64,000 nucleotides of DNA, taken from positions 1 through 64,000 of IMG/VR virus record IMGVR_UViG_3300042567_000628, one strand, 5' to 3'. Both the position numbers and the translations under genes were made by a program. Positions 1 through 64,000 of the stretch are shown here, one piece after another. This stretch comes from a virus. Within the stretch, counting starts at the first letter, position 1. Every line of letters starts with the position of its first letter. The notes below the pieces were generated by a model. The model saw nothing but the letters and a program-made list of their open reading frames with translations. It had not been told where the DNA came from and made no database searches.

Positions 1-1098
1 CAGGCACAAACACAAGAAGAAGTTCCACAAGAATTTGTAGAAGAATTTACAGAAAAATTCACAGTTAGAAACTTCAAAGAAGATATTAAAAATGTGTTCC
101 CGGTCTTGTATAGACTGATGAAAGAAAGCGACATAGGCTATGACGACATAGTCGCAATGACAACCACAGAACAAGAAACCGTAGAGGATGTTGAGCTCGA
201 TGAACACAACGAGTTCGATCGCTTTGAATCTTGGGTTATGGGGTTAGGCGAAGACTCAGCTATTGCTAGTCAAGATCCACAAGAACAACAGACAGCAAAA
301 CAAGAATTACAAGAGTTGGTTAGTCAGGCATTCCCAACAGGCGTTGATGGTTCAAATGCTATCGAAAGTCTAAAAGGCATCATTGAAGATCCACAATTAT
401 TTAAAGCTATCAAAGAACAAGCACAACAAGATCCAGACTCTGATGTTCGTGGTATGGTAAAAGATTGGCTAGAATCTAATGCTCCAGAAGCAATTGAAGG
501 GTTAGATTTTGGAGACTTTGAGGAACAGCCTGCAATGGATGCTGAAGAACAACCACAAGAAGCCAGTGATGGTCCTAACAAAAGCGATGTACCTGCATAT
601 CTACGCAAACAAAAAGGTGGAGATGATTGGAAGGTCAGCACTAAAGACGTAGAAGATGAAAAAACTAAATCTCCAACAAGTTCAGCAGGCTTAGCACGTA
701 GAAAACAAGAACTAGGAATGGGAGAAGCTGATAGCGAGCCTAGCAAAAAAGATGACGACAATTCTCCTCCTTGGGATACCGACGACGAAGAAAAGTCACA
801 ATTTAAAAAGCCCAATAATCCAAATCGTACAGGCCAAGACAGTGCTAGAGCATTAGCACAACGAGGCATGCAGTCTAAAATGAATGTACAAGAGTTAGCA
901 GAATTCATCAGTAGTTTTTATGATAGAAATTCAGGTACATTCCCTAAAGGTCCAGAAGGCGTTGTTATCATGGTAGGCAAAAAGTTTGGTGAACAGGCAG
1001 AAATGGTTGCTCGCAAAATGGTAGAAAGAATGGCTCCACAACAACAAGATCCACAAATTGCAGAATTAGCACGTATTAGAGAATTAGCAGGCTATTAA
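1..1098 (+). CDS. Unrecognised acidic Gln/Glu-rich protein, 5' end outside window
   Basis: The frame is open from the first base, so the gene is cut by the window edge; a GTG at 94 is the first internal start but the upstream codons read as similar protein. The visible 365 residues are rich in Gln, Glu and Asp, with a disordered Lys/Asp/Ser/Pro-rich middle. The C-terminal 90 residues look folded (motif FPKGPEGVVIMVGKKFGEQA) and end in ELARIRELAGY. I do not recognise the family. It is followed by a hairpin terminator, so it ends a transcription unit upstream of the gp32 region. Confidence 0.8.
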   Translation, partial: QAQTQEEVPQEFVEEFTEKFTVRNFKEDIKNVFPVLYRLMKESDIGYDDIVAMTTTEQETVEDVELDEHNEFDRFESWVMGLGEDSAIASQDPQEQQTAKQELQELVSQAFPTGVDGSNAIESLKGIIEDPQLFKAIKEQAQQDPDSDVRGMVKDWLESNAPEAIEGLDFGDFEEQPAMDAEEQPQEASDGPNKSDVPAYLRKQKGGDDWKVSTKDVEDEKTKSPTSSAGLARRKQELGMGEADSEPSKKDDDNSPPWDTDDEEKSQFKKPNNPNRTGQDSARALAQRGMQSKMNVQELAEFISSFYDRNSGTFPKGPEGVVIMVGKKFGEQAEMVARKMVERMAPQQQDPQIAELARIRELAGY

Positions 1099-1140
1099 GA
1101 TTGTTCGTAGCAGTTAGAGTCTAGTTAACTCTATTAGATT

Positions 1141-1164
1141 GGGCACTTAGGTGTCCTTTCTTTT
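1141..1164 (+). terminator. Rho-independent terminator
   Basis: GGGCAC and GTGTCC (1141-1156) form a 6-bp stem with one G-U pair, followed by a T-rich run. It lies 42 bases after the stop of the first gene. Confidence 0.6.
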
Positions 1165-1254
1165 GGCGAAATCAGTTGTCAACGTAATTGTCAACTAAGG
1201 CGTTATATATATGTAGGGGTAGAAATTCCTACTTAACCAAAAGGAAACTTTAAA

Positions 1255-1473
1255 ATGAAATCAGCAATCGCAATCCTCGCTACCGTGTTCGCAGTATCAG
1301 CATTTGCACAAGCACCTGCCAAGAAAGAAGAAGCCAAGCCAGCAGCACCGGCTGCAACAGCAAGTGCTCCAACACCAGCTAAGGCTGAAGTTAAGAAGGA
1401 AGAGAAAAAGCCTGCAAAAAGCGAACCTGCTAAGAAAGAGCCAGCTAAAGCAGACGCAAAAGCCGCTAAGTAA
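1255..1473 (+). CDS. Small secreted Ala/Lys/Pro-rich protein
   Basis: 72 residues. Residues 1-18 are a clean Sec signal peptide with a likely cut after AFA, before QAPAKK. The remainder is low-complexity Ala, Lys, Pro and Glu, so the mature product would be a positively charged disordered periplasmic peptide. An AAAGGAAA ribosome site precedes the ATG. Host betaproteobacteria make many similar 'FAQAPA' secreted proteins, so a host origin is plausible. Function unknown. Confidence 0.65.
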   Translation: MKSAIAILATVFAVSAFAQAPAKKEEAKPAAPAATASAPTPAKAEVKKEEKKPAKSEPAKKEPAKADAKAAK

Positions 1474-1474
1474 A

Positions 1475-1648
1475 CTTGACCTAGAAGATAGCGATCTCAT
1501 TGTTGATGATGAGATCACATTTGGTCGTAATCTAAAGGCTCGCAATTTTGGTCAGTTAGTAGAAGATGACTTATCAGACTATGTGAAGTTTAGATTATGG
1601 CTAGCTAGACAAAGAGCAATGGCAGCATATAGAGAAAAGTGGGCTTGA
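1475..1648 (+). CDS. Small conserved-looking ORF lacking a normal start codon
   Basis: Right after the stop of the secreted protein a second frame reads LIVDDEITFGRN and continues to LARQRAMAAYREKWA, with codon use and composition of a real protein. No in-frame ATG, GTG or TTG occurs between 1475 and the coherent segment; the only ATG in frame (1304) lies deep in the preceding gene. A rare ATT start at 1499, preceded by a purine-rich stretch, is possible. The TGA stop lies in the loop of the terminator that follows. It could also be a decayed 3' remnant. Start is undecided. Confidence 0.4.
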   Translation, partial: LDLEDSDLIVDDEITFGRNLKARNFGQLVEDDLSDYVKFRLWLARQRAMAAYREKWA

Positions 1649-1664
1649 CCCACTTTTTTCTTTT
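1635..1664 (+). terminator. Strong rho-independent terminator
   Basis: AAAAGTGGG and CCCACTTTT form a 9-bp stem around a 5-base loop, followed by a T-rich run. The loop contains the stop codon of the preceding small frame. Confidence 0.85.
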
Positions 1665-1697
1665 GGTAAAATAAATCAAAAAAATAGCAGATAATCA

Positions 1698-1726
1698 TTG
1701 ACCTTGCTAAATAAAAAGCGCATAAT
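1698..1726 (+). promoter_or_regulatory. Sigma70-type promoter for gp32
   Basis: TTGACC (1698-1703), 17 bases, CATAAT (1721-1726), about 58 bases before the gp32 ATG. A CTAAATA at 1707-1713 inside the spacer resembles the T4 late element, so the gene may be read both early and late, as T4 gene 32 is. Confidence 0.65.
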
Positions 1727-1783
1727 AATACATGTGCATAAGGCATATAAACATTTTAGGCATAACACAAGGAGGCATTTAAA

Positions 1784-2767
1784 ATGGCATCACTCGCAGA
1801 AATCCGTGCTAAACTTCAAGAAGCACAATCAAAGTCCACAGGACAATCCACAGGCGGTGGAGACAACGCAATTTACCCACATTGGAACATGCAAGAAGGC
1901 AAGGAAGCGGTCATCCGTTTGCTACCCGATGGCAACTCTGCCAATACATTTTTCTGGGTAGAACGTGCAATGATCAAATTGCCGTTCGCAGGTATCAAAG
2001 GTGAAACAGATAGTCGTCCAGTTCAAGTGCAAGTTCCTTGCGTTGAAATGTACAACGATGGTACAGTTTGCCCAATCCTTTCAGAAGTGCGTGGTTGGTT
2101 CAAAGATAAATCATTGGAAGAGATGGGTCGTAAGTATTGGAAAAAGCGTTCATACATTTTCCAAGGATTTGTGGTTGAAGATCCTATTAAGGAAGATAAG
2201 CAACCTGAGAATCCAATTCGTAGATTTATCATCGGTCCTCAAATCTATCAAATCATCCGTTCAGCATTGATGGATCCAGAGTTGGAAGAACTGCCAACTG
2301 ACTACCTCAAGGGCGTAGACTTCCGTATTGCCAAGACATCTAAAGGTGGCTTTGCTGACTACTCTACATCAAAATGGAGCCGTCGTGAACGTTCTTTAAC
2401 GGAAGTTGAAGCAGCAGCCATTGAAGCTCACGGCTTATTTAATTTAAGCGACTTCTTGCCCAAGAAGCCTACCGATGTTGAGCTCAAGGTCATGAAAGAA
2501 ATGTTTGAAGCGTCGGTAGACGGTGAAGCATATGACATGGATCGTTGGGGTCAATACTTCAAGCCAGCAGGTATGGGACAGGCCACGGGCGATCCTAATA
2601 AAGCTGCCGCACCACGTGCCGCAGTGACCGCTCCTGCAGCCGAAGACGCTCCTTTTGATGCTGATGAACCAGCTGTCAAAGCCAGTGCTCCGGCAGCTCA
2701 ACCAGCTAGCGATGGTGCTAGTCGTGCGCAAGACATTCTTGCCATGATTCGCAATCGTCAGAAGTAA
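1784..2767 (+). CDS. gp32: Single-stranded DNA-binding protein, gp32-like
   Basis: 327 residues, close to T4 gp32 (301). gp32 coats ssDNA cooperatively at the replication fork and during recombination. The N-terminal SLAEIRAKL segment, a central binding core, the conserved LSDFLPKK block (about 221-228) and an Ala-rich acidic C-terminal tail ending in DILAMIRNRQK match the gp32 plan. Only two cysteines (86 and 96) are in the expected core, so the full zinc cluster of T4 gp32 (one His, three Cys) is not evident. A strong AAGGAGG site precedes the ATG. It heads a block with uvsX, its functional partner. Confidence 0.85.
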   Translation: MASLAEIRAKLQEAQSKSTGQSTGGGDNAIYPHWNMQEGKEAVIRLLPDGNSANTFFWVERAMIKLPFAGIKGETDSRPVQVQVPCVEMYNDGTVCPILSEVRGWFKDKSLEEMGRKYWKKRSYIFQGFVVEDPIKEDKQPENPIRRFIIGPQIYQIIRSALMDPELEELPTDYLKGVDFRIAKTSKGGFADYSTSKWSRRERSLTEVEAAAIEAHGLFNLSDFLPKKPTDVELKVMKEMFEASVDGEAYDMDRWGQYFKPAGMGQATGDPNKAAAPRAAVTAPAAEDAPFDADEPAVKASAPAAQPASDGASRAQDILAMIRNRQK

Positions 2768-2778
2768 ATTGCTAGTCA

Positions 2779-2812
2779 AGAGTACGAGCGTGAGCTCGTA
2801 CTCTCTTTCATT
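2779..2812 (+). terminator. Terminator or attenuator after gp32
   Basis: AGAGTACGAGC and its complement form an 11-bp stem with a GTGA loop, then CTTTCATTT. The next gene starts 15 bases later, so it may partly uncouple gp32 from uvsX expression. Confidence 0.7.
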
Positions 2813-2826
2813 TCAGGAGAATAATA

Positions 2827-3039
2827 ATGGCAAAAATATTAAAAGTAAATGAGAACTTTTCTCTAAGTTATAATAGTCGCGAAGATCAATCTGGCGACAC
2901 TGTGGCGGATATTGATATTAGATTCGATAATCCTAAGGATGATTCTGTTATAATTAAAAGACTAAACACTTGGCTACAAGCAATTGGTCGAGAAGACATT
3001 GTTGTAAGCCCAAAGAAATTACCAAAGGGTGAACTATAA
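2827..3039 (+). CDS. Unrecognised small protein upstream of uvsX
   Basis: 70 residues, mixed charge, no membrane segment or motif I recognise. A CAGGAG site precedes the ATG, and its stop overlaps the uvsX start (TAATG), so it is translationally coupled to uvsX. Placement suggests a recombination or replication accessory, but this is only inference. Confidence 0.75.
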   Translation: MAKILKVNENFSLSYNSREDQSGDTVADIDIRFDNPKDDSVIIKRLNTWLQAIGREDIVVSPKKLPKGEL

Positions 3040-4118
3040 TGGCAAAAGCATTTGATATCAGTAAATTTAGAAAGTCAATTACCAAGTCTATCGACGGACT
3101 GAGTATTGGTTTTAATGACCCAACTGACTGGGTTAGCACAAACAACTACGCATTAAACTATTTGATCAGCGGATATTTCGATCGTGGTATTCCGTTAGGT
3201 AAGGTAACAGTATTTGCTGGTGAATCTGGTGCAGGTAAGAGTTTTATCTGTTCAGGTAACCTAGTCAAGAATGCACAAGCACAGGGCATTTATCCTATCT
3301 TGATTGATACAGAAAATGCACTTGACGAAAAGTGGCTACACGCTCTCGGTGTTGACACAAGTCCAGATAAGTTGTTGAAACTTAATATGGCCATGATCGA
3401 TGATGTGGCAAAGACCATTACAGAATTTATTGCAGAATACAAAACAATGGATGAAGCAGATCGACCTAAGATATTGTTCATCATAGATTCATTGGGCATG
3501 TTGTTGACTCCTACTGATGTTAATCAATTTCAAGCAGGTGATATGAAAGGTGACATGGGTCGCAAGCCTAAGGCGCTAACCGCACTTGTTCGTAACTGTG
3601 TCAATATGTTCGGTAGCTACAATATTGGCATGGTATGTACTAATCACACCTACGCCAGTCAAGACATGTTTGATCCAGATGACAAGATTTCGGGCGGTCA
3701 AGGTTTCATCTACGCCAGCTCTATCGTTGTTGCTATGCGTAAATTAAAATTAAAACTTGATGCAGATGGTAATAAGACTACAACTGTACAAGGTATTCGT
3801 GCAGCCTGTAAGATTATGAAAACTCGTTATGCAAAACCGTTTGAAAGTGTACAGGTTGAGATTCCTTATGAAACAGGTATGAGTCCATATAGTGGATTGG
3901 TCGATCTGTTCGAAGCAAAAGGCATGCTCAAGAAAGAAGGAAACAGTCTTGTATACACTACCAAAGATGGTGAGATTATCAAGCAGTTCCGCAAGGCCTG
4001 GGAACGCAACGAGAAAGACGGACTAGACATTGCAATGGCTGACATTTCAAAACACGGTGAAATTTCCACTTCTGAGATAACTACTACAGTTGAATCAGAC
4101 TTGGAGGTCACCGAATGA
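3039..4118 (+). CDS. uvsX: RecA-like recombinase UvsX
   Basis: 359 residues. UvsX is the T4-type RecA/RAD51 strand-exchange ATPase that loads on gp32-coated ssDNA. Walker A is GESGAGKS (61-68) and Walker B ILFIID (145-150). The IPLGKVTVFAGESGAGKS and CTNHTYASQDMFDP blocks are typical of T4-like UvsX proteins. The C-terminus is acidic. The gene overlaps its neighbours on both sides and lies beside gp32 and a UvsY-like gene, giving the full T4 strand-exchange set. Confidence 0.93.
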   Translation: MAKAFDISKFRKSITKSIDGLSIGFNDPTDWVSTNNYALNYLISGYFDRGIPLGKVTVFAGESGAGKSFICSGNLVKNAQAQGIYPILIDTENALDEKWLHALGVDTSPDKLLKLNMAMIDDVAKTITEFIAEYKTMDEADRPKILFIIDSLGMLLTPTDVNQFQAGDMKGDMGRKPKALTALVRNCVNMFGSYNIGMVCTNHTYASQDMFDPDDKISGGQGFIYASSIVVAMRKLKLKLDADGNKTTTVQGIRAACKIMKTRYAKPFESVQVEIPYETGMSPYSGLVDLFEAKGMLKKEGNSLVYTTKDGEIIKQFRKAWERNEKDGLDIAMADISKHGEISTSEITTTVESDLEVTE

Positions 4119-4354
4119 AAGACGACTTGATTGCAGATATCTGGACATTGGTCATTGAGCATATTCCAGAAAAGCATAGAAAAGATCTAGCTGCCGATTT
4201 TGTTAACACACTATTAGATTACGGTATTAAAGAATCAACACTTGAAAGCCTTCTTGGCGTCGATCCTTACCTAGACACTGCAATAGAATATTCAATCGAC
4301 GGTGAAGAAATTGTAGACGAGGAAGAAGAATACTACGACGAAGACGAGGAATAA
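4115..4354 (+). CDS. Unrecognised small acidic protein after uvsX
   Basis: 79 residues: a helical N-terminal half (DIWTLVIEHIPEKHRKDLAA), then a very acidic tail of Glu, Asp and Tyr. It overlaps the uvsX stop by ATGA, so it is coupled to uvsX. The acidic tail could mimic DNA or contact gp32/UvsX; no family assigned. Confidence 0.75.
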   Translation: MKDDLIADIWTLVIEHIPEKHRKDLAADFVNTLLDYGIKESTLESLLGVDPYLDTAIEYSIDGEEIVDEEEEYYDEDEE

Positions 4355-4810
4355 ATGAATTGGTATGACAGGGTTAGCAAAGATATAAGCAACATTCCCG
4401 ATGCTGTGGCCTATTATGAAGCTGAGTTAATCGAAGCAAAACAAGATGTCCGCATAGCGGGAAACATCGAGAAGGCAAGTTCGCAGATGCCCGGCATTGT
4501 GGAAGAACGCTTTAATCAACTTCAAGAAATTGAAGGTATCCTTGAGTACTTAAACATTGAACTTCGTAGACTTCGCAGTCAACACTTTCGCAAATATCTC
4601 GAAAACTACCAACGTCAACTAAGCTCTAGAGACTGTGAAAAGTTTGTAGAAGGTGAAGCTGACGTGGTAGATTTTGAAAAAATTATCAACGATTTTGCCC
4701 TACTTAGAAACAAGTGGTTGGGCATTATTAAAGCACTCGATCAGAAACAATGGCATCTCAGCAACATTGTTAAATTACGAGTGTCGGGATTAGAAGACGC
4801 ATCATTATGA
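4355..4810 (+). CDS. UvsY-like recombination mediator (tentative)
   Basis: 151 residues, nearly all helical and coiled-coil-like. T4 UvsY (137 residues) helps UvsX displace gp32. The C-terminal pattern here (YQRQ...VVDFEKIINDFALLRNKWLGIIKALDQKQWHLSNIVKLRV) resembles by eye the T4 UvsY ending, with YWGILLDF then a helix ending KHIQDMRAFE. Position directly after uvsX supports it. It starts immediately after the previous stop. Identity is an inference from pattern and context. Confidence 0.5.
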   Translation: MNWYDRVSKDISNIPDAVAYYEAELIEAKQDVRIAGNIEKASSQMPGIVEERFNQLQEIEGILEYLNIELRRLRSQHFRKYLENYQRQLSSRDCEKFVEGEADVVDFEKIINDFALLRNKWLGIIKALDQKQWHLSNIVKLRVSGLEDASL

Positions 4811-5772
4811 ACATCTTAGTAACTGGCGGCCAAGGACTTATCGGACACAATGTAGTAAGTAAATTAGAAACACAAGGACATAGTGTTGTAGTTGCCGATA
4901 CTCAAACTAATTATGGAATTATCCCACAGCCAGAACTCGTTTACCTATTATCTGAACGTTCTAAAAAAATAAAATCAAGCGAAGTTTATCTTATAGATAT
5001 ATGCGATCCAATTGGCATGAATCAGTTATTTTCAAAATATAATTTTGATATTGTAATTCATCTTGCTAGTTTTCCAAGACAAAAAGTAGTTAATGCTAAC
5101 CCAGCACTTGGCTCACGTACTATGAGTGAAGGACTGCTTAATCTATTAGAACTAAGTGTAAAGTATAATGTAAAGAGATTTGTTTACACGAGCTCTAGTA
5201 TGGTCTACGGTGATTTTACAGATTTTGTTAAAGAAGATGCAGTATGCCGTCCGCAAGGACAATACGGCATTATGAAACTTGCAGGTGAGTGGTTAATTAA
5301 AGACTACACACGTAAGTATGGAATAGAACATACAATATTTCGTCCAAGTGCAGTGTATGGCCCGCTTGATGTTGAAGACCGCGTTATTAGCAAATTTTTG
5401 TTAACTGCCATGCGAGGAGGCGTTCTCAAAGTAAACGGCGTTAATGAAACTCTAGACTTTACCTATGTGGACGATGCGGCCGACGGAATTGTAGCAGCTT
5501 CTCTTGCAAAAAATACTGCAAATAAAACTTACAACATAACCAAAAGTCATAGTAAGACACTGTTGTCTGCTGCTGAATTAGCAGTTAGCCTAGCAGGTAA
5601 AGGCACAGTCGAAGTCAAGGAAAAGGATGCGGATTTTCCTAGTCGCGGTGCATTAGACATTACCGCAGCACGTCGAGATTTTGGGTTTGATCCTAAAGTT
5701 GATATCGACGAAGGATTTGAAATATATTATCGCTGGATTAAAAATTCAGAATACTGGAAGAAAAATTTATGA
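4807..5772 (+). CDS. NAD-dependent epimerase/dehydratase (extended SDR)
   Basis: 321 residues. Rossmann motif GGQGLIG (7-13), conserved TSSSMVYG and catalytic Tyr153/Lys157 (YGIMK) place it in the UDP-glucose 4-epimerase/GDP-sugar epimerase family of extended SDRs. It acts on nucleotide sugars in the cytosol. It opens the sugar cassette, overlapping the previous gene by ATGA. With Gmd and the ColD-like enzyme encoded nearby it could supply the final epimerase/reductase step of a dideoxysugar pathway, but substrate cannot be read from sequence. Confidence 0.85.
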   Translation: MNILVTGGQGLIGHNVVSKLETQGHSVVVADTQTNYGIIPQPELVYLLSERSKKIKSSEVYLIDICDPIGMNQLFSKYNFDIVIHLASFPRQKVVNANPALGSRTMSEGLLNLLELSVKYNVKRFVYTSSSMVYGDFTDFVKEDAVCRPQGQYGIMKLAGEWLIKDYTRKYGIEHTIFRPSAVYGPLDVEDRVISKFLLTAMRGGVLKVNGVNETLDFTYVDDAADGIVAASLAKNTANKTYNITKSHSKTLLSAAELAVSLAGKGTVEVKEKDADFPSRGALDITAARRDFGFDPKVDIDEGFEIYYRWIKNSEYWKKNL

Positions 5773-6455
5773 TTCCAAAAATAATACATCATGTTTGGCC
5801 AGGTGATGATCCTTTTAGAGAAAAGTTTCATGCTTGGAGAGAAAGTTGGATGCGACTGCACCCAGACTGGACTTTTTATTTTTGGAGAACTTCTAATCTA
5901 CCTGAAAATATAAATTCTTTGGCAAAACAAATATTGTTAAATCCATCGTATGCAATCACTCCTAAATCCGATGTACTGAGATTTGAAGTATTACGAATAT
6001 ACGGAGGAATTTATGTCGACACTGATATGGAATGTCTACGTCCGTTTGACGAATTTTTAAATCTTGATATGTTCACTGGATTTGAAGATGATTATAGAAG
6101 AGTATGCCCAAGTTTAATAGGCTGTGTTTCGGATCACCATCTGTTAACTGAAATGTCTAACGTTAGTGTTTCTAGAGCAATAAAATATGGACCTGAAGTT
6201 TCTAACGAAAGACCTCATGTTATCACTAGCGTAAAACCTTTTACAAAAATAATGCAAAAATACTTTAATGACGAGGATTTTGCACAAAGAAAAGTTGAAG
6301 ACGAAAAAGTTAAAATATTTTCTAAAGATTATTTTTACCCTGTATATTTTAACGAAAAGCATCGCCTTACCGAAGAAGCTCCAAATTCTTATGCCAAGCA
6401 CCATTGGACAGGCAACGATCCCGATGGATGGACAAAAAATCCTAAGTTTCTGTAG
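5769..6455 (+). CDS. Glycosyltransferase, GT32/OCH1-like sugar-binding DXD type
   Basis: 228 residues. Opens with IPKIIHHVWPG and carries GGIYVDTDMEC, the DXD nucleotide-sugar/metal site of the Gly_transf_sug (GT32) family, plus the ending HHWTGNDPDGWTK. Starts with an ATGA overlap on the epimerase, so the two are co-translated. It meets the opposing gene at 6442 in a 14-base convergent overlap. Confidence 0.8.
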   Translation: MIPKIIHHVWPGDDPFREKFHAWRESWMRLHPDWTFYFWRTSNLPENINSLAKQILLNPSYAITPKSDVLRFEVLRIYGGIYVDTDMECLRPFDEFLNLDMFTGFEDDYRRVCPSLIGCVSDHHLLTEMSNVSVSRAIKYGPEVSNERPHVITSVKPFTKIMQKYFNDEDFAQRKVEDEKVKIFSKDYFYPVYFNEKHRLTEEAPNSYAKHHWTGNDPDGWTKNPKFL

Positions 6456-7221
6456 TCCAGTATGGAAATTTAAAAATTACATCGGATACTGGCTTAGGAT
6501 ATTTGTAATCCACATATTGTGTTTCGCATTTGTGATTAATAGCTAATTTAGTATCTTGTTTTTTAAGTGCATCGAGTACTTCGTTCGGATCTCGATACTG
6601 CGATTCTATACAACTTTCAACTTTACTTTTTATTCGATTGTCGTTGCCAATCCATGTCCAGTGCCAGCCTACTATATCGGGATGTCTAACACAATGACTT
6701 CTATTTTTTTTCTTGTATTGATCACCCTTGTATAATTCTTGAGGAGTGTTGAACATGCATTTTTTAGCAACAACTGGTCCACTCCATGTCCTGTATAATT
6801 TTTGATCAAATTTAAAGATGAACATATCTAACGTGCAATTTACTGGTTTATTTTCTTTTTCTAATAAATCTAAAATAGACTGTATCTTTTCAGGGTCTAA
6901 TATTTCATCTAGATCTGAGTGAATTACAGTATCGTTTGCATCACATAGGTCAATTCCAGATTGCAAAGATGCTCTACTAAAATTTTCGCATTTCCAATCT
7001 TTGTAATCGGCCGGAATATCTAAATTTATTAACTGTATTTTGTTATTGTATTTTTGTTGATATTCGTCTATTCTAGCAGCCAAGTGGTACGGTTTTTCTT
7101 TCCCGCTCCATGTCCGATTGCCTTCTAAAATAATCCACTTATCTACATAGTTGTTTGAAATGTCTAATCTGATATCTAACATTTCAAACTCGTCGTTAAA
7201 CATAAAAGTATCAATAATCAT
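6442..7221 (-). CDS. Glycosyltransferase family 17-like
   Basis: 259 residues. MIIDTFMFNDEFEMLDIRLD, LEGNRTWSGKEKP and HSDLDEILDP are hallmark blocks of GT17 (bisecting N-acetylglucosaminyltransferase-like proteins, also found in bacteria and phages). The DLDE motif is the probable metal/nucleotide-sugar site. Lies two bases after the methyltransferase gene upstream on this strand, so the two form an operon. Confidence 0.8.
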   Translation of the reverse strand: MIIDTFMFNDEFEMLDIRLDISNNYVDKWIILEGNRTWSGKEKPYHLAARIDEYQQKYNNKIQLINLDIPADYKDWKCENFSRASLQSGIDLCDANDTVIHSDLDEILDPEKIQSILDLLEKENKPVNCTLDMFIFKFDQKLYRTWSGPVVAKKCMFNTPQELYKGDQYKKKNRSHCVRHPDIVGWHWTWIGNDNRIKSKVESCIESQYRDPNEVLDALKKQDTKLAINHKCETQYVDYKYPKPVSDVIFKFPYWTTET

Positions 7222-7223
7222 TT

Positions 7224-7859
7224 TTAAAATTTATAAATTACTTGATGAGCATCATAAATGGGGAATTTATTTTTTTTCTCTAAATATTCTATGATAAGTC
7301 TTCCTTTGCCAGTCCGTCTTTTAGAATCTTCAAAGGTTGAATTATCGTCAATAGCAACAATAGCACCTGGCTTTAAAAATCTTTCTATTTCTAAAAACTC
7401 ATTGAGATGATGGGTGGCGCTACCCAAGTCGTTGTTCCATTTAACGTTCATACTATCTAGATAGAATAAATCAACCAAATTTAAATCTGGTTGATCCCTG
7501 AGCCACATAACACTGTCTGCACAATAAGATTGATGATATTTTTTATCTATGTATTGATTGGCTGATTCTACAGCTTCTAAATCAATATCAACCGACCTAA
7601 CAAATCCACCGTGAAATTTTACAAAATCTGCAAAAATAAAGCCACTGTTCCCATCCTTCCAATTATTTGGTTTTCTTGTTGATCCAGTTTCTATAATTAA
7701 GAAATTATTAGGTTTTATCGAAAGAAGTTCTTTAAAAACAATCTCAAATCCGTTGCCTCGGTGATACAATCCTGGCGTTAGTCCTCGTTTAGAAAAGCTA
7801 ACATTTACGTCTAAATGAGGTTTAAAAATATTTTGATAATGCGAGATCCATGTGTTCAT
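7224..7859 (-). CDS. Class I SAM-dependent methyltransferase
   Basis: 211 residues. IIETGSTR acts as the glycine motif I, VRSVDIDLEAVESAN as the acidic motif II, LVDLFYLDSMNV as motif IV, and PGAIVAIDDN as the following strand: the Methyltransf_24-like layout often found in polysaccharide loci. Likely modifies a sugar or glycan. The ATG is 6 bases downstream of a CTAAATA late element with no ribosome site, so a leaderless transcript is predicted. Confidence 0.7.
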   Translation of the reverse strand: MNTWISHYQNIFKPHLDVNVSFSKRGLTPGLYHRGNGFEIVFKELLSIKPNNFLIIETGSTRKPNNWKDGNSGFIFADFVKFHGGFVRSVDIDLEAVESANQYIDKKYHQSYCADSVMWLRDQPDLNLVDLFYLDSMNVKWNNDLGSATHHLNEFLEIERFLKPGAIVAIDDNSTFEDSKRRTGKGRLIIEYLEKKNKFPIYDAHQVIYKF

Positions 7860-7865
7860 ATAGAA

Positions 7866-7872
7866 TATTTAG
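7866..7872 (-). promoter_or_regulatory. T4-type late promoter (CTAAATA), leaderless
   Basis: CTAAATA on the minus strand, 6 bases before the ATG of the methyltransferase gene. Divergent to the matching element at 7889. Confidence 0.55.
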
Positions 7873-7888
7873 CATCATTAACTGCTCT

Positions 7889-7896
7889 GATAAATA
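7889..7896 (+). promoter_or_regulatory. T4-type late promoter (GATAAATA), leaderless
   Basis: GATAAATA followed by TTCGAT and then ATG at 7903. The element-to-ATG gap is the same as on the opposite strand. Confidence 0.6.
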
Positions 7897-7902
7897 TTCG
7901 AT

Positions 7903-8631
7903 ATGAATAAAACGATTTTAATTTCTTCTATCTTCAGAAATTCTGAAAAAAAGTTAAACCGATATCATGAGCAATTAAAAACTTTAGTTTTAGGATTTCC
8001 TGATATTAAATTCCTGCTCTCTATTTACGAAAACGATTCGTCAGACCATACTAAAGATATTTTACATTCTTTAGACTGGTCGTTTGTTTCTGAAAAATCT
8101 ATAATAACAGAAAATATAGGAACTGACTTTTACGGGTCAGTAGTTGACGAGCAACGGGTAAAAAATTTAGCAAGCGCAAGAAATAAAACACTCGATGTTG
8201 GAGATTTTTTAAATAAATCCAATTATGTTCTTTCAATAGAATCTGACATACAGTACGATTTAGAATGTGCTCAACGAATTATAAATTTTGAATCTGACTA
8301 CGGAATTGAAGCCGATATTGTATCAGCTGTTAGTTGCAAACCTAGTAAATATGACAGAAAACGGTTATATGACCTTTGGGGGACTCGAAGAACTCCAGAT
8401 GAAGAGTGGGGTAGTATTGATAACGGTACAGATTATAAAGAATATTATGCTACCTACAACTGTTTTTGTTTTTACAAATCAGAACCAATAAAAAAGGGAG
8501 CAAAATTTGGATGGTATAACAATCGATTAAAAAAGTTTGATTGTGATACAATGGTCATTTGTGAAAATTTTAGAGACATCGGCCATAACAAAATTTATAT
8601 AAATCACCTTGCCAATTGCTGGCATATTTAA
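7903..8631 (+). CDS. Glycosyltransferase, CAP59/GT69-like
   Basis: 242 residues. SIYENDSSDHTKDIL near the N-terminus, RVKNLASARNKTLD and then VLSIESDIQYD match the pattern of the CAP59 mannosyltransferase-like family (GT69): an acidic S-D motif followed by the ARN block and an ExD metal site. The ATG directly follows a late promoter element with no ribosome site. Confidence 0.6.
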   Translation: MNKTILISSIFRNSEKKLNRYHEQLKTLVLGFPDIKFLLSIYENDSSDHTKDILHSLDWSFVSEKSIITENIGTDFYGSVVDEQRVKNLASARNKTLDVGDFLNKSNYVLSIESDIQYDLECAQRIINFESDYGIEADIVSAVSCKPSKYDRKRLYDLWGTRRTPDEEWGSIDNGTDYKEYYATYNCFCFYKSEPIKKGAKFGWYNNRLKKFDCDTMVICENFRDIGHNKIYINHLANCWHI

Positions 8632-8633
8632 CT

Positions 8634-9806
8634 ATGAAAAAATACACCTGGCCCTTAATGAAAGACACAATAACATTTTTAGATAAACTAAAAATGATAA
8701 ATTTTATTCTTAGATCAAATAAATTTACAAACGGTAATCAAGTCAAACAATTTGAAAAAGAATGGAGTGAATGGTTGAATGTAGACCACAGTCTTTTTGT
8801 ATCGTCTGGTAGTACTGCCAATTTATTACTACTGTCTGCTGTAAAAGAAAAGTTCGGATTAAAAGATCAAGACAAAATTGTTGTGCCTGCCTGCACTTGG
8901 GTCACAAACATATCCCCAGTTATACAATGCGGACTACAACCTATTTTTTGTGATATTAATTTTGAAAACTACAGTTTTGATCTTGACCACCTTAAAAAAA
9001 TCTCGTTAGAGCATCCAGATATAAAAGGAATATTTGTAACTCACTTGTTGGGGTTTGATGCAAACATAGAAAAAATTAAAGAAATAATTCCCAGTGCGTT
9101 GATCTTAGAAGATGTATGCGAATCACACGGTGTTACAGATAGCATTGGGAATAAAAGAGGATCTTCTTCTTTAGGAGCTACATTTAGTTTTTATTTCGGA
9201 CATCATATGACAACCATAGAAGGCGGCATGGTGTCTACGACTAACGAAGAGCTGCATGAACTAATGAGGCTGAAAAGAAGTCACGGATTAGCTAGAGAAG
9301 GTTCTCCTGCGTATTTTGAAAAATATAAAAAAGAATATCCAGATTTGCCTCCAAGTTTTCTTTTTTTAACAGAGGGCTACAATTTTAGAAATCATGAAAT
9401 TCCAGCAGTATTAGGGCAAAGTCAACTAAAACGACTAACCAATATGGTAGATATTCGAAAAAACAACTTTATAAAATATTTTAATATAATAAAGAATTAC
9501 GAAGATAAGTTTTACCTTCCGGAATTTAATGATACAAATAGTAGTTTTGCATTCCCGTTTGTGTCCAAATCTAAAAACACACACCTGCATCTTATTGAGG
9601 CTTTCACGAAATTCAATATCGAACATCGTCCAATAGTTAGCGGAAATTTACTCGCCCATCCATTTTTAAAAGAATATAAGTTAGAGCCCGGGAGTAAAAA
9701 TAATGTTAATCTTTTACACAATAATGGAGTGTATATTGGCAATAATCATTTTGTAAATCAACAAGATTTCGATGTATTAACTATAATTTTAGAGAGTATA
9801 AAATGA
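8634..9806 (+). CDS. DegT/StrS-fold PLP enzyme, ColD/E1-like sugar 3-dehydratase
   Basis: 390 residues from the ATG at 8634 (an upstream in-frame ATG at 8616 would overlap the previous gene). WPLMKDTI, FEKEWSEWL, VSSGSTANLL and LEDVCESHG are typical of this fold. The PLP-lysine region reads SFYFGHHMTTIEGG: the Lys that normally binds PLP is His190. Replacement by His is the known hallmark of GDP-4-keto-6-deoxymannose 3-dehydratase (ColD) and CDP-sugar E1 dehydratase, which remove the C3 hydroxyl rather than transaminate. Gmd encoded at 15270 makes the ColD substrate, favouring ColD-like chemistry. Confidence 0.8.
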   Translation: MKKYTWPLMKDTITFLDKLKMINFILRSNKFTNGNQVKQFEKEWSEWLNVDHSLFVSSGSTANLLLLSAVKEKFGLKDQDKIVVPACTWVTNISPVIQCGLQPIFCDINFENYSFDLDHLKKISLEHPDIKGIFVTHLLGFDANIEKIKEIIPSALILEDVCESHGVTDSIGNKRGSSSLGATFSFYFGHHMTTIEGGMVSTTNEELHELMRLKRSHGLAREGSPAYFEKYKKEYPDLPPSFLFLTEGYNFRNHEIPAVLGQSQLKRLTNMVDIRKNNFIKYFNIIKNYEDKFYLPEFNDTNSSFAFPFVSKSKNTHLHLIEAFTKFNIEHRPIVSGNLLAHPFLKEYKLEPGSKNNVNLLHNNGVYIGNNHFVNQQDFDVLTIILESIK

Positions 9807-10570
9807 AAACAATAGTAATTGCAACAGGTGGTTTTGACCCTATTCATTCAGGTCATATTAACTATATCAAAGAGGCTAAAAAATTAGGCGATGTTTTAAT
9901 CATAGGAGCAAACTCCGATGCCTGGTTGCGCCGCAAGAAAGGGCAAGAGTTTATGCCATGGGACGAACGTGCTAGTATTCTAAGTGCTATCAAAGATGTA
10001 GATCGTGTTATTAACTTTGACGACGCAGACGGTAGTGCAAAAGACGCTATTAGAAAAGTAAGATCAATATACCCCAACGATAAAATTGTATTCGCCAACG
10101 GCGGTGATCGTACTAAAACTAATATTCCTGAAATGGATGTACTAGACGAAATGTTGCATTTAGAATTTGTTTTTGGTGTAGGCGGTGAACACAAAATGAA
10201 TTCCAGTTCGTGGATATTACAAGAATGGAAAGCGCCTAAGACTGAACGACAGTGGGGCTACTATCGTGTACTGCATGAAGTTCCTGGAATGAAAGTTAAA
10301 GAGCTCACTGTGGAGCCCGGAAAGAGCCTAAGTATGCAACGCCACCAACTACGTGCTGAGTATTGGATGGTTAGTGAAGGCCAGTGTATAGTTAACAGCA
10401 TGATGCCTAACGGGTATCGATTGCTACCTGCAGAATTAATTAAGCACCAAGAATATAAAATTCCGGTTGCCGAGTGGCATCAATTAACAAACCCTTATGA
10501 TGTACCTTGCAAGATTGTCGAAATACAATACGGGCAAAGCTGTATTGAAGAGGACATTGAAAGAGTATGA
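9803..10570 (+). CDS. Fusion: cytidylyltransferase-like plus mannose-6-phosphate isomerase-type cupin
   Basis: 255 residues in two domains. Residues 1 to about 125 are a nucleotidylyltransferase of the HldE-C/TagD type (GGFDPIHSGH at 9-18, IGANSDAWLRRKKG, FANGGDR). Residues about 130-250 are a cupin like the C-terminal domain of ManC/type II mannose-6-phosphate isomerase (RQWGYYRVL, LSMQRHQLRAEYW, EWHQLTNP). The pair would activate a sugar phosphate and isomerise or bind a sugar. ATGA overlap couples it to the preceding gene. Confidence 0.8.
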   Translation: MKTIVIATGGFDPIHSGHINYIKEAKKLGDVLIIGANSDAWLRRKKGQEFMPWDERASILSAIKDVDRVINFDDADGSAKDAIRKVRSIYPNDKIVFANGGDRTKTNIPEMDVLDEMLHLEFVFGVGGEHKMNSSSWILQEWKAPKTERQWGYYRVLHEVPGMKVKELTVEPGKSLSMQRHQLRAEYWMVSEGQCIVNSMMPNGYRLLPAELIKHQEYKIPVAEWHQLTNPYDVPCKIVEIQYGQSCIEEDIERV

Positions 10571-11370
10571 ACAATTGGATCTTTCTCAGCAAGGGCGGCG
10601 AAGACGAATATATCAATTCCTTTGCTATAGGCAGTGGCGGTAGAGTAATCAATTCTGATGATTTTAATTATGACGACAGTGAAGATCCAATTGTTTTACG
10701 CGGAATCCTAAAACATAAAATAATGAAACGCTGTTGGTTTGAAGGCAGAGATTTTTATTTTATGGACACCGGATACATGGGCAATCAACGAGGTCCGTTG
10801 AATCCCATGGGCTGGAAGTTTTGGCACCGTATTGTAAAAAATGATCTGCAACATGATCAAGTAATTCACCGACCGCCTGATAGATTCAAGAAGCTGGCCA
10901 TTCCAGTACATCGCTGGAAAAAAGGCGGTAGAAAAATACTTATTGCCAAACCTGATGAAAAACCCATGAAGTTCTACAATCTAGAACTAGAGCAATGGTT
11001 AGAAGAAACCATTGCAACTATTAAGCAATATACTGATCGTCCTATTGAAGTTAGAGAACGTGTAAAAAGTCGCACTGATAGAATGATCACTAACTCACTC
11101 AAAGAAGCTCTAGACGAAGATGTTCATGCGCTAGTGACATTTAACAGCAACGCTGCCACTGAAGCAGTGTTGTATGGATATCCTGCTTTCACTCTATGCT
11201 CAACACACGCAGCTAAATCTGTAACTGAACAAGATCTCAGCAAGATTGAAACACCATATTATCCCGATCTACAACAAGTTGAAGCGTGGGCACATCATTT
11301 GGCCTACTGTCAATTTCATGTCAGTGAACTTAAAGACGGCTCAGCCTGGAGAATGTTAAATGAACAATGA
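10567..11370 (+). CDS. Capsule-synthesis-like protein, paralogue 1
   Basis: 267 residues. The block ALVTFNSNAATEAVLYGYPAFTL and the C-terminal pattern W-x2-HLAYCQFHVSELKDG-x2-W recur in the proteins encoded at 12820 and 16767. The N/H-N-S...A...G-x-P block resembles the donor-site loop of KpsC/KpsS-type capsule glycosyltransferases (Capsule_synth family). Overlaps the previous gene by ATGA. Glycosyltransferase role is inferred. Confidence 0.6.
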   Translation: MNNWIFLSKGGEDEYINSFAIGSGGRVINSDDFNYDDSEDPIVLRGILKHKIMKRCWFEGRDFYFMDTGYMGNQRGPLNPMGWKFWHRIVKNDLQHDQVIHRPPDRFKKLAIPVHRWKKGGRKILIAKPDEKPMKFYNLELEQWLEETIATIKQYTDRPIEVRERVKSRTDRMITNSLKEALDEDVHALVTFNSNAATEAVLYGYPAFTLCSTHAAKSVTEQDLSKIETPYYPDLQQVEAWAHHLAYCQFHVSELKDGSAWRMLNEQ

Positions 11371-12823
11371 TTTTTTACCCGTATACATCGGTTATGACAG
11401 CAGAGAAGACATAGCGTATCGAGTCTGTGAATATTCCATATATAAAAATTCTTCTACGGCCGAGGTTAAATCTCTTAATCAGTCTAAACTTCGTAGAGAT
11501 GGTTTATATTCTAGAGATGTTGATCAATTGGGATCAACAGAATTTACTTTTACAAGATTTCTTGTTCCAACACTGACTAATTTCCAAGGATGGGCCTTGT
11601 TTTGCGACTGTGATTTTGTATGGGACGGTGATATTCAAGAAGTTTTTAAACAGGCAGATCCAAAATTTGCTGTGATGGTTGTCAAGCACGATCATGTGCC
11701 AACCAATACAACAAAAATGGACGGAAAAACACAGACACAATATCCTCGAAAAAATTGGAGTTCGATGATACTTTGGAACTGCGAGCATCCCAGCAACCAG
11801 CGGTTGACCATAGATGATGTCAACACCAAAGATGGTGCTTATCTACATAGATTTCAATGGTTGCAAGATAATGAAATTGGAGAACTGCAAACAAAATTTA
11901 ATTTTCTAGTAGGATGGAACAAGGAATCTGCTACCGGAAAACCGTTGGCCTATCACTGGACCGAAGGTGGTCCTTGGTTTGAAAATTATAGAACCTGCGA
12001 ATATGCTGATGTTTGGTGGAAGTATCTTATAGACTACGCCAATGAAATAGGCAGAAATAATACGCAGGTATATGCACCTATTACCTGGGTGACTAGTCTA
12101 TCTAGAGAGTATTATAATTATGCAGCCAATTTAACACTACCGTCGTGGGATAAATTGCCCGGAGATGTAGTTTTTGTTTGGGATGACAAGCCGGTGGATC
12201 TAGGTTTTGGCAAAGTCTATAATTTTTGGAAAGATGTAGCAAGTCCAGAAGACCCCTGGATAAAAGAAGGTATGGGCGGTAGCAAAGCTGATAGATTCTG
12301 GAAGAAGAGTCGTACACAAGTATGGGCTGCTAGAAAATTTCGAGGGCTGGTGGTGTGGATAGATGCTGATATAATGGTAGAAAAAGAGTTGTCACGAGCC
12401 AAGGCCATGGAAATTTTACATCCAGGCAACAATATCTGGGCAACACTAGACACTGGGTCAGATTGGCCGCACAAAGACGATTGCCCCATAGACACCGGTA
12501 TAGTGGCATTTGATACAAAGAATCCAGAATTTAATAATTTTATTAGAGACTATTCTATGACCTGGTACAACGGCGATATTTTTAAATTGCCGCAGCCATA
12601 CGATCATCATGCAGCAAATTATGTGAGACGAAAATGGCCCATGTCAACATATTGTCCACACTACAACAATTGGTTAACTATTCCTCAAGGCCATATCAGT
12701 AGATTTGCCATGGAAAACAGCAGACTGAAAGATTATTTTACACACTATCTTGGTATAGATAGAAAAGAACTGTTAAACAACAACAGTACCAAGAAAGAAA
12801 AGAAAGATAAAGGCACCAAGTGA
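11360..12823 (+). CDS. Two-domain glycosyltransferase
   Basis: 487 residues. The N-terminal half (VYIGYDSREDIAYRVCEYSI, WALFCDCDFVWDGD) looks like a GT8-like transferase with a DCD metal motif; the C-terminal half (FRGLVVWIDADIMVEKEL, DTGIVAFDTKNPEF) is a second transferase with a DAD motif like those encoded at 13752 and 14449. A Lys-rich tail ends the protein. A GT-A fold for both halves is inferred. Overlaps both neighbours, so it is in the same operon. Confidence 0.7.
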   Translation: MNNDFLPVYIGYDSREDIAYRVCEYSIYKNSSTAEVKSLNQSKLRRDGLYSRDVDQLGSTEFTFTRFLVPTLTNFQGWALFCDCDFVWDGDIQEVFKQADPKFAVMVVKHDHVPTNTTKMDGKTQTQYPRKNWSSMILWNCEHPSNQRLTIDDVNTKDGAYLHRFQWLQDNEIGELQTKFNFLVGWNKESATGKPLAYHWTEGGPWFENYRTCEYADVWWKYLIDYANEIGRNNTQVYAPITWVTSLSREYYNYAANLTLPSWDKLPGDVVFVWDDKPVDLGFGKVYNFWKDVASPEDPWIKEGMGGSKADRFWKKSRTQVWAARKFRGLVVWIDADIMVEKELSRAKAMEILHPGNNIWATLDTGSDWPHKDDCPIDTGIVAFDTKNPEFNNFIRDYSMTWYNGDIFKLPQPYDHHAANYVRRKWPMSTYCPHYNNWLTIPQGHISRFAMENSRLKDYFTHYLGIDRKELLNNNSTKKEKKDKGTK

Positions 12824-13755
12824 AATTTGTTTCCTATCTGGCCTGTTTACCGCCTAACAATAAAAATGTAGAGAAAGGCGAGATCCTTGATCGATACGCT
12901 ATGGGAGTAGCCTACATGGGTGATCAAGTTATAGCCCATACTCAACGAACATTAGTAGACGCAGACGTGGCCATGATGATAGGTTGGGTACATGAAAATT
13001 CCAAAGAAAGTTCTCATTTGGATTTTCGCAAGCAGATTATCGATTATCAAAGAGCCAAAGGCAAACGAGTGTTGCTTGCAGACAGCAATTTATTTCTTTA
13101 TAAAAACACAGCCAACCCATTGCACTACTTGAGATACAGCTATGATGGAATATTTCCCAATACTGGTAATTACTGTGACAAAGAAATTGATCCTGCCCGC
13201 TGGAAAAAATTATCTACAGATCTAGGTATCAATCTTAGAGATTATAGATCAAACGGCAATCATATTCTATTATGCCTTCAAAGAAATGGCGGGTGGAGCA
13301 TGGGTGGCTACGATGTTATTGACTGGACAGCAAAAACAATCAAAGAACTACGCAAACATTCTACGAGAGACATCGTTATTCGTGCGCATCCAGGAGACAA
13401 AGGAGCCAAGGGATATCTAAGTCCCAACAACCTCATTAAAAAAATAGGCATGTTGAAAGGAGTGAGATTATCCAAAGATGGACACTCGTTGGAACATGAT
13501 TTAAAAAATTGTTGGGCAGTGGTCAATCATAATTCCAGTCCTACTGTGGGTGCTGCCATTGAAGGGTTTCCTATTTTTGTTACAGACCCTACAAGAAGTC
13601 AATGCGCAGAAATTGCCAACACTGATCTAGCCCAAATCGAAAATCCCAACCTTCCGGACAGACAAACTTGGGCAGAAAGACTGGCCATGTTTCATTGGAA
13701 CTTTGCCGAAATTGAAAGCGGCGAGTGTTGGGCACATATGAGAAAATACGTATGA
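12820..13755 (+). CDS. Capsule-synthesis-like protein, paralogue 2
   Basis: 311 residues, GTG start overlapping the previous stop (GTGA). Blocks VIRAHPGDKG, NHNSSPTVGAAIEGFPIFV and the tail W-x-ERLAMFHWNFAEIESGECW match the paralogues encoded at 10567 and 16767. The R-x-HP and NHNS...G-x-P blocks are those of KpsC/S-like capsule transferases. Confidence 0.65.
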   Translation: MKFVSYLACLPPNNKNVEKGEILDRYAMGVAYMGDQVIAHTQRTLVDADVAMMIGWVHENSKESSHLDFRKQIIDYQRAKGKRVLLADSNLFLYKNTANPLHYLRYSYDGIFPNTGNYCDKEIDPARWKKLSTDLGINLRDYRSNGNHILLCLQRNGGWSMGGYDVIDWTAKTIKELRKHSTRDIVIRAHPGDKGAKGYLSPNNLIKKIGMLKGVRLSKDGHSLEHDLKNCWAVVNHNSSPTVGAAIEGFPIFVTDPTRSQCAEIANTDLAQIENPNLPDRQTWAERLAMFHWNFAEIESGECWAHMRKYV

Positions 13756-14465
13756 ACATAGAAATTATAACAAGTTTTAATCAAAGGTATTATGATCTTA
13801 TAGGTAAAGATTGTGTTGAAACATGGCTCAAATACTGGCCAAAAGAATTGACATTGACATGTTATGTAGAAGAATTTTATTTGCCGGAACATCCTAGATT
13901 GAAACAGATATCGTTTGACGATTTTAAATCTGAGTATTATGAATTTCAGACCACTGCTGAGAAACAGGTTAAAAAGTTTGCAAAAAAAGCATTTAGTTTT
14001 ATCCATGCTATGGAAAACTCAACAGCAGATAGAATTGTTTGGGTAGATGCTGATGTGTTATCAGTGAAAGAGTTGCCAATGGATTTATTATTGGAAGTAC
14101 TACCCAATGAGGTACTTAGCACTCATATGGGAGTGACATACTTTGCGGCTAAAGATGGAAGTCCCGGTAGGTGGTTCGTTCCAGAGACTGGATTCTTTGC
14201 AGTTAATACTCGTCATCCGCAGTTTAAAGAATTTGCCAGTGAATACAAAAGACATTACGTAGAACGCGACAACACCATGTTGAGAAGATTTTATGACAAC
14301 GATGTCTATGGATATGTTTTTGAGAAATTAAAAGCCCCGGGAAATGATCTTTGCAAAGATTTCACCAAGGGCTATAAGACACCGTTGCGTCATACTGTGC
14401 TTGGACCTTACATTGAACACTACAAGGCCAAACATTCTAAACACGAATTTAGCCTGGAGAACTGA
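13752..14465 (+). CDS. Glycosyltransferase-like protein (DAD motif)
   Basis: 237 residues from the ATG at 13752, chosen because it gives the ATGA overlap seen throughout this operon. IVWVDADVLSVKELP carries the DAD metal site; ETGFFAVNTRHPQF resembles the DTGIVAFDTKNPEF block of the protein encoded at 11360. Meets the opposing gene at 14449 in a 17-base convergent overlap. Confidence 0.65.
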   Translation: MNIEIITSFNQRYYDLIGKDCVETWLKYWPKELTLTCYVEEFYLPEHPRLKQISFDDFKSEYYEFQTTAEKQVKKFAKKAFSFIHAMENSTADRIVWVDADVLSVKELPMDLLLEVLPNEVLSTHMGVTYFAAKDGSPGRWFVPETGFFAVNTRHPQFKEFASEYKRHYVERDNTMLRRFYDNDVYGYVFEKLKAPGNDLCKDFTKGYKTPLRHTVLGPYIEHYKAKHSKHEFSLEN

Positions 14466-15273
14466 TCCAGTATTTTTCGTGGCGATTTACAATTAAATCA
14501 CTCTTTGCGCTCTTACCGTAGTCTTTGCGTTTGCCCTTAAGGTGATCAAGGTATGCACCCCATGCACTATTGATTAAAGGATGGCCTTCACCTTTGAATA
14601 AACCTGCACTCCAGTCATACCATTGCCATTCTGGATGACGTTGTTTGACTTCTTTCCTAACAATGTCAAAAACCCAACAGTCGTTCCACTCACTCATGGT
14701 AAACAGTCTGCCAGTGTCGTAGGCTTTTTGAAATTCAACAAGAAACTCTTGAGTGTTTTTGTCCTGCAAGTTCATGGAATACAAGCCGCATTCTGTAAAC
14801 TTTTTCTCTCTACCTAAAAACCCTAGACCAATGTTAGAAGCAGCCATTTTATCTATAAAGTGATGGGGAACAGGTGTATGACACACCATATCAGCATCCA
14901 TCCAAAATAGTACATCGGCATCACAGTTTGCGGCAGCGTGGCACACTGAATAAATTTTATGGCTAAACCGGATAGCGTCCCAGCGGAATCCCACTCCAGG
15001 TGCTTTGCCTTTTCGATCAACAGGTCCAGTGGCTACAAGACCATTGGCCCTGGGGTCATTTTTCCACTTTTCTTTAAATGCTACTAGTGCAGGCACAGTG
15101 GCATGTAAATCTCTAACCACTAGATTAGGGGCAGACTCGGTTATTTCACAGTCTTCTGGGTAGACATACAATGTAATATCTGATGGCCATGTTTTTAAAA
15201 ATGTTTCAATCATTTTTCGGCCATATTTTTCATAACCAGCCTTGTGAAATGTAGTGACTACTGCTTTTTTCAT
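14449..15273 (-). CDS. Glycosyltransferase-like protein (DAD motif)
   Basis: 274 residues from the ATG at 15273, which overlaps the gmd stop. VLFWMDADMVCHTPVP has the DAD site; TTFHKAGYEKYGRKMIETFLKTWP parallels TSFNQRYYDLIGKDCVETWLKYWP of the oppositely oriented neighbour, so the two are diverged paralogues arranged tail to tail. Co-transcribed with gmd. Confidence 0.65.
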   Translation of the reverse strand: MKKAVVTTFHKAGYEKYGRKMIETFLKTWPSDITLYVYPEDCEITESAPNLVVRDLHATVPALVAFKEKWKNDPRANGLVATGPVDRKGKAPGVGFRWDAIRFSHKIYSVCHAAANCDADVLFWMDADMVCHTPVPHHFIDKMAASNIGLGFLGREKKFTECGLYSMNLQDKNTQEFLVEFQKAYDTGRLFTMSEWNDCWVFDIVRKEVKQRHPEWQWYDWSAGLFKGEGHPLINSAWGAYLDHLKGKRKDYGKSAKSDLIVNRHEKYWISSPG

Positions 15274-16283
15274 CTTGTTTGTAATGTCCAATCTGCACCT
15301 TGGTTGCCACCATATCGTTTAATGTCGGCGTCGACCATCATTTTAACAAGAGCGTCAAAATCAGTCTTACGCTGCCAACCTAGCACTGATTCTGCCTTGG
15401 TAGGATTACCACATAGGCTGTGTAATTCAGCAGGACGTACAAATGCTGGATTAGTTTCAATATAATTTTGCCAATTGTCAATGCCAGCATACTTAAATGC
15501 ACGTTCTAACAAATCGCCAATGGTATATTGCACACCTGTGGCGATCACATAGTCGCCTGGCTCGGGCTGTTGCAACATCAACCACATGGCTTCCACAAAA
15601 TCTCCGGCAAACCCCCAATCACGTTTGGCATCTAAATTTCCTAAGACAATTTTATCTTGAAGGCCAAGTTTAATACGAGCAACACCGTCTGTGATTTTAC
15701 GTGTGACAAATTCTTTGCCTCTAATAGGACTTTCATGATTAAACAAAATACCGTTTGATGCATGTAGGCTATAACTTTCACGGAAGTTTACAGTCATCCA
15801 GTATGCATACAACTTAGCAACACCGTAAGGACTACGTGGCCAAAACGGAGTTTTTTCGTCTTGTTTTCCACCTGAAATTTCAATACTGTTGCCAAACATT
15901 TCACTAGTACTAGCTTGGTAATATTTGGTATCTGGACTATGTTGTTTGACAGCGTTAAGAATATTTAAAACTCCAACAGCATTGACCTCAGTGGTCATTT
16001 TATTAAGATCCCAACTGGCTCCGACAAAACTTTGAGCAGCAAGGTTATAAAATTCGTTTGGTCTTAAACTCTTTACCAAATGATTCATACAACCGTCGTC
16101 TGTAATATCACCGGTAATTAACTCAATGTCGTTTTCAATTCCTAAGAATTTGATATTATCCAAATTTGGATTTGAATATCGTTTGACCAGTCCGTAGACC
16201 TTGTAGTCTTTTTCTAAAAGTAGTTTGGCAAGGTAAGGACCATCTTGTCCTGTCATGCCTGTGACAAATGCAATTTTTTTCAT
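15270..16283 (-). CDS. gmd: GDP-mannose 4,6-dehydratase
   Basis: 337 residues, near the usual Gmd length. It converts GDP-mannose to GDP-4-keto-6-deoxymannose, the branch point to fucose, rhamnose, perosamine and colitose. GMTGQDG (9-15), the STSEMFG block with catalytic Ser/Thr, Tyr153/Lys157 (YGVAK) and NHESPIRG are diagnostic. AGGAAAAAT precedes the ATG. A CATAAATA late element lies about 28 bases upstream. Provides the substrate expected for the ColD-like enzyme encoded at 8634. Confidence 0.92.
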   Translation of the reverse strand: MKKIAFVTGMTGQDGPYLAKLLLEKDYKVYGLVKRYSNPNLDNIKFLGIENDIELITGDITDDGCMNHLVKSLRPNEFYNLAAQSFVGASWDLNKMTTEVNAVGVLNILNAVKQHSPDTKYYQASTSEMFGNSIEISGGKQDEKTPFWPRSPYGVAKLYAYWMTVNFRESYSLHASNGILFNHESPIRGKEFVTRKITDGVARIKLGLQDKIVLGNLDAKRDWGFAGDFVEAMWLMLQQPEPGDYVIATGVQYTIGDLLERAFKYAGIDNWQNYIETNPAFVRPAELHSLCGNPTKAESVLGWQRKTDFDALVKMMVDADIKRYGGNQGADWTLQTR

Positions 16284-16310
16284 ATTTTTCCTAGTTTCGA
16301 TAAGGTGAAT

Positions 16311-16318
16311 TATTTATG
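16311..16318 (-). promoter_or_regulatory. T4-type late promoter (CATAAATA) for gmd
   Basis: CATAAATA on the minus strand, 27 bases before the gmd start, leaving room for a leader with a ribosome site. Confidence 0.5.
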
Positions 16319-16337
16319 AGATATTTTCAATGCTAGG

Positions 16338-16730
16338 TTATTTCTTCCACACGTAGTAATTTTTAGCAACTTCTCTAATAGCGTAGTGATCTGATTTCAA
16401 TAATTTTTGACATTCTTTAGATATCAGTTCAGGTCCTTCAATTATGATCGTGGGCTGTGTTCGGCGCCATATCTGCTGAAGTTCAGGTATAAATTCTTCA
16501 TGTACAAAATCAATAATTATTAAATCCACATCAGACACCAAATGGATATTATCGAAATTTTCTCTGTATACCACATTTCTTTTTTGAATACGTGGTAGTG
16601 TGCCATTGACCACAAATACCGTGTCAAAGGTTTCTAACAGATCCTCTAGATTACCCAACGCCGTGCCTACAGCCAGCACATTTCGTGCTTTACGGTGAGC
16701 CTTCTTCATTCGTTTTGAAAATTTTGTCAT
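16338..16730 (-). CDS. Unrecognised small Rossmann-like protein
   Basis: 130 residues. A basic N-terminus (MTKFSKRMKKAHRKAR) is followed by NVLAVGTALGNLEDLL, VDLIIIDFVHEE and PTIIIEGPEL, which look like alternating beta/alpha units of a truncated methyltransferase-like fold. No catalytic motif is clear. Separate from gmd by 54 bases. Confidence 0.6.
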   Translation of the reverse strand: MTKFSKRMKKAHRKARNVLAVGTALGNLEDLLETFDTVFVVNGTLPRIQKRNVVYRENFDNIHLVSDVDLIIIDFVHEEFIPELQQIWRRTQPTIIIEGPELISKECQKLLKSDHYAIREVAKNYYVWKK

Positions 16731-16766
16731 AGATATTGATTAAATACACATATATTTATTTGACTG

Positions 16767-17606
16767 ATGAGATTCAAAATTCATAAAACCCACGGAGCTC
16801 TTAACAGTGCTCCAATATTTGCAGCCTTGGAACAAGGTATCAAAAATACCGGTTTTTCGGTGGTAGATTCGGGTCAAGACGTGGATGTGATTTGGTCAGT
16901 GTTATGGCATGGTCGCATGCAGGCCAATCAACTCATCTACAATCAATGCCGAGCAAAAAGAAAACCAGTGATGATCATTGAGGTGGGCAATCTCATCCGA
17001 GGCACCACTTGGCGTATCAGTTTAGACCACATCCATGGCCTGGGAATTTTTGGAAATAGTGAAAATCTTGATCAAGCACGACCAAAAATTCTAGGCGTGG
17101 ATTTGAAACCCGTTGACGATAATAGAAATAATAAAATTTTAATTGCTTGTCAACATGAGCGTAGTCTTCAGTGGGAAGGGCAATCATCCATGGCGGAATG
17201 GGTGAAACAAAAAGTGGCAGAAATTAGAAAATTCACTGATAAATCTGTGGTAGTGAGACCGCATCCGCGATCGCCGGTAAGTTTGAATATTCAAGGAGTC
17301 ACAGTTGAGCAGCCAAAAAAAATTCCAAATAGCTATGATTCATTTGATATCAATTACAAATATCACTGCGTGATAAATCACAACAGCGGTCCTGCTGTGC
17401 AAGCGGCGATCAGTGGAATTCCTGTGATCTGCGACCACACAAGTTTGGCATTTGACGTCAGCGATGTCATTGAAAATATCAATAGGCCAATCTTGCCAGA
17501 CAGAACACAATGGTTTGTGAAACTGTGTCATACCGAATGGACAGTGCAAGAAATATCCACAGGGATTCCAATACAACGCCTTGTTGCCGCATTAAAAAAT
17601 TATTGA
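16767..17606 (+). CDS. Capsule-synthesis-like protein, paralogue 3
   Basis: 279 residues. VVVRPHPRSPV, NHNSGPAVQAAISGIPVIC and the tail DRTQWFVKLCHTEWTVQEI align by eye with the proteins encoded at 10567 and 12820. Likely a transferase using a nucleotide-sugar donor. It closes the sugar cassette. Confidence 0.65.
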   Translation: MRFKIHKTHGALNSAPIFAALEQGIKNTGFSVVDSGQDVDVIWSVLWHGRMQANQLIYNQCRAKRKPVMIIEVGNLIRGTTWRISLDHIHGLGIFGNSENLDQARPKILGVDLKPVDDNRNNKILIACQHERSLQWEGQSSMAEWVKQKVAEIRKFTDKSVVVRPHPRSPVSLNIQGVTVEQPKKIPNSYDSFDINYKYHCVINHNSGPAVQAAISGIPVICDHTSLAFDVSDVIENINRPILPDRTQWFVKLCHTEWTVQEISTGIPIQRLVAALKNY

Positions 17607-17613
17607 AAAATCA

Positions 17614-17642
17614 TTGACTTTTGTTAAGAAATACAGTATAGT
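17614..17642 (+). promoter_or_regulatory. Sigma70-type promoter, leaderless
   Basis: TTGACT (17614-17619), 17 bases, TATAGT (17637-17642). Six bases later is the ATG at 17649, where transcription should begin. Confidence 0.75.
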
Positions 17643-17648
17643 ATTAGT

Positions 17649-18845
17649 ATGACAAAATTTTCTTGTGTAGAAGATCTATTAGTTGAATTTTATAATCAGA
17701 CACTGTTTGATATAACAATCTTGCAAGATCAAGATCGTGCTGCCATACATGGATTCTATAATACACTAGATCTCGGTAATCAATTAACTGCTAATCAAGG
17801 TGGTTTTTTACTGAAAATTCTGTCCAAGTACAAAACGTTTGCCAACAGTCTCGGCATAGATTATGGCACGTTGATAGACACACCTATATGGAAAACCACC
17901 TTTAGAAAATTAGATCTTACTAGAAAAATATTTGTAGAACAGTCCGAAGAGGGTGAGATCACAGTGTGTTTAAAATTTCCATATGCATTGAAAGAAGCCT
18001 TCGAAAAAGAATTTCATACTGAAAATACACCATACAGTTCCAACACCTGGGACAGTGATAGAAAACTGCGTGTGCTAAATGTTTACAAATATAATATCAT
18101 ACAGCTTGAAGAATTTTGCAGAAAGCATGACTTTGAACTTGATGACACTTTTCTCACGTTGGTTGACACAGTGGCAGAGATTTGGGATCAACAGGATCAA
18201 ATTATCCCCTGTGCATATATCACAGCTGGTGAATTAGTGCTGTGTAATGCCACTGAAGATGCAGAACTATTTTATCAAAAACACAAACAGGATGATATAG
18301 ACCAAAATATATTCTTGGCCAAAAGCATGGGGTATCCTACTCGATTTGATCGACCAATAGAGACCAAACTTGAGGTTATCTGTTCATCTAAATCAAGATT
18401 TTTTTGGATGAAATCTAATAGAGATTTCTTTGACCTTTACAAGCAGGTCGATGGGATTGTCTGTGTGTTAATTGATCGCAATACTCAAGACAGCATTGAT
18501 TGGTTGCAAAAATTTGTCGAGTCTGCTGATATTGCCGGTATACCAAGATCAGATATCAGGGTGTGTTTTCGAGACCCCACTGAAAAGAAATCTCAGCTAA
18601 ATGCATGGATCAAAGACAACAATCTTGGTGGTAAAGTTCAAGAAGGTAAAATACTTATATTCTTTCATAAACCCCCTAAGTGGTTGTTTAAAGACAACAT
18701 TGATGTTAAAATAGTTGTAACAAATAGCTACACACCAATCAACGAACCCACTTCATCTGTGTGGTTAGATACTCATCCTTGTGTGTGTTATTTGAGTGAC
18801 ATAAAACCAACTCCTACAAGGAAACAGAAAATTGTCAGTTTGTAA
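17649..18845 (+). CDS. Unrecognised protein encoded upstream of uvsW (possible HARP-like segment)
   Basis: 398 residues, no enzyme motif I recognise. Residues about 105-160 (FPYALKEAFEKEF, then W-x2-DRKLRVLNVYKYNIIQLEEFC) resemble loosely the HARP domain that accompanies fork-remodelling helicases such as SMARCAL1. The gene overlaps uvsW by 14 bases, so both are made from one mRNA. The ATG has no ribosome site and is exactly 6 bases after a sigma70 -10 box, predicting a leaderless transcript. The HARP suggestion is weak. Confidence 0.7.
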   Translation: MTKFSCVEDLLVEFYNQTLFDITILQDQDRAAIHGFYNTLDLGNQLTANQGGFLLKILSKYKTFANSLGIDYGTLIDTPIWKTTFRKLDLTRKIFVEQSEEGEITVCLKFPYALKEAFEKEFHTENTPYSSNTWDSDRKLRVLNVYKYNIIQLEEFCRKHDFELDDTFLTLVDTVAEIWDQQDQIIPCAYITAGELVLCNATEDAELFYQKHKQDDIDQNIFLAKSMGYPTRFDRPIETKLEVICSSKSRFFWMKSNRDFFDLYKQVDGIVCVLIDRNTQDSIDWLQKFVESADIAGIPRSDIRVCFRDPTEKKSQLNAWIKDNNLGGKVQEGKILIFFHKPPKWLFKDNIDVKIVVTNSYTPINEPTSSVWLDTHPCVCYLSDIKPTPTRKQKIVSL

Positions 18846-20286
18846 ACTAGTGATTCGAGATGAAGTTAATATCAAGTTGGAAGGACTCAGTGTTGAAACA
18901 CGGCGTAAAATTGTTAACAAATTGAAATTTGATCTACCATATGCCCGACACATGCCATCATACAAACTGGGTCGATGGGATGGTACAAAAACCTATTTTA
19001 GCATCGGTGGTACTGGTTATCTTGCACACCTTGATGTTATATTGCCCATCGTAGAAGAAGCTGGATATGAAATAGATATTGAAGATCAACGACATCACAC
19101 CAAGATAGAATTTGCTCCTATAACAGAAAACTACTGGGCAGACAAGGGCAAGACATGGCCCAAGGGGCATCCTGAAGCAGGAACTCCTATTGTACTTCGT
19201 GATTATCAATACGACGTTGTTAACAAGTTTTTAGAAAACTCACAATCATTACAGGAGGTAGCTACAGGTGCAGGCAAAACAATTACTACAGCGACATTGT
19301 CGCATCTTTGTGAGGCGTATGGGCGTACGATGGTTATTGTTCCGAACAAATCTCTTGTTGTACAAACTGAAGAAGACTACAAAAACCTTGGACTAGATGT
19401 GGGTGTATACTTCGGCGACAGAAAAGAATTAGGTAAGACGCACACTATCTGCACCTGGCAAAGTCTTAATGTACTCGATAAGAAAAGTTACGATGACGAA
19501 GTGTTATCGTTAGCTGAATTTACTGCTGGAGTATCTGCAATTATTATCGATGAAGTTCATCAGGCCAAGGCAGAAGTGTTAACGAAATTGTTGACACAGA
19601 ACTTTAGCAACTGTGCTATACGATGGGGACTCACGGGAACTATTCCCAAAGAAGCATGGGAATTTCAAGGCATCCTTGCCAGCATCGGACCAGTTATCAA
19701 TCAGGTATCGGCACATGACCTACAGGAGAAGGGCGTTCTAGCACAATTACAAATTAACATTTTGCAAACCAACGAAGTACAGGAATTTAGAAGTTTTGCA
19801 GACGAATATGCATTTTTGGTCACCGACGATTCTAGAATTACTTGGATGGCAAATAAAATACAATCACTAGCTTTAACAGGAAATACTCTAGTGTTAATCA
19901 ACAGAATTGACACTGGGAATAAATTGATTGAGCGCATACCGGAAGCTGTATTCGTTAGTGGTGGAATGAAGCTAGGCGATAGGAAAGAAGAATATGACGA
20001 GATTAAAACAAGTGATGGTAAGATTATTGTGGCGACTTATGGTGTGGCCGCTGTGGGTATTAATATCCCTAGGATTTTTAATTTGGTTCTTGTGGAGCCC
20101 GGAAAGAGCTTTGTCCGAGTTATACAAAGTATTGGGCGAGGCATTAGAAAAGCGCAAGACAAAGACCACGTTGAAATCTGGGACATAACTTCACAGTGCA
20201 AATATTCCAAACGACATCTCACTGAACGAAAGAAATTTTACAAAGAGGCCAAGTACCCCTTTACAATTACCAAGGTATCCATATGA
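18832..20286 (+). CDS. uvsW: UvsW-like DNA/RNA helicase
   Basis: 484 residues (T4 UvsW 587 including UvsW.1). SF2 helicase that regresses stalled forks and unwinds R-loops. Walker A ATGAGKT (144-150), DEVH box (240-243), LTGTIPK (motif III) and QSIGRGIRK (motif VI) are intact. An N-terminal domain precedes the helicase core, as in T4. I chose the TTG at 18832 because AAGGA lies 9 bases upstream; a GTG at 18850 is the alternative. Confidence 0.9.
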   Translation: MSVCKLVIRDEVNIKLEGLSVETRRKIVNKLKFDLPYARHMPSYKLGRWDGTKTYFSIGGTGYLAHLDVILPIVEEAGYEIDIEDQRHHTKIEFAPITENYWADKGKTWPKGHPEAGTPIVLRDYQYDVVNKFLENSQSLQEVATGAGKTITTATLSHLCEAYGRTMVIVPNKSLVVQTEEDYKNLGLDVGVYFGDRKELGKTHTICTWQSLNVLDKKSYDDEVLSLAEFTAGVSAIIIDEVHQAKAEVLTKLLTQNFSNCAIRWGLTGTIPKEAWEFQGILASIGPVINQVSAHDLQEKGVLAQLQINILQTNEVQEFRSFADEYAFLVTDDSRITWMANKIQSLALTGNTLVLINRIDTGNKLIERIPEAVFVSGGMKLGDRKEEYDEIKTSDGKIIVATYGVAAVGINIPRIFNLVLVEPGKSFVRVIQSIGRGIRKAQDKDHVEIWDITSQCKYSKRHLTERKKFYKEAKYPFTITKVSI

Positions 20287-20789
20287 AAATTTTAACCCTA
20301 AACAATAGATCTTTTGATCTAAACGAATTGCCAGATGAGGTAGACGAAGACACTAGATTTTCAGTATTAGATAATTCCAATCCTAACGAACCAGATTTCT
20401 TTTTTATGCCGTTGATATTTTTGGAATCATTTAACTCGCCTGCTATATTATTAAGTGTGGGAGGTTATGAAGTACAAATGCCACTAGACTGGTGCATGAT
20501 CGTTGGAGATCGAGATTGTGGACTAGACCCTGAAGTTTTGCCCCTGACCAGCCTAAATGAACGTGGATTTGATGCATTTATTTTTAATCCCATAAATGGA
20601 TTTAAATGTGAGTATATGCCCATTGAAATAGTAAATATCTATCAAGACGTGAGATGGTACTTTCCTAAAATGAAAAACGGACAATTACTCACTGTGCCAT
20701 TGCATGATGGTCCTAGTCCGCCATGTGCATATTTTGTTAAAGAAATCAGTAGACAGAGCGAAATTTTACAATTAGATAAGGTTATTTAA
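20283..20789 (+). CDS. Unrecognised protein after uvsW
   Basis: 168 residues with an acidic N-terminus, an aromatic middle (FFFMPLIFLESFNSPAILL) and a DVRWYFPKMKNGQLLTVPL block. Looks soluble and folded. ATGA overlap with uvsW shows co-translation. No family assigned. Confidence 0.75.
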   Translation: MKILTLNNRSFDLNELPDEVDEDTRFSVLDNSNPNEPDFFFMPLIFLESFNSPAILLSVGGYEVQMPLDWCMIVGDRDCGLDPEVLPLTSLNERGFDAFIFNPINGFKCEYMPIEIVNIYQDVRWYFPKMKNGQLLTVPLHDGPSPPCAYFVKEISRQSEILQLDKVI

Positions 20790-20790
20790 A

Positions 20791-21147
20791 ATGAAAGCAG
20801 GAAAAGTTTGGGGACAGACAGAATTATTAGAAGCCAATGGTGTATTGGAATTTCACCGCATTGAAGCCAAAAAAGGCGGCACATGTTCCAAGCATAAACA
20901 TCAATACAAATGGAATGGCTTCTTTGTAGAAAAAGGTGAAATGATCATTCGTGTTTGGAAAAACAACTATGATCTAGTTGATGAAACACTTTTACGAGCC
21001 GGAGAGTATACAAAGGTAGCACCCGGAGAATATCATCAATTTGAAGCAGTAGCTGATTGTGTTGCTTTTGAATTATATTGGGCAGAGTTTGATCACGATG
21101 ATATAGAGCGTGAAACTGTAGGGTACGCAAAAAATGGGAAATCTTAA
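20791..21147 (+). CDS. Single-domain cupin protein
   Basis: 118 residues. GGTCSKHKHQYKWNGFFVEKGE is the first cupin motif (H-x-H then E/G) and PGEYHQFEA the second, giving a metal-binding beta-barrel like sugar-phosphate isomerase cupins. Starts one base after the previous gene. It could serve the sugar pathway, but the context is replication genes. Confidence 0.75.
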   Translation: MKAGKVWGQTELLEANGVLEFHRIEAKKGGTCSKHKHQYKWNGFFVEKGEMIIRVWKNNYDLVDETLLRAGEYTKVAPGEYHQFEAVADCVAFELYWAEFDHDDIERETVGYAKNGKS

Positions 21148-21421
21148 ACCAGGTGCTACCTATACATACGAACACAAAGATAGCGTTGTATATGCCTCAG
21201 AAGCAGGCGACTCGAATAAACAAGTACAAGGGTGGATGTATAATAAAGATAATCCAAACTTTGATCCGCGCACGAGTGATGGAAGACCGTTGCACGATCA
21301 CATGATGGAAGATCAACTTTGGGGTAAAATTCGGCGGGCTGCCCGGACAAATCCCACTTTACAAGAAGCAATAGAACGTGTTATAATAATATATCACCTA
21401 AGCAAAGACAATGGCAAATAA
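21134..21421 (+). CDS. Unrecognised small protein
   Basis: 95 residues; TYTYEHKDSVVYASEAGD, a PRTSDGRPLHDHM block and a helical C-terminus. Overlaps both neighbours by 10-14 bases, as usual in this operon. No function assigned. Confidence 0.75.
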   Translation: MGNLKPGATYTYEHKDSVVYASEAGDSNKQVQGWMYNKDNPNFDPRTSDGRPLHDHMMEDQLWGKIRRAARTNPTLQEAIERVIIIYHLSKDNGK

Positions 21422-21887
21422 ACACATAGACCTCTTTAAAGAAATAATTCCAGCAGTTGATCTTGGAATGAAAGACTTATGGGATGCCGCCACTGATGAT
21501 GGAAGGAAAGAGATCAAAGGAGATTTCTGGAATCTTAATAGATATATCAGCAGTGTTAAAAGCAGTGATCGGTCGCTTCAAGAGCATTTTGTTTTGACCG
21601 TAAATGAATACTACAATAAAAATTGGAATAATATTCAAAAACATCCCAAACTGGTTTGGCAGTCGTTGTGTGCCTGTAGTAGAGGCACAGGTCAAACCTA
21701 TTTTCATGAATGGATTCCTCTTAAAAAACAAAAAAATAAAAAAGTAGATTTTCTAGCAGAGCTGTTTCCGAACATGAAAATGACAGATGTTGAAACTCTA
21801 GCAGCAATAACTACAGACAAAGAAATAAAAGAATATGCTAAGGACCTTGGTTGGGATAAGAAGCAAATTGCAGACATTAAATTATAA
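21411..21887 (+). CDS. Possible clamp-loader small subunit (gp62-like), tentative
   Basis: 158 residues. The block WNLNRYISSVKSSD, then EYYNKNWNNIQKHPKLVWQSLC and a basic patch LKKQKNKK, resembles the arrangement of T4-like gp62 (NRY-type segment then K-x-PKLxW). It lies among replication genes, but gp44 is not visible in this window. Identity is a guess from pattern; otherwise unrecognised. Confidence 0.45.
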   Translation: MANKHIDLFKEIIPAVDLGMKDLWDAATDDGRKEIKGDFWNLNRYISSVKSSDRSLQEHFVLTVNEYYNKNWNNIQKHPKLVWQSLCACSRGTGQTYFHEWIPLKKQKNKKVDFLAELFPNMKMTDVETLAAITTDKEIKEYAKDLGWDKKQIADIKL

Positions 21888-22554
21888 GTGCGAATACTGC
21901 GGCAAAGAATTTGTCAAAGAAAAAACTTTGGCTGTGCATGTCTGTGAACAGAAACGTAGACACATGAGCAAGAATGAAAGACATGTTCAGGCAGGCCTGT
22001 TAACATTCCAACGATTTTATGAACTGGCACAGCGAGGTTCTAGTCCCAAGACCTTTGATGATTTTGCAGGTAGTTCATTCTACAATGCCATGGTAAAGTT
22101 TGGTAGTTTTCTTGTAAACACTGCTCCTATCTATCCAGAGAGATTTATTGACTTTGTGGTCAAGAGTGGAGTAAAACTAGATCATTGGTGCAGAGATGAA
22201 CTTTATGATACCTATATCAGTGAGCTGATAAAAATAGAACCAGCAGACGGTGCAATACAGAGAACCATCAAAACCATGATGGAATGGAGTGATGCTAACT
22301 CAGCCCCCTGGGAACACTACTTTCAATACGTTAATCTCAACCGCGCTACGCACGATATCAAGGAAGGATTGATTAGTCCGTGGATGGTGTTAAATAGCAA
22401 GTCGGGGAAGGAAATGTTAAAGCGTATGAATGATGAGCAACTAGATATAGTTGGTCCAATTATTGATCCTAACTATTGGTCCAGACGTTTTAAATCTTTA
22501 CCCGCAGATGTAGAGTTAGTTAAAGACGTCATCAAGGAGGCGAAAATATTATGA
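21835..22554 (+). CDS. Zinc-finger protein of unknown role
   Basis: 239 residues if started at the ATG (21835) inside the previous gene; a TTG at 21868 is an alternative. A single zinc-finger-like segment (YKCEYCGKEF...TLAVHVCEQKRRH, residues 18-43) precedes a helical body with KFGSFLVNT, VKSGVKLDHWCRDELYDTYI and LNRATHDIKEGLISPW. Compare with gp59 helicase loaders, which are helical and of similar size, but the match is only suggestive. Confidence 0.65.
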   Translation: MLRTLVGIRSKLQTLNYKCEYCGKEFVKEKTLAVHVCEQKRRHMSKNERHVQAGLLTFQRFYELAQRGSSPKTFDDFAGSSFYNAMVKFGSFLVNTAPIYPERFIDFVVKSGVKLDHWCRDELYDTYISELIKIEPADGAIQRTIKTMMEWSDANSAPWEHYFQYVNLNRATHDIKEGLISPWMVLNSKSGKEMLKRMNDEQLDIVGPIIDPNYWSRRFKSLPADVELVKDVIKEAKIL

Positions 22555-22799
22555 TTTATAAGAAAAGAAAAGAAGAAGCAAGCGCACCACCTGTAGAAGA
22601 CGAAGAAGTAGAGTTAGCACACAACGAAGAACATATATCTAGAGACGATATAGACATTGAGATAGTGATTGCGGAAGATTCCGACGATGTATTTGTAAAA
22701 TTTACGGGGTTCAATGATCGCGAAGATTCTGAAGAGTATGCACAGTTTCTAGCAGATACATTGCCTTTGCTATTGTTTGAAACCACGAGATTGAACTAA
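22551..22799 (+). CDS. Unrecognised acidic small protein
   Basis: 82 residues. N-terminal third is charged and disordered; the C-terminal part (IDIEIVIAEDSDDVFVKFTGF) is a short folded segment. ATGA overlap with the zinc-finger gene upstream, TAATG with the DnaE-like gene downstream. Confidence 0.75.
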   Translation: MIYKKRKEEASAPPVEDEEVELAHNEEHISRDDIDIEIVIAEDSDDVFVKFTGFNDREDSEEYAQFLADTLPLLLFETTRLN

Positions 22800-23377
22800 T
22801 GCCGGATATTGACATAGACTTTGTAGACCGCGATCAAGCATTAAAATTGTTTGAACACATCCCTGCCAGTAGACTAGACAATCAACGATTGGTCAAGCAT
22901 AACACAGGTGTATATCTACACGCTGTTCCTGTAGATGCAGTTAGTGGTCTATGTCAACTTCCCTATGAACAGGCAGAAGAAGAAAAGTATTTTAAAATAG
23001 ATTTTCTCAATGTTGGAATTTATAAAGGTGTTCGTGATGAAGAACATCTAGTTTATCTAATGAATCAGGAGCCACTATGGGACTTACTTCAACAAGACGA
23101 ATTTGTAAATCTGTTATTTCATTTGAACGGGCATGGAGATATAATCCGGAAGACCCTACCGACTTCCGTGGAACAATTATCTGCCGTCCTAGCTATGATC
23201 CGCCCAGCCAAACGTTATCTGATTGGGAAGCCTTGGACGACGATCATGACGGAAGTATGGACCAAGCCAGAGACTGGTGATTACTACTTTAAGAAGAGTC
23301 ATGCCACTGCCTATGCTGTTGCTATCGTTGTACAGATGAATTTAATCTGTGAACAGATTAGTTATGGATTCCAATGA
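22799..23377 (+). CDS. Miniature DNA polymerase III alpha (DnaE)-like protein
   Basis: 192 residues. PDIDIDF at 2-8 matches the DnaE palm motif PD-x-D-x-DF that holds two catalytic Asp. FKIDFLNV (65-72) matches DnaE (L)KFDFLGL; FHLNGHGDIIRKTLPTSVEQLSAVLAMIRPAK (107-138) matches DnaE F-x-L-ES-x-G-...P-x-FEDIVALVALYRPGP; KKSHATAYA (165-173) matches NKSHAAAYA. The order is the same as in the about 1160-residue DnaE but everything between is missing. Whether it polymerises, or is a degenerate accessory, is unknown. Confidence 0.7.
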   Translation: MPDIDIDFVDRDQALKLFEHIPASRLDNQRLVKHNTGVYLHAVPVDAVSGLCQLPYEQAEEEKYFKIDFLNVGIYKGVRDEEHLVYLMNQEPLWDLLQQDEFVNLLFHLNGHGDIIRKTLPTSVEQLSAVLAMIRPAKRYLIGKPWTTIMTEVWTKPETGDYYFKKSHATAYAVAIVVQMNLICEQISYGFQ

Positions 23378-23934
23378 ACTTTGATGCCTTTAGCAGTGCT
23401 CAGATACAGAGCAAGATTTGGCTCGTGGATCGATTAGAGCGTACACTTGAAGAACATAGACCTATTGAGGACGGTTATCGTATATGGATTTTAGCGGGAT
23501 GGTATGCCTTGGCTAATTTTTTAATCCGTACTAGAAATAAAATACCTGTGCTGGAGGTCCGTAGCTTTGACCAAGATCCCGCATGTGAACCTATAGCAGA
23601 GGCCATCAACAATCTATGGGTCTATCGAGCTTGGGAATTCAAGGCACATACCGTTGACATCAATCTGTTGGAATATAAACCAAGACCAGATGTGATTATA
23701 AATTCCAGTGTTGAGCACATGACTTCGAGTCAATGGTACGCAAATATCCCAGCGGGCACAGTGGTATGTCTACAGGCCAGCGATATGCTAGATGAGGATC
23801 ATGTTAATTCTATGTCCAGTATCAAGGACCTAATGCTAAAGTACCCCATGAGCGAACAGCTCTACGATGGCATTAAAAGATTTGAATTTGAAGACAAGGC
23901 CTTTAATCGAGTAATGATTATTGGCATCAAGTAG
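23374..23934 (+). CDS. Methyltransferase-like protein
   Basis: 186 residues. RIWILAGWYALANFLIRTR followed by VLEVRSFDQDPACEPIAEA and PDVIINSSVEHM give the spacing of a class I SAM-dependent methyltransferase: a glycine/alanine loop, an acidic strand end and an N-S-S-V-E-H motif IV-like segment. The glycine motif is poor, so activity is doubtful. Overlaps the DnaE-like gene by ATGA. Confidence 0.55.
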   Translation: MNFDAFSSAQIQSKIWLVDRLERTLEEHRPIEDGYRIWILAGWYALANFLIRTRNKIPVLEVRSFDQDPACEPIAEAINNLWVYRAWEFKAHTVDINLLEYKPRPDVIINSSVEHMTSSQWYANIPAGTVVCLQASDMLDEDHVNSMSSIKDLMLKYPMSEQLYDGIKRFEFEDKAFNRVMIIGIK

Positions 23935-24298
23935 CCCGTCTAACCAATGTGATTGATTTGCGCTTGATACGTTTTACAATGATATTATTAAGGCTGGTAC
24001 AGGGACCAAATAACACCTTGACATCTTTGGTTGAAAAGTTTTTGATGGTGTATCGGAAAGCATAAATTTCTTTAAGTAAAAATATATTAATAGGAATCTG
24101 TCTATTTGATTCCCACCACCAAACTTCTCCTAGTTCTAAGAATTTTGCTTTTTCTTCTTCAGTTTTGATGTGTGCATAGTCATACATGCTGGTGATAGCA
24201 GAATCTTGGTTGATTATGATACCCACATATTCCTGATCAACGTGGGTTACAACACTGATAAAAGGAAAGTTTTCTTGTAAGTTATGTGTGATTCTCAT
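23927..24298 (-). CDS. Unrecognised small protein
   Basis: 123 residues, single minus-strand gene in a plus-strand block, with an 8-base convergent overlap with its neighbour. Contains VDQEYVGIIINQDSAITSMYDYAHI and an acidic/aromatic LGEVWWWES block. No family or membrane segment. Confidence 0.65.
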   Translation of the reverse strand: MRITHNLQENFPFISVVTHVDQEYVGIIINQDSAITSMYDYAHIKTEEEKAKFLELGEVWWWESNRQIPINIFLLKEIYAFRYTIKNFSTKDVKVLFGPCTSLNNIIVKRIKRKSITLVRRAT

Positions 24299-24299
24299 A

Positions 24300-24307
24300 G
24301 ATAAATA
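24300..24307 (+). promoter_or_regulatory. T4-type late promoter (GATAAATA)
   Basis: GATAAATA, 20 bases before the ATG at 24328; the leader carries an AAAGG ribosome site. Fits a virion gene. Confidence 0.55.
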
Positions 24308-24327
24308 GTGTAAAGGTCCGCTAGTGT

Positions 24328-25140
24328 ATGCAACTTATTTCAGTTTATTTATATCCAAACAAGATAGACGTATTTACAAATACGTTAGCCGCCTGGCAAA
24401 CAGAGAGGTATCGTAGAGTGTATAATCGCAACTTAAAAATCCATCGAGGTGTCGATAACAGAATAGACCTGCAGGTGCGTAATTCTGACCAGAAGGCCCA
24501 AGACATAACAGGATCATATCTAGTTTTCAATCTAGTGAATAGAGAATCTAAAGAACTCATACTGCAAAAGGATTGTGTAATTCAGAGTGCGTCGAGCGGC
24601 AAGGCATATGTTATTTTATACAATTCGGAATTGAGAGACATCGAACCTGGCTTTTATCAATACTCTGTAAACACCGAGACACGAACGCTTGATGGTGATG
24701 CACATGTGACCACGGCTAAAAACTCCTTGTATATAGATAGTCAGTATGGCGCATTTAGCCCCATAGAAATCACTGGGGATGTATTCGGAGAACCAGTTGA
24801 TAGTCTAGTAATAAAAGAATTTAAAAATTATCAACCTTACGACCCCGGCACATCATTATACTATATCAGTGGTATTATTGATGCACAACCCCAGTACGGT
24901 ACTCCGCAGAGTCTGCATACATTCCAAATCAACATGTCCAATTACATTGGCGATATCATCATTCAGGGCAGTCAAAGTGCAGGCGGAAATCCTGAACGCT
25001 GGGTTGATCTAGAAACTATAAGTGCCATGCAGGATCCTGTTCTTTATCAAAACATCACTGGCAAATTCAATTGGTTTAGAATCAAATATATTCCGGATTT
25101 ATCAAACACAGGAAAAGTTGACAGCGTACTATATAGATAG
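24328..25140 (+). CDS. Probable virion structural protein
   Basis: 270 residues, mostly beta-structure. The N-terminal domain (YRRVYNRNLKIHRGVDNRIDLQVRNSDQK) and the two-part beta-rich layout are like baseplate or neck proteins of T4-like environmental phages. A late promoter with ribosome site precedes it. The primase promoter begins inside its last codons, so late and early units abut here. Exact virion role not readable. Confidence 0.6.
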   Translation: MQLISVYLYPNKIDVFTNTLAAWQTERYRRVYNRNLKIHRGVDNRIDLQVRNSDQKAQDITGSYLVFNLVNRESKELILQKDCVIQSASSGKAYVILYNSELRDIEPGFYQYSVNTETRTLDGDAHVTTAKNSLYIDSQYGAFSPIEITGDVFGEPVDSLVIKEFKNYQPYDPGTSLYYISGIIDAQPQYGTPQSLHTFQINMSNYIGDIIIQGSQSAGGNPERWVDLETISAMQDPVLYQNITGKFNWFRIKYIPDLSNTGKVDSVLYR

Positions 25141-25146
25141 TATACT
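25118..25146 (+). promoter_or_regulatory. Sigma70-type promoter of primase, leaderless
   Basis: TTGACA (25118-25123), 17 bases, TATACT (25141-25146), then 6 bases and the ATG at 25153. The -35 box and most of the spacer lie within the end of the upstream coding region. Confidence 0.8.
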
Positions 25147-25152
25147 GTATGT

Positions 25153-26175
25153 ATGACTCTTGTTCTTGATAAGTTTAGAACTCTCCTTCCTTCAAAATTA
25201 AAGACCAGTCCCAGCGGCTGGATTAGTTTCAATGCTCCTTGCTGTCAGCATAGAGGTCATGCACACGACACTAGAAAGCGTGGCGGTATTATTATTACAG
25301 ACAGTGTTGTCTATAATTGTTTCAATTGCAAATATTCTACAGGTTGGAAACCCGGCTCCCCAATCACTGCTAAATTTAAAAGTCTTTGTCAATGGTTAGG
25401 CGCCAATGACGACGATATCAAGCAGTTGATATTTGAAGCGATGAAAACCGAATCTACAGAATATCAACCAGAAGCATTTGTAGAAAAACCCACATTCACA
25501 GAAAAGCCCTTGCCCGAAGGTGCATTACCTTTAATTGAATGGTTGGATTCTCAATTGACTGATGTTCAAGAACAACAGTTGATCAAGGCGGTAGAATATG
25601 TGGTAGGTAGAGGCTACGATCCGTTGAGCGATCACTTCTTCTGGAGTCCAGAAGCAGGCTATGCAGATCGTGTCATCATTGCTTTCAAATATCTTGGAAA
25701 AATTGTAGGCAACACAGCACGTAAAGTCACAGACGGAAAGCCCAAGTATTTGTCCGATCAACATCCATTCTTTGTGTTCAACGTTGACGAACAATGTGAG
25801 GCACATAGATATCTGTTTGTGGTAGAAGGCCCATTTGACGCTATCAGCGTCGGCGGGGTGGCCTTGCTCACTAATGAAATCTCCGACCAACAGGCTCGGA
25901 TAATTAACAGTATAGGCAAAGAAGTGATTGTGATCCCAGATCAAGATAAAGCAGGCACGTTTCTAATAGATCAAGCTAAAGAACTAGGTTGGTCAATTGC
26001 ATTTCCAACTTGGGATGACTCTGTGAAAGATTGTGCAGACGCTGTGAAAAAATATGGCAAACTATTTGTTGTTGTTGATGCTATAAAAACAGCAACGGCA
26101 AATCCTGCAAAGATTGAAATTGAAAAAAGAAAGATGCTAAACAAGATAGCAGTATTGGAGAATCAAAATGATTAA
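25153..26175 (+). CDS. gp61: DNA primase, gp61-like
   Basis: 340 residues, same length as T4 gp61 (342). Makes RNA primers for lagging-strand synthesis with the gp41 helicase. The N-terminal zinc-binding domain uses CC/H at 30-33 and C-x2-C (YNCFNCKYSTGW, 56-59). The TOPRIM core shows VVEGPFDAIS (Glu) and VIVIPDQDKAG (D-x-D). The helicase gene follows three genes later. No ribosome site: the ATG lies 6 bases after a -10 box. Confidence 0.88.
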   Translation: MTLVLDKFRTLLPSKLKTSPSGWISFNAPCCQHRGHAHDTRKRGGIIITDSVVYNCFNCKYSTGWKPGSPITAKFKSLCQWLGANDDDIKQLIFEAMKTESTEYQPEAFVEKPTFTEKPLPEGALPLIEWLDSQLTDVQEQQLIKAVEYVVGRGYDPLSDHFFWSPEAGYADRVIIAFKYLGKIVGNTARKVTDGKPKYLSDQHPFFVFNVDEQCEAHRYLFVVEGPFDAISVGGVALLTNEISDQQARIINSIGKEVIVIPDQDKAGTFLIDQAKELGWSIAFPTWDDSVKDCADAVKKYGKLFVVVDAIKTATANPAKIEIEKRKMLNKIAVLENQND

Positions 26176-26284
26176 AAAAATATTAGATTTTATTTTATAT
26201 CCGTGGCACAAGTATCAAGAACGCAAGGCATGGAAAAAACGTTTAGAAGAATTGCGTAAACGTGATCCATTTATCTACAAATGA
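26168..26284 (+). CDS. 38-residue basic peptide
   Basis: Short frame overlapping the end of the primase gene and ATGA-coupled to the carbamoyltransferase gene. MIKKILDFILYPWHKYQERK, then KKRLEELRKRDPFIYK: an amphipathic N-terminal helix and a strongly basic tail, possibly membrane-associated. Compact overlaps on both sides argue that it is real. Confidence 0.65.
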   Translation: MIKKILDFILYPWHKYQERKAWKKRLEELRKRDPFIYK

Positions 26285-27222
26285 TCATGTGGGGGGTAAA
26301 TGCCCTTAATCATGGAAGTAGTCTTGCTGTATTCAAGGACGGCAGTCTGTGGTCCAATCAAGTGGGTTCTTCGGATGAATTAGACAGCAAAATAATTACC
26401 GATGCCCTGCATCTTGGAGCACCAGATCGTATCTTTTGGTACGAACGACCCTGGATAAAGAAAGCAAGACAGGCATACGCAGGACAGTGGCATCGTGCCT
26501 TAGATATGAAGGTACTTCCACGTAGATATATGAAAGCGCAACATTATGCTCCGATCACTTATACACCGCATCATGGTAGTCATGCAGCCGCAGGCTACTA
26601 TACCAGTCCTTTTAATCATTGTGCTATTGTGGTACTCGACGCCATAGGTGAATTTGAATGTGCTACCATATGGGAAGGCCTACACGGAGAAATGCGCAAA
26701 GTGTGGAGCAGAAGTTATCCTAATAGTCTAGGGCTATTCTATAGCGCATTTACTAACTTGTTAGGAATGACTCCAATACAAGACGAATATCTATTGCAAC
26801 AAATGGCTAAGAAGGGCGACCCACATCGTTATAAACATGATGTTCACAAATACATGAGCGGACTATTAATCTCTGGTAAGAACATGCACAAGGGCATCCT
26901 CGATTGGCCGCATGACATTGGAAATGAACAAGACCGTTACGATATTGCTGCCGCAGTTCAACGAGTGTTTGAAGATCAAATCCGTATGGTTATGCTAGAA
27001 GCTAAGAAATTAGTCAACACTGACTGTCTAGTTTATATGGGCGGTTGTGCTATGAATTCAGATGCTAATAAACGATTTGTGGAACCTGCATTTAAGTACA
27101 GGTGGAGTTTACCTAATCCAGGAGATCCATCTAGTTCTATCGGAGCAGTCTTGTATCACACTAAACAACGAGAGTGGAAATACAACTTTGGTGTTGCAAA
27201 GCACCTAGCAATTAGTGTATAA
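26281..27222 (+). CDS. Carbamoyltransferase (NodU/CmcH family), N-terminal domain only
   Basis: 313 residues. ALNHGSSLAVF, the metal-binding HHGSHAAAG (97-105), VLDAIGEFE and GGCAMNSDAN are diagnostic of the Carbam_trans_N domain, which makes O-carbamoyl groups from carbamoyl phosphate and ATP. The usual about 170-residue C-terminal domain is absent; relatives in other T4-like phages are similarly short. Substrate unknown; a modified nucleotide or a sugar are the likely options given the neighbours. Confidence 0.82.
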   Translation: MIMWGVNALNHGSSLAVFKDGSLWSNQVGSSDELDSKIITDALHLGAPDRIFWYERPWIKKARQAYAGQWHRALDMKVLPRRYMKAQHYAPITYTPHHGSHAAAGYYTSPFNHCAIVVLDAIGEFECATIWEGLHGEMRKVWSRSYPNSLGLFYSAFTNLLGMTPIQDEYLLQQMAKKGDPHRYKHDVHKYMSGLLISGKNMHKGILDWPHDIGNEQDRYDIAAAVQRVFEDQIRMVMLEAKKLVNTDCLVYMGGCAMNSDANKRFVEPAFKYRWSLPNPGDPSSSIGAVLYHTKQREWKYNFGVAKHLAISV

Positions 27223-27223
27223 T
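27194..27223 (+). promoter_or_regulatory. Possible sigma70-type promoter, leaderless
   Basis: TTGCAA (27194-27199), 18 bases, TATAAT (27218-27223), then 7 bases to the ATG at 27231. Spacing and -35 are poorer than the others. Confidence 0.55.
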
Positions 27224-27230
27224 AAAATAT

Positions 27231-27848
27231 ATGTTTTATTATAATAAGAAATATCAAACAGGTGATCAATGGCTAATTGATACAGAATATACCAAGTATC
27301 AAGACCTATTGCCACTGGTTGAATCAAATCCCAATACTGAATACAGCAACGAAACTGTGGCGTTTAATGCTAGACAGTACCCATTGTGGAGTGATCCTGT
27401 GGTTGCACAGACAGTGAGACACAAACAATTTCTTGATAACTATGTTCAACACCCCGCTTGGGAAGAAGCAACACATGGTATATTCGAATGGACCAAGCGA
27501 CGATTAAAAAGAAATAAAATTGACCTAAATTTTGTGCCAACTATTTCATGGAGCATGGAATATGCCGCAGGCGGCTGGCAAAGCATGCATACACACGACA
27601 ACGATTGTGTTACACAGATATTCTATTTAGATGGAGAAATAAACCAAGACCCAAATGTTAGTGCAAAAGAAAATGCATGGGGGTCTATGTATGCTTTTTT
27701 AACTAAAGGCGATAAACCATTATACAAATCATTTAGCAGTTGGGCAGGCCGTTGCATAATACTTCGTGGCGATATTTTCCACGGTGTTTATCCTATAAAA
27801 ACATTGCCACGCAGAACAATTATTATGGATTATAAAGTGATACGATGA
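27231..27848 (+). CDS. 2OG-Fe(II) oxygenase-like protein
   Basis: 205 residues. A jelly-roll with GGWQSMHTHDNDCVTQIFYLDG (HxHxxD-type first motif) and GRCIILRGDIFHGVYPI followed by RRTIIMDYKV (second His and distal Arg) follows the 2OG-Fe(II) oxygenase pattern of phage proteins. Product and substrate unknown. Overlaps the helicase gene by ATGA. Confidence 0.65.
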   Translation: MFYYNKKYQTGDQWLIDTEYTKYQDLLPLVESNPNTEYSNETVAFNARQYPLWSDPVVAQTVRHKQFLDNYVQHPAWEEATHGIFEWTKRRLKRNKIDLNFVPTISWSMEYAAGGWQSMHTHDNDCVTQIFYLDGEINQDPNVSAKENAWGSMYAFLTKGDKPLYKSFSSWAGRCIILRGDIFHGVYPIKTLPRRTIIMDYKVIR

Positions 27849-29281
27849 TAAAGACCTACGACTACGAAGTACAAAAATTATATCTTGAACTCATGCTGGC
27901 AGATGCCGAAGTATTTGTGCGCTGCCAAGGTATATTTGATCATTCATTGTTTGACCGAAAACTACAGGATGCAGCAGAATTTATTCATGAATATGCCAAG
28001 GGCTATAATGTACTGCCAGACTATGAAATGGTCAATGCATCGTGCCGCACTGATATGAAACGTCCAGAAGATCTTAAAGAAGGTCACATGGACTGGTTCA
28101 TGGATGAGTTTGAGAAGTTTACTCAACACAAGGCTCTTGAACGTGCAATTATACAATCAGCTGATCTATTAGAAAAACATGACTATGGTGCAGTGGAAGT
28201 ATTAATTAAAGAAGCTGTACAGATTGGACTTGCCCGAGATATGGGCACAGACTACTTTGCTGATCCTCGTGGCCGATTGATGGGCATCAAAGACAAGAAT
28301 GGACAGGTGAGCACAGGTTGGCCCTGTATGGATCGTAAGTTATTTGGTGGATTTAATCGTGGTGAACTAAACATCTTTGCCGGTGGATCCGGCGCAGGTA
28401 AAAGTTTGTTCTTGGCTAACTTGGGTGTGAACTGGGCATTGATGGGTCTTAATGTGGTCTATCTAACTCTTGAACTTTCAGAAGCACTGGTCAGTATGCG
28501 TATTGATGCAATGATAACAGGAACATCAACTAAAGACATTTTTAAAGATCTAGATGATGTTGAAATGAAAGTTAAAATGATCGGCAAGAAGTCGGGCATG
28601 CTACAGATAAAATACATGCCCTCAGGCAAGACTGCCAACGACATTCGTGCATACCTGAAAGAATATGAAATTAAAGTAGGCAAAAAAGTAGACGTACTGT
28701 TAGTTGACTACTTAGACTTGTTAATGCCTGTAAGTAAAAAGATCAGCCCGGCTGACTTATTCATCAAAGACAAGTATGTGTCAGAAGAACTTCGTAATCT
28801 AGCAGTGGAGAAGAACTGTGTGTTCGTTACTGCGGCACAGTTAAATCGTGGTGCTGTAGAAGAAGTTGAATTTGATCACAGTCACATCTCGGGTGGTTTG
28901 AGCAAGATTCAAACGGCAGATAATGTGTTTGGTATCTTTACCAGTCGAGCTATGCGTGAACGTGGTCGCTATCAATTGCAGTTGATGAAGACACGGTCAA
29001 GTAGTGGGGTAGGCATGAAGATTGATCTAGAGTTCAATCTAGAAAGTTTAAGAATCAGTGACCTACCCGAGGACGAACAAGAAAATAACGGTGCAACAAG
29101 CAGAGGTAGTTCTAGTATAATTGAGTCAATCAAGGCTCGTAGTACTATTCAAGGACGCATCGATGAAGATGGTGTTATACAAGATCCAACTCAAGGTGTT
29201 GGTCTAGGCAAGGTTCGTGCCAATGTTGAATCAAGTAAGATGCGTGAGATTTTAAACAAGCAGTTTGGCGATGAAGACTAA
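27845..29281 (+). CDS. gp41: Replicative DNA helicase, gp41/DnaB-like
   Basis: 478 residues (T4 gp41 475). Hexameric 5'-3' helicase that opens the fork and recruits primase. N-terminal helical domain, then FNRGELNIFAGGSGAGKS (Walker A 180-187), a Walker B-type KVDVLLVDYLDLLMP and the H4-like AAQLNRGAVEE. Acidic Ser-rich linker and a short C-terminal helix end the protein. Confidence 0.92.
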   Translation: MIKTYDYEVQKLYLELMLADAEVFVRCQGIFDHSLFDRKLQDAAEFIHEYAKGYNVLPDYEMVNASCRTDMKRPEDLKEGHMDWFMDEFEKFTQHKALERAIIQSADLLEKHDYGAVEVLIKEAVQIGLARDMGTDYFADPRGRLMGIKDKNGQVSTGWPCMDRKLFGGFNRGELNIFAGGSGAGKSLFLANLGVNWALMGLNVVYLTLELSEALVSMRIDAMITGTSTKDIFKDLDDVEMKVKMIGKKSGMLQIKYMPSGKTANDIRAYLKEYEIKVGKKVDVLLVDYLDLLMPVSKKISPADLFIKDKYVSEELRNLAVEKNCVFVTAAQLNRGAVEEVEFDHSHISGGLSKIQTADNVFGIFTSRAMRERGRYQLQLMKTRSSSGVGMKIDLEFNLESLRISDLPEDEQENNGATSRGSSSIIESIKARSTIQGRIDEDGVIQDPTQGVGLGKVRANVESSKMREILNKQFGDED

Positions 29282-29507
29282 AAAAGTAGAGTTGTATAAA
29301 TGGTTAGATAGCGAGGGCGAAAACATTGAAATTGATTGGCCCAAAGTGCATAAAACGCTAGGATTAGATCATACCAATTGGTTGTTAACGCAACCTGAAG
29401 ATCAATGTCAAATAGTATTAGAAAAAAACGACATGTATTGTCGTTTAGTAGCAGAATTCTACAACGATCATGTACTAACACATTATCATTTAATGTGGGC
29501 TAAATAG
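29271..29507 (+). CDS. Unrecognised small protein
   Basis: 78 residues from the ATG at 29271 inside the end of the helicase gene. Mixed alpha/beta (YKWLDSEGENIEIDWPKVHKTLG). Coupled to gp41 by an 11-base overlap. No family assigned. Confidence 0.7.
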   Translation: MKTKKVELYKWLDSEGENIEIDWPKVHKTLGLDHTNWLLTQPEDQCQIVLEKNDMYCRLVAEFYNDHVLTHYHLMWAK

Positions 29508-29510
29508 TAG

Positions 29511-30221
29511 ATGCGTCTAAGAGAATTACACGAACGATCAGATATAATCACAGTTAATCGCCGTCTCAATCCCAAGATATGGAACGGTGATGCACTCGAC
29601 CCAGCGGTGGCACAAAAACTCAAAGAAATTGCCGATGCATTTCAAGAGTTTATCGGCATTGATCTTGATGTAGTAGATTATACAATTACAGGATCAAATG
29701 CCAACTATACCTGGACCGAGCATTCAGACCTAGATCTGCATCTTATTGTTCAAGGTGAAGTAGATGATGCTGCTAGAGAACTATTCAATGCCAAAAAGGC
29801 ACTCTGGGGCGAACAACACAATATCACCATCAAAGGTCTTCCTGTTGAATGTTATGTTCAGGGCAAAGAAGAAGAACACCACAGTACCGGAGTGTATAGC
29901 ATAGCTGACAATCAATGGCTGGTCGAACCAAAGAAAATAAAACCAGAAGTAGATGACAGTGCTGTGGAAGCTAAAAAAGATTCAGTCATCCACGACATTG
30001 AAACTGCTCTATTAAGTAAAGATCTCAACCGCTTGAGACTAGTAAAAGAAAAGATCACTAAAATGCGTCAGGCAGGACTGGAACGTGCGGGCGAGTGGTC
30101 AGTAGAAAACCTAGTTTTCAAAATACTTCGAAACCTAGGTCTTATTGATGAAATTACAGATAAAATTCGCGAACTAGAAGATCAAGAGCTGAGTCTAGAA
30201 CAGGCCCAGTCTTTAGATTAA
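29511..30221 (+). CDS. Nucleotidyltransferase-fold protein
   Basis: 236 residues. GSNANYTWTEHSDLDLHL (61-78) is the G-S...[DE]-x-[DE] signature of the DNA polymerase beta-like nucleotidyltransferase fold, with SDLDL giving two metal-binding Asp. The third Asp may lie in LPVECYVQG (Glu). The C-terminal half is helical. It may nucleotidylate RNA or protein; target unknown. Conserved MRLRELHE opening is like several virion-associated phage proteins. Confidence 0.65.
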   Translation: MRLRELHERSDIITVNRRLNPKIWNGDALDPAVAQKLKEIADAFQEFIGIDLDVVDYTITGSNANYTWTEHSDLDLHLIVQGEVDDAARELFNAKKALWGEQHNITIKGLPVECYVQGKEEEHHSTGVYSIADNQWLVEPKKIKPEVDDSAVEAKKDSVIHDIETALLSKDLNRLRLVKEKITKMRQAGLERAGEWSVENLVFKILRNLGLIDEITDKIRELEDQELSLEQAQSLD

Positions 30222-30352
30222 TCGATCTTATAACAGTCGTAGACATCCCAAGCGTATATAGAGTAAACTGAAAATCTCACAGCTTGCTCTAGTGTTGAGA
30301 ATGTTTTAGATCTCAACTGCCCTGTGGCCAAATAGTATTTGAGTCGCCACAT
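30218..30352 (-). CDS. 44-residue protein after the BI-1 gene
   Basis: Starts with TAATG overlap on the BI-1-like gene and ends in a 4-base overlap with the opposing gene. MWRLKYYLATGQLRSKTFST is followed by an aromatic segment. Coupled translation and plausible composition support it; function unknown. Confidence 0.6.
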   Translation of the reverse strand: MWRLKYYLATGQLRSKTFSTLEQAVRFSVYSIYAWDVYDCYKID

Positions 30353-31047
30353 TAATCTTTCTTAATGCCAAACAACTGTAGTAGGTTGATAAACAGATTG
30401 ATAAAGTCCATGTAGAGAGTTAATGCGCCCATAACTTCTTCACGACCTGTATCGCCATCTACTGAAACCATTTCACGAATCTTCTGTGTGTCGTAGGCAG
30501 TTAGACCCAGAAACACAATGATAGCAATAGCTGAGATCACCATCTGCATCACTGTTGAACCAATAAAGATATTGATTATACTTGCAATGATGATAGCAAT
30601 CAATCCCACAAACATGAACTTGCCCATGCTGTCAAGACTCTGTTTGGTAAAGTAGCCATAACCACTCATTACAGCAAACAGTATACCTGCTGACATAAAT
30701 GCCGATACAATTGATCCCATGGTGAACACCGCAAAGATTGTGGCAAAGCTCAAACCCATTAGAGCCGCAAACGCATATAAAAATAGTTGTAGTTGCCCTT
30801 TATTAAAATGCTGGGCAGCAAAAGCAAATGCCAGGATGACTACCAAGGGTGAAAAAATCACAATCCATTTCATTGCACCCGTAAAAAAGAACTGCAACAA
30901 TTCTGGGCTAGAGCCCACAAAGTAACTCACAATCATGCTTACAATAACAGCAAGACTCATATGTCCGTAGACACGGCCCATTGCTGAGTTTACTTCTTCT
31001 GCTGAGCGGTAGTCTGTGATACCACCTGTATAATTTGTTCCAAACAT
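30352..31047 (-). CDS. Bax inhibitor-1 (YccA/TMBIM) family membrane protein
   Basis: 231 residues with seven hydrophobic segments. ALMGLSFATIFAVF, SGYGYFTKQSLDSMGKFM, GLTAYDTQKIREM and LYMDFINLFINLLQLFG are diagnostic for bacterial BI-1/YccA proteins, inner-membrane proteins that bind FtsH or act as pH-gated leak channels. In a phage it may shield the host membrane or a phage protein from FtsH proteolysis; that role is inferred. TAGGAGGAT precedes the ATG; its own sigma70 promoter lies upstream. Confidence 0.88.
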   Translation of the reverse strand: MFGTNYTGGITDYRSAEEVNSAMGRVYGHMSLAVIVSMIVSYFVGSSPELLQFFFTGAMKWIVIFSPLVVILAFAFAAQHFNKGQLQLFLYAFAALMGLSFATIFAVFTMGSIVSAFMSAGILFAVMSGYGYFTKQSLDSMGKFMFVGLIAIIIASIINIFIGSTVMQMVISAIAIIVFLGLTAYDTQKIREMVSVDGDTGREEVMGALTLYMDFINLFINLLQLFGIKKD

Positions 31048-31070
31048 AAAAATCCTCCTAGGTATAGTAC

Positions 31071-31099
31071 AGTATACACTATTATTATTTATTTGTCAA
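31071..31099 (-). promoter_or_regulatory. Sigma70-type promoter of BI-1 gene
   Basis: Minus strand: TTGACA (31099-31094), 17 bases, TATACT (31076-31071), 24 bases before the ATG. Confidence 0.8.
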
Positions 31100-31964
31100 C
31101 CTGTCCTGTGTATATCTTGCGACGTTTTGCCCAAGGTAATACGGGCCTGTATCTGTCACGATGTTCTAGATTTGATCGTACAGTGGCCACGTCTAATTCT
31201 TTGAAAATAAAGTCATCGTCTTTAAGCGCATTGTTTTTGATCAAGCCTTTGACAAATCCTTCTGTAAGGTCTAGCTGAGTGTCTGTGAGAAGACTGTGAA
31301 CCAATTTATCCGCTAGAATTTTGTGATTGCTTAGGCACATGTGATTGTATCTGCCATCGAGTCCGTACCAAAATTTAGCATCAAGATCTGCCGTGATATC
31401 TTCAAATTCCCATTGTTGCACATCATCCATCAGTACGCCCTTGGCCCAATTGATTTCCTGCCAGGTTTCAGCTTGATCCACATCCTGCCCAAAGCATTTC
31501 ATTATTATAGGTCTGTTGAGTTTTTTCTTTAGAGTCTGATAGGCAAGATAGCCCATGCGATTGTTGATGTGTATGAGATCTAATCTAACTCGTTGAATAT
31601 AACGTATGTAATACTCAATGGCTTTGGCTTCATCCTTGGTGACAAAACTGTCCAAATCAATGATGTTGCTGTTGGTCATTTCGGGTAGTCTATCTAGGAA
31701 CCAAAATCTACTGGGATGCGTTAGAGCTATGACAATGTAGTCATTTTCTGTAATTCTATGTTCTAACAAATGCTGCAGAACGTCCCAACAGTAGTCTTGA
31801 GCACAGCCCATGATGCTGAGATTTTCTAAAACAACATCATGCCCCAATTGTTGTTTAAGTCCACGAGCCACCTGTTGTGGCCAAGTCACTGTGGTGTCTT
31901 CGGGTTTGGGCGGTACAGAAAAACTGTCACCGATCACATATAGTGTAGAGTATTTGTTGGTCAT
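31089..31964 (-). CDS. SGNH-hydrolase-like protein, paralogue 1
   Basis: 291 residues. LYVIGDSFSVPP carries the block I GDS of SGNH/GDSL esterases; ALTHPSRFWF and NHMCLSNHKILADKL (block V-like His) complete the pattern. SGNH enzymes deacylate sugars or lipids. Similar along its length to the protein encoded at 32012. Its end overlaps the -35 box of the BI-1 promoter. Catalysis is inferred. Confidence 0.65.
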   Translation of the reverse strand: MTNKYSTLYVIGDSFSVPPKPEDTTVTWPQQVARGLKQQLGHDVVLENLSIMGCAQDYCWDVLQHLLEHRITENDYIVIALTHPSRFWFLDRLPEMTNSNIIDLDSFVTKDEAKAIEYYIRYIQRVRLDLIHINNRMGYLAYQTLKKKLNRPIIMKCFGQDVDQAETWQEINWAKGVLMDDVQQWEFEDITADLDAKFWYGLDGRYNHMCLSNHKILADKLVHSLLTDTQLDLTEGFVKGLIKNNALKDDDFIFKELDVATVRSNLEHRDRYRPVLPWAKRRKIYTGQVDK

Positions 31965-32011
31965 ACAGTAGTTAGCTGCAGGGCATGGTCAGTGACAAAA
32001 AACTTGAAACT

Positions 32012-32842
32012 TCACCAACTGGGTCGTTTCATTATTTTTGACATAGTCCACGCAGGCCTAGCATGCATGTCCGTGATGCGATATTGATTGAATTCTCTCG
32101 CACAAAAATCTGTATCTCGCCAACTGTCTTTGAGAATAAGTCCTTGAACGAATCCGTCAGCAAGATCCACTGTTAGACCTTGTTGGAAAAAATCCACAAT
32201 TTTTTTGGCCAGTATGCCATGATTGCTCAAGGTGATGTGATTGTATCTACAGTCCACGCCTCTAAAATATTGATCACTTTGAGTGCCTGGTTCCGCAAAC
32301 TCTTGCGTTTGGATATCAAACAAGGTGCCCGTGGCCCAGGCTATTTCTTGGTGGTGTTGAGCTTCACTGACGTCTATGTCAAAGCAGCGCAATATCAAAG
32401 GCTTGGGCAAGCCCAGTCTAGTGATGTAACTGGTGAGCCAACCCAATCTCATCATCATGTGCAGAGTATCCAATTGTGGTCGTTGAATGTGCTGCATGAA
32501 TCCTTCTATGGCCTTGTTTTTTTCCTTGGAAACATACTGATCCATACCTATGATGTGCATGTTACTGAGATTGGGTTCATCTTGCACAAACCAATATCTG
32601 TTGGGATGTGTTAGACATATGACGATTCGATCTTCAGCTGTGATTTGATTCACAGAATGAAATCCTGCTCTCAACTGTTGAAAGCACCAATCTTGACTGA
32701 CTCCATGCTGACTCAGGGGCATTAATTTGAGTCCTAGGTCAGCAGCCACCTGTCGCGGCCATGTGATGGTGGCGTCTGTTGATTCCATGGGTTCAACAGA
32801 GAAGCTGTCGCCTATCATGATTAGTCTCGGAGTTGTGGTCAT
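32012..32842 (-). CDS. SGNH-hydrolase-like protein, paralogue 2
   Basis: 276 residues. LIMIGDSFSVEPMES (GDS), LTHPNRYWFV and NHITLSNHGILAKKI match the protein encoded at 31089 throughout, so the pair arose by duplication. May process the glycans made by the sugar cassette or host surface polysaccharide. Confidence 0.65.
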   Translation of the reverse strand: MTTTPRLIMIGDSFSVEPMESTDATITWPRQVAADLGLKLMPLSQHGVSQDWCFQQLRAGFHSVNQITAEDRIVICLTHPNRYWFVQDEPNLSNMHIIGMDQYVSKEKNKAIEGFMQHIQRPQLDTLHMMMRLGWLTSYITRLGLPKPLILRCFDIDVSEAQHHQEIAWATGTLFDIQTQEFAEPGTQSDQYFRGVDCRYNHITLSNHGILAKKIVDFFQQGLTVDLADGFVQGLILKDSWRDTDFCAREFNQYRITDMHARPAWTMSKIMKRPSW

Positions 32843-32882
32843 TTGTTATAATTATCTTCTTGATAATATTCACTGAATTTTC

Positions 32883-32911
32883 TTGACAAAGGTTAAATAG
32901 CAGTATATAAT
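32883..32911 (+). promoter_or_regulatory. Sigma70-type promoter
   Basis: TTGACA (32883-32888), 17 bases, TATAAT (32906-32911), 23 bases before the ATG at 32935. Consensus in all twelve positions. Confidence 0.85.
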
Positions 32912-32934
32912 TAAACATAACTTAGTGGACCATC

Positions 32935-33369
32935 ATGCTAGAAAGAATCACCACACTCACAGACGAATTGATACGACTGCTCAAGGACGATCCTGTTCGA
33001 CCTGAGATCCCTGCAGACTTTAGAGTGGACAAGAACTCCAGAGTTTATGTGTTGAAGAGTGAAACAGGTGAGCCCATGGCTGTGACCTGTGTGAAGTTTC
33101 TAGCAGAAATTCCACAAAGTGTAGACGATCTTGCCAATGTGGCTGTGAATACTTCTACTGCGGTCTTCTATACCATTTGGAGTTATGCAGCCGGTGCGGG
33201 TCGCAGTCTTATAGAAGCGGCTCAAGAGGATATCAAGACTCACGAACCCCAAGTTAAAACCTTTGTAACACTGAGCCCAAAAACAGAAATGGCTCGCAAG
33301 TTTCATCACAAAAACGGGGCCACTACCTATAGAGAAAATCAAGACTCAATTAACTATCAGTATCACTGA
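32935..33369 (+). CDS. GNAT-like acetyltransferase-fold protein
   Basis: 144 residues. STAVFYTIWSYAAGAGRSLIEAAQEDI resembles the acetyl-CoA loop (Q/R-x2-G-x-[GA]) of GNAT enzymes, followed by VTLSPKTEMARKFHHKNGA as the C-terminal helix. Isolated on its strand with its own consensus promoter, so probably early. Convergent overlap of 7 bases with the next gene. Confidence 0.6.
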   Translation: MLERITTLTDELIRLLKDDPVRPEIPADFRVDKNSRVYVLKSETGEPMAVTCVKFLAEIPQSVDDLANVAVNTSTAVFYTIWSYAAGAGRSLIEAAQEDIKTHEPQVKTFVTLSPKTEMARKFHHKNGATTYRENQDSINYQYH

Positions 33370-33995
33370 TCGTTAAAATTACCACACAATGTATCAACTA
33401 GGTGTTTTTCTTTTAGTTTATCAACAGTTGAATAATAGTGGTCGGATGTAATTGGCCCTTTGGTTATCAAGGGATTCAGTTCATAATAGCCCATTGACAA
33501 AACATATCTAGATTCAGTTCCGTAATTAATACTGTTATGTGGTATTTGTGTGTTTAACAGATAAAATTGATTGGGTTCGTAGGTGAGTCTAGTATAGGGG
33601 AAATAGACGTAGTCTCGAGGCATAAGCGAATCCTTCTTGTGCTCATGTGCAAACATAACCAAATACTGATCATCTTGTGTCAACATTAAATTAAATGCAG
33701 TAGCACGGTAAACATCTCTATGCCAATTATAGATGTATCCGGGTTCTATTAACAGTATTCTTGGGTATAAATTAAACTCTTGTATTAGTTCTAGAATTGG
33801 TTCGTTCTCGAAATAATTCTGCGGAACTTTATGCTGTTTGAACGTGGCTGATATCGCAACATCGTGGGTGACCCTGCCTTCTTTGCCTTGATTTTTAGTA
33901 ACATCAACATGCCCGTAATCAAAAGTTTTACAGTCTTCAAATAAAGGATTAGACGGCGAAAGCCCTAGTGATAATTTTGTGAAACACTCATTCAT
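33363..33995 (-). CDS. 2OG-Fe(II) oxygenase-like jelly-roll protein
   Basis: 210 residues from the ATG at 33995, chosen because an ATAAATA late element ends 5 bases upstream; a longer reading would overlap the upstream gene. YNWHRDVYRATAFNLML gives the H-x-D iron site and FYLLNTQIPHNSINYG...SRYVLSM the distal His and Arg, as in aspartyl-hydroxylase-like folds. Confidence 0.65.
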   Translation of the reverse strand: MNECFTKLSLGLSPSNPLFEDCKTFDYGHVDVTKNQGKEGRVTHDVAISATFKQHKVPQNYFENEPILELIQEFNLYPRILLIEPGYIYNWHRDVYRATAFNLMLTQDDQYLVMFAHEHKKDSLMPRDYVYFPYTRLTYEPNQFYLLNTQIPHNSINYGTESRYVLSMGYYELNPLITKGPITSDHYYSTVDKLKEKHLVDTLCGNFNDQ

Positions 33996-34000
33996 GCTGC

Positions 34001-34007
34001 TATTTAT
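34001..34007 (-). promoter_or_regulatory. T4-type late promoter (ATAAATA), leaderless
   Basis: ATAAATA, then GCAGC, then ATG at 33995; the A of ATG falls at the predicted +1. Confidence 0.6.
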
Positions 34008-34050
34008 TTTTTCATTTTGATCAATAGCAGCAAACGTGATTAGAACATTA

Positions 34051-34257
34051 TCACTGACTACCGGGTTTAAAGCCCACTGTGTAGACAGCAACCACAGGTT
34101 CCCAATTTTCACGATCCTTGGCCGTTTGGCTTTCAGCAAACTGCTGTGCCACAAGATTGGCTCTGCTGAGATCGGTGATGTGTTCACCAGCGAGAAATTG
34201 ACGCTGTAGTCTAATACCTGTGCGGCTGTTTCGGGCCATGATCTTGTATGCTTGCAT
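34051..34257 (-). CDS. Unrecognised small basic protein
   Basis: 68 residues, Arg-rich N-terminus (IMARNSRTGIRLQRQFL) with helical body. AGGAGCACACA precedes the ATG and a GATAAATA late element lies upstream. No family assigned. Confidence 0.7.
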   Translation of the reverse strand: MQAYKIMARNSRTGIRLQRQFLAGEHITDLSRANLVAQQFAESQTAKDRENWEPVVAVYTVGFKPGSQ

Positions 34258-34275
34258 TGTGTGCTCCTGGTCGAG

Positions 34276-34283
34276 TATTTATC
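34276..34283 (-). promoter_or_regulatory. T4-type late promoter (GATAAATA)
   Basis: GATAAATA 18 bases before the ATG at 34257, with an AGGAG ribosome site between. Confidence 0.55.
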
Positions 34284-34302
34284 AACCTAGACACATCATT
34301 AC

Positions 34303-34878
34303 CTATTTGGATTCTTTAACTGTGTAGTTAATGGTTAACACATATCTGCTTTCGTGTGCAACGGGTGTGGTTGATGAGTGAAAATGCCTGCCGGGAAAGT
34401 CCATCCATAGATTGGCCGTGGGTTTTTGTCTGTGCCATTCTGTGTACATTTCCCTTTTAGGCTGTTCCTTGCGCTGATCAAATATGACAGTGTCACCATC
34501 ACTGGTCGCAGGATAGAATATGCCTGTGCGATGATTCAGTACAGGATGATCTATATGCGGTGTGTGTTCCACACTCCAGGGTGTGCGTGTGCATAGTCCC
34601 AGGCGCACTCTTAGTACTGAATCCAATTGTTGATCTTGATGATCCAGAGCAGCCAATAGTATGAGCAGACTGGGATCCCATAATGGACTGATATTTTGAC
34701 TGTCCTTGTAGATCAAATGACTAAACGATCCCTGATACTGGGGATCCGCCCCACTGATATCATCAGGGTTAGCAGTAAAGGGCAGATAGAACCAATCTAT
34801 AGCAGGATCAGTGAGGCGTTGGCAGACATAGCTGAATTGGTTGGGTTTGAGTAGATCTTGTATGAGTGTGATAGACAT
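34303..34878 (-). CDS. 2OG-Fe(II) oxygenase-like protein
   Basis: 191 residues from the ATG at 34878, 5 bases downstream of a late-type element. VEHTPHIDHP provides H-x-D, TGIFYPATSDGDTVIF the core strands, GRHFHSSTTPVAHESRYVLTINY the distal His and Arg. This layout is common in phage 2OG oxygenases. Substrate unknown. Confidence 0.7.
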   Translation of the reverse strand: MSITLIQDLLKPNQFSYVCQRLTDPAIDWFYLPFTANPDDISGADPQYQGSFSHLIYKDSQNISPLWDPSLLILLAALDHQDQQLDSVLRVRLGLCTRTPWSVEHTPHIDHPVLNHRTGIFYPATSDGDTVIFDQRKEQPKREMYTEWHRQKPTANLWMDFPGRHFHSSTTPVAHESRYVLTINYTVKESK

Positions 34879-34883
34879 GTGAG

Positions 34884-34891
34884 TATATATC
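34884..34891 (-). promoter_or_regulatory. Late-type promoter (GATATATA), leaderless
   Basis: GATATATA, then CTCAC, then ATG. The same CTCAC-ATG follows the CATAAATA element at 55960. Confidence 0.5.
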
Positions 34892-34927
34892 ACATGTCAA
34901 TGATCACCACTCACAGAGTGGCAGCGA

Positions 34928-35101
34928 TTAGGCCTGTCCTGCAGTGGGATCTAGTGAAGGCAGTGGGGGCTCAACGGGTGGCACATCTTTGGGACTCTGT
35001 AGATCCCAATAGGCCATGTGTGCTTTACGTTCAGTAGTTTCGGCTAATTTTTTAGCAGTTTCTGTGGCTGCGATTGCTTCGGGTGTCATTGGTCTTGCCA
35101 T
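34928..35101 (-). CDS. Unrecognised small Pro/Ala-rich protein
   Basis: 57 residues (MARPMTPEAIAATETAKKLA), with a helical Ala/Thr-rich start and a Pro-rich end. GGAGAACTTC precedes the ATG. CTAAATA late element upstream. Function unknown. Confidence 0.65.
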   Translation of the reverse strand: MARPMTPEAIAATETAKKLAETTERKAHMAYWDLQSPKDVPPVEPPLPSLDPTAGQA

Positions 35102-35127
35102 GAAGTTCTCCAAATTGGTTAATGATG

Positions 35128-35134
35128 TATTTAG
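35128..35134 (-). promoter_or_regulatory. T4-type late promoter (CTAAATA)
   Basis: CTAAATA 26 bases before the ATG at 35101. Confidence 0.5.
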
Positions 35135-35222
35135 CTGTGAGATTTCAGTTGTTGATGGCGCAGCCTAGCGCAAAATTTTTTGCTGCGAAGCAGTAGCGCA
35201 GATTTTTTGCGATCAAGAGTGT

Positions 35223-35357
35223 CTAGTCATCCTCATCATCGTAGTCCTCATCATCTTCTTCATCATCCTCATCGTAGTCGTCATAATCATCATCCTCATC
35301 GTAGTCGTCATAATCATCATCCTCATCATCGTCATAGAAGTGTGGAACTGTGCTCAT
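35223..35357 (-). CDS. 44-residue hyperacidic Asp/Tyr repeat protein
   Basis: MSTVPHFY is followed by 36 residues of only Asp, Glu and Tyr in a repeating D-E-D-D-D-Y-D-D-Y pattern; the DNA carries a 27-base tandem repeat. AGGGAGATTATC gives a good ribosome site. Net charge is extreme, so it may mimic DNA or bind metal or basic proteins. Below usual gene-calling length limits. Confidence 0.75.
   Translation of the reverse strand: MSTVPHFYDDDEDDDYDDYDEDDDYDDYDEDDEEDDEDYDDEDD
35267..35320. repeat. 27-base tandem repeat, two copies
   Basis: Two perfect adjacent copies (35267-35293 and 35294-35320) coding for the Asp/Tyr repeats of the small acidic protein; a third partial copy follows. Confidence 0.9.
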
Positions 35358-35378
35358 GATAATCTCCCTGTGATCATG

Positions 35379-35385
35379 TATATAG
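35379..35385 (-). promoter_or_regulatory. Late-type promoter (CTATATA)
   Basis: CTATATA 21 bases before the ATG at 35357, similar in setting to the CTAAATA at 35128. Confidence 0.4.
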
Positions 35386-35429
35386 CTGAAAAAAGGCTAG
35401 ACACCACGAAAAAATACGTGCGCAGTTTT

Positions 35430-35639
35430 TTAAAGCCCGGTGACTGGATCTAGAGTGGGATCTACTAGAGGACAGTGATCACTGAAACGTAGCACAAACT
35501 CTGTGTATGCAGGCGTGTGAGTGTCTAGCCAAAAGCGAGTGCGATTGAGGTGTACTTCATGATCAAGCGCATGACACTGAATAAATTCAAAAACAGTCTT
35601 TAGAATGGGACTGGAGTTTAGAACATAGTATTGCTGCAT
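35430..35639 (-). CDS. Unrecognised small protein
   Basis: 69 residues from the ATG at 35639 (MQQYYVLNSS). HALDHEVHLNRTRFWLDTH looks like a helical segment. The start is 5 bases after a CTATATA element that lies across the end of the upstream gene; no ribosome site. Confidence 0.65.
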   Translation of the reverse strand: MQQYYVLNSSPILKTVFEFIQCHALDHEVHLNRTRFWLDTHTPAYTEFVLRFSDHCPLVDPTLDPVTGL

Positions 35640-35643
35640 GTGA

Positions 35644-35913
35644 TTATATAGCGCCACGCAATATGCTCATGGTTATTTCTTGATCCGCTATACGAAGGAC
35701 ATTGTAGCACTCCCGCCGGATCTGCTTTTGACTGGGCTTGCTTCTACGACCACCCGCAGAGCTATTAAGTGGCTGTAGCTGTAGAAAATTACTGTTGGGA
35801 TAGAGTTTAATGACTCGGGCCAGAATGAGTCTATTGTGTTCAGTGACTAGACAGTGATCTCCGGGTGCGAGAGTGTGGCCCGCAATGTCTCTGTGTTGTA
35901 AGGTATAGTTCAT
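35644..35913 (-). CDS. Unrecognised small protein, SH3/KOW-like
   Basis: 89 residues. LAPGDHCLVTEHNRLILARVIKLYPNSNFLQLQPL reads as a small beta-barrel (KOW/SH3-like), followed by a basic Ser/Arg/Lys stretch. No clear ribosome site or promoter. Confidence 0.65.
   Translation of the reverse strand: MNYTLQHRDIAGHTLAPGDHCLVTEHNRLILARVIKLYPNSNFLQLQPLNSSAGGRRSKPSQKQIRRECYNVLRIADQEITMSILRGAI
35645..35651 (-). promoter_or_regulatory. Late-type promoter (CTATATA), leaderless
   Basis: CTATATA, then ATCAC, then ATG at 35639. Confidence 0.45.
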
Positions 35914-36023
35914 AGTAGGTATTGTGGTTAGTGTAGAAAAAGGTTACAAGATGGGAAAAAATTGGTCGCGTAAAAAATTAGGGTGGAGTACTTATCGTTT
36001 CATGGTGGTGATTTGCTACCCCT

Positions 36024-36045
36024 AGTGTTGTATATACGCAACACT
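36024..36045. other. Hairpin in 170-base intergenic stretch
   Basis: AGTGTTG and CAACACT flank an 8-base loop; no T-run on either strand. Marks the border between the late minus-strand block and the early array. Confidence 0.5.
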
Positions 36046-36085
36046 GTGCATGTATACCCCGACCCCCCACCATGACCCCTCCACC

Positions 36086-36319
36086 TCAGCACCGCCTGGT
36101 CATGCCTGGCTTCATCTCATCGGGTCTCAGGTGACTGCCGCACCGTCTGATGGCAGCGTCATCCCAATTGGGTATCTGTTCGAACAACATGCGGCCCTGT
36201 GGCGGGTCATGTGGCGCTGTGCCCGCAGGGCGCAACAGCTTTGCCCTGTCCTGCACAGCACAGCCCGCAGTACTAGCGGCTGCTAACACGAGCAATAAGG
36301 TCAAGAGTATCCTGCTCAT
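36086..36319 (-). CDS. Small lipoprotein
   Basis: 77 residues. Residues 1-19 are a lipoprotein signal peptide with lipobox STAGC (Cys20). The mature part is hydrophilic with three further Cys. Starts within the end of the upstream gene (47-base overlap), an arrangement often seen for Rz1-like spanins, but the Pro-rich content typical of Rz1 is modest. A lysis role is a possibility only. Confidence 0.6.
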   Translation of the reverse strand: MSRILLTLLLVLAAASTAGCAVQDRAKLLRPAGTAPHDPPQGRMLFEQIPNWDDAAIRRCGSHLRPDEMKPGMTRRC

Positions 36320-36506
36320 AGAGATCCAGTCTGTTATCTTGTTCTAGGCTTTCCTGCACAGCGATAGTGACTAGGCTAGCACAGTCCTGGCCATCACGTT
36401 TGGGCAGGCTCTTGATGAATGCTTCAACTGCGGGCATTGAATCCATAGCCCACATCACATCCATAAGCACCTTCTGCTTGTGAGTAAGTCCTTGTATAGT
36501 AATCAT
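36273..36506 (-). CDS. Unrecognised small protein
   Basis: 77 residues, soluble and mostly helical (MITIQGLTHKQKVLMDVMWAMD). ATGA overlap with the membrane protein gene upstream, so co-expressed from the promoter at 36721. Confidence 0.7.
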   Translation of the reverse strand: MITIQGLTHKQKVLMDVMWAMDSMPAVEAFIKSLPKRDGQDCASLVTIAVQESLEQDNRLDLYEQDTLDLIARVSSR

Positions 36507-36694
36507 TCTGATGCTGCCTCGTTGGCATATGATGCACCCAGGGCCATAAAGCCTATGCCTACCAGTGCAAACAGGCCTAGGTATGCGCCATCGCCTGACA
36601 GTAGATCTGGGCTGGTTTCAATGCCGCCCACAACTCCTAACAGTAGCACAATACCTGCGTACAGGAAAGATAAAGCCTTTTGTCTAGTAGTCAT
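36503..36694 (-). CDS. Small two-helix membrane protein
   Basis: 63 residues with hydrophobic stretches at about 8-26 and 38-56 separated by an acidic loop. AAAGGACAC before the ATG. First gene behind an early promoter; function unknown. Confidence 0.75.
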   Translation of the reverse strand: MTTRQKALSFLYAGIVLLLGVVGGIETSPDLLSGDGAYLGLFALVGIGFMALGASYANEAASE

Positions 36695-36720
36695 TTAGTG
36701 TCCTTTGTGTGTATGTAGTA

Positions 36721-36749
36721 ATTATACGGCAGTTTGGCTAATGTGTCAA
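36721..36749 (-). promoter_or_regulatory. Early sigma70-type promoter
   Basis: TTGACA, 17 bases with TAGCCAAA, TATAAT. Drives the genes at 36503, 36273 and 36086. Confidence 0.9.
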
Positions 36750-36752
36750 CCA

Positions 36753-37070
36753 TTATTTGGCAATACGCACGATCAAGCCCTGTGGCGTAGCTGCCACATT
36801 GTAGCCATTGCTTTCGAATAACTCAACGACCTCTTTAGCCATACGATCTCTAGCTCTAGCACCTTCTGCTTTGACTGCTATGAACTTCTTGCGATAGTTG
36901 ATGTAGAGACTTTTGTAGCTGAACGCTGAATCAAGTAGGTCTCTTACTGAGAGAGCCTTGCGGATCTGATCTTGTGAATAGGTGCTCTTGTTGTTTGAGT
37001 TTTGACGCTGTGCATCCATTGCGGCTGCAAATGCAAACCCGCCTGCGTCTTTAGTATCTAGTTCTTTCAT
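36753..37070 (-). CDS. Unrecognised small early protein
   Basis: 105 residues from the ATG at 37070, set by AGGAGCGAGTA. Helical and basic (YKSLYINYRKKFIAVKAEGARARDRMAKEVVELF), ending in GLIVRIAK. No family assigned; may bind nucleic acid. Confidence 0.8.
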   Translation of the reverse strand: MKELDTKDAGGFAFAAAMDAQRQNSNNKSTYSQDQIRKALSVRDLLDSAFSYKSLYINYRKKFIAVKAEGARARDRMAKEVVELFESNGYNVAATPQGLIVRIAK

Positions 37071-37099
37071 TACTCGCTCCTGTTTGTGTGTATGTGTCA

Positions 37100-37128
37100 A
37101 TTATACTGCCAAAAAGCCTCGGTGTCAA
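37100..37128 (-). promoter_or_regulatory. Early sigma70-type promoter
   Basis: TTGACA, 17 bases with TTTTTGGC, TATAAT; leader of about 24 bases. Confidence 0.9.
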
Positions 37129-37190
37129 CCTACGAAGTGCCCAGGCGTGTTGCAGGGTCTAGTGGTAGGCTGACACTTTGGCAACCCCTA

Positions 37191-37739
37191 TTAAGCCGCT
37201 TGTCTAGCCATATGGATCATTTCAACGCGGCCCATGTATGCGGTATTTACAACGCAGGGCTGAGTCTTAGAAGCAATCAGTGTACCTGAATTCTCTGTAA
37301 GATGAATCTCTGTTACACGGCAGGTGAAAGGATACAGTTTTTTGGTCTCGCGATAGTCTTCAGCGGCCATCTCTTTCTCACGTGGCAAATATTCATACAC
37401 ACGCAGTTTGACCTTGCGCTCTTGTCCGTTAGGAAAGGCACTGGCAAATCCAGGGCCACGAGCACGTCTACGCACTGGATCTTTTGCGCCATCATTCTGT
37501 TCAAGTACCAAACGATTAAACGCATCGTGATCTGGAATGCCAGCTTCAACCATCGCAGCCTTGTCTTCTAGCATCTTGATGTAGTTGAGGAATCGTTTGG
37601 CTTTGACTTTGCCACCTGCGCCGTTGACATTATAGGTCTTGCCATCAATTAACCATTCAGCCACAAAGGTCTTATATGGACGGGCATCGCGAAACAGTTC
37701 TTTAGCTTTGGCCAATGTCATAATAGGATGTGTTTTCAT
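37191..37739 (-). CDS. Unrecognised early protein
   Basis: 182 residues. RPYKTFVAEWLIDGKTYNVNGAGG, a basic Arg-rich middle (DPVRRRARGPGF) and a beta-rich end (CRVTEIHLTENSGTLIASK). No recognised family. Own promoter; single-gene unit. Confidence 0.8.
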   Translation of the reverse strand: MKTHPIMTLAKAKELFRDARPYKTFVAEWLIDGKTYNVNGAGGKVKAKRFLNYIKMLEDKAAMVEAGIPDHDAFNRLVLEQNDGAKDPVRRRARGPGFASAFPNGQERKVKLRVYEYLPREKEMAAEDYRETKKLYPFTCRVTEIHLTENSGTLIASKTQPCVVNTAYMGRVEMIHMARQAA

Positions 37740-37771
37740 CTTGCTCTTTCTGTGTGTTTGTGTATGTGTTA

Positions 37772-37800
37772 ATTATAACAGGGTTTTGGCACCCTGTCAA
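37772..37800 (-). promoter_or_regulatory. Early sigma70-type promoter with inverted repeat in spacer
   Basis: TTGACA, 17 bases, TATAAT. The span includes CAGGGT-TTTGGC-ACCCTG on the plus strand, a 6-bp hairpin that may also end the upstream transcript. Confidence 0.9.
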
Positions 37801-37805
37801 CCAAA

Positions 37806-38189
37806 TTAGATCCAGCTGTCTACCATCATAACGGGCTTCTTCAAGACCCGTTTAACAAAGTCCTCGGGCTCGTCGTCAGCACGTACTAACATAAAGCCCA
37901 TGCTCTCTACCAGGTCTACCTCGCAGATCTGGAGGTCCACACCTGCCTTCTCAAATGCAATGTTCATCTTGGTCAGGGCATACTTAACGCCTGCTTCAAA
38001 TGTCTGGTATTCGCCGTCATGGACTTCATCGTAGTCAAACTCTTTAAGCATGACCTCTGCGTACTCTTCACCGTCTGCTACGATGAAAGGGCGGATCTTC
38101 TTCCAGGCCCGTTGATCGGTACAGTCAAAGTGGTCACAGGCTTCGTTGAGGTCAAACGAGGCAAATGCGTCATAATTTACTTTAGTCAT
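37806..38189 (-). CDS. Unrecognised acidic early protein
   Basis: 127 residues from the ATG at 38189, set by AGGAGCGAACCC. Strongly acidic (FDYDEVHDGEYQTFEAGVKYAL). No motif. Ends 6 bases before the next promoter. Confidence 0.8.
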   Translation of the reverse strand: MTKVNYDAFASFDLNEACDHFDCTDQRAWKKIRPFIVADGEEYAEVMLKEFDYDEVHDGEYQTFEAGVKYALTKMNIAFEKAGVDLQICEVDLVESMGFMLVRADDEPEDFVKRVLKKPVMMVDSWI

Positions 38190-38223
38190 TGGGTTCGCTC
38201 CTAATGTTTGTTTGTATGTGTCT

Positions 38224-38252
38224 ATTATACAACTAATTTGGCTAGTTGTCAA
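38224..38252 (-). promoter_or_regulatory. Early sigma70-type promoter with inverted repeat in spacer
   Basis: TTGACA, 17 bases with TAGCCAAA, TATAAT. CAACTA and TAGTTG flank the motif as a 6-bp hairpin. Confidence 0.9.
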
Positions 38253-38587
38253 CCTAGTTATGAACAGTTAGAAAAGAATTAAAGGAACCATTGTCAACTC
38301 TCTGTCTCTACCCTAACCAACGTCTAGCTAGGGCCGTGACGGTCATTACTTCCTACAGTGCCCGCCAGCTTCAGCTTTCGCTTTGCCTTCATATACTTAG
38401 ATTGAGCGTGAGCGGCCTCACTGTCCTCGCCTTAAGTACCTAACGGTGTAGGTAACCTCTAACTCTTTTCTAACTGTTCTGCTTAGGCCGAGTCTCTAAA
38501 CTCGCTTCGTATCCTTTAGTTACAACCCTTTTTGCATTTCTGCTGGGTTCTTACATTTGAGGATCGCCTTGCTTTTTCTTTCTTCTT
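38253..38587 (-). ncRNA. Candidate structured non-coding RNA
   Basis: A consensus early promoter (38594-38622) reads into about 330 bases with no plausible gene; the longest ATG frame is 22 codons without a ribosome site. On the minus strand the segment 38481-38467 (AACAGTTAGAAAAGA) is perfectly complementary to 38279-38265 (TCTTTTCTAACTGTT), a 15-bp closing helix around about 190 bases. Local hairpins are visible: AACCC...GGGTT with an inner GCA-GAAA-TGC, CGAGT-TTAGAG-ACTCG, TACCTA-CACCGT-TAGGTA, GTGAG-GCCG-CTCAC and CCCTA...TAGGG. Not a match to tmRNA, RNase P or group I introns by eye. Confidence 0.6.
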
Positions 38588-38593
38588 GTTTCT

Positions 38594-38622
38594 ATTATAA
38601 CGAACTTCCACCAATCTGTCAA
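38594..38622 (-). promoter_or_regulatory. Early sigma70-type promoter of the candidate ncRNA
   Basis: TTGACA, 17 bases with ATTGG, TATAAT on the minus strand. Confidence 0.9.
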
Positions 38623-38641
38623 CCAAAATGCCGTTGTATTT

Positions 38642-39046
38642 TTACAACTCTATTGCCCTACGGAACACAATCTCCTGCTTGGCAAAGGCCTGGATTTCCC
38701 AGGGTTGATCAAGGTAAGGATGATTCCTCTTGTACAGCCGGCCCTTCCACATGGTGCCCTTGGCCGTAGGCTTCAAATGACCCTTGGCAAACTGCGCCAC
38801 GTGGGTCAACTCGTGTGCCAGTGTGACGCCCAATGTGACCCAGTTGCGATTGGGCTTGAGCACCACAAGGAATGTGTCTATACCTGTTAGAGGAATGGTT
38901 GTGCCCATCTCTTCTAGTTCTGGATCCACCTTGATCACCAACAGTTTGCGGCTACGATTCAAGCCCAATTGTGTCAGCATGGAGGGCATGACCGATTCAA
39001 TATAACGGCGGGTCTTGGCGCCAGCTTCAATGTGATATTCCATCAT
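38642..39046 (-). CDS. SprT-like zinc metallopeptidase
   Basis: 134 residues. LGVTLAHELTHVAQF has the HExxH zinc site (78-82) in the SprT/Spartan-like setting; a third ligand is probably in the C-terminal WEIQAFAKQE helix. Such proteins in phages are of unknown substrate; Spartan relatives cleave DNA-bound proteins. The ATG at 39046 follows the stop of the membrane peptide by one base. Confidence 0.75.
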   Translation of the reverse strand: MMEYHIEAGAKTRRYIESVMPSMLTQLGLNRSRKLLVIKVDPELEEMGTTIPLTGIDTFLVVLKPNRNWVTLGVTLAHELTHVAQFAKGHLKPTAKGTMWKGRLYKRNHPYLDQPWEIQAFAKQEIVFRRAIEL

Positions 39047-39047
39047 G

Positions 39048-39158
39048 TTATCCAAAAAGCACAGTGCCTACACCTGCGGTCCATAACAGCAGAGCCTGTG
39101 CAATGCCAAAGTGGAACAAGAACCATGTAACAGCGATCCAACCTACGAGTTTAACCAT
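39048..39158 (-). CDS. 36-residue membrane peptide
   Basis: MVKLVGWIAVTWFLFHFGIA then a second hydrophobic stretch: one long or two short membrane segments. AGGAGCTGGCA precedes the ATG, and it is first behind an early promoter, so it is very likely translated. Confidence 0.75.
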   Translation of the reverse strand: MVKLVGWIAVTWFLFHFGIAQALLLWTAGVGTVLFG

Positions 39159-39185
39159 TGCCAGCTCCTTTGTTGCTATGTGTTA

Positions 39186-39214
39186 ATTATAGTCTCATTC
39201 ACCCAAACTGTCAA
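39186..39214 (-). promoter_or_regulatory. Early sigma70-type promoter
   Basis: TTGACA, 17 bases with TTTGG, TATAAT. Its -35 lies inside the end of the upstream gene. Confidence 0.9.
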
Positions 39215-39425
39215 CCGATTCATAGTCTTTAACCATACGGTACAAAGGGTCTATGATCTCTTCGTGCTCTAGCTCGTAGTCCCTAGTTGCCCAATCCACC
39301 CACTCTTCGGAGTGGACTTCCACTAGGCCGTCGTTTAACATCTCGCGGGCCTGTGCTTCTGTTTCACATTCAACCACGTAGAGTTCCGATACGATGGCAT
39401 TACGCCAAAAGGTAAACCGCTTCAT
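39195..39425 (-). CDS. Unrecognised acidic early protein
   Basis: 76 residues; ELYVVECETEAQAREMLNDGLVEV reads as a small alpha/beta unit, with an acidic C-terminus. Third gene of the unit starting at 40117. Confidence 0.75.
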   Translation of the reverse strand: MKRFTFWRNAIVSELYVVECETEAQAREMLNDGLVEVHSEEWVDWATRDYELEHEEIIDPLYRMVKDYESVDSLGE

Positions 39426-39443
39426 TTGCCTGACAGCATTCTG

Positions 39444-39767
39444 TCAACTATGGCTTGCCAGGTGTTTGCAGGCACCTCGAAATTGGAACCCTGGACAGGT
39501 ACAGGTTTTTGCTTCTGGATCGACGGTGTATTCTTTGCCATTGGAGCCTTTGATAGTGATTAGATTACTTGGTGTCTTGACCTTAAACGGGTTAGGAGTT
39601 ATACTCTCAAACTTCCTGCCTCGCTTGTCGAAACCCTTGATACCATTCTTGAAATAGTAAGGCTCCGATGTTCCGGTCTTTATGTATGCTACCAGTTTGT
39701 TTCCATCTAGTAGGTATATGTGCGGGGGGAACTGCCCCCCGGTTGTTTCTCGGAGGGCTTCCATCAA
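39444..39767 (-). CDS. SWIM-type zinc-finger protein
   Basis: 107 residues. The C-terminus KTCTCPGFQFRGACKH gives C-x-C-x8-C-x-H (Cys89, Cys91, Cys100, His102), the SWIM zinc motif found in DNA/protein-binding factors. Residues 15-80 are beta-rich. ATGA overlap with the upstream gene. Confidence 0.75.
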   Translation of the reverse strand: MMEALRETTGGQFPPHIYLLDGNKLVAYIKTGTSEPYYFKNGIKGFDKRGRKFESITPNPFKVKTPSNLITIKGSNGKEYTVDPEAKTCTCPGFQFRGACKHLASHS

Positions 39768-40117
39768 TCCAACCTGCTTCCAGCGTAGACCTTGTCCAAG
39801 CCCAACTTGGTCTTCAGCACCTCTGCGTAGGCCTCAGCACCTGCTTCCAGAACGCTGATGCTCTGCACACCTGCTTGGCTTGGATTCCAAAGTTGGAGAC
39901 TGCCTGTGTAGGATTTGCGGAAGCCAGCGGCCTGCAACCACTTGCCCAGCTTGGAGTTAGAACGGACACCGTAGACATCCACCCAAGCAAAGCCACAAGC
40001 ATCACGATCGCCATGCTTCTGCAGGAATGCCTTAGCGGCTGTACGAGCCTGCATACCAGCTTCGTTGGTTGCGTCCTGTACTGCCTGCTCTGTGATCACT
40101 GTTGCGATTGCATTCAT
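39764..40117 (-). CDS. Unrecognised early protein
   Basis: 117 residues from the ATG at 40117, set by AGGAGCTGAATA. ACGFAWVDVYGVRSNSKLGKWLQAAGFRKSY is a distinctive block; the pattern suggests a nucleic-acid-binding alpha/beta protein. No family named. Confidence 0.8.
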   Translation of the reverse strand: MNAIATVITEQAVQDATNEAGMQARTAAKAFLQKHGDRDACGFAWVDVYGVRSNSKLGKWLQAAGFRKSYTGSLQLWNPSQAGVQSISVLEAGAEAYAEVLKTKLGLDKVYAGSRLD

Positions 40118-40149
40118 ATTCAGCTCCTGTTTAGTGTGTGTAAGCATTA

Positions 40150-40178
40150 ATTATAGCGCCATTCGTCCAATCTGTCAA
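40150..40178 (-). promoter_or_regulatory. Early sigma70-type promoter
   Basis: TTGACA, 17 bases with ATTGG, TATAAT. Confidence 0.9.
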
Positions 40179-40405
40179 CCAACAGCTTTCAATAACCCTA
40201 CAATGCCTATGGCTAATGAAATCACATTAACCATCAGTTGTGGGCGGTTCTTGACACGGAAGGCCCAGGTTAGGAACAGTACTGTTCCCACAGCGAACAC
40301 AATAATATTGTAGGGATATGCCGCAGGACCCACAGCATTGAGAATGTGCCCTAGCACTATGGCTACAGCACCCGTCCATTGTAGAATGTCATTTGTTTTG
40401 TTCAT
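40175..40405 (-). CDS. Small membrane protein with about three helices
   Basis: 76 residues from the ATG at 40405. Three hydrophobic stretches with a conserved-looking ILNAVGPAAYPYNIIVF and KNRPQL loop, somewhat like short SWEET/PQ-loop half-transporters. ATG is 6 bases after the -10 box with no ribosome site, so leaderless. Confidence 0.75.
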   Translation of the reverse strand: MNKTNDILQWTGAVAIVLGHILNAVGPAAYPYNIIVFAVGTVLFLTWAFRVKNRPQLMVNVISLAIGIVGLLKAVG

Positions 40406-40411
40406 GTGTGT

Positions 40412-40440
40412 ATTATAACACTGAACTGCCAATCTGTCAA
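40412..40440 (-). promoter_or_regulatory. Early sigma70-type promoter, leaderless
   Basis: TTGACA, 17 bases with ATTGGC, TATAAT, then ACACAC and ATG at 40405. Confidence 0.9.
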
Positions 40441-40451
40441 CCAAATGCCCT

Positions 40452-40838
40452 TTAGGTTCTAGGGCTTTCCTTTAGGAATTGCGCACCATGCTCTTCTGAT
40501 AGTACAATGGTAAAGTCCTTGTGGAAGCGATCACTCAAGCAGGCTAGAACGGCTTCACGGTTTGCTCCTTGACATAGGAACTCCATGGTATCCAAACGGT
40601 ACACATACAGTTGATCATTCACCTTCTCAACCCGGACTTCTATACGGGGCATTGCATCCTCGTGGTCTTCAGGCAGATCCTTCTGCAGATCCTGCATCAT
40701 GTTGCGCATGTCTGAGTCTTTGACCTTGAGTTTGATCAGGATGTCTTTGAACATAGTGACATGGATGTGTTCGGCTACCTTGAAGCCCAAAAAGCCTCCC
40801 AAGGCCGCGCCCAACACGAAGTCTAGCCATTCCATCAT
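40452..40838 (-). CDS. Membrane-anchored early protein
   Basis: 128 residues. Residues 5-22 (LDFVLGAALGGFLGFKVA) are a glycine-rich membrane helix; a helical linker and a soluble alpha/beta C-terminal domain follow. ATGA overlap with the upstream gene. Unknown function. Confidence 0.75.
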   Translation of the reverse strand: MMEWLDFVLGAALGGFLGFKVAEHIHVTMFKDILIKLKVKDSDMRNMMQDLQKDLPEDHEDAMPRIEVRVEKVNDQLYVYRLDTMEFLCQGANREAVLACLSDRFHKDFTIVLSEEHGAQFLKESPRT

Positions 40839-41161
40839 TTTCTCCTGGGTTTGGTCAATGCGGCTGCTTCTTTGCGCAGAGCACCGGCTTTCTTGTAGAG
40901 AACGCCGGCCTGTTCGTCAAGACTCTTTGATCGCTCAGTGGCCAACTTTCCGCCACCAAACTCACGGTCGATATAGTATTGGATGAGATTGTTCTTGATC
41001 ATGGAGATCAAGTCACCGCCATTGTCTTCTGGACAGATGAAGCGGACTGGGCAACGGCCCCAACTGCTGTGTTCCACGAACTCTGCGTAATAGCGACGAT
41101 GATCTTTGTTATGTGCATCAAAGGCCACCAAGGGCCTGCAATAGTATTCTAATTTGCTCAT
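40835..41161 (-). CDS. Unrecognised basic early protein
   Basis: 108 residues from the ATG at 41161, 8 bases after the previous stop. HSSWGRCPVRFICPEDNGGDLISMIKNNLIQYYI, then a Lys/Ala-rich helical tail. No family assigned. Confidence 0.75.
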   Translation of the reverse strand: MSKLEYYCRPLVAFDAHNKDHRRYYAEFVEHSSWGRCPVRFICPEDNGGDLISMIKNNLIQYYIDREFGGGKLATERSKSLDEQAGVLYKKAGALRKEAAALTKPRRK

Positions 41162-41169
41162 GTGTTTAT

Positions 41170-41460
41170 TTACGCAAATTCTCGGTCTTCGATTTTGGTT
41201 AACATGTTCGCAGGTACTCGCCATGCACCCTGCGCAGTCTTGACGGTAACGAACTTGATAGCGATCTTAGTGACAACACCTGTCACGTTCCGACCTAACT
41301 TGCTAGATGTGAAGTTGACGTTATCGCCTACTCGCAAGCTGGCTTTGGTCAGTTTGGCGATAGTTGCCCGCTTCCACTTAACTGCATCGATCACTGACAT
41401 CAACTCGTCGTTGGTCAAGTCACTGAACATGATCGCTTGATTGATCTGTTTGATATCCAT
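41170..41460 (-). CDS. KOW/SH3-like small protein
   Basis: 96 residues. Helical N-terminus (LTNDELMSVIDAVKWKRATIAKL), then LRVGDNVNFTSSKLGRNVTGVVTKIAIKFVTV, a five-strand barrel pattern typical of KOW/SH3-like domains in phage proteins. Possibly binds RNA or RNA polymerase partners; inferred. Confidence 0.75.
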   Translation of the reverse strand: MDIKQINQAIMFSDLTNDELMSVIDAVKWKRATIAKLTKASLRVGDNVNFTSSKLGRNVTGVVTKIAIKFVTVKTAQGAWRVPANMLTKIEDREFA

Positions 41461-41490
41461 TGTCTGCTCCTAATGTGTTAGTGTAAATGT

Positions 41491-41519
41491 ATTATAACAT
41501 GCTTTTGGCTAGGTGTCAA
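41491..41519 (-). promoter_or_regulatory. Early sigma70-type promoter
   Basis: TTGACA, 17 bases with TAGCCAAA, TATAAT. Confidence 0.9.
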
Positions 41520-41529
41520 CCGCCGTTGG

Positions 41530-41549
41530 GCAGCGGGGCCTACGCCCCT
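41530..41549. repeat. GCAGCGGGGCC repeat, copy 1, within a hairpin
   Basis: GCAGCGGGGCCTA followed by CGCCCC, so GGGGC can pair with GCCCC. One of six copies between 41.5 and 55.3 kb. Confidence 0.7.
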
Positions 41550-41554
41550 ACAGG

Positions 41555-41710
41555 TTAGTCTACGTAGTAGTCAACCGCTTGCACTAGCATGTTAAGCGGA
41601 CTTTCCATATCCCCAAAGCATTCTAGCTCTGCTAGTTGCTCCCCGTCACAGCTTGCCTCTAACAGCATAGCTTCTACTTCCGCTAGCTTTGCAAGTATTG
41701 CTTCTTTCAT
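41555..41710 (-). CDS. 51-residue acidic protein
   Basis: MKEAILAKLAEVEAMLLEAS is a helix, followed by an acidic segment ending in VDYYVD. Good GGAGCAGTAA ribosome site and own promoter. Unknown function. Confidence 0.75.
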   Translation of the reverse strand: MKEAILAKLAEVEAMLLEASCDGEQLAELECFGDMESPLNMLVQAVDYYVD

Positions 41711-41737
41711 TTACTGCTCCTTTGTTGTTAAGTGTTA

Positions 41738-41766
41738 ATTATAGCACACACTGTCCAAAATGTCAA
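41738..41766 (-). promoter_or_regulatory. Early sigma70-type promoter
   Basis: TTGACA, 17 bases with TTTTGGACA, TATAAT. Confidence 0.9.
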
Positions 41767-41781
41767 GTGTGTGCTGTAGTA

Positions 41782-42159
41782 TTACAGCTCCATGCTCGCA
41801 TAGCCGTCGTCTTGCATACCCTGCTCTGTAAACATAACGTCTGTACCTAGCAGTGTGCTAATCGCATCTACAAAGCCGCTGTCTGTATACAGTCTCCAGC
41901 TGCCCTCGTACTCTGCATCGCCGTCTACGTTATAGCACACTGTAATGTGTATGCTACTGTCGCCGTCCAATTCGTCCCACCATTGCTCGTGTATGTGTAC
42001 GCTTGTAACTGTAACTGCCTCAATCTCGCAGTCCCATATGCTGTCGCCTGCTAGTTGCACTTCTATGTTGCAGTCGTATGTTGTGCTAATGCTGTCTTCG
42101 CTAGTGTCTGTAGTTGCCAGTGTCAGCTTGTCGCTAACTTCAAATTGTGTTGCTTGCAT
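41782..42159 (-). CDS. Unrecognised acidic early protein
   Basis: 125 residues, Asp/Glu/Ser-rich and beta-rich (CNIEVQLAGDSIWDCEIEAVTVTSVHIH). It has three Cys and an acidic charge. No motif recognised. Single-gene unit. Confidence 0.75.
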   Translation of the reverse strand: MQATQFEVSDKLTLATTDTSEDSISTTYDCNIEVQLAGDSIWDCEIEAVTVTSVHIHEQWWDELDGDSSIHITVCYNVDGDAEYEGSWRLYTDSGFVDAISTLLGTDVMFTEQGMQDDGYASMEL

Positions 42160-42190
42160 AGTATTCGCTCCTAATGCTGTTTAAAAATGT

Positions 42191-42219
42191 ATTATAGCAC
42201 ACCTTGTCCAAAATGTCAA
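42191..42219 (-). promoter_or_regulatory. Early sigma70-type promoter
   Basis: TTGACA, 17 bases with TTTTGGACA, TATAAT; near copy of the promoter at 41738. Confidence 0.9.
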
Positions 42220-42251
42220 GTGTGTGCGCAATAACCCTATGCGCTGTAGTG

Positions 42252-42395
42252 TTATTGTATAATTGTGTCGTCTAGCGCACAAGCTAACGCATTAAATGCG
42301 TTTTGTATTGCAACATGTTCGTCTAGTTCTGCTTCTTCTAGCACTGTTTGTAACTGTAACATTAAACTGTCTAATTTGCTTTTTGTATTTTGCAT
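42252..42395 (-). CDS. 47-residue helical protein
   Basis: MQNTKSKLDSLMLQLQTVLEEAELDEH is a long amphipathic helix, followed by an Ala-rich segment. AAGGAAAC ribosome site and own promoter. Likely a small coiled-coil protein. Confidence 0.7.
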   Translation of the reverse strand: MQNTKSKLDSLMLQLQTVLEEAELDEHVAIQNAFNALACALDDTIIQ

Positions 42396-42421
42396 TGTGT
42401 TTCCTTTGTTGCTATGTTGTT

Positions 42422-42450
42422 ATTATAGCGCACTTTGTCCAAAATGTCAA
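42422..42450 (-). promoter_or_regulatory. Early sigma70-type promoter
   Basis: TTGACA, 17 bases with TTTTGGACA, TATAAT; third of three near-identical copies. Confidence 0.9.
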
Positions 42451-42474
42451 GTGCGCTATGTATAACCCTACAGT

Positions 42475-42726
42475 TTAGTCAACAAATACAATGTTTGTAG
42501 TACGCAAACTTTGTTGCGCAGAAGCCACAGTGCGTTGCACCTCGTTTTGCAAGTTGTCTGCAAGTAAGTCCCCACTAACATAGTTGCATTTTGCTTGTGT
42601 AGGGAATATATACTTAATCTCGTCCCCCACCATTTTTTTGTGTACATTAAATGCAAACTGTACTTTATATGCTTTTAATTTTTTGTTGTAAACTAGCTTT
42701 GCGTAGGCTATGCAATTTGTAAACAT
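42475..42726 (-). CDS. Unrecognised early protein
   Basis: 83 residues; CIAYAKLVYNKKLKAYKVQFAFNV is beta-rich and basic, then a helical Gln/Ala-rich end. AAAGGACACACA precedes the ATG. Single-gene unit. Confidence 0.75.
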   Translation of the reverse strand: MFTNCIAYAKLVYNKKLKAYKVQFAFNVHKKMVGDEIKYIFPTQAKCNYVSGDLLADNLQNEVQRTVASAQQSLRTTNIVFVD

Positions 42727-42755
42727 TGTGTGTCCTTTTGTGTGTGTAAGCTGTA

Positions 42756-42784
42756 ATTATAACGCACAACGTCCAAATTGTCAA
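42756..42784 (-). promoter_or_regulatory. Early sigma70-type promoter
   Basis: TTGACA, 17 bases with TTTGGAC, TATAAT; directly follows the terminator of the upstream gene. Confidence 0.9.
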
Positions 42785-42786
42785 CC

Positions 42787-42823
42787 AAAAAAAAGCATAA
42801 CCCTACACCTAGCAGGGTTATGC
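42787..42823 (-). terminator. Strong rho-independent terminator
   Basis: GCATAACCCT and AGGGTTATGC form a perfect 10-bp stem, followed on the minus strand by eight T. It ends the unit at 42857 just before the next promoter. Confidence 0.9.
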
Positions 42824-42839
42824 CAAAGTTGCCTCTATA

Positions 42840-42854
42840 CCGGGAGCGAATCGG
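42840..42854. repeat. 15-base repeat, copy 1
   Basis: CCGGGAGCGAATCGG, identical to 49755-49769. Both copies sit just downstream of a minus-strand gene and before a terminator. Confidence 0.8.
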
Positions 42855-42856
42855 TA

Positions 42857-43162
42857 TTAGGCAACAACAGCCGCTGTCTTCGCGACAGGGGCTTTGACCG
42901 CAGCCCGGGGGGCTGGGTTTTTCTTCTCTGCATAGGCAACAGCAGCTTGGATAGCAGCATTGCCTATGCCGAACTGGATAGACTTAAGGTGCTGTACAGC
43001 TTCTGCCTTAGTCATCTCTACTGGCAGCTCAACCAACTCAACGTCAGTGTGGCCGTTCTTTGCCAGGATCTTGATACGCATGGTATCGTTAGCGAAGCGC
43101 AATTTGGTCTTGCCTTCGAGGGTTGAAACACCTGCTACTGCAAATTTCTTATCGGTACTCAT
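42857..43162 (-). CDS. Unrecognised early protein
   Basis: 101 residues: a beta-rich half (GKTKLRFANDTMRIKILAKNGHTDVELVELP), a helix, then an Ala/Pro/Lys tail. AAGGAAGTTAAAA ribosome site. Long leader of about 50 bases. Confidence 0.8.
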   Translation of the reverse strand: MSTDKKFAVAGVSTLEGKTKLRFANDTMRIKILAKNGHTDVELVELPVEMTKAEAVQHLKSIQFGIGNAAIQAAVAYAEKKNPAPRAAVKAPVAKTAAVVA

Positions 43163-43217
43163 TTTTAACTTCCTTCTGTGTGTGTAAAAATCATGCCAAC
43201 CAATTCAGCATGTTATT

Positions 43218-43246
43218 AGTATAGCATCAATATTCGAATTGGTCAA
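43218..43246 (-). promoter_or_regulatory. Early sigma70-type promoter
   Basis: TTGACC, 17 bases, TATACT. Divergent from the array consensus, and its leader is longer. Confidence 0.75.
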
Positions 43247-43437
43247 CTGTTTGGTTTACCAAATTGCGGAACAACTTGAATACTGACGCTTTCCTTCTCG
43301 TCTAAGGCGGCGATGAACTCATCGTCAAAGACCAGATCCTGCATGTTCAAGTCGATCATGTGTTCGACTCGATCCATATCGGGTCTGCCATCGCTGGCAC
43401 ACTCGATTGTGAATTTAAATTCATATTTCCTTGTCAT
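43243..43437 (-). CDS. Unrecognised small acidic protein
   Basis: 64 residues (KYEFKFTIECASDGRPDMDRVEHMIDLN), an alpha/beta unit with an acidic surface. ATGA overlap with the upstream gene. Confidence 0.75.
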   Translation of the reverse strand: MTRKYEFKFTIECASDGRPDMDRVEHMIDLNMQDLVFDDEFIAALDEKESVSIQVVPQFGKPNS

Positions 43438-44048
43438 TTTGTTCCCTCATTGGCTGCAACGCCATCCTTAATCCACTCAGTAAGCTCTTCCTCTTGCTCT
43501 GCTTCGTATTCACGAATGCTTTCTGAGATAGCAAATGCTTCGTCCAGTTCAGGATGATCACGCTCAATGTCGTCGGCACTCATGCCTTCGAGATTGATCT
43601 CTTGATCACCATGCTCATCATAGGCGCCAGCATAGGCCATACCACCTTCGTAATACATGGCGTTGACACCAAAGCCCAACTCCACCAACTTGTCATAGGC
43701 AGCGACTGGAGGGCTCCACGCTGAGTCGAACGATGTGTGTAGCATCTTACCATCAGGGTGGATATCACTCTGACCATCGCCACCTACATCCCACTTGGTG
43801 CCCCATTCACCTACGCAGAAGTCATACCAGTTGCCGTAACCATACTTCTCGCGATTCTCAGCAGTCTTGCGTTCCAATTCTTTCTGCTCGTCACCGTCAC
43901 CTAACGATCCTGCAACGATCTGCAGATCCGTTGGCACCGGAATGAACTCATTGAGGAACTCTCCACGATCAAGTGCTTCTTTAGCACGAAGGATCATTGC
44001 TGGGTCTTCGTGGGTGAGTGTCAGTGTGTTGTTGCACCAATTTGGCAT
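43434..44048 (-). CDS. DUF1281/YubB-type ferredoxin-like protein
   Basis: 204 residues. The opening MPNWCNNTLTL, the aromatic core YGNWYDFCVGEWGTKWD and SFDSAWSPPVAAYDKLVE are hallmarks of the DUF1281/YubB-like family (ferredoxin-like fold) common on plasmids and phages. Molecular function unknown. Very acidic C-terminus. Confidence 0.8.
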   Translation of the reverse strand: MPNWCNNTLTLTHEDPAMILRAKEALDRGEFLNEFIPVPTDLQIVAGSLGDGDEQKELERKTAENREKYGYGNWYDFCVGEWGTKWDVGGDGQSDIHPDGKMLHTSFDSAWSPPVAAYDKLVELGFGVNAMYYEGGMAYAGAYDEHGDQEINLEGMSADDIERDHPELDEAFAISESIREYEAEQEEELTEWIKDGVAANEGTK

Positions 44049-44057
44049 GTCGGCTCC

Positions 44058-44240
44058 TTAAAGATTAACAAATTTCCAGGGGTCTTGCGTAATCGTAGCG
44101 TCCTGGATCTCAACGCTAAGACTGAACTCAAATGTAGTTGCACGAGTAGGATACTCTTTAACCAACTCAGCAGCCAACTTAGAGAGGCTGTCATTACTCA
44201 GCACTGCAATCTCGTTAGCCAATCGTTCAATGTGTGTCAT
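44058..44240 (-). CDS. Unrecognised small protein
   Basis: 60 residues: a helical half (ERLANEIAVLSNDSLSKLAAELVKEYP), then FEFSLSVEIQDATI. Overlaps the start of its neighbour by 14 bases. Unknown. Confidence 0.7.
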   Translation of the reverse strand: MTHIERLANEIAVLSNDSLSKLAAELVKEYPTRATTFEFSLSVEIQDATITQDPWKFVNL

Positions 44241-44520
44241 ATTGATGATCCTTGAAAGTTGAAGTTACTGCATGAACTGCTTGCTTGCTCTTGCCACCGA
44301 TGTGCCAACGATACTGGCCCATTGGGGTTTCGTATTCTTTCCAATCGTATATTGTGGCCACTGTGCCATCTTCAAATTCCAAACACCACTCCACTGTGGT
44401 CTTGTCGCCGCCGCCTTCGGGCTGGCCAAACACTTCTACCAGTTCATGGTAGTAAGCGGTTACATATCCCTGCAGGCTAGTGCCGTTTGCCTCTGTCCAA
44501 TCTGTTTGTGTAAACTTCAT
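44227..44520 (-). CDS. Unrecognised early protein
   Basis: 97 residues; GYVTAYYHELVEVFGQP, KTTVEWCLEFEDGTVATIYDWK and YRWHIGGKSKQAVHAV give a small alpha/beta fold shared by many phage hypotheticals. AGGAGCGAAG ribosome site; first gene of a four-gene unit. Confidence 0.8.
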   Translation of the reverse strand: MKFTQTDWTEANGTSLQGYVTAYYHELVEVFGQPEGGGDKTTVEWCLEFEDGTVATIYDWKEYETPMGQYRWHIGGKSKQAVHAVTSTFKDHQYDTH

Positions 44521-44546
44521 CTTCGCTCCTTTGTGTGTATGTGTTT

Positions 44547-44575
44547 ATTATAGCGCCAAACTGCCAAACTGTCAA
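44547..44575 (-). promoter_or_regulatory. Early sigma70-type promoter
   Basis: TTGACA, 17 bases with TTTGGC, TATAAT. Confidence 0.9.
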
Positions 44576-44580
44576 CCAAT

Positions 44581-44934
44581 TTAAACAATAGCCCTACGGT
44601 GATTAGGGACATAATCACTGTAGATCTTTACAGCATGATTCTTTCTAACCCAGTCTACCAAACTCTGCGGATCGCCGATCATCCAATCTTCTACATCCTT
44701 AAACTCAATGTCGTCCAGGGTGGTGAACATGTAGATTTCATAGGTTCGTTGACTATTGGCCTGTGCCCTCAACTTCATCATTGAAATCTGTCGACCCAAC
44801 GGATTCTCAGTCTTTCTACGGCCACTGAGGATCTCAATCAACTGACCCTTTTCAAAGTTCTCAGGATGAAAGTGGGTGATGTCCTGCAGGGTTTCAAAGC
44901 CGGTGGAGTCCCACGCTGCCAAAATGTATCTCAT
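44581..44934 (-). CDS. Unrecognised early protein
   Basis: 117 residues. Mixed alpha/beta, with RTYEIYMFTTLDDIEFKDVEDWM. ATGA-type overlap with the gene at 44931. No family. Confidence 0.75.
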   Translation of the reverse strand: MRYILAAWDSTGFETLQDITHFHPENFEKGQLIEILSGRRKTENPLGRQISMMKLRAQANSQRTYEIYMFTTLDDIEFKDVEDWMIGDPQSLVDWVRKNHAVKIYSDYVPNHRRAIV

Positions 44935-45137
44935 ACCCCAGCCCTCATAACTTCCATCAAGCGGTTCTGCAAGCGATCCACTTCTGCGTTCTCTACATAG
45001 AAGTCGGTGGTTGGATCCCAGTACTGGCCTGCCTTTGGATCGTAATACAAGACCCGATCAACGAACCAAAACGGTCCTTCCAGCCCCTTGCGTGGTTGCC
45101 ACTTTTCGTCTCTCTTGCCCAGGGTGATGAATGCCAT
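44931..45137 (-). CDS. Unrecognised small protein
   Basis: 68 residues, aromatic and charged (GPFWFVDRVLYYDPKAGQYWDP). AGGAGCGCGAA ribosome site; first of a two-gene unit. Confidence 0.75.
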   Translation of the reverse strand: MAFITLGKRDEKWQPRKGLEGPFWFVDRVLYYDPKAGQYWDPTTDFYVENAEVDRLQNRLMEVMRAGV

Positions 45138-45168
45138 TTCGCGCTCCTTTGTGTTTCAGTATATGTAT

Positions 45169-45197
45169 ATTATACGATCAAAAGCCCAAACTGTCAA
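45169..45197 (-). promoter_or_regulatory. Early sigma70-type promoter
   Basis: TTGACA, 17 bases with TTTGGGC, TATAAT. Confidence 0.9.
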
Positions 45198-45201
45198 CCA
45201 A

Positions 45202-45510
45202 TTACCAGGCAATCTCTTTAGAAGCGTAACGGATGTGACCTTCGTAGTTCAACTGGCTCTGCTCGAACTCTGTGAGAGCATCATCAGCCACGATAGACCA
45301 ATCAATAATGGTCTCGCGGAAGGCATCATTGTCCTGCTCAATCTGACCACGCACACCCATCACAGTCTCCGTGACCTTGTTGATGTTGATGTTCTTGACC
45401 ACGTAGTCTGAACCGCCCTTGGCTTTCCAGTACTGTGGGCACTCACCAACTCCGTCCCAATCGTGGGCACCGTAGTTCTCGTAGACCTGTGTAGTGATTA
45501 AAAGTTTCAA
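45202..45510 (-). CDS. Unrecognised early protein
   Basis: 102 residues. MKLLITTQVYENYGAHDWDG is a distinctive opening seen in phage hypotheticals; then helical and acidic. AAGGAGCGAAAC ribosome site; own promoter. Confidence 0.8.
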   Translation of the reverse strand: MKLLITTQVYENYGAHDWDGVGECPQYWKAKGGSDYVVKNININKVTETVMGVRGQIEQDNDAFRETIIDWSIVADDALTEFEQSQLNYEGHIRYASKEIAW

Positions 45511-45542
45511 GTTTCGCTCCTTGTTTGCTAGTGTATGTGTAT

Positions 45543-45571
45543 ATTATAGCAGGGATTGCTCAAAGTGTCAA
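45543..45571 (-). promoter_or_regulatory. Early sigma70-type promoter
   Basis: TTGACA, 17 bases with TTTGAGC, TATAAT. Confidence 0.9.
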
Positions 45572-45804
45572 CCAATTTCAGTGTTGCAGAATTGCCACAT
45601 CTTTAATTGCTCTCCACGCAGGCCCATTAGGACGCCTTCGTAGTCCCTGTATGAACAGAAGGCCCACTTTCGGTCTGGGCGATACACATAGAAATCATAG
45701 TCCCGCTCAGTGTTGTGCTGAGTGCAGATCCGTTTGGCTGTCGAAGCCAATTTGTAATACTTCTGCATATGACCCGACTTCTCTTCGTATACTATCCAAC
45801 CCAT
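45568..45804 (-). CDS. Unrecognised small protein
   Basis: 78 residues, aromatic and Cys-containing (YDFYVYRPDRKWAFCSYRDYEGVL). TAATG-type overlap with the upstream gene. Unknown. Confidence 0.75.
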   Translation of the reverse strand: MGWIVYEEKSGHMQKYYKLASTAKRICTQHNTERDYDFYVYRPDRKWAFCSYRDYEGVLMGLRGEQLKMWQFCNTEIG

Positions 45805-46070
45805 TAACCGTAGTCCTTTTTGCCGCCGTGAGTTTCATTCCAATCGTAGCCTGCGAGGTACTCCGCAATGCTGTCTGCATCTGTGACCTCAACCCGTGGC
45901 CCCGAGTCGCCACCAACTCCACCGTGGTGAGGGTCTATCTGTCGACCGTAGTATGAATCTGATGACCCACGATCATAGAGACTACCGTGGCGCTCACGAA
46001 CAAATTGGGGTCCACGCAGAGCACGGATCAACTGTTTCTGTTCGTCTTCTGGCAGGATGTGTAGGTACAT
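45804..46070 (-). CDS. Unrecognised small protein
   Basis: 88 residues: helical start, Gly/His/Asp-rich middle (YYGRQIDPHHGGVGGDSGP), acidic helical end. Follows the 59-residue gene with no gap. Confidence 0.75.
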   Translation of the reverse strand: MYLHILPEDEQKQLIRALRGPQFVRERHGSLYDRGSSDSYYGRQIDPHHGGVGGDSGPRVEVTDADSIAEYLAGYDWNETHGGKKDYG

Positions 46071-46071
46071 G

Positions 46072-46251
46072 TCAACTGTTCATGGATACGAAGGGACTGT
46101 AGTCTTCAGGAGCGTCTTGTACGCCCATGTCTTGTATGTAGCCAAGCACCTGCTCGACAGGGCAATCCAACAGGTCTGCAATCATCTTGGCACTGTGGCC
46201 TTCGATATACAGTTGCTCAACATCATATGCTAGGTCTGCCATCTTGCTCAT
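46072..46251 (-). CDS. 59-residue helix-turn-helix-like protein
   Basis: LAYDVEQLYIEGHSAKMIADLLDCPVEQVLGYI has the spacing of a helix-turn-helix of the sigma-region-4/transposase type (helix, GHSAK turn, recognition-like helix). Could be a small DNA-binding regulator. ATGA overlap with the membrane peptide gene upstream. Confidence 0.7.
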   Translation of the reverse strand: MSKMADLAYDVEQLYIEGHSAKMIADLLDCPVEQVLGYIQDMGVQDAPEDYSPFVSMNS

Positions 46252-46373
46252 TTGACATCCCTCACAACTTCTTGCACCTTGTTCACGCCCTTGTCGGCGA
46301 TCTGTGCAATGCCTGTGAAGCCAACAGTGGCAACAATAATACCAGCGATAAATGCTGCTAAGTGACTCATCAT
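46248..46373 (-). CDS. 41-residue membrane peptide
   Basis: MMSHLAAFIAGIIVATVGFTG is a single membrane helix, followed by a charged tail. AAAGGTTGATAG before the tandem ATGs. First gene of a four-gene unit. Confidence 0.7.
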   Translation of the reverse strand: MMSHLAAFIAGIIVATVGFTGIAQIADKGVNKVQEVVRDVK

Positions 46374-46405
46374 ATCTATCAACCTTTCTGTGTGTGTAAG
46401 TCTAT

Positions 46406-46434
46406 ATTATACAATCAATCTACCAAACCGTCAA
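46406..46434 (-). promoter_or_regulatory. Early sigma70-type promoter
   Basis: TTGACG, 17 bases with TTTGG, TATAAT. Confidence 0.88.
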
Positions 46435-46458
46435 CCCCTAGATTACATGCACACGTAA

Positions 46459-46470
46459 GCAGCGGGGCCT
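46459..46470. repeat. GCAGCGGGGCCT repeat, copy 2
   Basis: Sits between the VWA gene terminator hairpin and the next promoter. Confidence 0.7.
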
Positions 46471-46474
46471 ACTA

Positions 46475-46500
46475 GCAGTGTGGCTTTTTTGCCACACTGC
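46475..46500 (-). terminator. Perfect 10-bp hairpin after the VWA gene
   Basis: GCAGTGTGGC and GCCACACTGC around a six-base loop (A6 on the minus strand). No T-run follows, so it may be an RNA-processing or stability element rather than a classical terminator. Confidence 0.6.
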
Positions 46501-46511
46501 CGGCACTCCAA

Positions 46512-47726
46512 TTAGGCAGTCTCTTTCTCGTAGATAACAGTCTGACCAAAGGGTGCTTCTGCTTCTGTATTGCCTTTGACAATAAAGATTGTGTCGCAGT
46601 AGTCCTCGTCACCCCAACTACCGCAGGGGTAGCCGTCTGTGAACATAATGAACTTCTTAGGACGAATACCATTCTCTTCCATAAACTCCCAGTTCACAGC
46701 AAAGTCAGTACCGCCACCGCCCTGTGGCTCATACTCAAATAGCTCTTCACTATTGTCCTGCGAGAACTCTTTGTGGTTATAGATCTCTGTGTCAAAGCAC
46801 CACAGGTTAATCTTAAAGTCCTCATACTGATCAACAATGCCCTTGACCTCTGACAGGAATACAGTTGCATCCTCTTGTCCAATGCTACCTGACATATCAA
46901 TTGAAATACCAATGTCAATTGTAGTTGCTTCTTTCATGCCCGGCAGTATGGCACCTGAGTGCATACTCTTACGGTTAGGACGAGTAAAGGAATAGTCGTT
47001 GCGGATAATGCTCTGTATCTCTTGACGCACAAGATCACGCCAGCTAATCTTAGGCTCAGTCATGTCCTTGATCAAACGCTGGATGCCTGCGGGCACTTTG
47101 CCTGCACCTGCTGCCGCGGCACTCTGCACCATGGCTTCTTTGATCTCATCGCGGATCTTCTGTGCTTCTTCTTTAGTCATGCCAGGCATACCCTTGCCCT
47201 GCTTGTCTCCATCACCCTCTTTGCCCGGTGCATTGCCGTCTTCGTTAATGTGCTCGTCCAACAGGTCACCAAGTTGCTGAAGCAGTTGTGGCATAGAGAT
47301 CTTCTCTGCCTTCTCGTATAGCTCGTCGTAGATCTCTTCCCAGGCTTTGCCGCGATACTTGGCATCGTAGCAGATCTTGACTTCAGTGATCTTCTCACCA
47401 ATGCGTTCGTCTACAAGGATCTGATTGACAGCGTAGTCTTGTGCAATGTTAGACAGCTGGCGATCGCGTGAACCTACACGACCAAAGTGGTCAAACACAC
47501 AATGGCAAATCTCGTGTCCGAATAGGAACTCTAGTTTCTTGACTGAGAGCTTCTCAACGAACTTAGTATTGTAATAGAAATTACGGCCATTAGTTGCCGC
47601 AGTAGGGCACCATTCGTCTGCTTGAATCAGTTGCATACGAGTTGCCATGTTGCCAAAGAATGGTGCCTTAAGCAACAGTCCCACACGGGCTGTGGTTAGT
47701 TTATCGATAATCGGATCAAATGCCAT
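46512..47726 (-). CDS. Metallopeptidase-like/VWA domain protein
   Basis: 404 residues. N-terminal metallopeptidase-like domain with HEICH (71-75) in FLFGHEICHCVFDH (DUF2201 type), a Gly/Lys/Asp-rich linker (about 162-185), and a C-terminal von Willebrand A domain with MIDAS residues DMSGS (277-281), GGGGTDF and FTDGY. Bacterial VWA partners of MoxR ATPases (ViaA, CobT-like) have this plan, and the MoxR gene lies next upstream. Together they probably remodel or insert cofactor into a target; target unknown. Confidence 0.85.
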   Translation of the reverse strand: MAFDPIIDKLTTARVGLLLKAPFFGNMATRMQLIQADEWCPTAATNGRNFYYNTKFVEKLSVKKLEFLFGHEICHCVFDHFGRVGSRDRQLSNIAQDYAVNQILVDERIGEKITEVKICYDAKYRGKAWEEIYDELYEKAEKISMPQLLQQLGDLLDEHINEDGNAPGKEGDGDKQGKGMPGMTKEEAQKIRDEIKEAMVQSAAAAGAGKVPAGIQRLIKDMTEPKISWRDLVRQEIQSIIRNDYSFTRPNRKSMHSGAILPGMKEATTIDIGISIDMSGSIGQEDATVFLSEVKGIVDQYEDFKINLWCFDTEIYNHKEFSQDNSEELFEYEPQGGGGTDFAVNWEFMEENGIRPKKFIMFTDGYPCGSWGDEDYCDTIFIVKGNTEAEAPFGQTVIYEKETA

Positions 47727-47751
47727 TAGTCGCTCTCCTTAGTATGTGTAT

Positions 47752-47780
47752 ATTATAGCATCTATTTACACACCTGTCAA
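47752..47780 (-). promoter_or_regulatory. Early sigma70-type promoter of VWA gene
   Basis: TTGACA, 17 bases, TATAAT; no TTTGG motif in the spacer. Confidence 0.9.
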
Positions 47781-47782
47781 CC

Positions 47783-47821
47783 AAAAAAGTGGGCGGGCAA
47801 GCCCTGAGAAGCCTCCCGCCC
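47783..47821 (-). terminator. Rho-independent terminator of MoxR gene
   Basis: GGGCGGG and CCCGCCC form a 7-bp GC stem with an inner pairing, followed on the minus strand by six T. Confidence 0.8.
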
Positions 47822-47838
47822 TTGCAATGGGCGAGGTC

Positions 47839-48924
47839 TTAATTCTCCATTGCACTCAAAACATACTTGCCAAAACGCTTGTGGAACTCGTCAAAGCTCT
47901 TCATCTTTGTAGCGTCAAAGGGCAAGTTGTAATTTGTCAAGCCCGTCTTAGCACCCATCACCACCAACTCTGTTGGGAAGTTATCCATCATGTAGCGGAA
48001 GAAGCAGTCTGCCATAGCATCCCAACCTTTAGACTTCTTCTCTGCTTGATCCTTAAGTTCATAGCACAGGCTCACAGTCAAAGAGTACATGGCTGACACT
48101 TCCTTAATCTGCAGGTCCTTGACCTTGCCTTCCAAGATGTCCAACGCCTTAGGCAAGCGACCTGCAATCTTACGGTGAGCCATAAACTTAATAGCCAGGC
48201 CATCACCTACGGCACCCGCAACCAAATTGTGCATGGTGTCAACGTCGCAGTCCTCGTCCTTGAGCAAGTCGCTCACAAACACCCACGAGCGTGGAGTTGC
48301 AAAGGCCTTGCTGGGCGACTTAGGATCGAAGTCGTATAAGTCCTGCTTGGCGAAACCCACATAACCCAACACCTCAGGGTGAACGTCATTCATAACAGCC
48401 CACTCTTGGAAGTCATCAAAATCTACCTTTGCTTCCAAGTGAATGAAACGGTTAGCCAGCGGAGCAGGCATACGATATGTCACGCCACGATCGCCTTCTC
48501 TGTTACCAGCGGCAACCACGTCAACACCCTTAGGCAATTCGTAAGTACCAACACGACGGTTAAGGATCAACTGATAGGCCGCGGCCTGTACCGCTGGAGG
48601 AGCACTGTTCAATTCATCTAAGAAGATGATCGCAGTTGACTCTGGGTTGGTAGGAAGCTCTGCAGGGGGAGCCCAAACCATTGTGCCCTTGTCTGCATTG
48701 TAATAGGGGATACCCTTAATGTCTGTAGGCTCCCACAGGGCCAGGCGAACGTCGATAACTTCGCGACCAGCGTCTTCGCCGATCTGCTTAACGATGTCAC
48801 TCTTACCAATACCTGGAGGGCCCCAAAGGAACACAGGGCGGCGTTTCTTGATTGCAAAACGAATTGATTTCTTTGCGTTCTTGGGACCAACTTGTCGAAC
48901 GCTAATGTCTGTTGACTTTGCCAT
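47839..48924 (-). CDS. MoxR-type AAA+ ATPase
   Basis: 361 residues. Walker A GPPGIGKS (35-42), Walker B IIFLDE (99-104), sensor AAGNREGDRGVTYRMPAPLANRF with the Arg finger region: the MoxR/CobS layout. Works as a hexameric remodeller with a VWA partner, encoded directly downstream. Has its own promoter and terminator, so the two are separate but adjacent units. Confidence 0.88.
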   Translation of the reverse strand: MAKSTDISVRQVGPKNAKKSIRFAIKKRRPVFLWGPPGIGKSDIVKQIGEDAGREVIDVRLALWEPTDIKGIPYYNADKGTMVWAPPAELPTNPESTAIIFLDELNSAPPAVQAAAYQLILNRRVGTYELPKGVDVVAAGNREGDRGVTYRMPAPLANRFIHLEAKVDFDDFQEWAVMNDVHPEVLGYVGFAKQDLYDFDPKSPSKAFATPRSWVFVSDLLKDEDCDVDTMHNLVAGAVGDGLAIKFMAHRKIAGRLPKALDILEGKVKDLQIKEVSAMYSLTVSLCYELKDQAEKKSKGWDAMADCFFRYMMDNFPTELVVMGAKTGLTNYNLPFDATKMKSFDEFHKRFGKYVLSAMEN

Positions 48925-48972
48925 AATAAGACCTCTTTCTTTCTCAGTTAAAGTTGCTTTCTCAGTGTTAAT

Positions 48973-49001
48973 AGTATAACACCGAACAGCTCAGTTGTCA
49001 A
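48973..49001 (-). promoter_or_regulatory. Early sigma70-type promoter of MoxR gene
   Basis: TTGACA, 17 bases, TATACT; the -35 box overlaps the stop of the upstream gene. Confidence 0.85.
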
Positions 49002-49633
49002 GCTCTTTTTACGAAGTTTAATTGTGTTGTATTATCGCTACGAACACTTTTAATCTTTGCTTTGATAGTTAACTTCTGCCCTGCTTCTAAGTTACTATTA
49101 TACCAGAAATCCACGAAACTGTCAACCAGTTTAGCAGTAACCCTGAACTTGTCATAGTCTTTGCTGTAGTAGCACTTGACCACCTCGATCTCGCCCTGGA
49201 TCTTGTCACCCACAGCGCCCTGCAATTGAGTAGAAGCACGGACTTCGCGAGCCAACTCGTTACGGATTTGATCGCGCAGCATCACACCAGGCAAGCAGCT
49301 TACGATGGCAAACTCCAACATGTTACGGCCAGTGAACTCATCCATCTGTGCAATGCGGAGTGCCTGCTGTTCGAAGTCGTTGATCTTGCCCGAGATCTGT
49401 TTCAGCAAGAAGCCATTGAAGTAGTTGCGAACCGCACGACCCTTCTCAACGTCCTCTGCTGTGGCTTCGGTGAATGCACCCTCGCGGAGCCATTGCTTGA
49501 CCATTAGCTTGTTGGCCTGGGTGACTCGCTTCTGGCAGTCGTTCTCCAGCACGTAGACATCTTCTTTGAAGTAGCCTCCGTTGATACGATCTGCTGCTAC
49601 CGCCAATCCCCAAACTTGATCTGCTGTAAACAT
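48998..49633 (-). CDS. Unrecognised early protein, possible OB-fold C-terminus
   Basis: 211 residues. Helical N-terminal half (NKLMVKQWLREGAFTEATAED), then IQGEIEVVKCYYSKDYDKFRVTAKL and EAGQKLTIKAKIKSV, strands like a nucleic-acid-binding OB barrel. Lies between MoxR and a terminator unit; may be functionally linked to the ATPases. No family assigned. Confidence 0.75.
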   Translation of the reverse strand: MFTADQVWGLAVAADRINGGYFKEDVYVLENDCQKRVTQANKLMVKQWLREGAFTEATAEDVEKGRAVRNYFNGFLLKQISGKINDFEQQALRIAQMDEFTGRNMLEFAIVSCLPGVMLRDQIRNELAREVRASTQLQGAVGDKIQGEIEVVKCYYSKDYDKFRVTAKLVDSFVDFWYNSNLEAGQKLTIKAKIKSVRSDNTTQLNFVKRA

Positions 49634-49662
49634 TGTTCGCTCCGTTGTTTCAGTATATATCT

Positions 49663-49691
49663 ATTATAGCATCAGTCGCCCAAAGTGTCAA
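49663..49691 (-). promoter_or_regulatory. Early sigma70-type promoter
   Basis: TTGACA, 17 bases with TTTGGGC, TATAAT. Confidence 0.9.
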
Positions 49692-49710
49692 CCAACTGGA
49701 GTGCCGGTCA

Positions 49711-49741
49711 AAGAAAAAAGGTGTTGTATTTCTACAACACC
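49711..49741 (-). terminator. Strong rho-independent terminator
   Basis: GGTGTTGTA and TACAACACC, 9-bp stem, TTTC-type loop, then T6 and more T on the minus strand. Ends the 49791 unit. Confidence 0.9.
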
Positions 49742-49754
49742 CTCAAAAGACGCC

Positions 49755-49769
49755 CCGGGAGCGAATCGG
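49755..49769. repeat. 15-base repeat, copy 2
   Basis: CCGGGAGCGAATCGG, identical to 42840-42854, again between a stop codon and a terminator. Confidence 0.8.
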
Positions 49770-49790
49770 CTTGTCTATTTGAAACCCTAA

Positions 49791-50063
49791 TTAAAGAGTG
49801 ATGCCCATTGCTTGAGCTTTGTAGCCTAGAGCAACGATCTCACGTGATGGCTTGCCCATCACATATTCAGTTACCTGAACACCGTTGCCTGCTGTACGGC
49901 TGTTGGTATAAACAGCGTAGCCTGCTTGACGAATGCGGCTGGCTTCTGCTGCCAGGTTGCCAACACCTAGGTCATGCTTGGCCTGTGCTGGAGTAAGTGC
50001 TTTACCATTGTAAAGTGCTGTGAAGACTTTGAAAGTCTTGGTTTTTGGATTGAATCTCTTCAT
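49791..50063 (-). CDS. Winged-helix-like small protein
   Basis: 90 residues from the ATG at 50063 (GGAAACTTAAA ribosome site). FTALYNGKALTPAQAKHDLGVGNLAAEASRIRQAG, then YAVYTNS...VTEYVMG, reads as helix-turn-helix plus a beta wing. Probable DNA-binding regulator; phages use such proteins to switch early genes. Confidence 0.75.
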   Translation of the reverse strand: MKRFNPKTKTFKVFTALYNGKALTPAQAKHDLGVGNLAAEASRIRQAGYAVYTNSRTAGNGVQVTEYVMGKPSREIVALGYKAQAMGITL

Positions 50064-50107
50064 TTTAAGTTTCCTTTGTTGTGGCTGTTTCCTAACAGCG
50101 TCATACA

Positions 50108-50136
50108 AGTATACAGACATCCATGATCAAGAGCAA
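50108..50136 (-). promoter_or_regulatory. Weaker sigma70-type promoter
   Basis: TTGCTC, 17 bases, TATACT on the minus strand. The -35 deviates from all others in the array. Confidence 0.55.
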
Positions 50137-50153
50137 TGGTCAATTTCGCCAAA

Positions 50154-50345
50154 TCACTTCTTCACAGACACTTTGGTTTGGAAGAAAGCACTCATTATCA
50201 GAACAGCTAGCCAAGTCTGCCAAGTGTAAGGAATAGCTAATACAGGGAACAGGATGTTCATTGCCCAAATTACCAGCCAAGGGCCCAACAGAACCAATGC
50301 TACAATCAACACAGCAAATCCTACCACCAACATGATTTTATTCAT
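50154..50345 (-). CDS. Small two-helix membrane protein
   Basis: 63 residues from the second ATG (50345), because GGAG lies 7 bases upstream of it but only 1 base before the first. Two hydrophobic segments cover most of the chain (IMLVVGFAVLIVALVLLGPW and LAVLIMSAFF). Confidence 0.7.
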   Translation of the reverse strand: MNKIMLVVGFAVLIVALVLLGPWLVIWAMNILFPVLAIPYTWQTWLAVLIMSAFFQTKVSVKK

Positions 50346-50568
50346 TTTCATACTCCGCTATCTCTTGTAGACGTTTAACTTCGGCCAGCTCTTTCTCAAT
50401 CTCTTTGTTCTTGCGTTTGTTTCCTACGCTAGACCCACGATTGTAGACTAGCCATACATGATCTTCGCAATAGACCTTGCCAGGCCACAAGCTCTTGCAT
50501 CCGCACATAGTGAACGGAGACTCCTTCTGCTCCGGACCTATGTACTGGCACCCTGCAATATCGCTCAC
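50338..50568 (-). CDS. Zinc-ribbon-like small protein
   Basis: 76 residues. CQYIGPEQ, MCGCKSL and YCEDHVWLVY provide Cys7, Cys22, Cys24, Cys34 and His37, a likely zinc site similar to GcrA-like and phage zinc proteins; the C-terminus is a charged coiled coil. ATGA overlap with the AAA ATPase gene. Confidence 0.7.
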   Translation of the reverse strand: MSDIAGCQYIGPEQKESPFTMCGCKSLWPGKVYCEDHVWLVYNRGSSVGNKRKNKEIEKELAEVKRLQEIAEYENE

Positions 50569-51620
50569 GCAACACCTCGCTTCATAACAGTGACCTCTGC
50601 CATTGCTTCCCAGTTGTCAGCAAACGCCTTGCGCAATTGTGCAACCTTCAACACCGTACGCAGGCTCAGCTCGCGTAGTTTAGCACGGTTGTTAGACACA
50701 AAGTCCACAACATCAATCTTGGCCACATCGCTCAGCTCGTATTCGTCCAGCATGCCGTCTGCAACGATCTGCTTGATACGCAGGACCTTCTCACGATCTG
50801 TATCCATCTGCAGATCAATGTAGTGGCAACGGCTCTCAAGAGCGGCAAGGTGATCCTGTAGCTTCTTAGAGCGTACATTCTCAAACTTGATGTTGGTGAT
50901 AAAGATCGCACCAGCCTTGAACTCGAAGCGATCTGGGATGCCTTCGCTTCGCAGGATACGGCTGTCAGTGTTCCAGCTGATAGTACGCTTCTTAGAACTG
51001 TCCAAAGCCGCCTTAAGAATGTTCAGGCTCAAGTCGTCCAGCAACACTGAGTCGCAGTCATCAAACACAATAACATTCTTCTCACTTGAGAACTCGTAGA
51101 GCTTAGAATACAAGCCAATGGCACTCATAGCACCTTTGACAATCTCGTAGCGTGGCTTGCGCTCGCCTAAGGTATTGAACAAGTCGTCCTTAGTCAACAC
51201 TTCTTCAACACCAAACGATTTGCCTACACCTGGGGGACCTGTCACAATCATAGCACGTACATCGCCTGCTTTCACAGCCTTAGTCATGTCTGTAAGTACT
51301 TGGAAGCGAGCACGAGTCTTTTCGATCAGCTCGTCATCTGTGATATGTGCTACAGCCGAGTCAGCCACCTTGAGCTGTACCAAACTGTTCTCTCCTACAG
51401 GAGCCTCGTCAATGTGCGCGACCACGCGGTATGCATTAATGCCAGAGACCTTGACGCGGATCTTCTTGTAGGGGTTGCGACCACCTTCAATCTCATCGCC
51501 TGCAAGGCAAGTAATTGCCTCGCCGTCAAAGTCCTTGACCATTTGCAAGCGGATGCCTGGGGTGATCAAATTCTTACGGGCACCGTAAGCACCTTCTGTA
51601 ATCTCAACTAGTGTAGCCAT
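50565..51620 (-). CDS. AAA-type ATPase
   Basis: 351 residues from the ATG at 51620 (AGGAGCGAAAA site). N-terminal beta-rich domain to about residue 75, then Walker A GPPGVGKS (128-135), Walker B IVFDD (184-188), sensor 1 GAIFITNI and a helical lid. Resembles phage AAA proteins annotated as MoxR/Cdc48-like, but exact family unclear. Third remodelling-type ATPase component in this 5-kb stretch. Confidence 0.82.
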   Translation of the reverse strand: MATLVEITEGAYGARKNLITPGIRLQMVKDFDGEAITCLAGDEIEGGRNPYKKIRVKVSGINAYRVVAHIDEAPVGENSLVQLKVADSAVAHITDDELIEKTRARFQVLTDMTKAVKAGDVRAMIVTGPPGVGKSFGVEEVLTKDDLFNTLGERKPRYEIVKGAMSAIGLYSKLYEFSSEKNVIVFDDCDSVLLDDLSLNILKAALDSSKKRTISWNTDSRILRSEGIPDRFEFKAGAIFITNIKFENVRSKKLQDHLAALESRCHYIDLQMDTDREKVLRIKQIVADGMLDEYELSDVAKIDVVDFVSNNRAKLRELSLRTVLKVAQLRKAFADNWEAMAEVTVMKRGVA

Positions 51621-51651
51621 TTTTCGCTCCTGTGTGTTAGTGTATGTGTCT

Positions 51652-51680
51652 ATTATAGCGCACTCTAGGGGTTTCGTCAA
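51652..51680 (-). promoter_or_regulatory. Early sigma70-type promoter of AAA gene
   Basis: TTGACG, 17 bases, TATAAT. Its -35 is the loop side of a 9-bp inverted repeat. Confidence 0.88.
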
Positions 51681-51687
51681 CCCCTAG
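51665..51687. promoter_or_regulatory. Inverted repeat overlapping the AAA promoter
   Basis: CTAGGGGTT-TCGTC-AACCCCTAG, 9-bp arms, covering the -35 box and half the spacer. Either an operator or a terminator for the upstream gene. Confidence 0.6.
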
Positions 51688-51701
51688 TTGTGCTGTGGCA
51701 T

Positions 51702-52169
51702 TTAAGCCACACATGCTGCTTCTTCAACCAATGCCTGCATCAAGGGCTTGAAGTCTTCGCTGTGATCTGCTACAAACCAAACAGCTTGACCGTGTACTGA
51801 GCGCAGGATGTACTCGTATTCCTCATACTGGTGGTTCAACAGATAGTCCTCATAGCTAGCGAACTTCTTGGCACTCGTACCTGTCTCGCCACGATCACGT
51901 CCGTAGAACGTAGTCATGTCGCCGTAGAGTTTGTCGTAGGCCTCGCCGTCCATTGGAACTTCAAGTCGGCTAAAGGCATGCTTGGTACCTACTGTGGGCC
52001 TAAGTGAGCTGATGTCACCCAAGTCAATCAAGTCACGCAAGATGAAAGGGTTTGAATAGTGCTCTTGCAGCATCTGACCGTTGTGTGCCAAATAGCCGTC
52101 CCAGTGGCAGTATACCTGCTCAACTGTACCGTCTGCATATTCTAATGCAATTGTGCTTCGTGTTGCCAT
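51702..52169 (-). CDS. Conserved mobile-element/phage hypothetical
   Basis: 155 residues. MATRSTIALEYADGTVEQVYCHWDGYLAHNG is the characteristic opening of a family widespread on phages and integrative elements; no biochemical function known to me. Single-gene early unit. Confidence 0.8.
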   Translation of the reverse strand: MATRSTIALEYADGTVEQVYCHWDGYLAHNGQMLQEHYSNPFILRDLIDLGDISSLRPTVGTKHAFSRLEVPMDGEAYDKLYGDMTTFYGRDRGETGTSAKKFASYEDYLLNHQYEEYEYILRSVHGQAVWFVADHSEDFKPLMQALVEEAACVA

Positions 52170-52202
52170 TGTATCGCTCCAATATTGTTAAGTTAAGTGT
52201 CT

Positions 52203-52231
52203 ATTATAGCAGCTTTCGCTCAACCCGTCAA
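52203..52231 (-). promoter_or_regulatory. Early sigma70-type promoter
   Basis: TTGACG, 17 bases with GTTGAGC, TATAAT. Confidence 0.88.
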
Positions 52232-52458
52232 CCTAGTGTGGCAATAACCCTACCCACTGTAGGGTCAAACTTCAAGAACACCTTGGTGCTGTCCGTGCCG
52301 CCCTTTACAGGAAAGGTACACATGTAACAGAACTCGCCCCCATTTGTGATCCCTAGGAACTTGCGGCCCGTGAATTGGTAGTCCTCATTGTCTAGGGCCT
52401 TGGTCAATGCTGCCGCTGTAAACGTTGTCAGCGTAGTCAGTTGTTCAGCTGTGATCAT
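52228..52458 (-). CDS. Unrecognised small protein
   Basis: 76 residues; helical start, then FTGRKFLGITNGGEFCYMCTFPVKGGTD, a beta-rich unit. ATGA overlap with the upstream gene. Confidence 0.75.
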   Translation of the reverse strand: MITAEQLTTLTTFTAAALTKALDNEDYQFTGRKFLGITNGGEFCYMCTFPVKGGTDSTKVFLKFDPTVGRVIATLG

Positions 52459-52832
52459 GCTGCAACTCCTTCTGCATCAAGTTCCCAGCTGATGTCCTGG
52501 AACTTCTTGTATAAGCGGTAGACATCCCGTTTGGCTTCTACCAACGCTTCAGCAATGAGGTCTTCGGCAGTCCCGTCAGTAAGGACTTCGCGGGCGTCTT
52601 CGTATAAGCATCCGCCCAAGAACTGTGAACTGAGTTCGATGTTCTCAACCATAACTCGGACACGCAGCATGAACCAGTCAAGATTCCCGTGTTCGATGTT
52701 GTGGTTGATCTCTGCGATATCAAACTGGGTGTCATCAAAACAGTCTTTGGGGTCCAGGTCTTCATATGATTTATCCACAATAATATCAAAGCCGTTGCGC
52801 TCGTATACAGCCAATTCGTCGTAGTGTCTCAT
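52455..52832 (-). CDS. Unrecognised acidic early protein
   Basis: 125 residues. DDTQFDIAEINHNIEHGNLDWFMLRVRVMVENIELSSQFLGGCLY resembles phage hypotheticals of unknown role. One of four genes behind the promoter at 53313. Confidence 0.75.
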   Translation of the reverse strand: MRHYDELAVYERNGFDIIVDKSYEDLDPKDCFDDTQFDIAEINHNIEHGNLDWFMLRVRVMVENIELSSQFLGGCLYEDAREVLTDGTAEDLIAEALVEAKRDVYRLYKKFQDISWELDAEGVAA

Positions 52833-53099
52833 TTAGATCTCCGTTTCGTATTCGTAGAATGTAACTGTAGGGTCGTACTTTTTCAGCTGACGAGCCGCTG
52901 TCATCAACTCTTTGTAGCGACGGTTGACCTCTGCTCTAGGCAGTTCACCATCGCATGTCAAGTTCTCTGGGCTTAAGGCCGCATCAATCATGTCTGCTAC
53001 AGCCTGACGGTCTGCGGCACTGTTAAGACTGTACTGGGGACCCTTGAAGAATGAGTTCCAGTGGTTCTTGTCTTTCAAAAATTTCTCTAATGCTTTCAT
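52833..53099 (-). CDS. Unrecognised small protein
   Basis: 88 residues, helical (LKDKNHWNSFFKGPQYSLNSAADRQAVADM). AAGGAGCACAAG ribosome site, immediately followed by the next gene. Confidence 0.75.
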   Translation of the reverse strand: MKALEKFLKDKNHWNSFFKGPQYSLNSAADRQAVADMIDAALSPENLTCDGELPRAEVNRRYKELMTAARQLKKYDPTVTFYEYETEI

Positions 53100-53109
53100 C
53101 TTGTGCTCC

Positions 53110-53283
53110 TTAAGCGGGTGTTAACAGTTTACGGAAGTCGTTCATTACAACTCGGAAGGCCTGCTGTTCAACAGGCTCAAATTCATCCAGGTTGTCCTGC
53201 ATGTACTGCAGAGTCTCTAACAGTCCTGAGCCATCAGCTTCTTTGCGTTGGCTAATGTATACCATAGCTTGTGTGAATGTCAT
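53110..53283 (-). CDS. 57-residue helical protein
   Basis: MTFTQAMVYISQRKEADGSG, then acidic helices ending in RKLLTPA. AGGAGCGAAAG ribosome site; first gene of its unit. Confidence 0.75.
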   Translation of the reverse strand: MTFTQAMVYISQRKEADGSGLLETLQYMQDNLDEFEPVEQQAFRVVMNDFRKLLTPA

Positions 53284-53312
53284 CTTTCGCTCCTTTGTGT
53301 GTGTATGTGTCT

Positions 53313-53341
53313 ATTATAGCGCCATTAGCCCAATCAGTCAA
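53313..53341 (-). promoter_or_regulatory. Early sigma70-type promoter
   Basis: TTGACT, 17 bases with ATTGGGC, TATAAT. Confidence 0.88.
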
Positions 53342-53680
53342 CTAGTCCCCACGAACATCCGTATTCAGTGTAGGGTTAATAGCACGGCGTAGTTCAACTT
53401 CGCGCTTGTGGGCCTGAGCCTTGCCACGAACCACTTCGTGTACGTATACTTCTATCTCGCTCTTGTCGCTGAGAGTGCGCAGGGCATGACACAAGGCCCA
53501 ATCCTTAGCTTCTTTCTTAGCACGATAGAAGTGTTTAGCGGCACGTGCCAAAACTGACTTATTAATAGTGGTCTCAGTCTTGGCTGTGACTCCTATGTAG
53601 TTGCCCCCAGCAACACGCAACTCATATATGATATGATTGCGGTCGGTGCGCTTTTTACGAATGGTGTTTGTCTGTGTCAT
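53342..53680 (-). CDS. GIY-YIG nuclease-like protein
   Basis: 112 residues from the ATG at 53680. HIIYELRVAGGNYIGVT matches the GIY-YIG strand pair (I-Y ... Y-I-G), and EVELRRAINPTLNTDVRGD matches the C-terminal Glu/Asn region of the fold; Arg and Lys are in the middle helix. May be a homing or host-DNA-degrading nuclease. ATG lies 6 bases after the -10 box with no ribosome site. Confidence 0.7.
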   Translation of the reverse strand: MTQTNTIRKKRTDRNHIIYELRVAGGNYIGVTAKTETTINKSVLARAAKHFYRAKKEAKDWALCHALRTLSDKSEIEVYVHEVVRGKAQAHKREVELRRAINPTLNTDVRGD

Positions 53681-53686
53681 GTGTCT

Positions 53687-53715
53687 ATTATACTGCATTT
53701 TGGCTGTTTCGTCAA
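53687..53715 (-). promoter_or_regulatory. Early sigma70-type promoter, leaderless
   Basis: TTGACG, 17 bases with CAGCCAAAA, TATAAT, then AGACAC and ATG. Confidence 0.88.
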
Positions 53716-53784
53716 CCAAAATAAAAAGACACTAGACTGCGTAGGGTTTCTCGTTCTAGATGATCTCCTTTAAGGTTACCCACA

Positions 53785-53812
53785 GGATATTCACAGTGTG
53801 ATGTGGATATCC
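53785..53812 (-). other. Hairpin in the 3' part of the tRNA transcript
   Basis: GGATAT...ATATCC with inner CACA...TGTG pairing and a 6-base loop. No T-run; perhaps a processing or termination structure. The rest of 53720-53927 shows nothing coding. Confidence 0.5.
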
Positions 53813-53927
53813 AAACTGTAGCCAAAATGCCACACTTTGGGCTGTGTCGCGGCACTCTCATTAGCTGCTGGCTGCTGCTGTAGGGCTGGTGTACGCTGCG
53901 CAGCATTCAGGATTCTGCTGCTGTAGA

Positions 53928-54012
53928 TGGTAGGACCGACCGGAATCGAACCGGTATGCATTGCTGCGAGAGATTTTAAGTCTCTTGTGTCTACCTATTT
54001 CACCACGGTCCT
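53928..54012 (-). tRNA. tRNA-Leu (TAA)
   Basis: Minus strand: acceptor AGGACCG/CGGTCCT, anticodon stem AGAGA/TCTCT with loop CTTAAAA (anticodon TAA), a long variable arm typical of Leu, T-arm ACCGG-TTCGATT-CCGGT, discriminator A and encoded CCA. Reads TTA codons, used often in this AT-leaning genome. Confidence 0.95.
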
Positions 54013-54038
54013 CAGTCTCGATGCTGCTGCAACGTTGT

Positions 54039-54115
54039 TGGCCAGTCCTACTGGATTCGAACCAGTGGCCTACAGCTTAGAAGGCTGTTGCTCTATCCAA
54101 CTGAGCTAAGGACTG
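54039..54115 (-). tRNA. tRNA-Arg (TCT)
   Basis: Minus strand: acceptor CAGTCCT/AGGACTG, anticodon stem ACAGC/GCTGT with loop CTTCTAA (TCT), T-arm ACTGG-TTCGAAT-CCAGT, encoded GCCA. Reads AGA, a codon frequent here and usually rare in hosts. Confidence 0.95.
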
Positions 54116-54134
54116 CTGCTGTACTATTAATGTT

Positions 54135-54212
<78 letters not shown>

Positions 54213-54219
54213 GATAATC

Positions 54220-54567
54220 TTATGATTCTTTATAGCCCCTTAGGAGTTCTGAATCTTCTGGATCCGCAGCCAGTGCGCCTGCTGCTACGAAACGGTGCAG
54301 ATCTTCCATTTTTTCTGCGAATACCTCAGGGCATGATGCTGCTGCTCGCTGCATGTCCCAGTCTGATGGATAGTGACGCAGCATGCTTCGGGCCGTGTCT
54401 CGGACCAGTTTAGGTACTCTAGGTGTATGTTCTCTATTGCAAAGATCCAATAGGAACCTTCGGGTCTGTACTACAGCACGGTATCTTTCATCTGGTAGTG
54501 TCATAATAGTTGCGTTTGATAGTTGCACAGGATCTCTGCTTCTAGATAGCAGTCTTTTCTTCAGCAT
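54220..54567 (-). CDS. BPSL0761-like protein
   Basis: 115 residues. MTLPDERYRAVVQTRRFLLD, RDTARSMLRHYPSDWDMQ and the C-PEVF block match the BPSL0761 family of small Burkholderiales proteins. The first 21 residues are an extension; the ATG at 54567 is 6 bases after a -10 box. It leads the transcript into the three tRNAs. Suggests gene exchange with betaproteobacteria. Function unknown. Confidence 0.75.
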   Translation of the reverse strand: MLKKRLLSRSRDPVQLSNATIMTLPDERYRAVVQTRRFLLDLCNREHTPRVPKLVRDTARSMLRHYPSDWDMQRAAASCPEVFAEKMEDLHRFVAAGALAADPEDSELLRGYKES

Positions 54568-54573
54568 GTATAT

Positions 54574-54602
54574 ATTATATGATCGTTACACGTTCTTGTC
54601 AA
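54574..54602 (-). promoter_or_regulatory. Early sigma70-type promoter, leaderless
   Basis: TTGACA, 17 bases, TATAAT, then ATATAC and ATG at 54567. Also expected to transcribe the tRNA genes. Confidence 0.88.
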
Positions 54603-54771
54603 CCTGAAATGGCTCATTGAGCAGCGGGGCCAATGGCTGAAAAGCCCGAGGTTTTGGATGCAATAGGGGATCAGGTTGGAACTCCCGTACCGTAGTCGAG
54701 TATAGTCTAATAGTGTAGGGTCTAGAGTTAGCTGTATATAACAGTAGTACGCCTTCTGGGACTTCATGCAT
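54586..54771 (-). CDS. Possible small protein in the repeat region
   Basis: 61 residues (MHEVPEGVLLLYTANSRPYT). Composition is protein-like, but there is no ribosome site, it contains a copy of the GCAGCGGGGCC repeat, and its end overlaps the next promoter. Uncertain. Confidence 0.35.
   Translation of the reverse strand: MHEVPEGVLLLYTANSRPYTIRLYSTTVREFQPDPLLHPKPRAFQPLAPLLNEPFQVDKNV
54621..54631. repeat. GCAGCGGGGCC repeat, copy 3
   Basis: 19 bases upstream of the tRNA-unit promoter. Confidence 0.7.
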
Positions 54772-54788
54772 ACTATATTTAAGTGTAG

Positions 54789-54839
54789 GCATATACGTAT
54801 ACATATACACTGTATACGCACAATCCAGCAGCGGGGCCT
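54789..54839. repeat. Composite direct repeat, copy A
   Basis: GCATATACGTATACA, a 19-base spacer, ATCCAGCAGCGGGGCCT. Confidence 0.85.
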
Positions 54840-55093
54840 ATTGTGGGTCTACGGTTGGCACTGTACAGGGATTGGTTGCAGCAGATCACCGTGATTCTAG
54901 AGTGGATAAATACTGGCAGCACCTATTCTAGACAGTGAAAACTACTGTAGATGAGTCGTTTGAGTAGGGTTTGGCTGCAATTTACAAGAGTTTGAGCACG
55001 GCCAGGTCTATGGCTTATGAGGCATGCAAAAAATTCACACAATTCAACACTTTATTGCACTTTATCACACACATTAGATAACCATACCCCACA

Positions 55094-55104
55094 CAGCGGG
55101 GCCT
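55094..55104. repeat. CAGCGGGGCCT repeat, copy 5
   Basis: Isolated GC-rich core without the AT-rich palindrome beside it. Confidence 0.7.
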
Positions 55105-55230
55105 ATATGCATGATCACCCCCACCAACCGATCAGTAAATCACACTTTTTTGCATTTACTGTTCATTCTATAATTCTCTAGAGCTGCCGCAGGCTTCTTG
55201 ACCCTAGCCACTCTACACACTTATACATAC

Positions 55231-55271
55231 GCATATACGTATACACGACTTGATATCCAGCAGCGGGGCCT
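55231..55271. repeat. Composite direct repeat, copy B
   Basis: GCATATACGTATACA, a 9-base spacer, ATCCAGCAGCGGGGCCT. Both parts identical to copy A; only the spacer differs. Confidence 0.85.
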
Positions 55272-55304
55272 TTACCCAATCTGTTACACACAGTTAAATA
55301 CTCT

Positions 55305-55376
55305 ATGGATCATAAACTATACTCACTCATAGCAGCTATTACACTGGTAACCATTTGGTATGTTATACACCTTTGA
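55305..55376 (+). CDS. Possible 23-residue membrane peptide
   Basis: MDHKLYSLIAAITLVTIWYV then IHL: a charged start and one hydrophobic helix. Overlaps the next gene by 17 bases. A TTAAATACTC stretch lies just upstream and resembles the late leaderless sites. Too short for certainty. Confidence 0.4.
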   Translation: MDHKLYSLIAAITLVTIWYVIHL

Positions 55377-55533
55377 TTACTCTCTAACTCAATTGGAGCA
55401 GTGTCATGACTATGTATTAGCCAGATACAACATAGCACGTATTATACATCTACTCTATGACGATCTACTGGATCATTATATAGTCATAGTTGACTGCGAT
55501 GAAAAGACTGCTTGCCTATTGAGTCTACTGTAA
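55360..55533 (+). CDS. 57-residue protein
   Basis: MLYTFDYSLTQLEQCHDYVL, then an Arg/Ile-rich helix and acidic end. Codons are protein-like, and the stop is one base before the next ATG, indicating coupling. Confidence 0.6.
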   Translation: MLYTFDYSLTQLEQCHDYVLARYNIARIIHLLYDDLLDHYIVIVDCDEKTACLLSLL

Positions 55534-55534
55534 C

Positions 55535-55765
55535 ATGCAGTATACAGATGCCATTTCAGAACCCGACATATTCTGTTATCAGTTGCCCTATTTTATTGAT
55601 TACGATCCCGAGGCCATTTGGGAACTAGTACAACGACATGGTGGTTCAGTGAGCTATCTGAATGGAGGGCAATATGACTACTACATTGATCGCGAGTATG
55701 CTTCCATTCTGGTACTAGCGTTCCCCCAATTACGGCGCCAGTATCAAAAGGATCTATACACGTAG
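55535..55765 (+). CDS. Unrecognised acidic/aromatic small protein
   Basis: 76 residues, rich in Tyr and Asp (CYQLPYFIDYDPEAIWELVQ, GGQYDYYIDREYASILVLAF). Pattern HGGSVSYLNGGQYDYYI resembles small phage proteins of unknown role. Converges on the next gene. Confidence 0.65.
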   Translation: MQYTDAISEPDIFCYQLPYFIDYDPEAIWELVQRHGGSVSYLNGGQYDYYIDREYASILVLAFPQLRRQYQKDLYT

Positions 55766-55954
55766 ATCTACGGTGTTGGCTGCAGGTTCTTGAATCTTGG
55801 CCTTGGAATCGTATATCATGTAGTAATAGTAAGTTTCTCTAACTTCCACACGGCCACCATTATCCACATACTGTCTACGCACAGTTTCAATGCGATTGTT
55901 CTGCACACTTTGGGTGGTGGCTATGGCTGTGGTTGTTATGGGTTCGATCTGCAT
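55754..55954 (-). CDS. Unrecognised small protein behind a late promoter
   Basis: 66 residues from the ATG at 55954; Thr/Gln-rich start, then RRQYVDNGGRVEVRETYYYYMIYD, a beta-hairpin-like block. Start set by CATAAATA-CTCAC-ATG. Possible virion component. Confidence 0.6.
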   Translation of the reverse strand: MQIEPITTTAIATTQSVQNNRIETVRRQYVDNGGRVEVRETYYYYMIYDSKAKIQEPAANTVDLRV

Positions 55955-55959
55955 GTGAG

Positions 55960-55967
55960 TATTTATG
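55960..55967 (-). promoter_or_regulatory. T4-type late promoter (CATAAATA), leaderless
   Basis: CATAAATA, then CTCAC, then ATG at 55954. Confidence 0.6.
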
Positions 55968-56001
55968 GTTCTAGATAACCTTGCAAATTTTGCGCTGCTC
56001 C

Positions 56002-56018
56002 GCAGCTCTTCGAGCTGC
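56002..56018. other. Hairpin between divergent late genes
   Basis: GCAGCTC-TTC-GAGCTGC, perfect 7-bp stem, midway between two late promoters reading in opposite directions. A similar TTCG-loop GC hairpin next to AAAATTTT is at 35170-35210. Confidence 0.6.
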
Positions 56019-56047
56019 CATGAATTATCACTGTGTCCAAATAGCAC

Positions 56048-56055
56048 TATAAATA
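56048..56055 (+). promoter_or_regulatory. T4 late promoter consensus TATAAATA, leaderless
   Basis: Perfect TATAAATA, 4 bases, then ATG at 56060. Confidence 0.75.
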
Positions 56056-56059
56056 TCTC

Positions 56060-56674
56060 ATGCAAATTGTTCACGATCACAACTACGTCAGAGTCATTGA
56101 TCATGTGTTATCCGCTGATCACTGTGCTCGTTTATGCACCTTGTTTGAAGCATGTTATGCTCAGCACACACGTCGAGACAGTGAGTGGGTCTCACTGACA
56201 GAATTGGCTTTGACAGCACCCGATAACATGACCAGTCGTAATCCCTTGCACAGGCTTCGAGCAGAACAGGATACTGTATGGCCCGAAGTCTTGGAACCTC
56301 TGGCTCTGCGTCTGCGGGTCTTGGCAGAACAGTATGGTCAAACATGGGGTACTTGGCAGGGCATATCATTTTTGCCCCAAGATTACAGCATGGAAGGCAT
56401 GCGAATCAAATGCTATAGACCCCACTCAGGTGATCAATTTCGCACACACGTGGATGTGGCCAATCGTGCCAGCAGCAGCCGTTTTCTCAGCTTTTTGCTC
56501 TATCTCAATGACTCAGATGCAGGCACTCATTTTGCACGGGACTCATACACTGTTCAAGCTCAAGAGGGTCGTGTGGTCTTATTTCCACCTTTATGGACAC
56601 ACCCACACGCAGGCCTGGAACCCAAAGGTGATACCACCAAATACATACTGTCAACTTATCTACACTATCTATGA
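56060..56674 (+). CDS. 2OG-Fe(II) oxygenase (prolyl hydroxylase-like)
   Basis: 204 residues. RIKCYRPHSGDQFRTHVDVANR gives the H-x-D pair (His130, Asp132), SFLLYLND the core strand, and GRVVLFPPLWTHPHAG...TKYILSTYLHY the distal His and the Lys/Arg for 2-oxoglutarate. Common in T4-like phages as P4H-like enzymes. A perfect late promoter places the ATG at +1 or just before. Confidence 0.85.
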   Translation: MQIVHDHNYVRVIDHVLSADHCARLCTLFEACYAQHTRRDSEWVSLTELALTAPDNMTSRNPLHRLRAEQDTVWPEVLEPLALRLRVLAEQYGQTWGTWQGISFLPQDYSMEGMRIKCYRPHSGDQFRTHVDVANRASSSRFLSFLLYLNDSDAGTHFARDSYTVQAQEGRVVLFPPLWTHPHAGLEPKGDTTKYILSTYLHYL

Positions 56675-56730
56675 CTCAACTGCAAATTTTGCTGAATATC
56701 TACACAAACAGTACTTTGAACAGTGATTGG

Positions 56731-56736
56731 TAAATA
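56731..56736 (+). promoter_or_regulatory. T4-type late promoter (GGTAAATA), leaderless
   Basis: TAAATA, then TTAAC, then ATG at 56742. Confidence 0.5.
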
Positions 56737-56741
56737 TTAAC

Positions 56742-57131
56742 ATGAACAAACTCTTTGCAATTTTATCTCTAGTCATGCTATCGGGTTGTGCTTCCGTTAT
56801 CAGCTGGATACCCAGTTTTAACGACGTCAATCAGTCAGCCAAGATTGTGGATGTACGCATGGCAGTGGACTCACTTGATTGTGCGCGAGCACAACACCCC
56901 CAGGCTCTAACCATACAGCGTGAACTACGTTGGTTTGAACTCTATTCAGAATCAGCGGGCATACGCAATCAAGATGTTATACGTGTGATCAAGCCCATGC
57001 AGGCCACAGTGGGTGAGTTTGTGACTCGTACAGAGAAACAGGATGCCAGCAGGGTCTATTGTGATCTAAAGAAACGAGCCATGCAAGAACAGGCAGCTAG
57101 GGCTGCTGGTGTAATTCTAGGAAGATTCTAA
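56742..57131 (+). CDS. Lipoprotein
   Basis: 129 residues from the ATG at 56742. Signal peptide MNKLFAILSLVML with lipobox LSGC (Cys16), then a helical soluble domain. Likely anchored in the host inner or outer membrane. Candidate superinfection or lysis factor; not assignable. Confidence 0.75.
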   Translation: MNKLFAILSLVMLSGCASVISWIPSFNDVNQSAKIVDVRMAVDSLDCARAQHPQALTIQRELRWFELYSESAGIRNQDVIRVIKPMQATVGEFVTRTEKQDASRVYCDLKKRAMQEQAARAAGVILGRF

Positions 57132-57367
57132 TGTCAATTGAAACGCTAAGAACGCTAACAGAACATCAAGACCTAGCCATTTCAGCTAGGGCTCGTTATG
57201 TGCTTGAGCTCACCCAGGCAGTAAACACCAATCAGATCACAGCCGAGGAATATCAAGAACTCTGCAGAGATGTGGCCCGTATGGACACCCTGGATAGAGA
57301 ATGTCAAGACCTAGAACTAAAAACCGCACTGGTCATGGCTGTGTATGCTGTGGCCCAACTGAGATAA
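57131..57367 (+). CDS. Unrecognised helical protein
   Basis: 78 residues, entirely helical (ISARARYVLELTQAVNTNQI, EEYQELCRDVARMD). TAATG overlap with the lipoprotein gene. Unknown. Confidence 0.75.
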   Translation: MSIETLRTLTEHQDLAISARARYVLELTQAVNTNQITAEEYQELCRDVARMDTLDRECQDLELKTALVMAVYAVAQLR

Positions 57368-57371
57368 TCAT

Positions 57372-57902
57372 ATGCGTATCAACGAAATCCTCACTGAAAA
57401 CATATTCACCACAGACTATCACAAGGTCATGCAAGCGGTAGCTGAATTGTACAAGAACCACTATGACATCAATGTGTGGGAAAATGCCGAAGCACACGAC
57501 GAAGCTGCCAAGGTACTACTCAAGGTACACCCCACTCAAGAGGAACTGGACTACATCATTTCAAGTAGTCAACTGCCAGAACGCTTTATGGATCTAGACT
57601 TTCCCATCAATGACGATCTCATGTTCAACGGTTCAGGGGCATCAACAGATGATGTCATCGAGGGTGACCTAGATGAAGCCCTAGACTCAGACCTAGATGA
57701 GGAGCCTGCATCGAGAGCATTATGTACCAGCGGCAAACCCAACAACGCTTTGGGTGCCAGTCAATTGGCATCATGCAAGAGCCAGGGCTATCGTGGTCGA
57801 CACGGTGATAAAAGCCACAAGATTGGCAACGAGCGCACCACTGTAAAAGGCAAAAAGATCAAGGGCAAGAAGTACGGCGGCCCCTTACCAGACTGGAGTT
57901 AA
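57372..57902 (+). CDS. Probable virion-associated protein, MRINEIL type
   Basis: 176 residues. The MRINEILTE opening is shared by many T4-like phage proteins and is like a targeting or delta-type N-terminus. An acidic middle (EGDLDEALDSDLDEE) is followed by a Lys/Gly/Cys-rich tail. Function unknown. Confidence 0.65.
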   Translation: MRINEILTENIFTTDYHKVMQAVAELYKNHYDINVWENAEAHDEAAKVLLKVHPTQEELDYIISSSQLPERFMDLDFPINDDLMFNGSGASTDDVIEGDLDEALDSDLDEEPASRALCTSGKPNNALGASQLASCKSQGYRGRHGDKSHKIGNERTTVKGKKIKGKKYGGPLPDWS

Positions 57903-57905
57903 CAC

Positions 57906-58463
57906 ATGGTCGAAGTCAAGACCGGGGATCTATTGATTGCACCCCCGAGCATGCCAGATCCAAGATTTAACCAATCTGTGATGTTTCTCACACATTACAA
58001 CTCACGTGGGGCCTATGCCCTGTGCATGAACAGGCCCACAGAACACACCCTCAACACCATAGTGGAGCCCCTGGGGCTGAAGTTTAAAATAGATCACCCT
58101 CTGTATTGGGGTGGCCCAGTGAGCCTCAGCACTGTGTGGATGTTGCATGACAGTGATTGGTCAGTGAACAACACCATGCGTATCAATGATCAATGGAGCA
58201 TTACCAGCCATGAAGAAATGTTCCATCATCTCAGCAAGGGGGTATGGCCCAATAGATTCCGTATCATGATAGGCCATGCCAGTTGGGATGCAGGACAACT
58301 AGATGCTGAGATAGAGGGTCAAGAACCCTGGAGCCACCGCAGCAGTTGGCTGTGTGTGAAGCGGCCCGATCCCAATTGGCTGTTTGATCTAGATGCAGAA
58401 CAGCTATGGAGCAGCAGTTGCAGTCTATGCGGGCAACAGGCTGTGGATTCATGGATGGTGTAA
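57906..58463 (+). CDS. AlgH/UPF0301 (YqgE) family protein
   Basis: 185 residues, normal family length. GDLLIAPPSMPDPRFNQSVMFL, GAYALCMNRPTEH, PLYWGGPVS, WMLHDSDW and GHASWDAGQLDAEI are the diagnostic blocks of bacterial AlgH/YqgE, a conserved protein of poorly defined regulatory function. A host-derived gene retained by the phage. Overlaps the radical SAM gene by 13 bases. Confidence 0.85.
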   Translation: MVEVKTGDLLIAPPSMPDPRFNQSVMFLTHYNSRGAYALCMNRPTEHTLNTIVEPLGLKFKIDHPLYWGGPVSLSTVWMLHDSDWSVNNTMRINDQWSITSHEEMFHHLSKGVWPNRFRIMIGHASWDAGQLDAEIEGQEPWSHRSSWLCVKRPDPNWLFDLDAEQLWSSSCSLCGQQAVDSWMV

Positions 58464-59368
58464 GGCTGGTTCAAAGCACGAGGGCTGGGAGTAAATTTTA
58501 TGTAAATTGGTGGTTGATGAATCACTGCACATGGGCCTGCAGCTATTGCAATGAAATTATACGCAAGGGCAACATTGATCTACCCTATCTCAACGACTGC
58601 AAACAGTTCATAGACAGCACAGTGGCCTATGCTACCAATCAAGGCAAAACTGCCAGCATAGAGTTTACAGGGGGTGAAGTAACAGAATGGACTGACTTTC
58701 TAGAGCTGTTGGCCCACGCTCATGGTCAAGGATGCGAAACACAGTTTAGAACCAATGCCAATGTGAGCATTGATCTTTGGCATGAATACATGGCTGTGAC
58801 CCACAGTGTGTTGATTGAGCATCACCCTGAGCATACTACCAGTGCGCACTTTTTATTGGCTGTGGCTGCGGCAGTGGACGCAGGGGTGGCTGTGACTGTG
58901 AACCTAAACATGCTCAAAGACACGTGGGCCAGCAGCCAGCAGTTGTATGATCGCATATACACCAAATGGCCACAGATACGCATGAACAAACGCATGTTGT
59001 TTGAAGACCCTGTGTTCAATACCACCCCACAACGCTATACCACCAACCAGACCATGGAATTGAAAAGACAGCACGGTGACATCAAGATCACACAAGGTAA
59101 CAAGATTGAATACACTGACTATCAGACCATGGTGTTAGAGGGCAGTAATGTGTTCAAAGACTATGACTGCTGGGCTGGCATGGAACAGATAGTGGTAGAT
59201 GCTTGGGGCAGAGTCTATAGAGGGCACTGTAGACAAGGCGGATTCATGGGCAATATCAAAGAGCATAACATAGTTTGGCCCACCCACCCTAGAACTTGCA
59301 AGTTAGACATATGCAGAAACAGCTTTGACATACTGGCCACTAAATCAATTCAACTCACGAAGATTTGA
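58451..59368 (+). CDS. Radical SAM enzyme with SPASM-like C-terminus
   Basis: 305 residues from the ATG at 58451. NHCTWACSYC (Cys26, Cys30, Cys33) binds the radical 4Fe-4S cluster; EFTGGEVTEW is the GGE SAM motif. The C-terminal YDCWAGMEQIVVDAWGRVYRGHC, then CKLDICRN, adds four or more Cys as in SPASM auxiliary clusters of peptide-modifying enzymes. Substrate could be a peptide, tRNA or sugar; none is obvious nearby. Confidence 0.82.
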   Translation: MDGVRLVQSTRAGSKFYVNWWLMNHCTWACSYCNEIIRKGNIDLPYLNDCKQFIDSTVAYATNQGKTASIEFTGGEVTEWTDFLELLAHAHGQGCETQFRTNANVSIDLWHEYMAVTHSVLIEHHPEHTTSAHFLLAVAAAVDAGVAVTVNLNMLKDTWASSQQLYDRIYTKWPQIRMNKRMLFEDPVFNTTPQRYTTNQTMELKRQHGDIKITQGNKIEYTDYQTMVLEGSNVFKDYDCWAGMEQIVVDAWGRVYRGHCRQGGFMGNIKEHNIVWPTHPRTCKLDICRNSFDILATKSIQLTKI

Positions 59369-60115
59369 AAACACCACACGTTCCACTATTTTCTTTCTAG
59401 CATCCTTGCTGGGAGCACCCAGCACAACCAATATGAACTGCCTATGACGTTCTTCCAACACTAGACTCACACACCATCCTGCAGGGTTAGTTAGCCCTGT
59501 CTTGCTGAGTACAATGGTATTAAACTCTTCCAGCAGGCCTATATTGGTATTCTGAATGATAATCTTAACAGGCTTCTTGCGATCCTTGACAGCAATTTCA
59601 GTCTTTTGAATAATACTAGTCTGACGAATAAAGTCTATAGTAGTTGCAGCCTTGAGCATGTGCATGATGTCCAAGACTGTGCCCACATTCTTTTGGCTAA
59701 GGCCACTGGGATCATCGAAATGGCTGTAGGCCATGCCCAACTGTTGTGCCTTGGCATTCATGGCAGTCATAAAGGCATGTCTACCATTGGGATGATCACG
59801 GGCCAGTGTTTCGGCAGCAGAGTTGTCTGAGCGAACCAACATGGCGATCAATAGCTCTCTACGGGTATAATGCTGTTTCTTTAACAGTACACCACTAACA
59901 CCTCGATATATTTCTATCTTGGCTTCTAGATCCTGTCCTAGGTCTAGATAGGTCATGGCCGTCATTACCTTGGTAATACTGGCCATAGGCCTTACCTGTT
60001 GTGTATGCTCTGCAAGCAAAACTGTGTTTGTGGTGTTATCATACAAAAGCACACTGGGCTCATTACGAGCCCAGGCTGTGTTGATCAGCAATAACAAGAC
60101 AACTAACAGTTTCAT
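59345..60115 (-). CDS. D-alanyl-D-alanine carboxypeptidase/endopeptidase-like (PBP5/7)
   Basis: 256 residues. Signal peptide (1-16), then the three penicillin-binding motifs: SITK (Ser46, Lys49), SDN (96-98) and KTG (205-207). Exported to the periplasm, where it would trim or cleave peptidoglycan cross-links. The C-terminal amphipathic anchor of PBP5 is missing, so it resembles PBP7 or a minimal core. Could remodel the wall for infection, lysis or exclusion; role inferred. Conver­gent overlap with the radical SAM gene. Confidence 0.9.
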   Translation of the reverse strand: MKLLVVLLLLINTAWARNEPSVLLYDNTTNTVLLAEHTQQVRPMASITKVMTAMTYLDLGQDLEAKIEIYRGVSGVLLKKQHYTRRELLIAMLVRSDNSAAETLARDHPNGRHAFMTAMNAKAQQLGMAYSHFDDPSGLSQKNVGTVLDIMHMLKAATTIDFIRQTSIIQKTEIAVKDRKKPVKIIIQNTNIGLLEEFNTIVLSKTGLTNPAGWCVSLVLEERHRQFILVVLGAPSKDARKKIVERVVFSNLRELN

Positions 60116-60118
60116 CGA

Positions 60119-60679
60119 TTATTTAATCGACTCTTCCTCGTTATCAAAGGGCCAAGCATTGAGCTCTGGTGTATGCTTGGCAATAGCTTCTCGAAGAGCG
60201 TCTTCAATCAATTGATTGAATGTGATGTCACGTTCATGTGCTATCTTCATATAGGTTAGGAGTTCTTCTTCTGTGAAGTCTATAGGTACCAACACTCGAG
60301 TATCATAGGGTTCACCGGCCTTGATAGCCAGAGCCTTTTGAATGAAGTCATCAACAACATCAAGATCTACATAGTCGACATCATCCCATGCTTGATTTTC
60401 AAGCACACTTCTATGCTGGGCTTCCTTGTGATGTTTTTCAACATTTTTAGGATTGATCATGCGATAAGCACGGTCATTGGTGTAATCGCACATGCTGACT
60501 TCATAGACCTTTTGGCTTTTGGTACTAAACACAATGCTAAAACTGTATCCACCTGCGCCGTGAACACCGTTCCATGAGTCTAATGTATAGGCATTAGGGC
60601 CATAACAGGACCACGTGTAATCACTACCTTCAGTAATCTTGTAGTCGACCAGTTCCATCCATTCTTTCATTGTGATCAT
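60119..60679 (-). CDS. Unrecognised protein with ribbon-helix-helix-like end
   Basis: 186 residues. The N-terminal two thirds are mixed; the segment TRVLVPIDFTEEELLTYMKIAHERDITFNQLIEDALREAI has the strand-helix-helix pattern of RHH DNA-binding proteins. AAGGAATCAAA precedes the ATG; ATGA overlap with the gene upstream. Confidence 0.7.
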   Translation of the reverse strand: MITMKEWMELVDYKITEGSDYTWSCYGPNAYTLDSWNGVHGAGGYSFSIVFSTKSQKVYEVSMCDYTNDRAYRMINPKNVEKHHKEAQHRSVLENQAWDDVDYVDLDVVDDFIQKALAIKAGEPYDTRVLVPIDFTEEELLTYMKIAHERDITFNQLIEDALREAIAKHTPELNAWPFDNEEESIK

Positions 60680-61011
60680 TTTGATTCCTTAATTTTTGTT
60701 AATAGACTTCTATTACGCACGTCTTGCTCTTTACGAGCACGTTTAACATCATCGCTGACACGCAACATTGCATCGTAATCACGTGCCCAGCGTACTCCTG
60801 CCAACCAATCTTCTAGTCGTTCAAGACTGCCCACGAACAGTTCAGCATCACGATTATAAATTGGTAATGCATCGTGATCCTTTGGTACAAGACTGAGAGC
60901 ACCGTGATCCTCTGTCCAATCGCTGTGTTTGCTCTTGCTGAACTTGAAGCCAAGTTTGTCTATAGCTTCTTCAATGCGTTTGATTCTTTGAATTGTATTC
61001 CAACCACTCAT
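60676..61011 (-). CDS. Unrecognised small protein
   Basis: 111 residues, basic and helical (RIKRIEEAIDKLGFKFSKSK, LEDWLAGVRWARDYDAML). First gene behind the promoter at 61040. Confidence 0.75.
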   Translation of the reverse strand: MSGWNTIQRIKRIEEAIDKLGFKFSKSKHSDWTEDHGALSLVPKDHDALPIYNRDAELFVGSLERLEDWLAGVRWARDYDAMLRVSDDVKRARKEQDVRNRSLLTKIKESK

Positions 61012-61039
61012 ATCAGCCTTTCTTTGTTGCTATATGTAT

Positions 61040-61068
61040 ATTATACAGTCTTATTAGAAAAAAGTCAA
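61040..61068 (-). promoter_or_regulatory. Early sigma70-type promoter
   Basis: TTGACT, 17 bases, TATAAT; the -35 overlaps the end of the upstream gene. Confidence 0.85.
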
Positions 61069-61382
61069 TAGGGTTTTATATTTTTTAACAAACTATCATT
61101 GTCGCCAAGTATTAGTCCTACACCGTATTTGGCATGAAAGTCATCATATGATGCCAATCGATTTGGATCTATAGGCAGGCCATATATCTTTAACCAAGTA
61201 TGCATGCAGTTGACTACTTCTTGATCTGCAAAATTCTCCATAATAAAATAAATTGATTGATCTACCTTACGATGAAACTTCTGCTGTCTACCATGCACGG
61301 CCTGCATCTCTTCGGCTAGTTTATGGCAGTAGTGTTCTGCACCTTTGAGCACTGTCCAAAATTTGTTGGGATCGGTTTTCAT
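61065..61382 (-). CDS. Unrecognised small protein
   Basis: 105 residues from the ATG at 61382, chosen for its ATGA overlap with the previous gene. Helical, His-rich (GAEHYCHKLAEEMQAVHGRQQKFHRKVDQS). Unknown. Confidence 0.75.
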   Translation of the reverse strand: MKTDPNKFWTVLKGAEHYCHKLAEEMQAVHGRQQKFHRKVDQSIYFIMENFADQEVVNCMHTWLKIYGLPIDPNRLASYDDFHAKYGVGLILGDNDSLLKNIKPY

Positions 61383-61633
61383 TCTCTGCTCAATCTGCCC
61401 CACACTAGGAACTCTTTGAAGGCTTCATAAACTGTGGCCGCTTCTCGATCGTCGGCTTCTACTCGAACACCGCGAACATAAAATCCATCTTCAGCCACTC
61501 TCAACATTTCTGTTGCGCCTACATTACACACAATGTTGTTGGACTTGGGTTCGTGAAAGTTGTATCTTGTTATGGCATCATCTTGAACCCAGGTAGACAC
61601 TATCTTGTTTAACTCTGTGAAATCATAGCTCAT
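61379..61633 (-). CDS. Unrecognised small protein
   Basis: 84 residues; VCNVGATEMLRVAEDGFYVRGVRVEAD resembles the short beta motif of structural-protein trimerisation segments, but this is speculation. TAATG overlap with the gene upstream. Confidence 0.7.
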   Translation of the reverse strand: MSYDFTELNKIVSTWVQDDAITRYNFHEPKSNNIVCNVGATEMLRVAEDGFYVRGVRVEADDREAATVYEAFKEFLVWGRLSRE

Positions 61634-62301
61634 TATTTAAACTCTTTCTTGTTGTGAAATATCTTACGGTACGCACCACCCAAGAAAAATTCTAGCTTAC
61701 TGCGTTTTTTTGCTTGGAATTCACAGCTCATTTCCCATGAATCTCGTTTGAAAGGAATCACCTGTACCAGCGGATCGCCGGGGTTGATTTTAACTTCTTT
61801 GTCGCTGGTAAGATATCCGGGAAGCTCGGTAGACAAGTCATGTGTGTCTGTATCAACAATGGCCGGGAACAATTGAAAGCGTTCTTCAAACTGATAAAAC
61901 GGTTGTACAATCAAACAACTGTATCCAGGTGGAGTTCGAATCAGCCACGGTTGAGCAATTTTGAAATACTGTTTGGAGGTGCCTTCTAAAGCTACAGGAC
62001 ACTGCTCATGATTATGTCCGCCTATATAAGGTACATGTGGCACACTGACTTTGAAATCTTCATGCCTGCCTTTTTTCTCTGGATGTAAAATTAGTTCATA
62101 GGTGTTGAAAATAATATATCCAGACATAATCATGTCTTGCACAGGCATGCAGTGTTTTATGGTAGGCATCCCTTTACCGGGAAACTGATTCTTCTTCCAG
62201 AGATCTAGATCTCTGTACCATTCTGGTACTACCTTGTTGGCCGGCTGTACAGGAAAAAACTCTACAACCGCAGGATCATCTGAGTAAAATTTGATATTCA
62301 T
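61633..62301 (-). CDS. DUF6065-like phage protein
   Basis: 222 residues from the ATG at 62301 (ATGA overlap). MNIKFYSDDPAVVEFFPVQPA, VPEWYRDLD, PTIKHCMPVQDMIMSGYIIF and a late PGDPLVQVIPFKRD are blocks conserved in T4-like environmental phages (DUF6065 as I recall). Beta-rich; biochemical role unknown. Confidence 0.7.
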   Translation of the reverse strand: MNIKFYSDDPAVVEFFPVQPANKVVPEWYRDLDLWKKNQFPGKGMPTIKHCMPVQDMIMSGYIIFNTYELILHPEKKGRHEDFKVSVPHVPYIGGHNHEQCPVALEGTSKQYFKIAQPWLIRTPPGYSCLIVQPFYQFEERFQLFPAIVDTDTHDLSTELPGYLTSDKEVKINPGDPLVQVIPFKRDSWEMSCEFQAKKRSKLEFFLGGAYRKIFHNKKEFK

Positions 62302-62561
62302 TTGTGGCTGTCCTTGATTGTGGTAAAGAGTTCTTGTTTTTCTGTTTTGTATTTGGTCCAACTGTCTTTGAGCTGATCCCATACCATCCATTTACTGCAC
62401 CAAAGGAACAGTATAATCATAGGAATAGCAAATAGATAGATGTCATAGGGCCTAGGTGCAACAACACCAGCACCTAGAAAGAAAGCACCAATAATGTAGC
62501 CTTTTTGCCAGATTTCCCATTTGCGCCATTGCCAACTAATAAATTCTAGAATCTCTTTCAT
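62298..62561 (-). CDS. Small membrane protein
   Basis: 87 residues, hydrophobic segments at about 20-36 and 40-54, aromatic cytosolic ends. TAATG overlap with the ligase gene. Unknown. Confidence 0.75.
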   Translation of the reverse strand: MKEILEFISWQWRKWEIWQKGYIIGAFFLGAGVVAPRPYDIYLFAIPMIILFLWCSKWMVWDQLKDSWTKYKTEKQELFTTIKDSHK

Positions 62562-63880
62562 TAGATCTTCTCCCCTGCAATAAATCCACGGAATCGTAGG
62601 AAGCGAGGAAAGCGCAGACTATATGTACCGTCCTGATTCTGTGTGACAGCATCGGCACGTACTTCAACTACCTGCCCCACCACTGTATCACGTTCCGCCC
62701 AATAAGAACCACGATCACTATCACTAAAACCACTGCCAACATTGACAGCAATCGACTTACCGTCGTCCACACCCTCGCAGACAAATGCACCAAGACGCCC
62801 AACATTTCGTCCAGTACCTTCTTCCACTTCTCGGACCGTGAGTGAAACTTCAATGAAAGGCTTTTGTTTGAGCCACGAAACAGATCTCTTACATTCATAT
62901 TTTGCCTCTGGGTCTTTGATCATAATGCCTTCGAAGCCTTCGGCAACCATTTTCTTGTTGTAGTCCTTGTATTCGATCTCACCCAGAAACTCATCTAGGT
63001 TAACTTCAATCTGCGGAATGATTTCAATACACCCACTATCACCAAACAGATTGTTAAAATTCTCTTTGAGGAACTTAGAACGTCGACGCTGTCCCATCAC
63101 ACTCTTGCCAGCTTTGAACTCCACAAGTGGAACAACATCGAACAAACATAGACGTGCATCTTGTGCCTGCACATCTGATTTACGATGGACCTGTTTCATG
63201 AGATCCTGGAATGAATTGCTGACAACTTCGCCGTCTAACACATATGAACGACCAATCTCATCCATGTGTTTTTCTAGATAGGCTGTTATGTGTCCAAAGT
63301 TATCTAGAACTTTGCCATTGCGTGTGTACATTGTGGCAGTACGACTTTCAAAGTCAACTACAGTGATAGCACGAACTCCGTCTAATTTGGGTTCGAGTAG
63401 TTTCTTGCCTGTAATTTTCTTATCGTGATTGGCACCATCGTGCGCCAACATAACTTCGAATACAGGAACAGGAGCAATGCCTTCATGTATCTTTAGTACC
63501 TTGTTCACAGTCTTTTCGCTAAAGCCTGCTCGCATGTCCTTAATAAGAATGCGACGGTACCAATCGTTCCATTGTGCTTTGGTGGCAACATTCATTGCCA
63601 ACTCAATGGCATCTTTGGCTGCATGGCCTGTAAGACGTCTACGGTAAAGACTGTCTGCTAGTTCAAGGAAGTTGTCCCAACTGAGACCCTGTCCTTCGTC
63701 TTGTTCTTTGATAGGTACTTGCTTGACGCCAAACGTATATAAGCCATCTAGTGCCATACGCAAGCCTTCAAAGAACTCTGTGAGTCCTTCTTTAGCTGCC
63801 ATATCTAGAATCTGTTCTTTGCTTAAACGGCTGTTGTCAGCTTCAAGTTGTTGAATCACTGTTTCGGGCTGTGTTCTCAC
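62561..63880 (-). CDS. gp30: ATP-dependent DNA ligase, gp30-like
   Basis: 439 residues from the GTG at 63880, set by AGGAGCCGACC. T4 gp30 has 487 residues. Seals nicks in phage DNA. Adenylation motif KLDG (165-168, Lys165 nucleophile), DGEVV (motif III), EGFEGIMIKDP (motif IV) and SWLKQKP (motif V); the C-terminal OB domain ends in FPRFLRFRGF (RFPR-type motif). Own consensus promoter; at least two membrane/hypothetical genes follow in the same unit. Confidence 0.93.
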   Translation of the reverse strand: MRTQPETVIQQLEADNSRLSKEQILDMAAKEGLTEFFEGLRMALDGLYTFGVKQVPIKEQDEGQGLSWDNFLELADSLYRRRLTGHAAKDAIELAMNVATKAQWNDWYRRILIKDMRAGFSEKTVNKVLKIHEGIAPVPVFEVMLAHDGANHDKKITGKKLLEPKLDGVRAITVVDFESRTATMYTRNGKVLDNFGHITAYLEKHMDEIGRSYVLDGEVVSNSFQDLMKQVHRKSDVQAQDARLCLFDVVPLVEFKAGKSVMGQRRRSKFLKENFNNLFGDSGCIEIIPQIEVNLDEFLGEIEYKDYNKKMVAEGFEGIMIKDPEAKYECKRSVSWLKQKPFIEVSLTVREVEEGTGRNVGRLGAFVCEGVDDGKSIAVNVGSGFSDSDRGSYWAERDTVVGQVVEVRADAVTQNQDGTYSLRFPRFLRFRGFIAGEKI

Positions 63881-63905
63881 GGTCGGCTCCTGTGTGTAAA
63901 TATAT

Positions 63906-63934
63906 ATTATACAGTGATTTCTCGACTTTGTCAA
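63906..63934 (-). promoter_or_regulatory. Early sigma70-type promoter of ligase
   Basis: TTGACA, 17 bases, TATAAT; 25-base leader with AGGAG. Confidence 0.9.
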
Positions 63935-63942
63935 GTCATTTG

Positions 63943-64000
63943 TTATTCGCTGTCGAAAATTGAATTGAAATGCTGATCGGTGACTCTTGATTTACGTCTA
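63943..64000 (-). CDS. C-terminal end of a gene running off the window
   Basis: The last 58 bases read as RRKSRVTDQHFNSIFDSE then stop on the minus strand. Too short to name; placement next to a promoter fits the array layout. Confidence 0.4.
   Translation of the reverse strand, partial: RRKSRVTDQHFNSIFDSE

Follow-up and report, generated by a model that had tools for sequence, protein, structure and literature searches.

Two conserved structured RNA modules form a gene-free transcript in an uncultured jumbo phage

We found that a perfect sigma70-type promoter in the genome of an uncultured, very large (jumbo) freshwater phage is predicted to drive a transcript that contains no gene and consists of two separable modules in tandem, module A (93 nt) and module B (about 218 nt), both of which are conserved structured RNAs. 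The window, that is, the whole stretch of DNA analysed, covers the first 64.0 kb of a viral record of 70.6 kb. A 353-kb IMG/VR contig contains a region identical to that of the window, which therefore belongs to a jumbo phage. Our best explanation, on which we are evenly divided, is that we are dealing with a non-coding RNA operon of the phage, with A as a cis-acting leader and B as a stable trans-acting RNA.

The promoter (38594..38622, minus strand) has the form TTGACA-17-TATAAT and scores 12/12, as good as the promoters of protein genes, as an earlier note on this DNA had held. That note had also called the transcript gene-free, and this reading stands. Most of the other 12/12 promoters have a start codon and an SD-like site 25–34 nt after the −10 element, whereas the promoter at 38622–38594 is a clear exception: the first start codon with a ribosome site comes only after 404 nt, on the far side of the next promoter (38224..38252, minus strand, 12/12), and is part of the gene that this second promoter serves. 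We place the transcript at 38262..38587 on the minus strand, taking its predicted 5′ end from the promoter and its 3′ end from the terminal helix of B described below. No open frame with a ribosome site was found in this interval, no plausible gene before the 38252–38224 promoter and no terminator between module B and that promoter. The flanking genes on the same strand are P0001 downstream (37806..38189, 127 aa) and P0002 upstream (38642..39055, 137 aa), both of which served as queries to reach relatives. P0002 has an AHELTH zinc-metalloprotease-like motif and falls in PHROG families of unknown function. The surrounding minus-strand region (about 36.7–45.6 kb; 36700–45600) holds more than 12 short genes with AGGAGC-type ribosome sites, nearly all with their own 12/12 sigma70 promoter, a striking one-promoter-per-gene layout.

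The minus-strand RNA folds at −106.5 kcal/mol, compared with −80.8 ± 5.6 kcal/mol for shuffled sequences (z −4.6; none of 100 shuffles was equal), in line with the highly structured RNA proposed earlier. The strand, which had been left unstated, is the minus strand. A plus-strand transcript was rejected, as its fold is poorer (z −2.8) and every conserved feature belongs to the minus strand. That the region encodes a small protein, with the RNA structure incidental, has a negligible probability. Open reading frames of 36–50 aa exist mechanically, but the largest are either encoded on the opposite strand or have no ribosome site, and relatives differ by indels and compensatory helix changes rather than at third codon positions.

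To reach relatives, all of them metagenomic, we searched first with the flanking proteins and then with short sequence patterns of the RNA. Loci were fetched with fixed motifs of 16–21 bases, within which identity is therefore built in; most of the covarying columns fall elsewhere. About 60 IMG/VR stretches carry A and more than 100 carry B, separately and together. Local comparison of these relatives showed that A and B are conserved independently and differ in distribution: A stands alone behind a promoter in L041, L047, L063 and L059, B stands alone in L045 and L046, and the two are fused as in the window in L005, L010 and L035. Thus, the small RNA of about 300 bases suggested by the earlier note is indeed a structured RNA, but one made of two families that are fused here.

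Module B spans 38262..38479 (minus strand) including its terminal helix, and its core (38284..38459) matches covariance model R2 with 135.8 bits (E 4e-36). In the core, two stacked long-range helices close a junction with two variable hairpins, and a 3′ hairpin domain with strong covariation comes next. The long-range double helix pairs UUACCUAC-ACCGUU with GCGGCGGA-GUAGG-GUAA around the two variable hairpins. In an alignment of 26 distinct sequences (A4; 50 pairs), two-sided changes occurred at 30 of the 50 pairs, in 195 cells compared with 58 after shuffling, and the covariation score was 0.46, compared with 0.17 for shuffled data and 0.03–0.10 when partners were slid. An extended set of 99 model matches (82 distinct) gave two-sided changes at 38 pairs (667 cells versus 185), in an alignment that was fitted to the structure and so leans towards it. 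A subclass (L098, L149, L163, L197, L138 and L153) has a different 3′ domain, AATGATGAAGGCAGACG...TAGTCCGGAGTTCC, in place of the usual 3′ hairpin ACCGUGCAGGCC...GCACAAUGG.

The terminal helix of B joins a 5′ arm (38456..38479) to a 3′ arm (38262..38285) in the manner of a leader–trailer helix. The perfect 15-bp helix reported earlier exists, with coordinates shifted by 2–3 bases: 16 bp are perfect (38262–38277 with 38464–38479), and 24 pairs including G–U form in total (38262–38285 with 38456–38479). Taken by itself, the helix is no more than mildly unusual: a perfect repeat of at least 15 bp turned up in 5 of 1,000 dinucleotide shuffles, and 7 of 344 370-nt stretches sampled from the window had one. 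It is covariation, not the helix alone, that makes the case for a structured RNA. Across 85 copies of B, the terminal helix has a median of 24 predicted pairs. It is A/U-rich in the copies within tRNA arrays and of other sequence in the promoter copies, yet paired in both, so that an outer helix of about 20–24 pairs is kept although its sequence is wholly different between the copy classes. Covarying pairs in this helix had been named as the evidence that would support a functional RNA, and the pairing kept through sequence change provides it; observed pairs number 15.4, compared with a maximum of 13.1 in 500 shufflings of the partners.

Module A (38481..38573, minus strand) is a pseudoknotted element that matches model R1 with 119 bits (E 2e-27). 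Its fold has a closing and a second stem, a nested double hairpin whose loop is of the GNRA type, and a 3′ hairpin; a pseudoknot joins the loop of this 3′ hairpin to the strand that precedes it. From pair counts, we place helix P1 at 38566–38569/38485–38488, P2 at 38561–38564/38511–38514, P3 at 38545–38549/38524–38528, P4 with its GAAA loop at 38541–38543/38534–38536, P5 at 38501–38504/38489–38492 and the pseudoknot at 38515–38518/38497–38500. In an alignment of 30 distinct sequences (A1), 98.8% of cells are paired, and two-sided changes occur in 41 cells, compared with 12.9 ± 2.4 in shuffled alignments and 0–1 in slid controls. Six of the seven elements show compensatory changes, the pseudoknot among them; examples are AACCC/GGGUU versus GACCC/GGGUC and CGAG/CUCG versus AGAG/CUCU in the stems and CUAA/UUAG versus CCAA/UUGG in the pseudoknot. 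The sequence is extremely conserved, with a mean column identity of 91%.

B appears to be a regular component of the phages that carry it. Model R2 found it in 28 of 30 large records, many of which had been picked because they bear the motif, and almost always in one copy. Among records selected by protein, B was present once in all eight of at least 280 kb (G001–G005, G007, G023 and G024) and absent from the 223-kb G012; it was found in 6 of 25 shorter, fragmentary ones, as expected for a single locus. One tRNA array contains tandem B copies (L218, 99–279 and 325–510, minus strand), an exception to the single-copy rule. Searches with blastn, using three different B copies and the window region, returned only chance-level matches in about 50,700 GenBank phage records, and at the sensitivity of blastn neither A nor B matched any of 72,500 plasmids. 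The distantly related jumbo phages PA5oct and those of the KVP40 type contain neither module by model search. The commonest 20-nt motif of B has no exact copy in GTDB representative genomes, an exact 21-nt leader string, searched to find the host by its rrn leader, gave no match, and we found no earlier description of A or B in the open-access PMC literature. A phage tmRNA of the betaproteobacterial/permuted type, a gene separate from B, lies at 3466–3806 (minus strand) in L152, about 750 nt downstream of a long B variant; its type hints at a host in the Betaproteobacteria.

Module A always lies just after a promoter and before B, other stem-closed RNAs or open reading frames. By a strict pattern, the −10 element ends 13–25 nt upstream of a conserved GGC in 33 of 36 distinct contexts, and two of the remaining three have a looser promoter. 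What comes after A in these contexts is B in 16, an ORF in 12, another promoter in 5 and something else in 3. Among 11 further A stretches, three (L251, L256 and L260) have a boxA-like leader and a divergent B behind A. With L133, these are the loci in which A adjoins a boxA-like leader of B; they broke the rule, which had held in 85 copies, that A and boxA are mutually exclusive. A smaller stem-closed RNA comes after A at other loci (L252, L254 and L257; also L092, L111 and L112). This third RNA, about 90–100 nt with a long closing helix (for example, ACATAGATAAACACACT ... AGTGTGTTTTTCTATGG), occurs behind A or before tRNAs (L111 and L092, after A; L112, L252, L254 and L257) and may represent one or several further RNA families. 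In no record did we find more than one copy of A, and we therefore rejected the idea that A is a generic leader repeated before many genes of one genome.

These contexts bear on two other readings of A. In the first, A and B are independent trans-acting small RNAs with their own promoters, and A, having no terminator, runs on. We think this unlikely, but it stays a serious rival because A is single-copy. A moves between unrelated neighbours, and its extreme sequence conservation would also suit a trans-acting RNA. On the other hand, A has no U-tailed terminator, occurs also inside boxA-type leaders and, in unrelated contexts, is followed within about 10–30 nt by a ribosome site, a processing stem or a promoter, as a leader would be. 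In the second, A is a ligand- or protein-sensing, riboswitch-like cis-regulator of the genes behind it, which we hold to be improbable. Its compact pseudoknotted fold, very high conservation and presence in the 5′ UTRs of at least eight different ORFs fit such a role. However, no expression platform is seen, the linker to the ribosome site (23–30 nt on, where an ORF comes after A) is short and, by eye, unstructured, the majority of A contexts continue with untranslated RNA or a promoter, and the genes behind A share no visible function. A leads transcripts that are mostly untranslated and may adjoin a boxA-like element, which argues for a cis-acting element of elongation or stability over a translational switch.

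Module B occurs in two settings. In the first, it has its own sigma70 promoter, whose −35 element most often starts 59 nt before a conserved GGTTACC, so that transcription would begin at the terminal helix; in a variant of this setting, seen in the window, A is inserted between promoter and B. In the second, B is part of a tRNA array and is preceded by one promoter, at about −118, or often by two, the other at about −216. Among 85 distinct B copies, 43 have tRNAs within 400 nt, although the window has none so near, and about a quarter of copies have their own promoter away from tRNAs. A boxA-like element, GTTC(T/A)TTAAAA, was found in 28 of 73 B flanks, compared with 0.34 expected over all 73, and in most of these 28 copies it stands between −61 and −70 relative to the B motif. 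In front of it there is often a small hairpin (by eye; for example, CTAGTTAGGAAATTAACTAG), which recalls boxB. The window copy of B has no boxA-like element before it, and module A stands in that place.

The layout of the array copies is the order of the E. coli rrn leader. In E. coli rrn operons, promoter P2 is followed by boxB–boxA–boxC and a leader–trailer helix, of which more than 17 bp are needed, and tRNAs are co-transcribed (PMC10250234). Array copies of B likewise lie behind tandem promoters about 97 bp apart, with the boxA-like GTTCTTTAAAA about 65 nt before B, a helix of 20–24 bp closing it and tRNA-Asp, -Glu or -Tyr coming after it. Unlike in an rRNA operon, the RNA enclosed by the helix is about 180 nt and has no rRNA similarity by Rfam, and B of the window has module A instead of boxA. 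Many copies of B lack both A and a boxA-like element, a point against our best explanation.

We propose that B, transcribed from one copy per jumbo-phage genome, would be cut out of its precursor within or beside its terminal helix, much as happens to pre-rRNA at its leader–trailer helix. RNase III may make this cut; the helix is long enough for the enzyme. Where B lies in a tRNA array, it would be trimmed by tRNA processing as well. The freed B would then act in trans as a stable structured RNA. Roughly half of the B copies are found with phage tRNAs and an rRNA-like leader, so the most economical guess, and no more than a guess, is that B serves translation or host takeover. For A, which would act in cis at transcript 5′ ends, the most likely role is to modify the elongating host RNA polymerase so that the untranslated RNA is fully transcribed, in a put-like or boxA-like manner; alternatively, A may protect the 5′ end of the transcript. 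Untranslated RNA is a natural target of Rho. In reporters, boxA prevents Rho-type termination of untranslated RNA (PMC4807359). Antitermination by A is opposed by the finding that the element also stands in front of ORFs, and even of another promoter, where there seems to be less need for it; moreover, the A+B transcript contains no intrinsic terminator for A to suppress; Rho sites are not readable here.

A more far-reaching version of the operon proposal, to which we give only a small probability, is that jumbo phages carry a mini rRNA-like operon. The host pre-rRNA machinery (the Nus/boxA complex, RNase III and the leader–trailer helix) would make, chaperone and excise B, B would engage ribosomal proteins or ribosomes and redirect translation, and A would have evolved in phages as an RNA stand-in for boxA, the antitermination signal. 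In a whole group of uncultured jumbo phages, B looks to be carried by almost every member, and in a single copy, as would be expected of an important component. The likeness of its setting to an rRNA operon suggests in specific, testable terms how B is made, and it opens a way to ask why so much translation-related RNA is found in huge phages.

The covariation in relatives gives strong support to the earlier proposal of a functional structured RNA outside any known class. At the gathering threshold, Rfam 15 has no family over A or B in the window and 14 relatives, and permissive E-values up to 10 added only one chance match on the wrong strand. Models of rRNA (16S, 23S and 5S), tmRNA, RNase P RNA, 6S RNA and pRNA gave no match over either module. 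The two RNAs, with structures supported by covariation, have nothing alike in Rfam 15, the GenBank phage records or the plasmids searched. The phi29-type pRNA is a single phage RNA of roughly 170–220 nt with a multi-helix junction, and in that it is like B. B differs in having no Rfam match and in its early-gene or tRNA-array context, and no packaging gene was seen beside it.

For A, a point of comparison is put of phage HK022, which brings about protein-independent antitermination by binding RNA polymerase. Like put, A is a compact, structured RNA right after a phage sigma70 promoter, a likeness of position only (PMC9378689). The sequences are unrelated, and instead of put's two stem-loops in about 70 nt, A has 93 nt with a closing stem, nested hairpins and a covarying pseudoknot. 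A put-like role is also opposed by copy number, as put occurs twice per HK022 genome and A at most once.

For B, the nearest likeness is to GOLLD and ROOL, RNAs that phages encode close to tRNA islands and that assemble into cages (PMC12286853). Like them, B is phage-encoded, structured and frequently within tRNA arrays. That B is itself an RNA nanocage or scaffold of this sort seems to us a slim prospect: it is 3–4 times shorter and shares no Rfam match with either. B further differs from them in being unrelated by covariance-model search, in usually occurring once per jumbo phage and, for about a quarter of copies, in having its own promoter away from tRNAs. The sole GOLLD match (RF02032) among our loci, at 10468–10931 of L208, lies in the same tRNA array as a separate B (6291–6489), so that B stands beside GOLLD and not in its place. 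This GOLLD has a tRNA gene inside it. In another phage tRNA array, a sub-threshold match to selenocysteine tRNA was seen (L204, 1476–1562, minus strand; 40.7 bits, gathering threshold 47). A and B are new as RNA families; as a phenomenon, they have their nearest precedents in GOLLD and ROOL.
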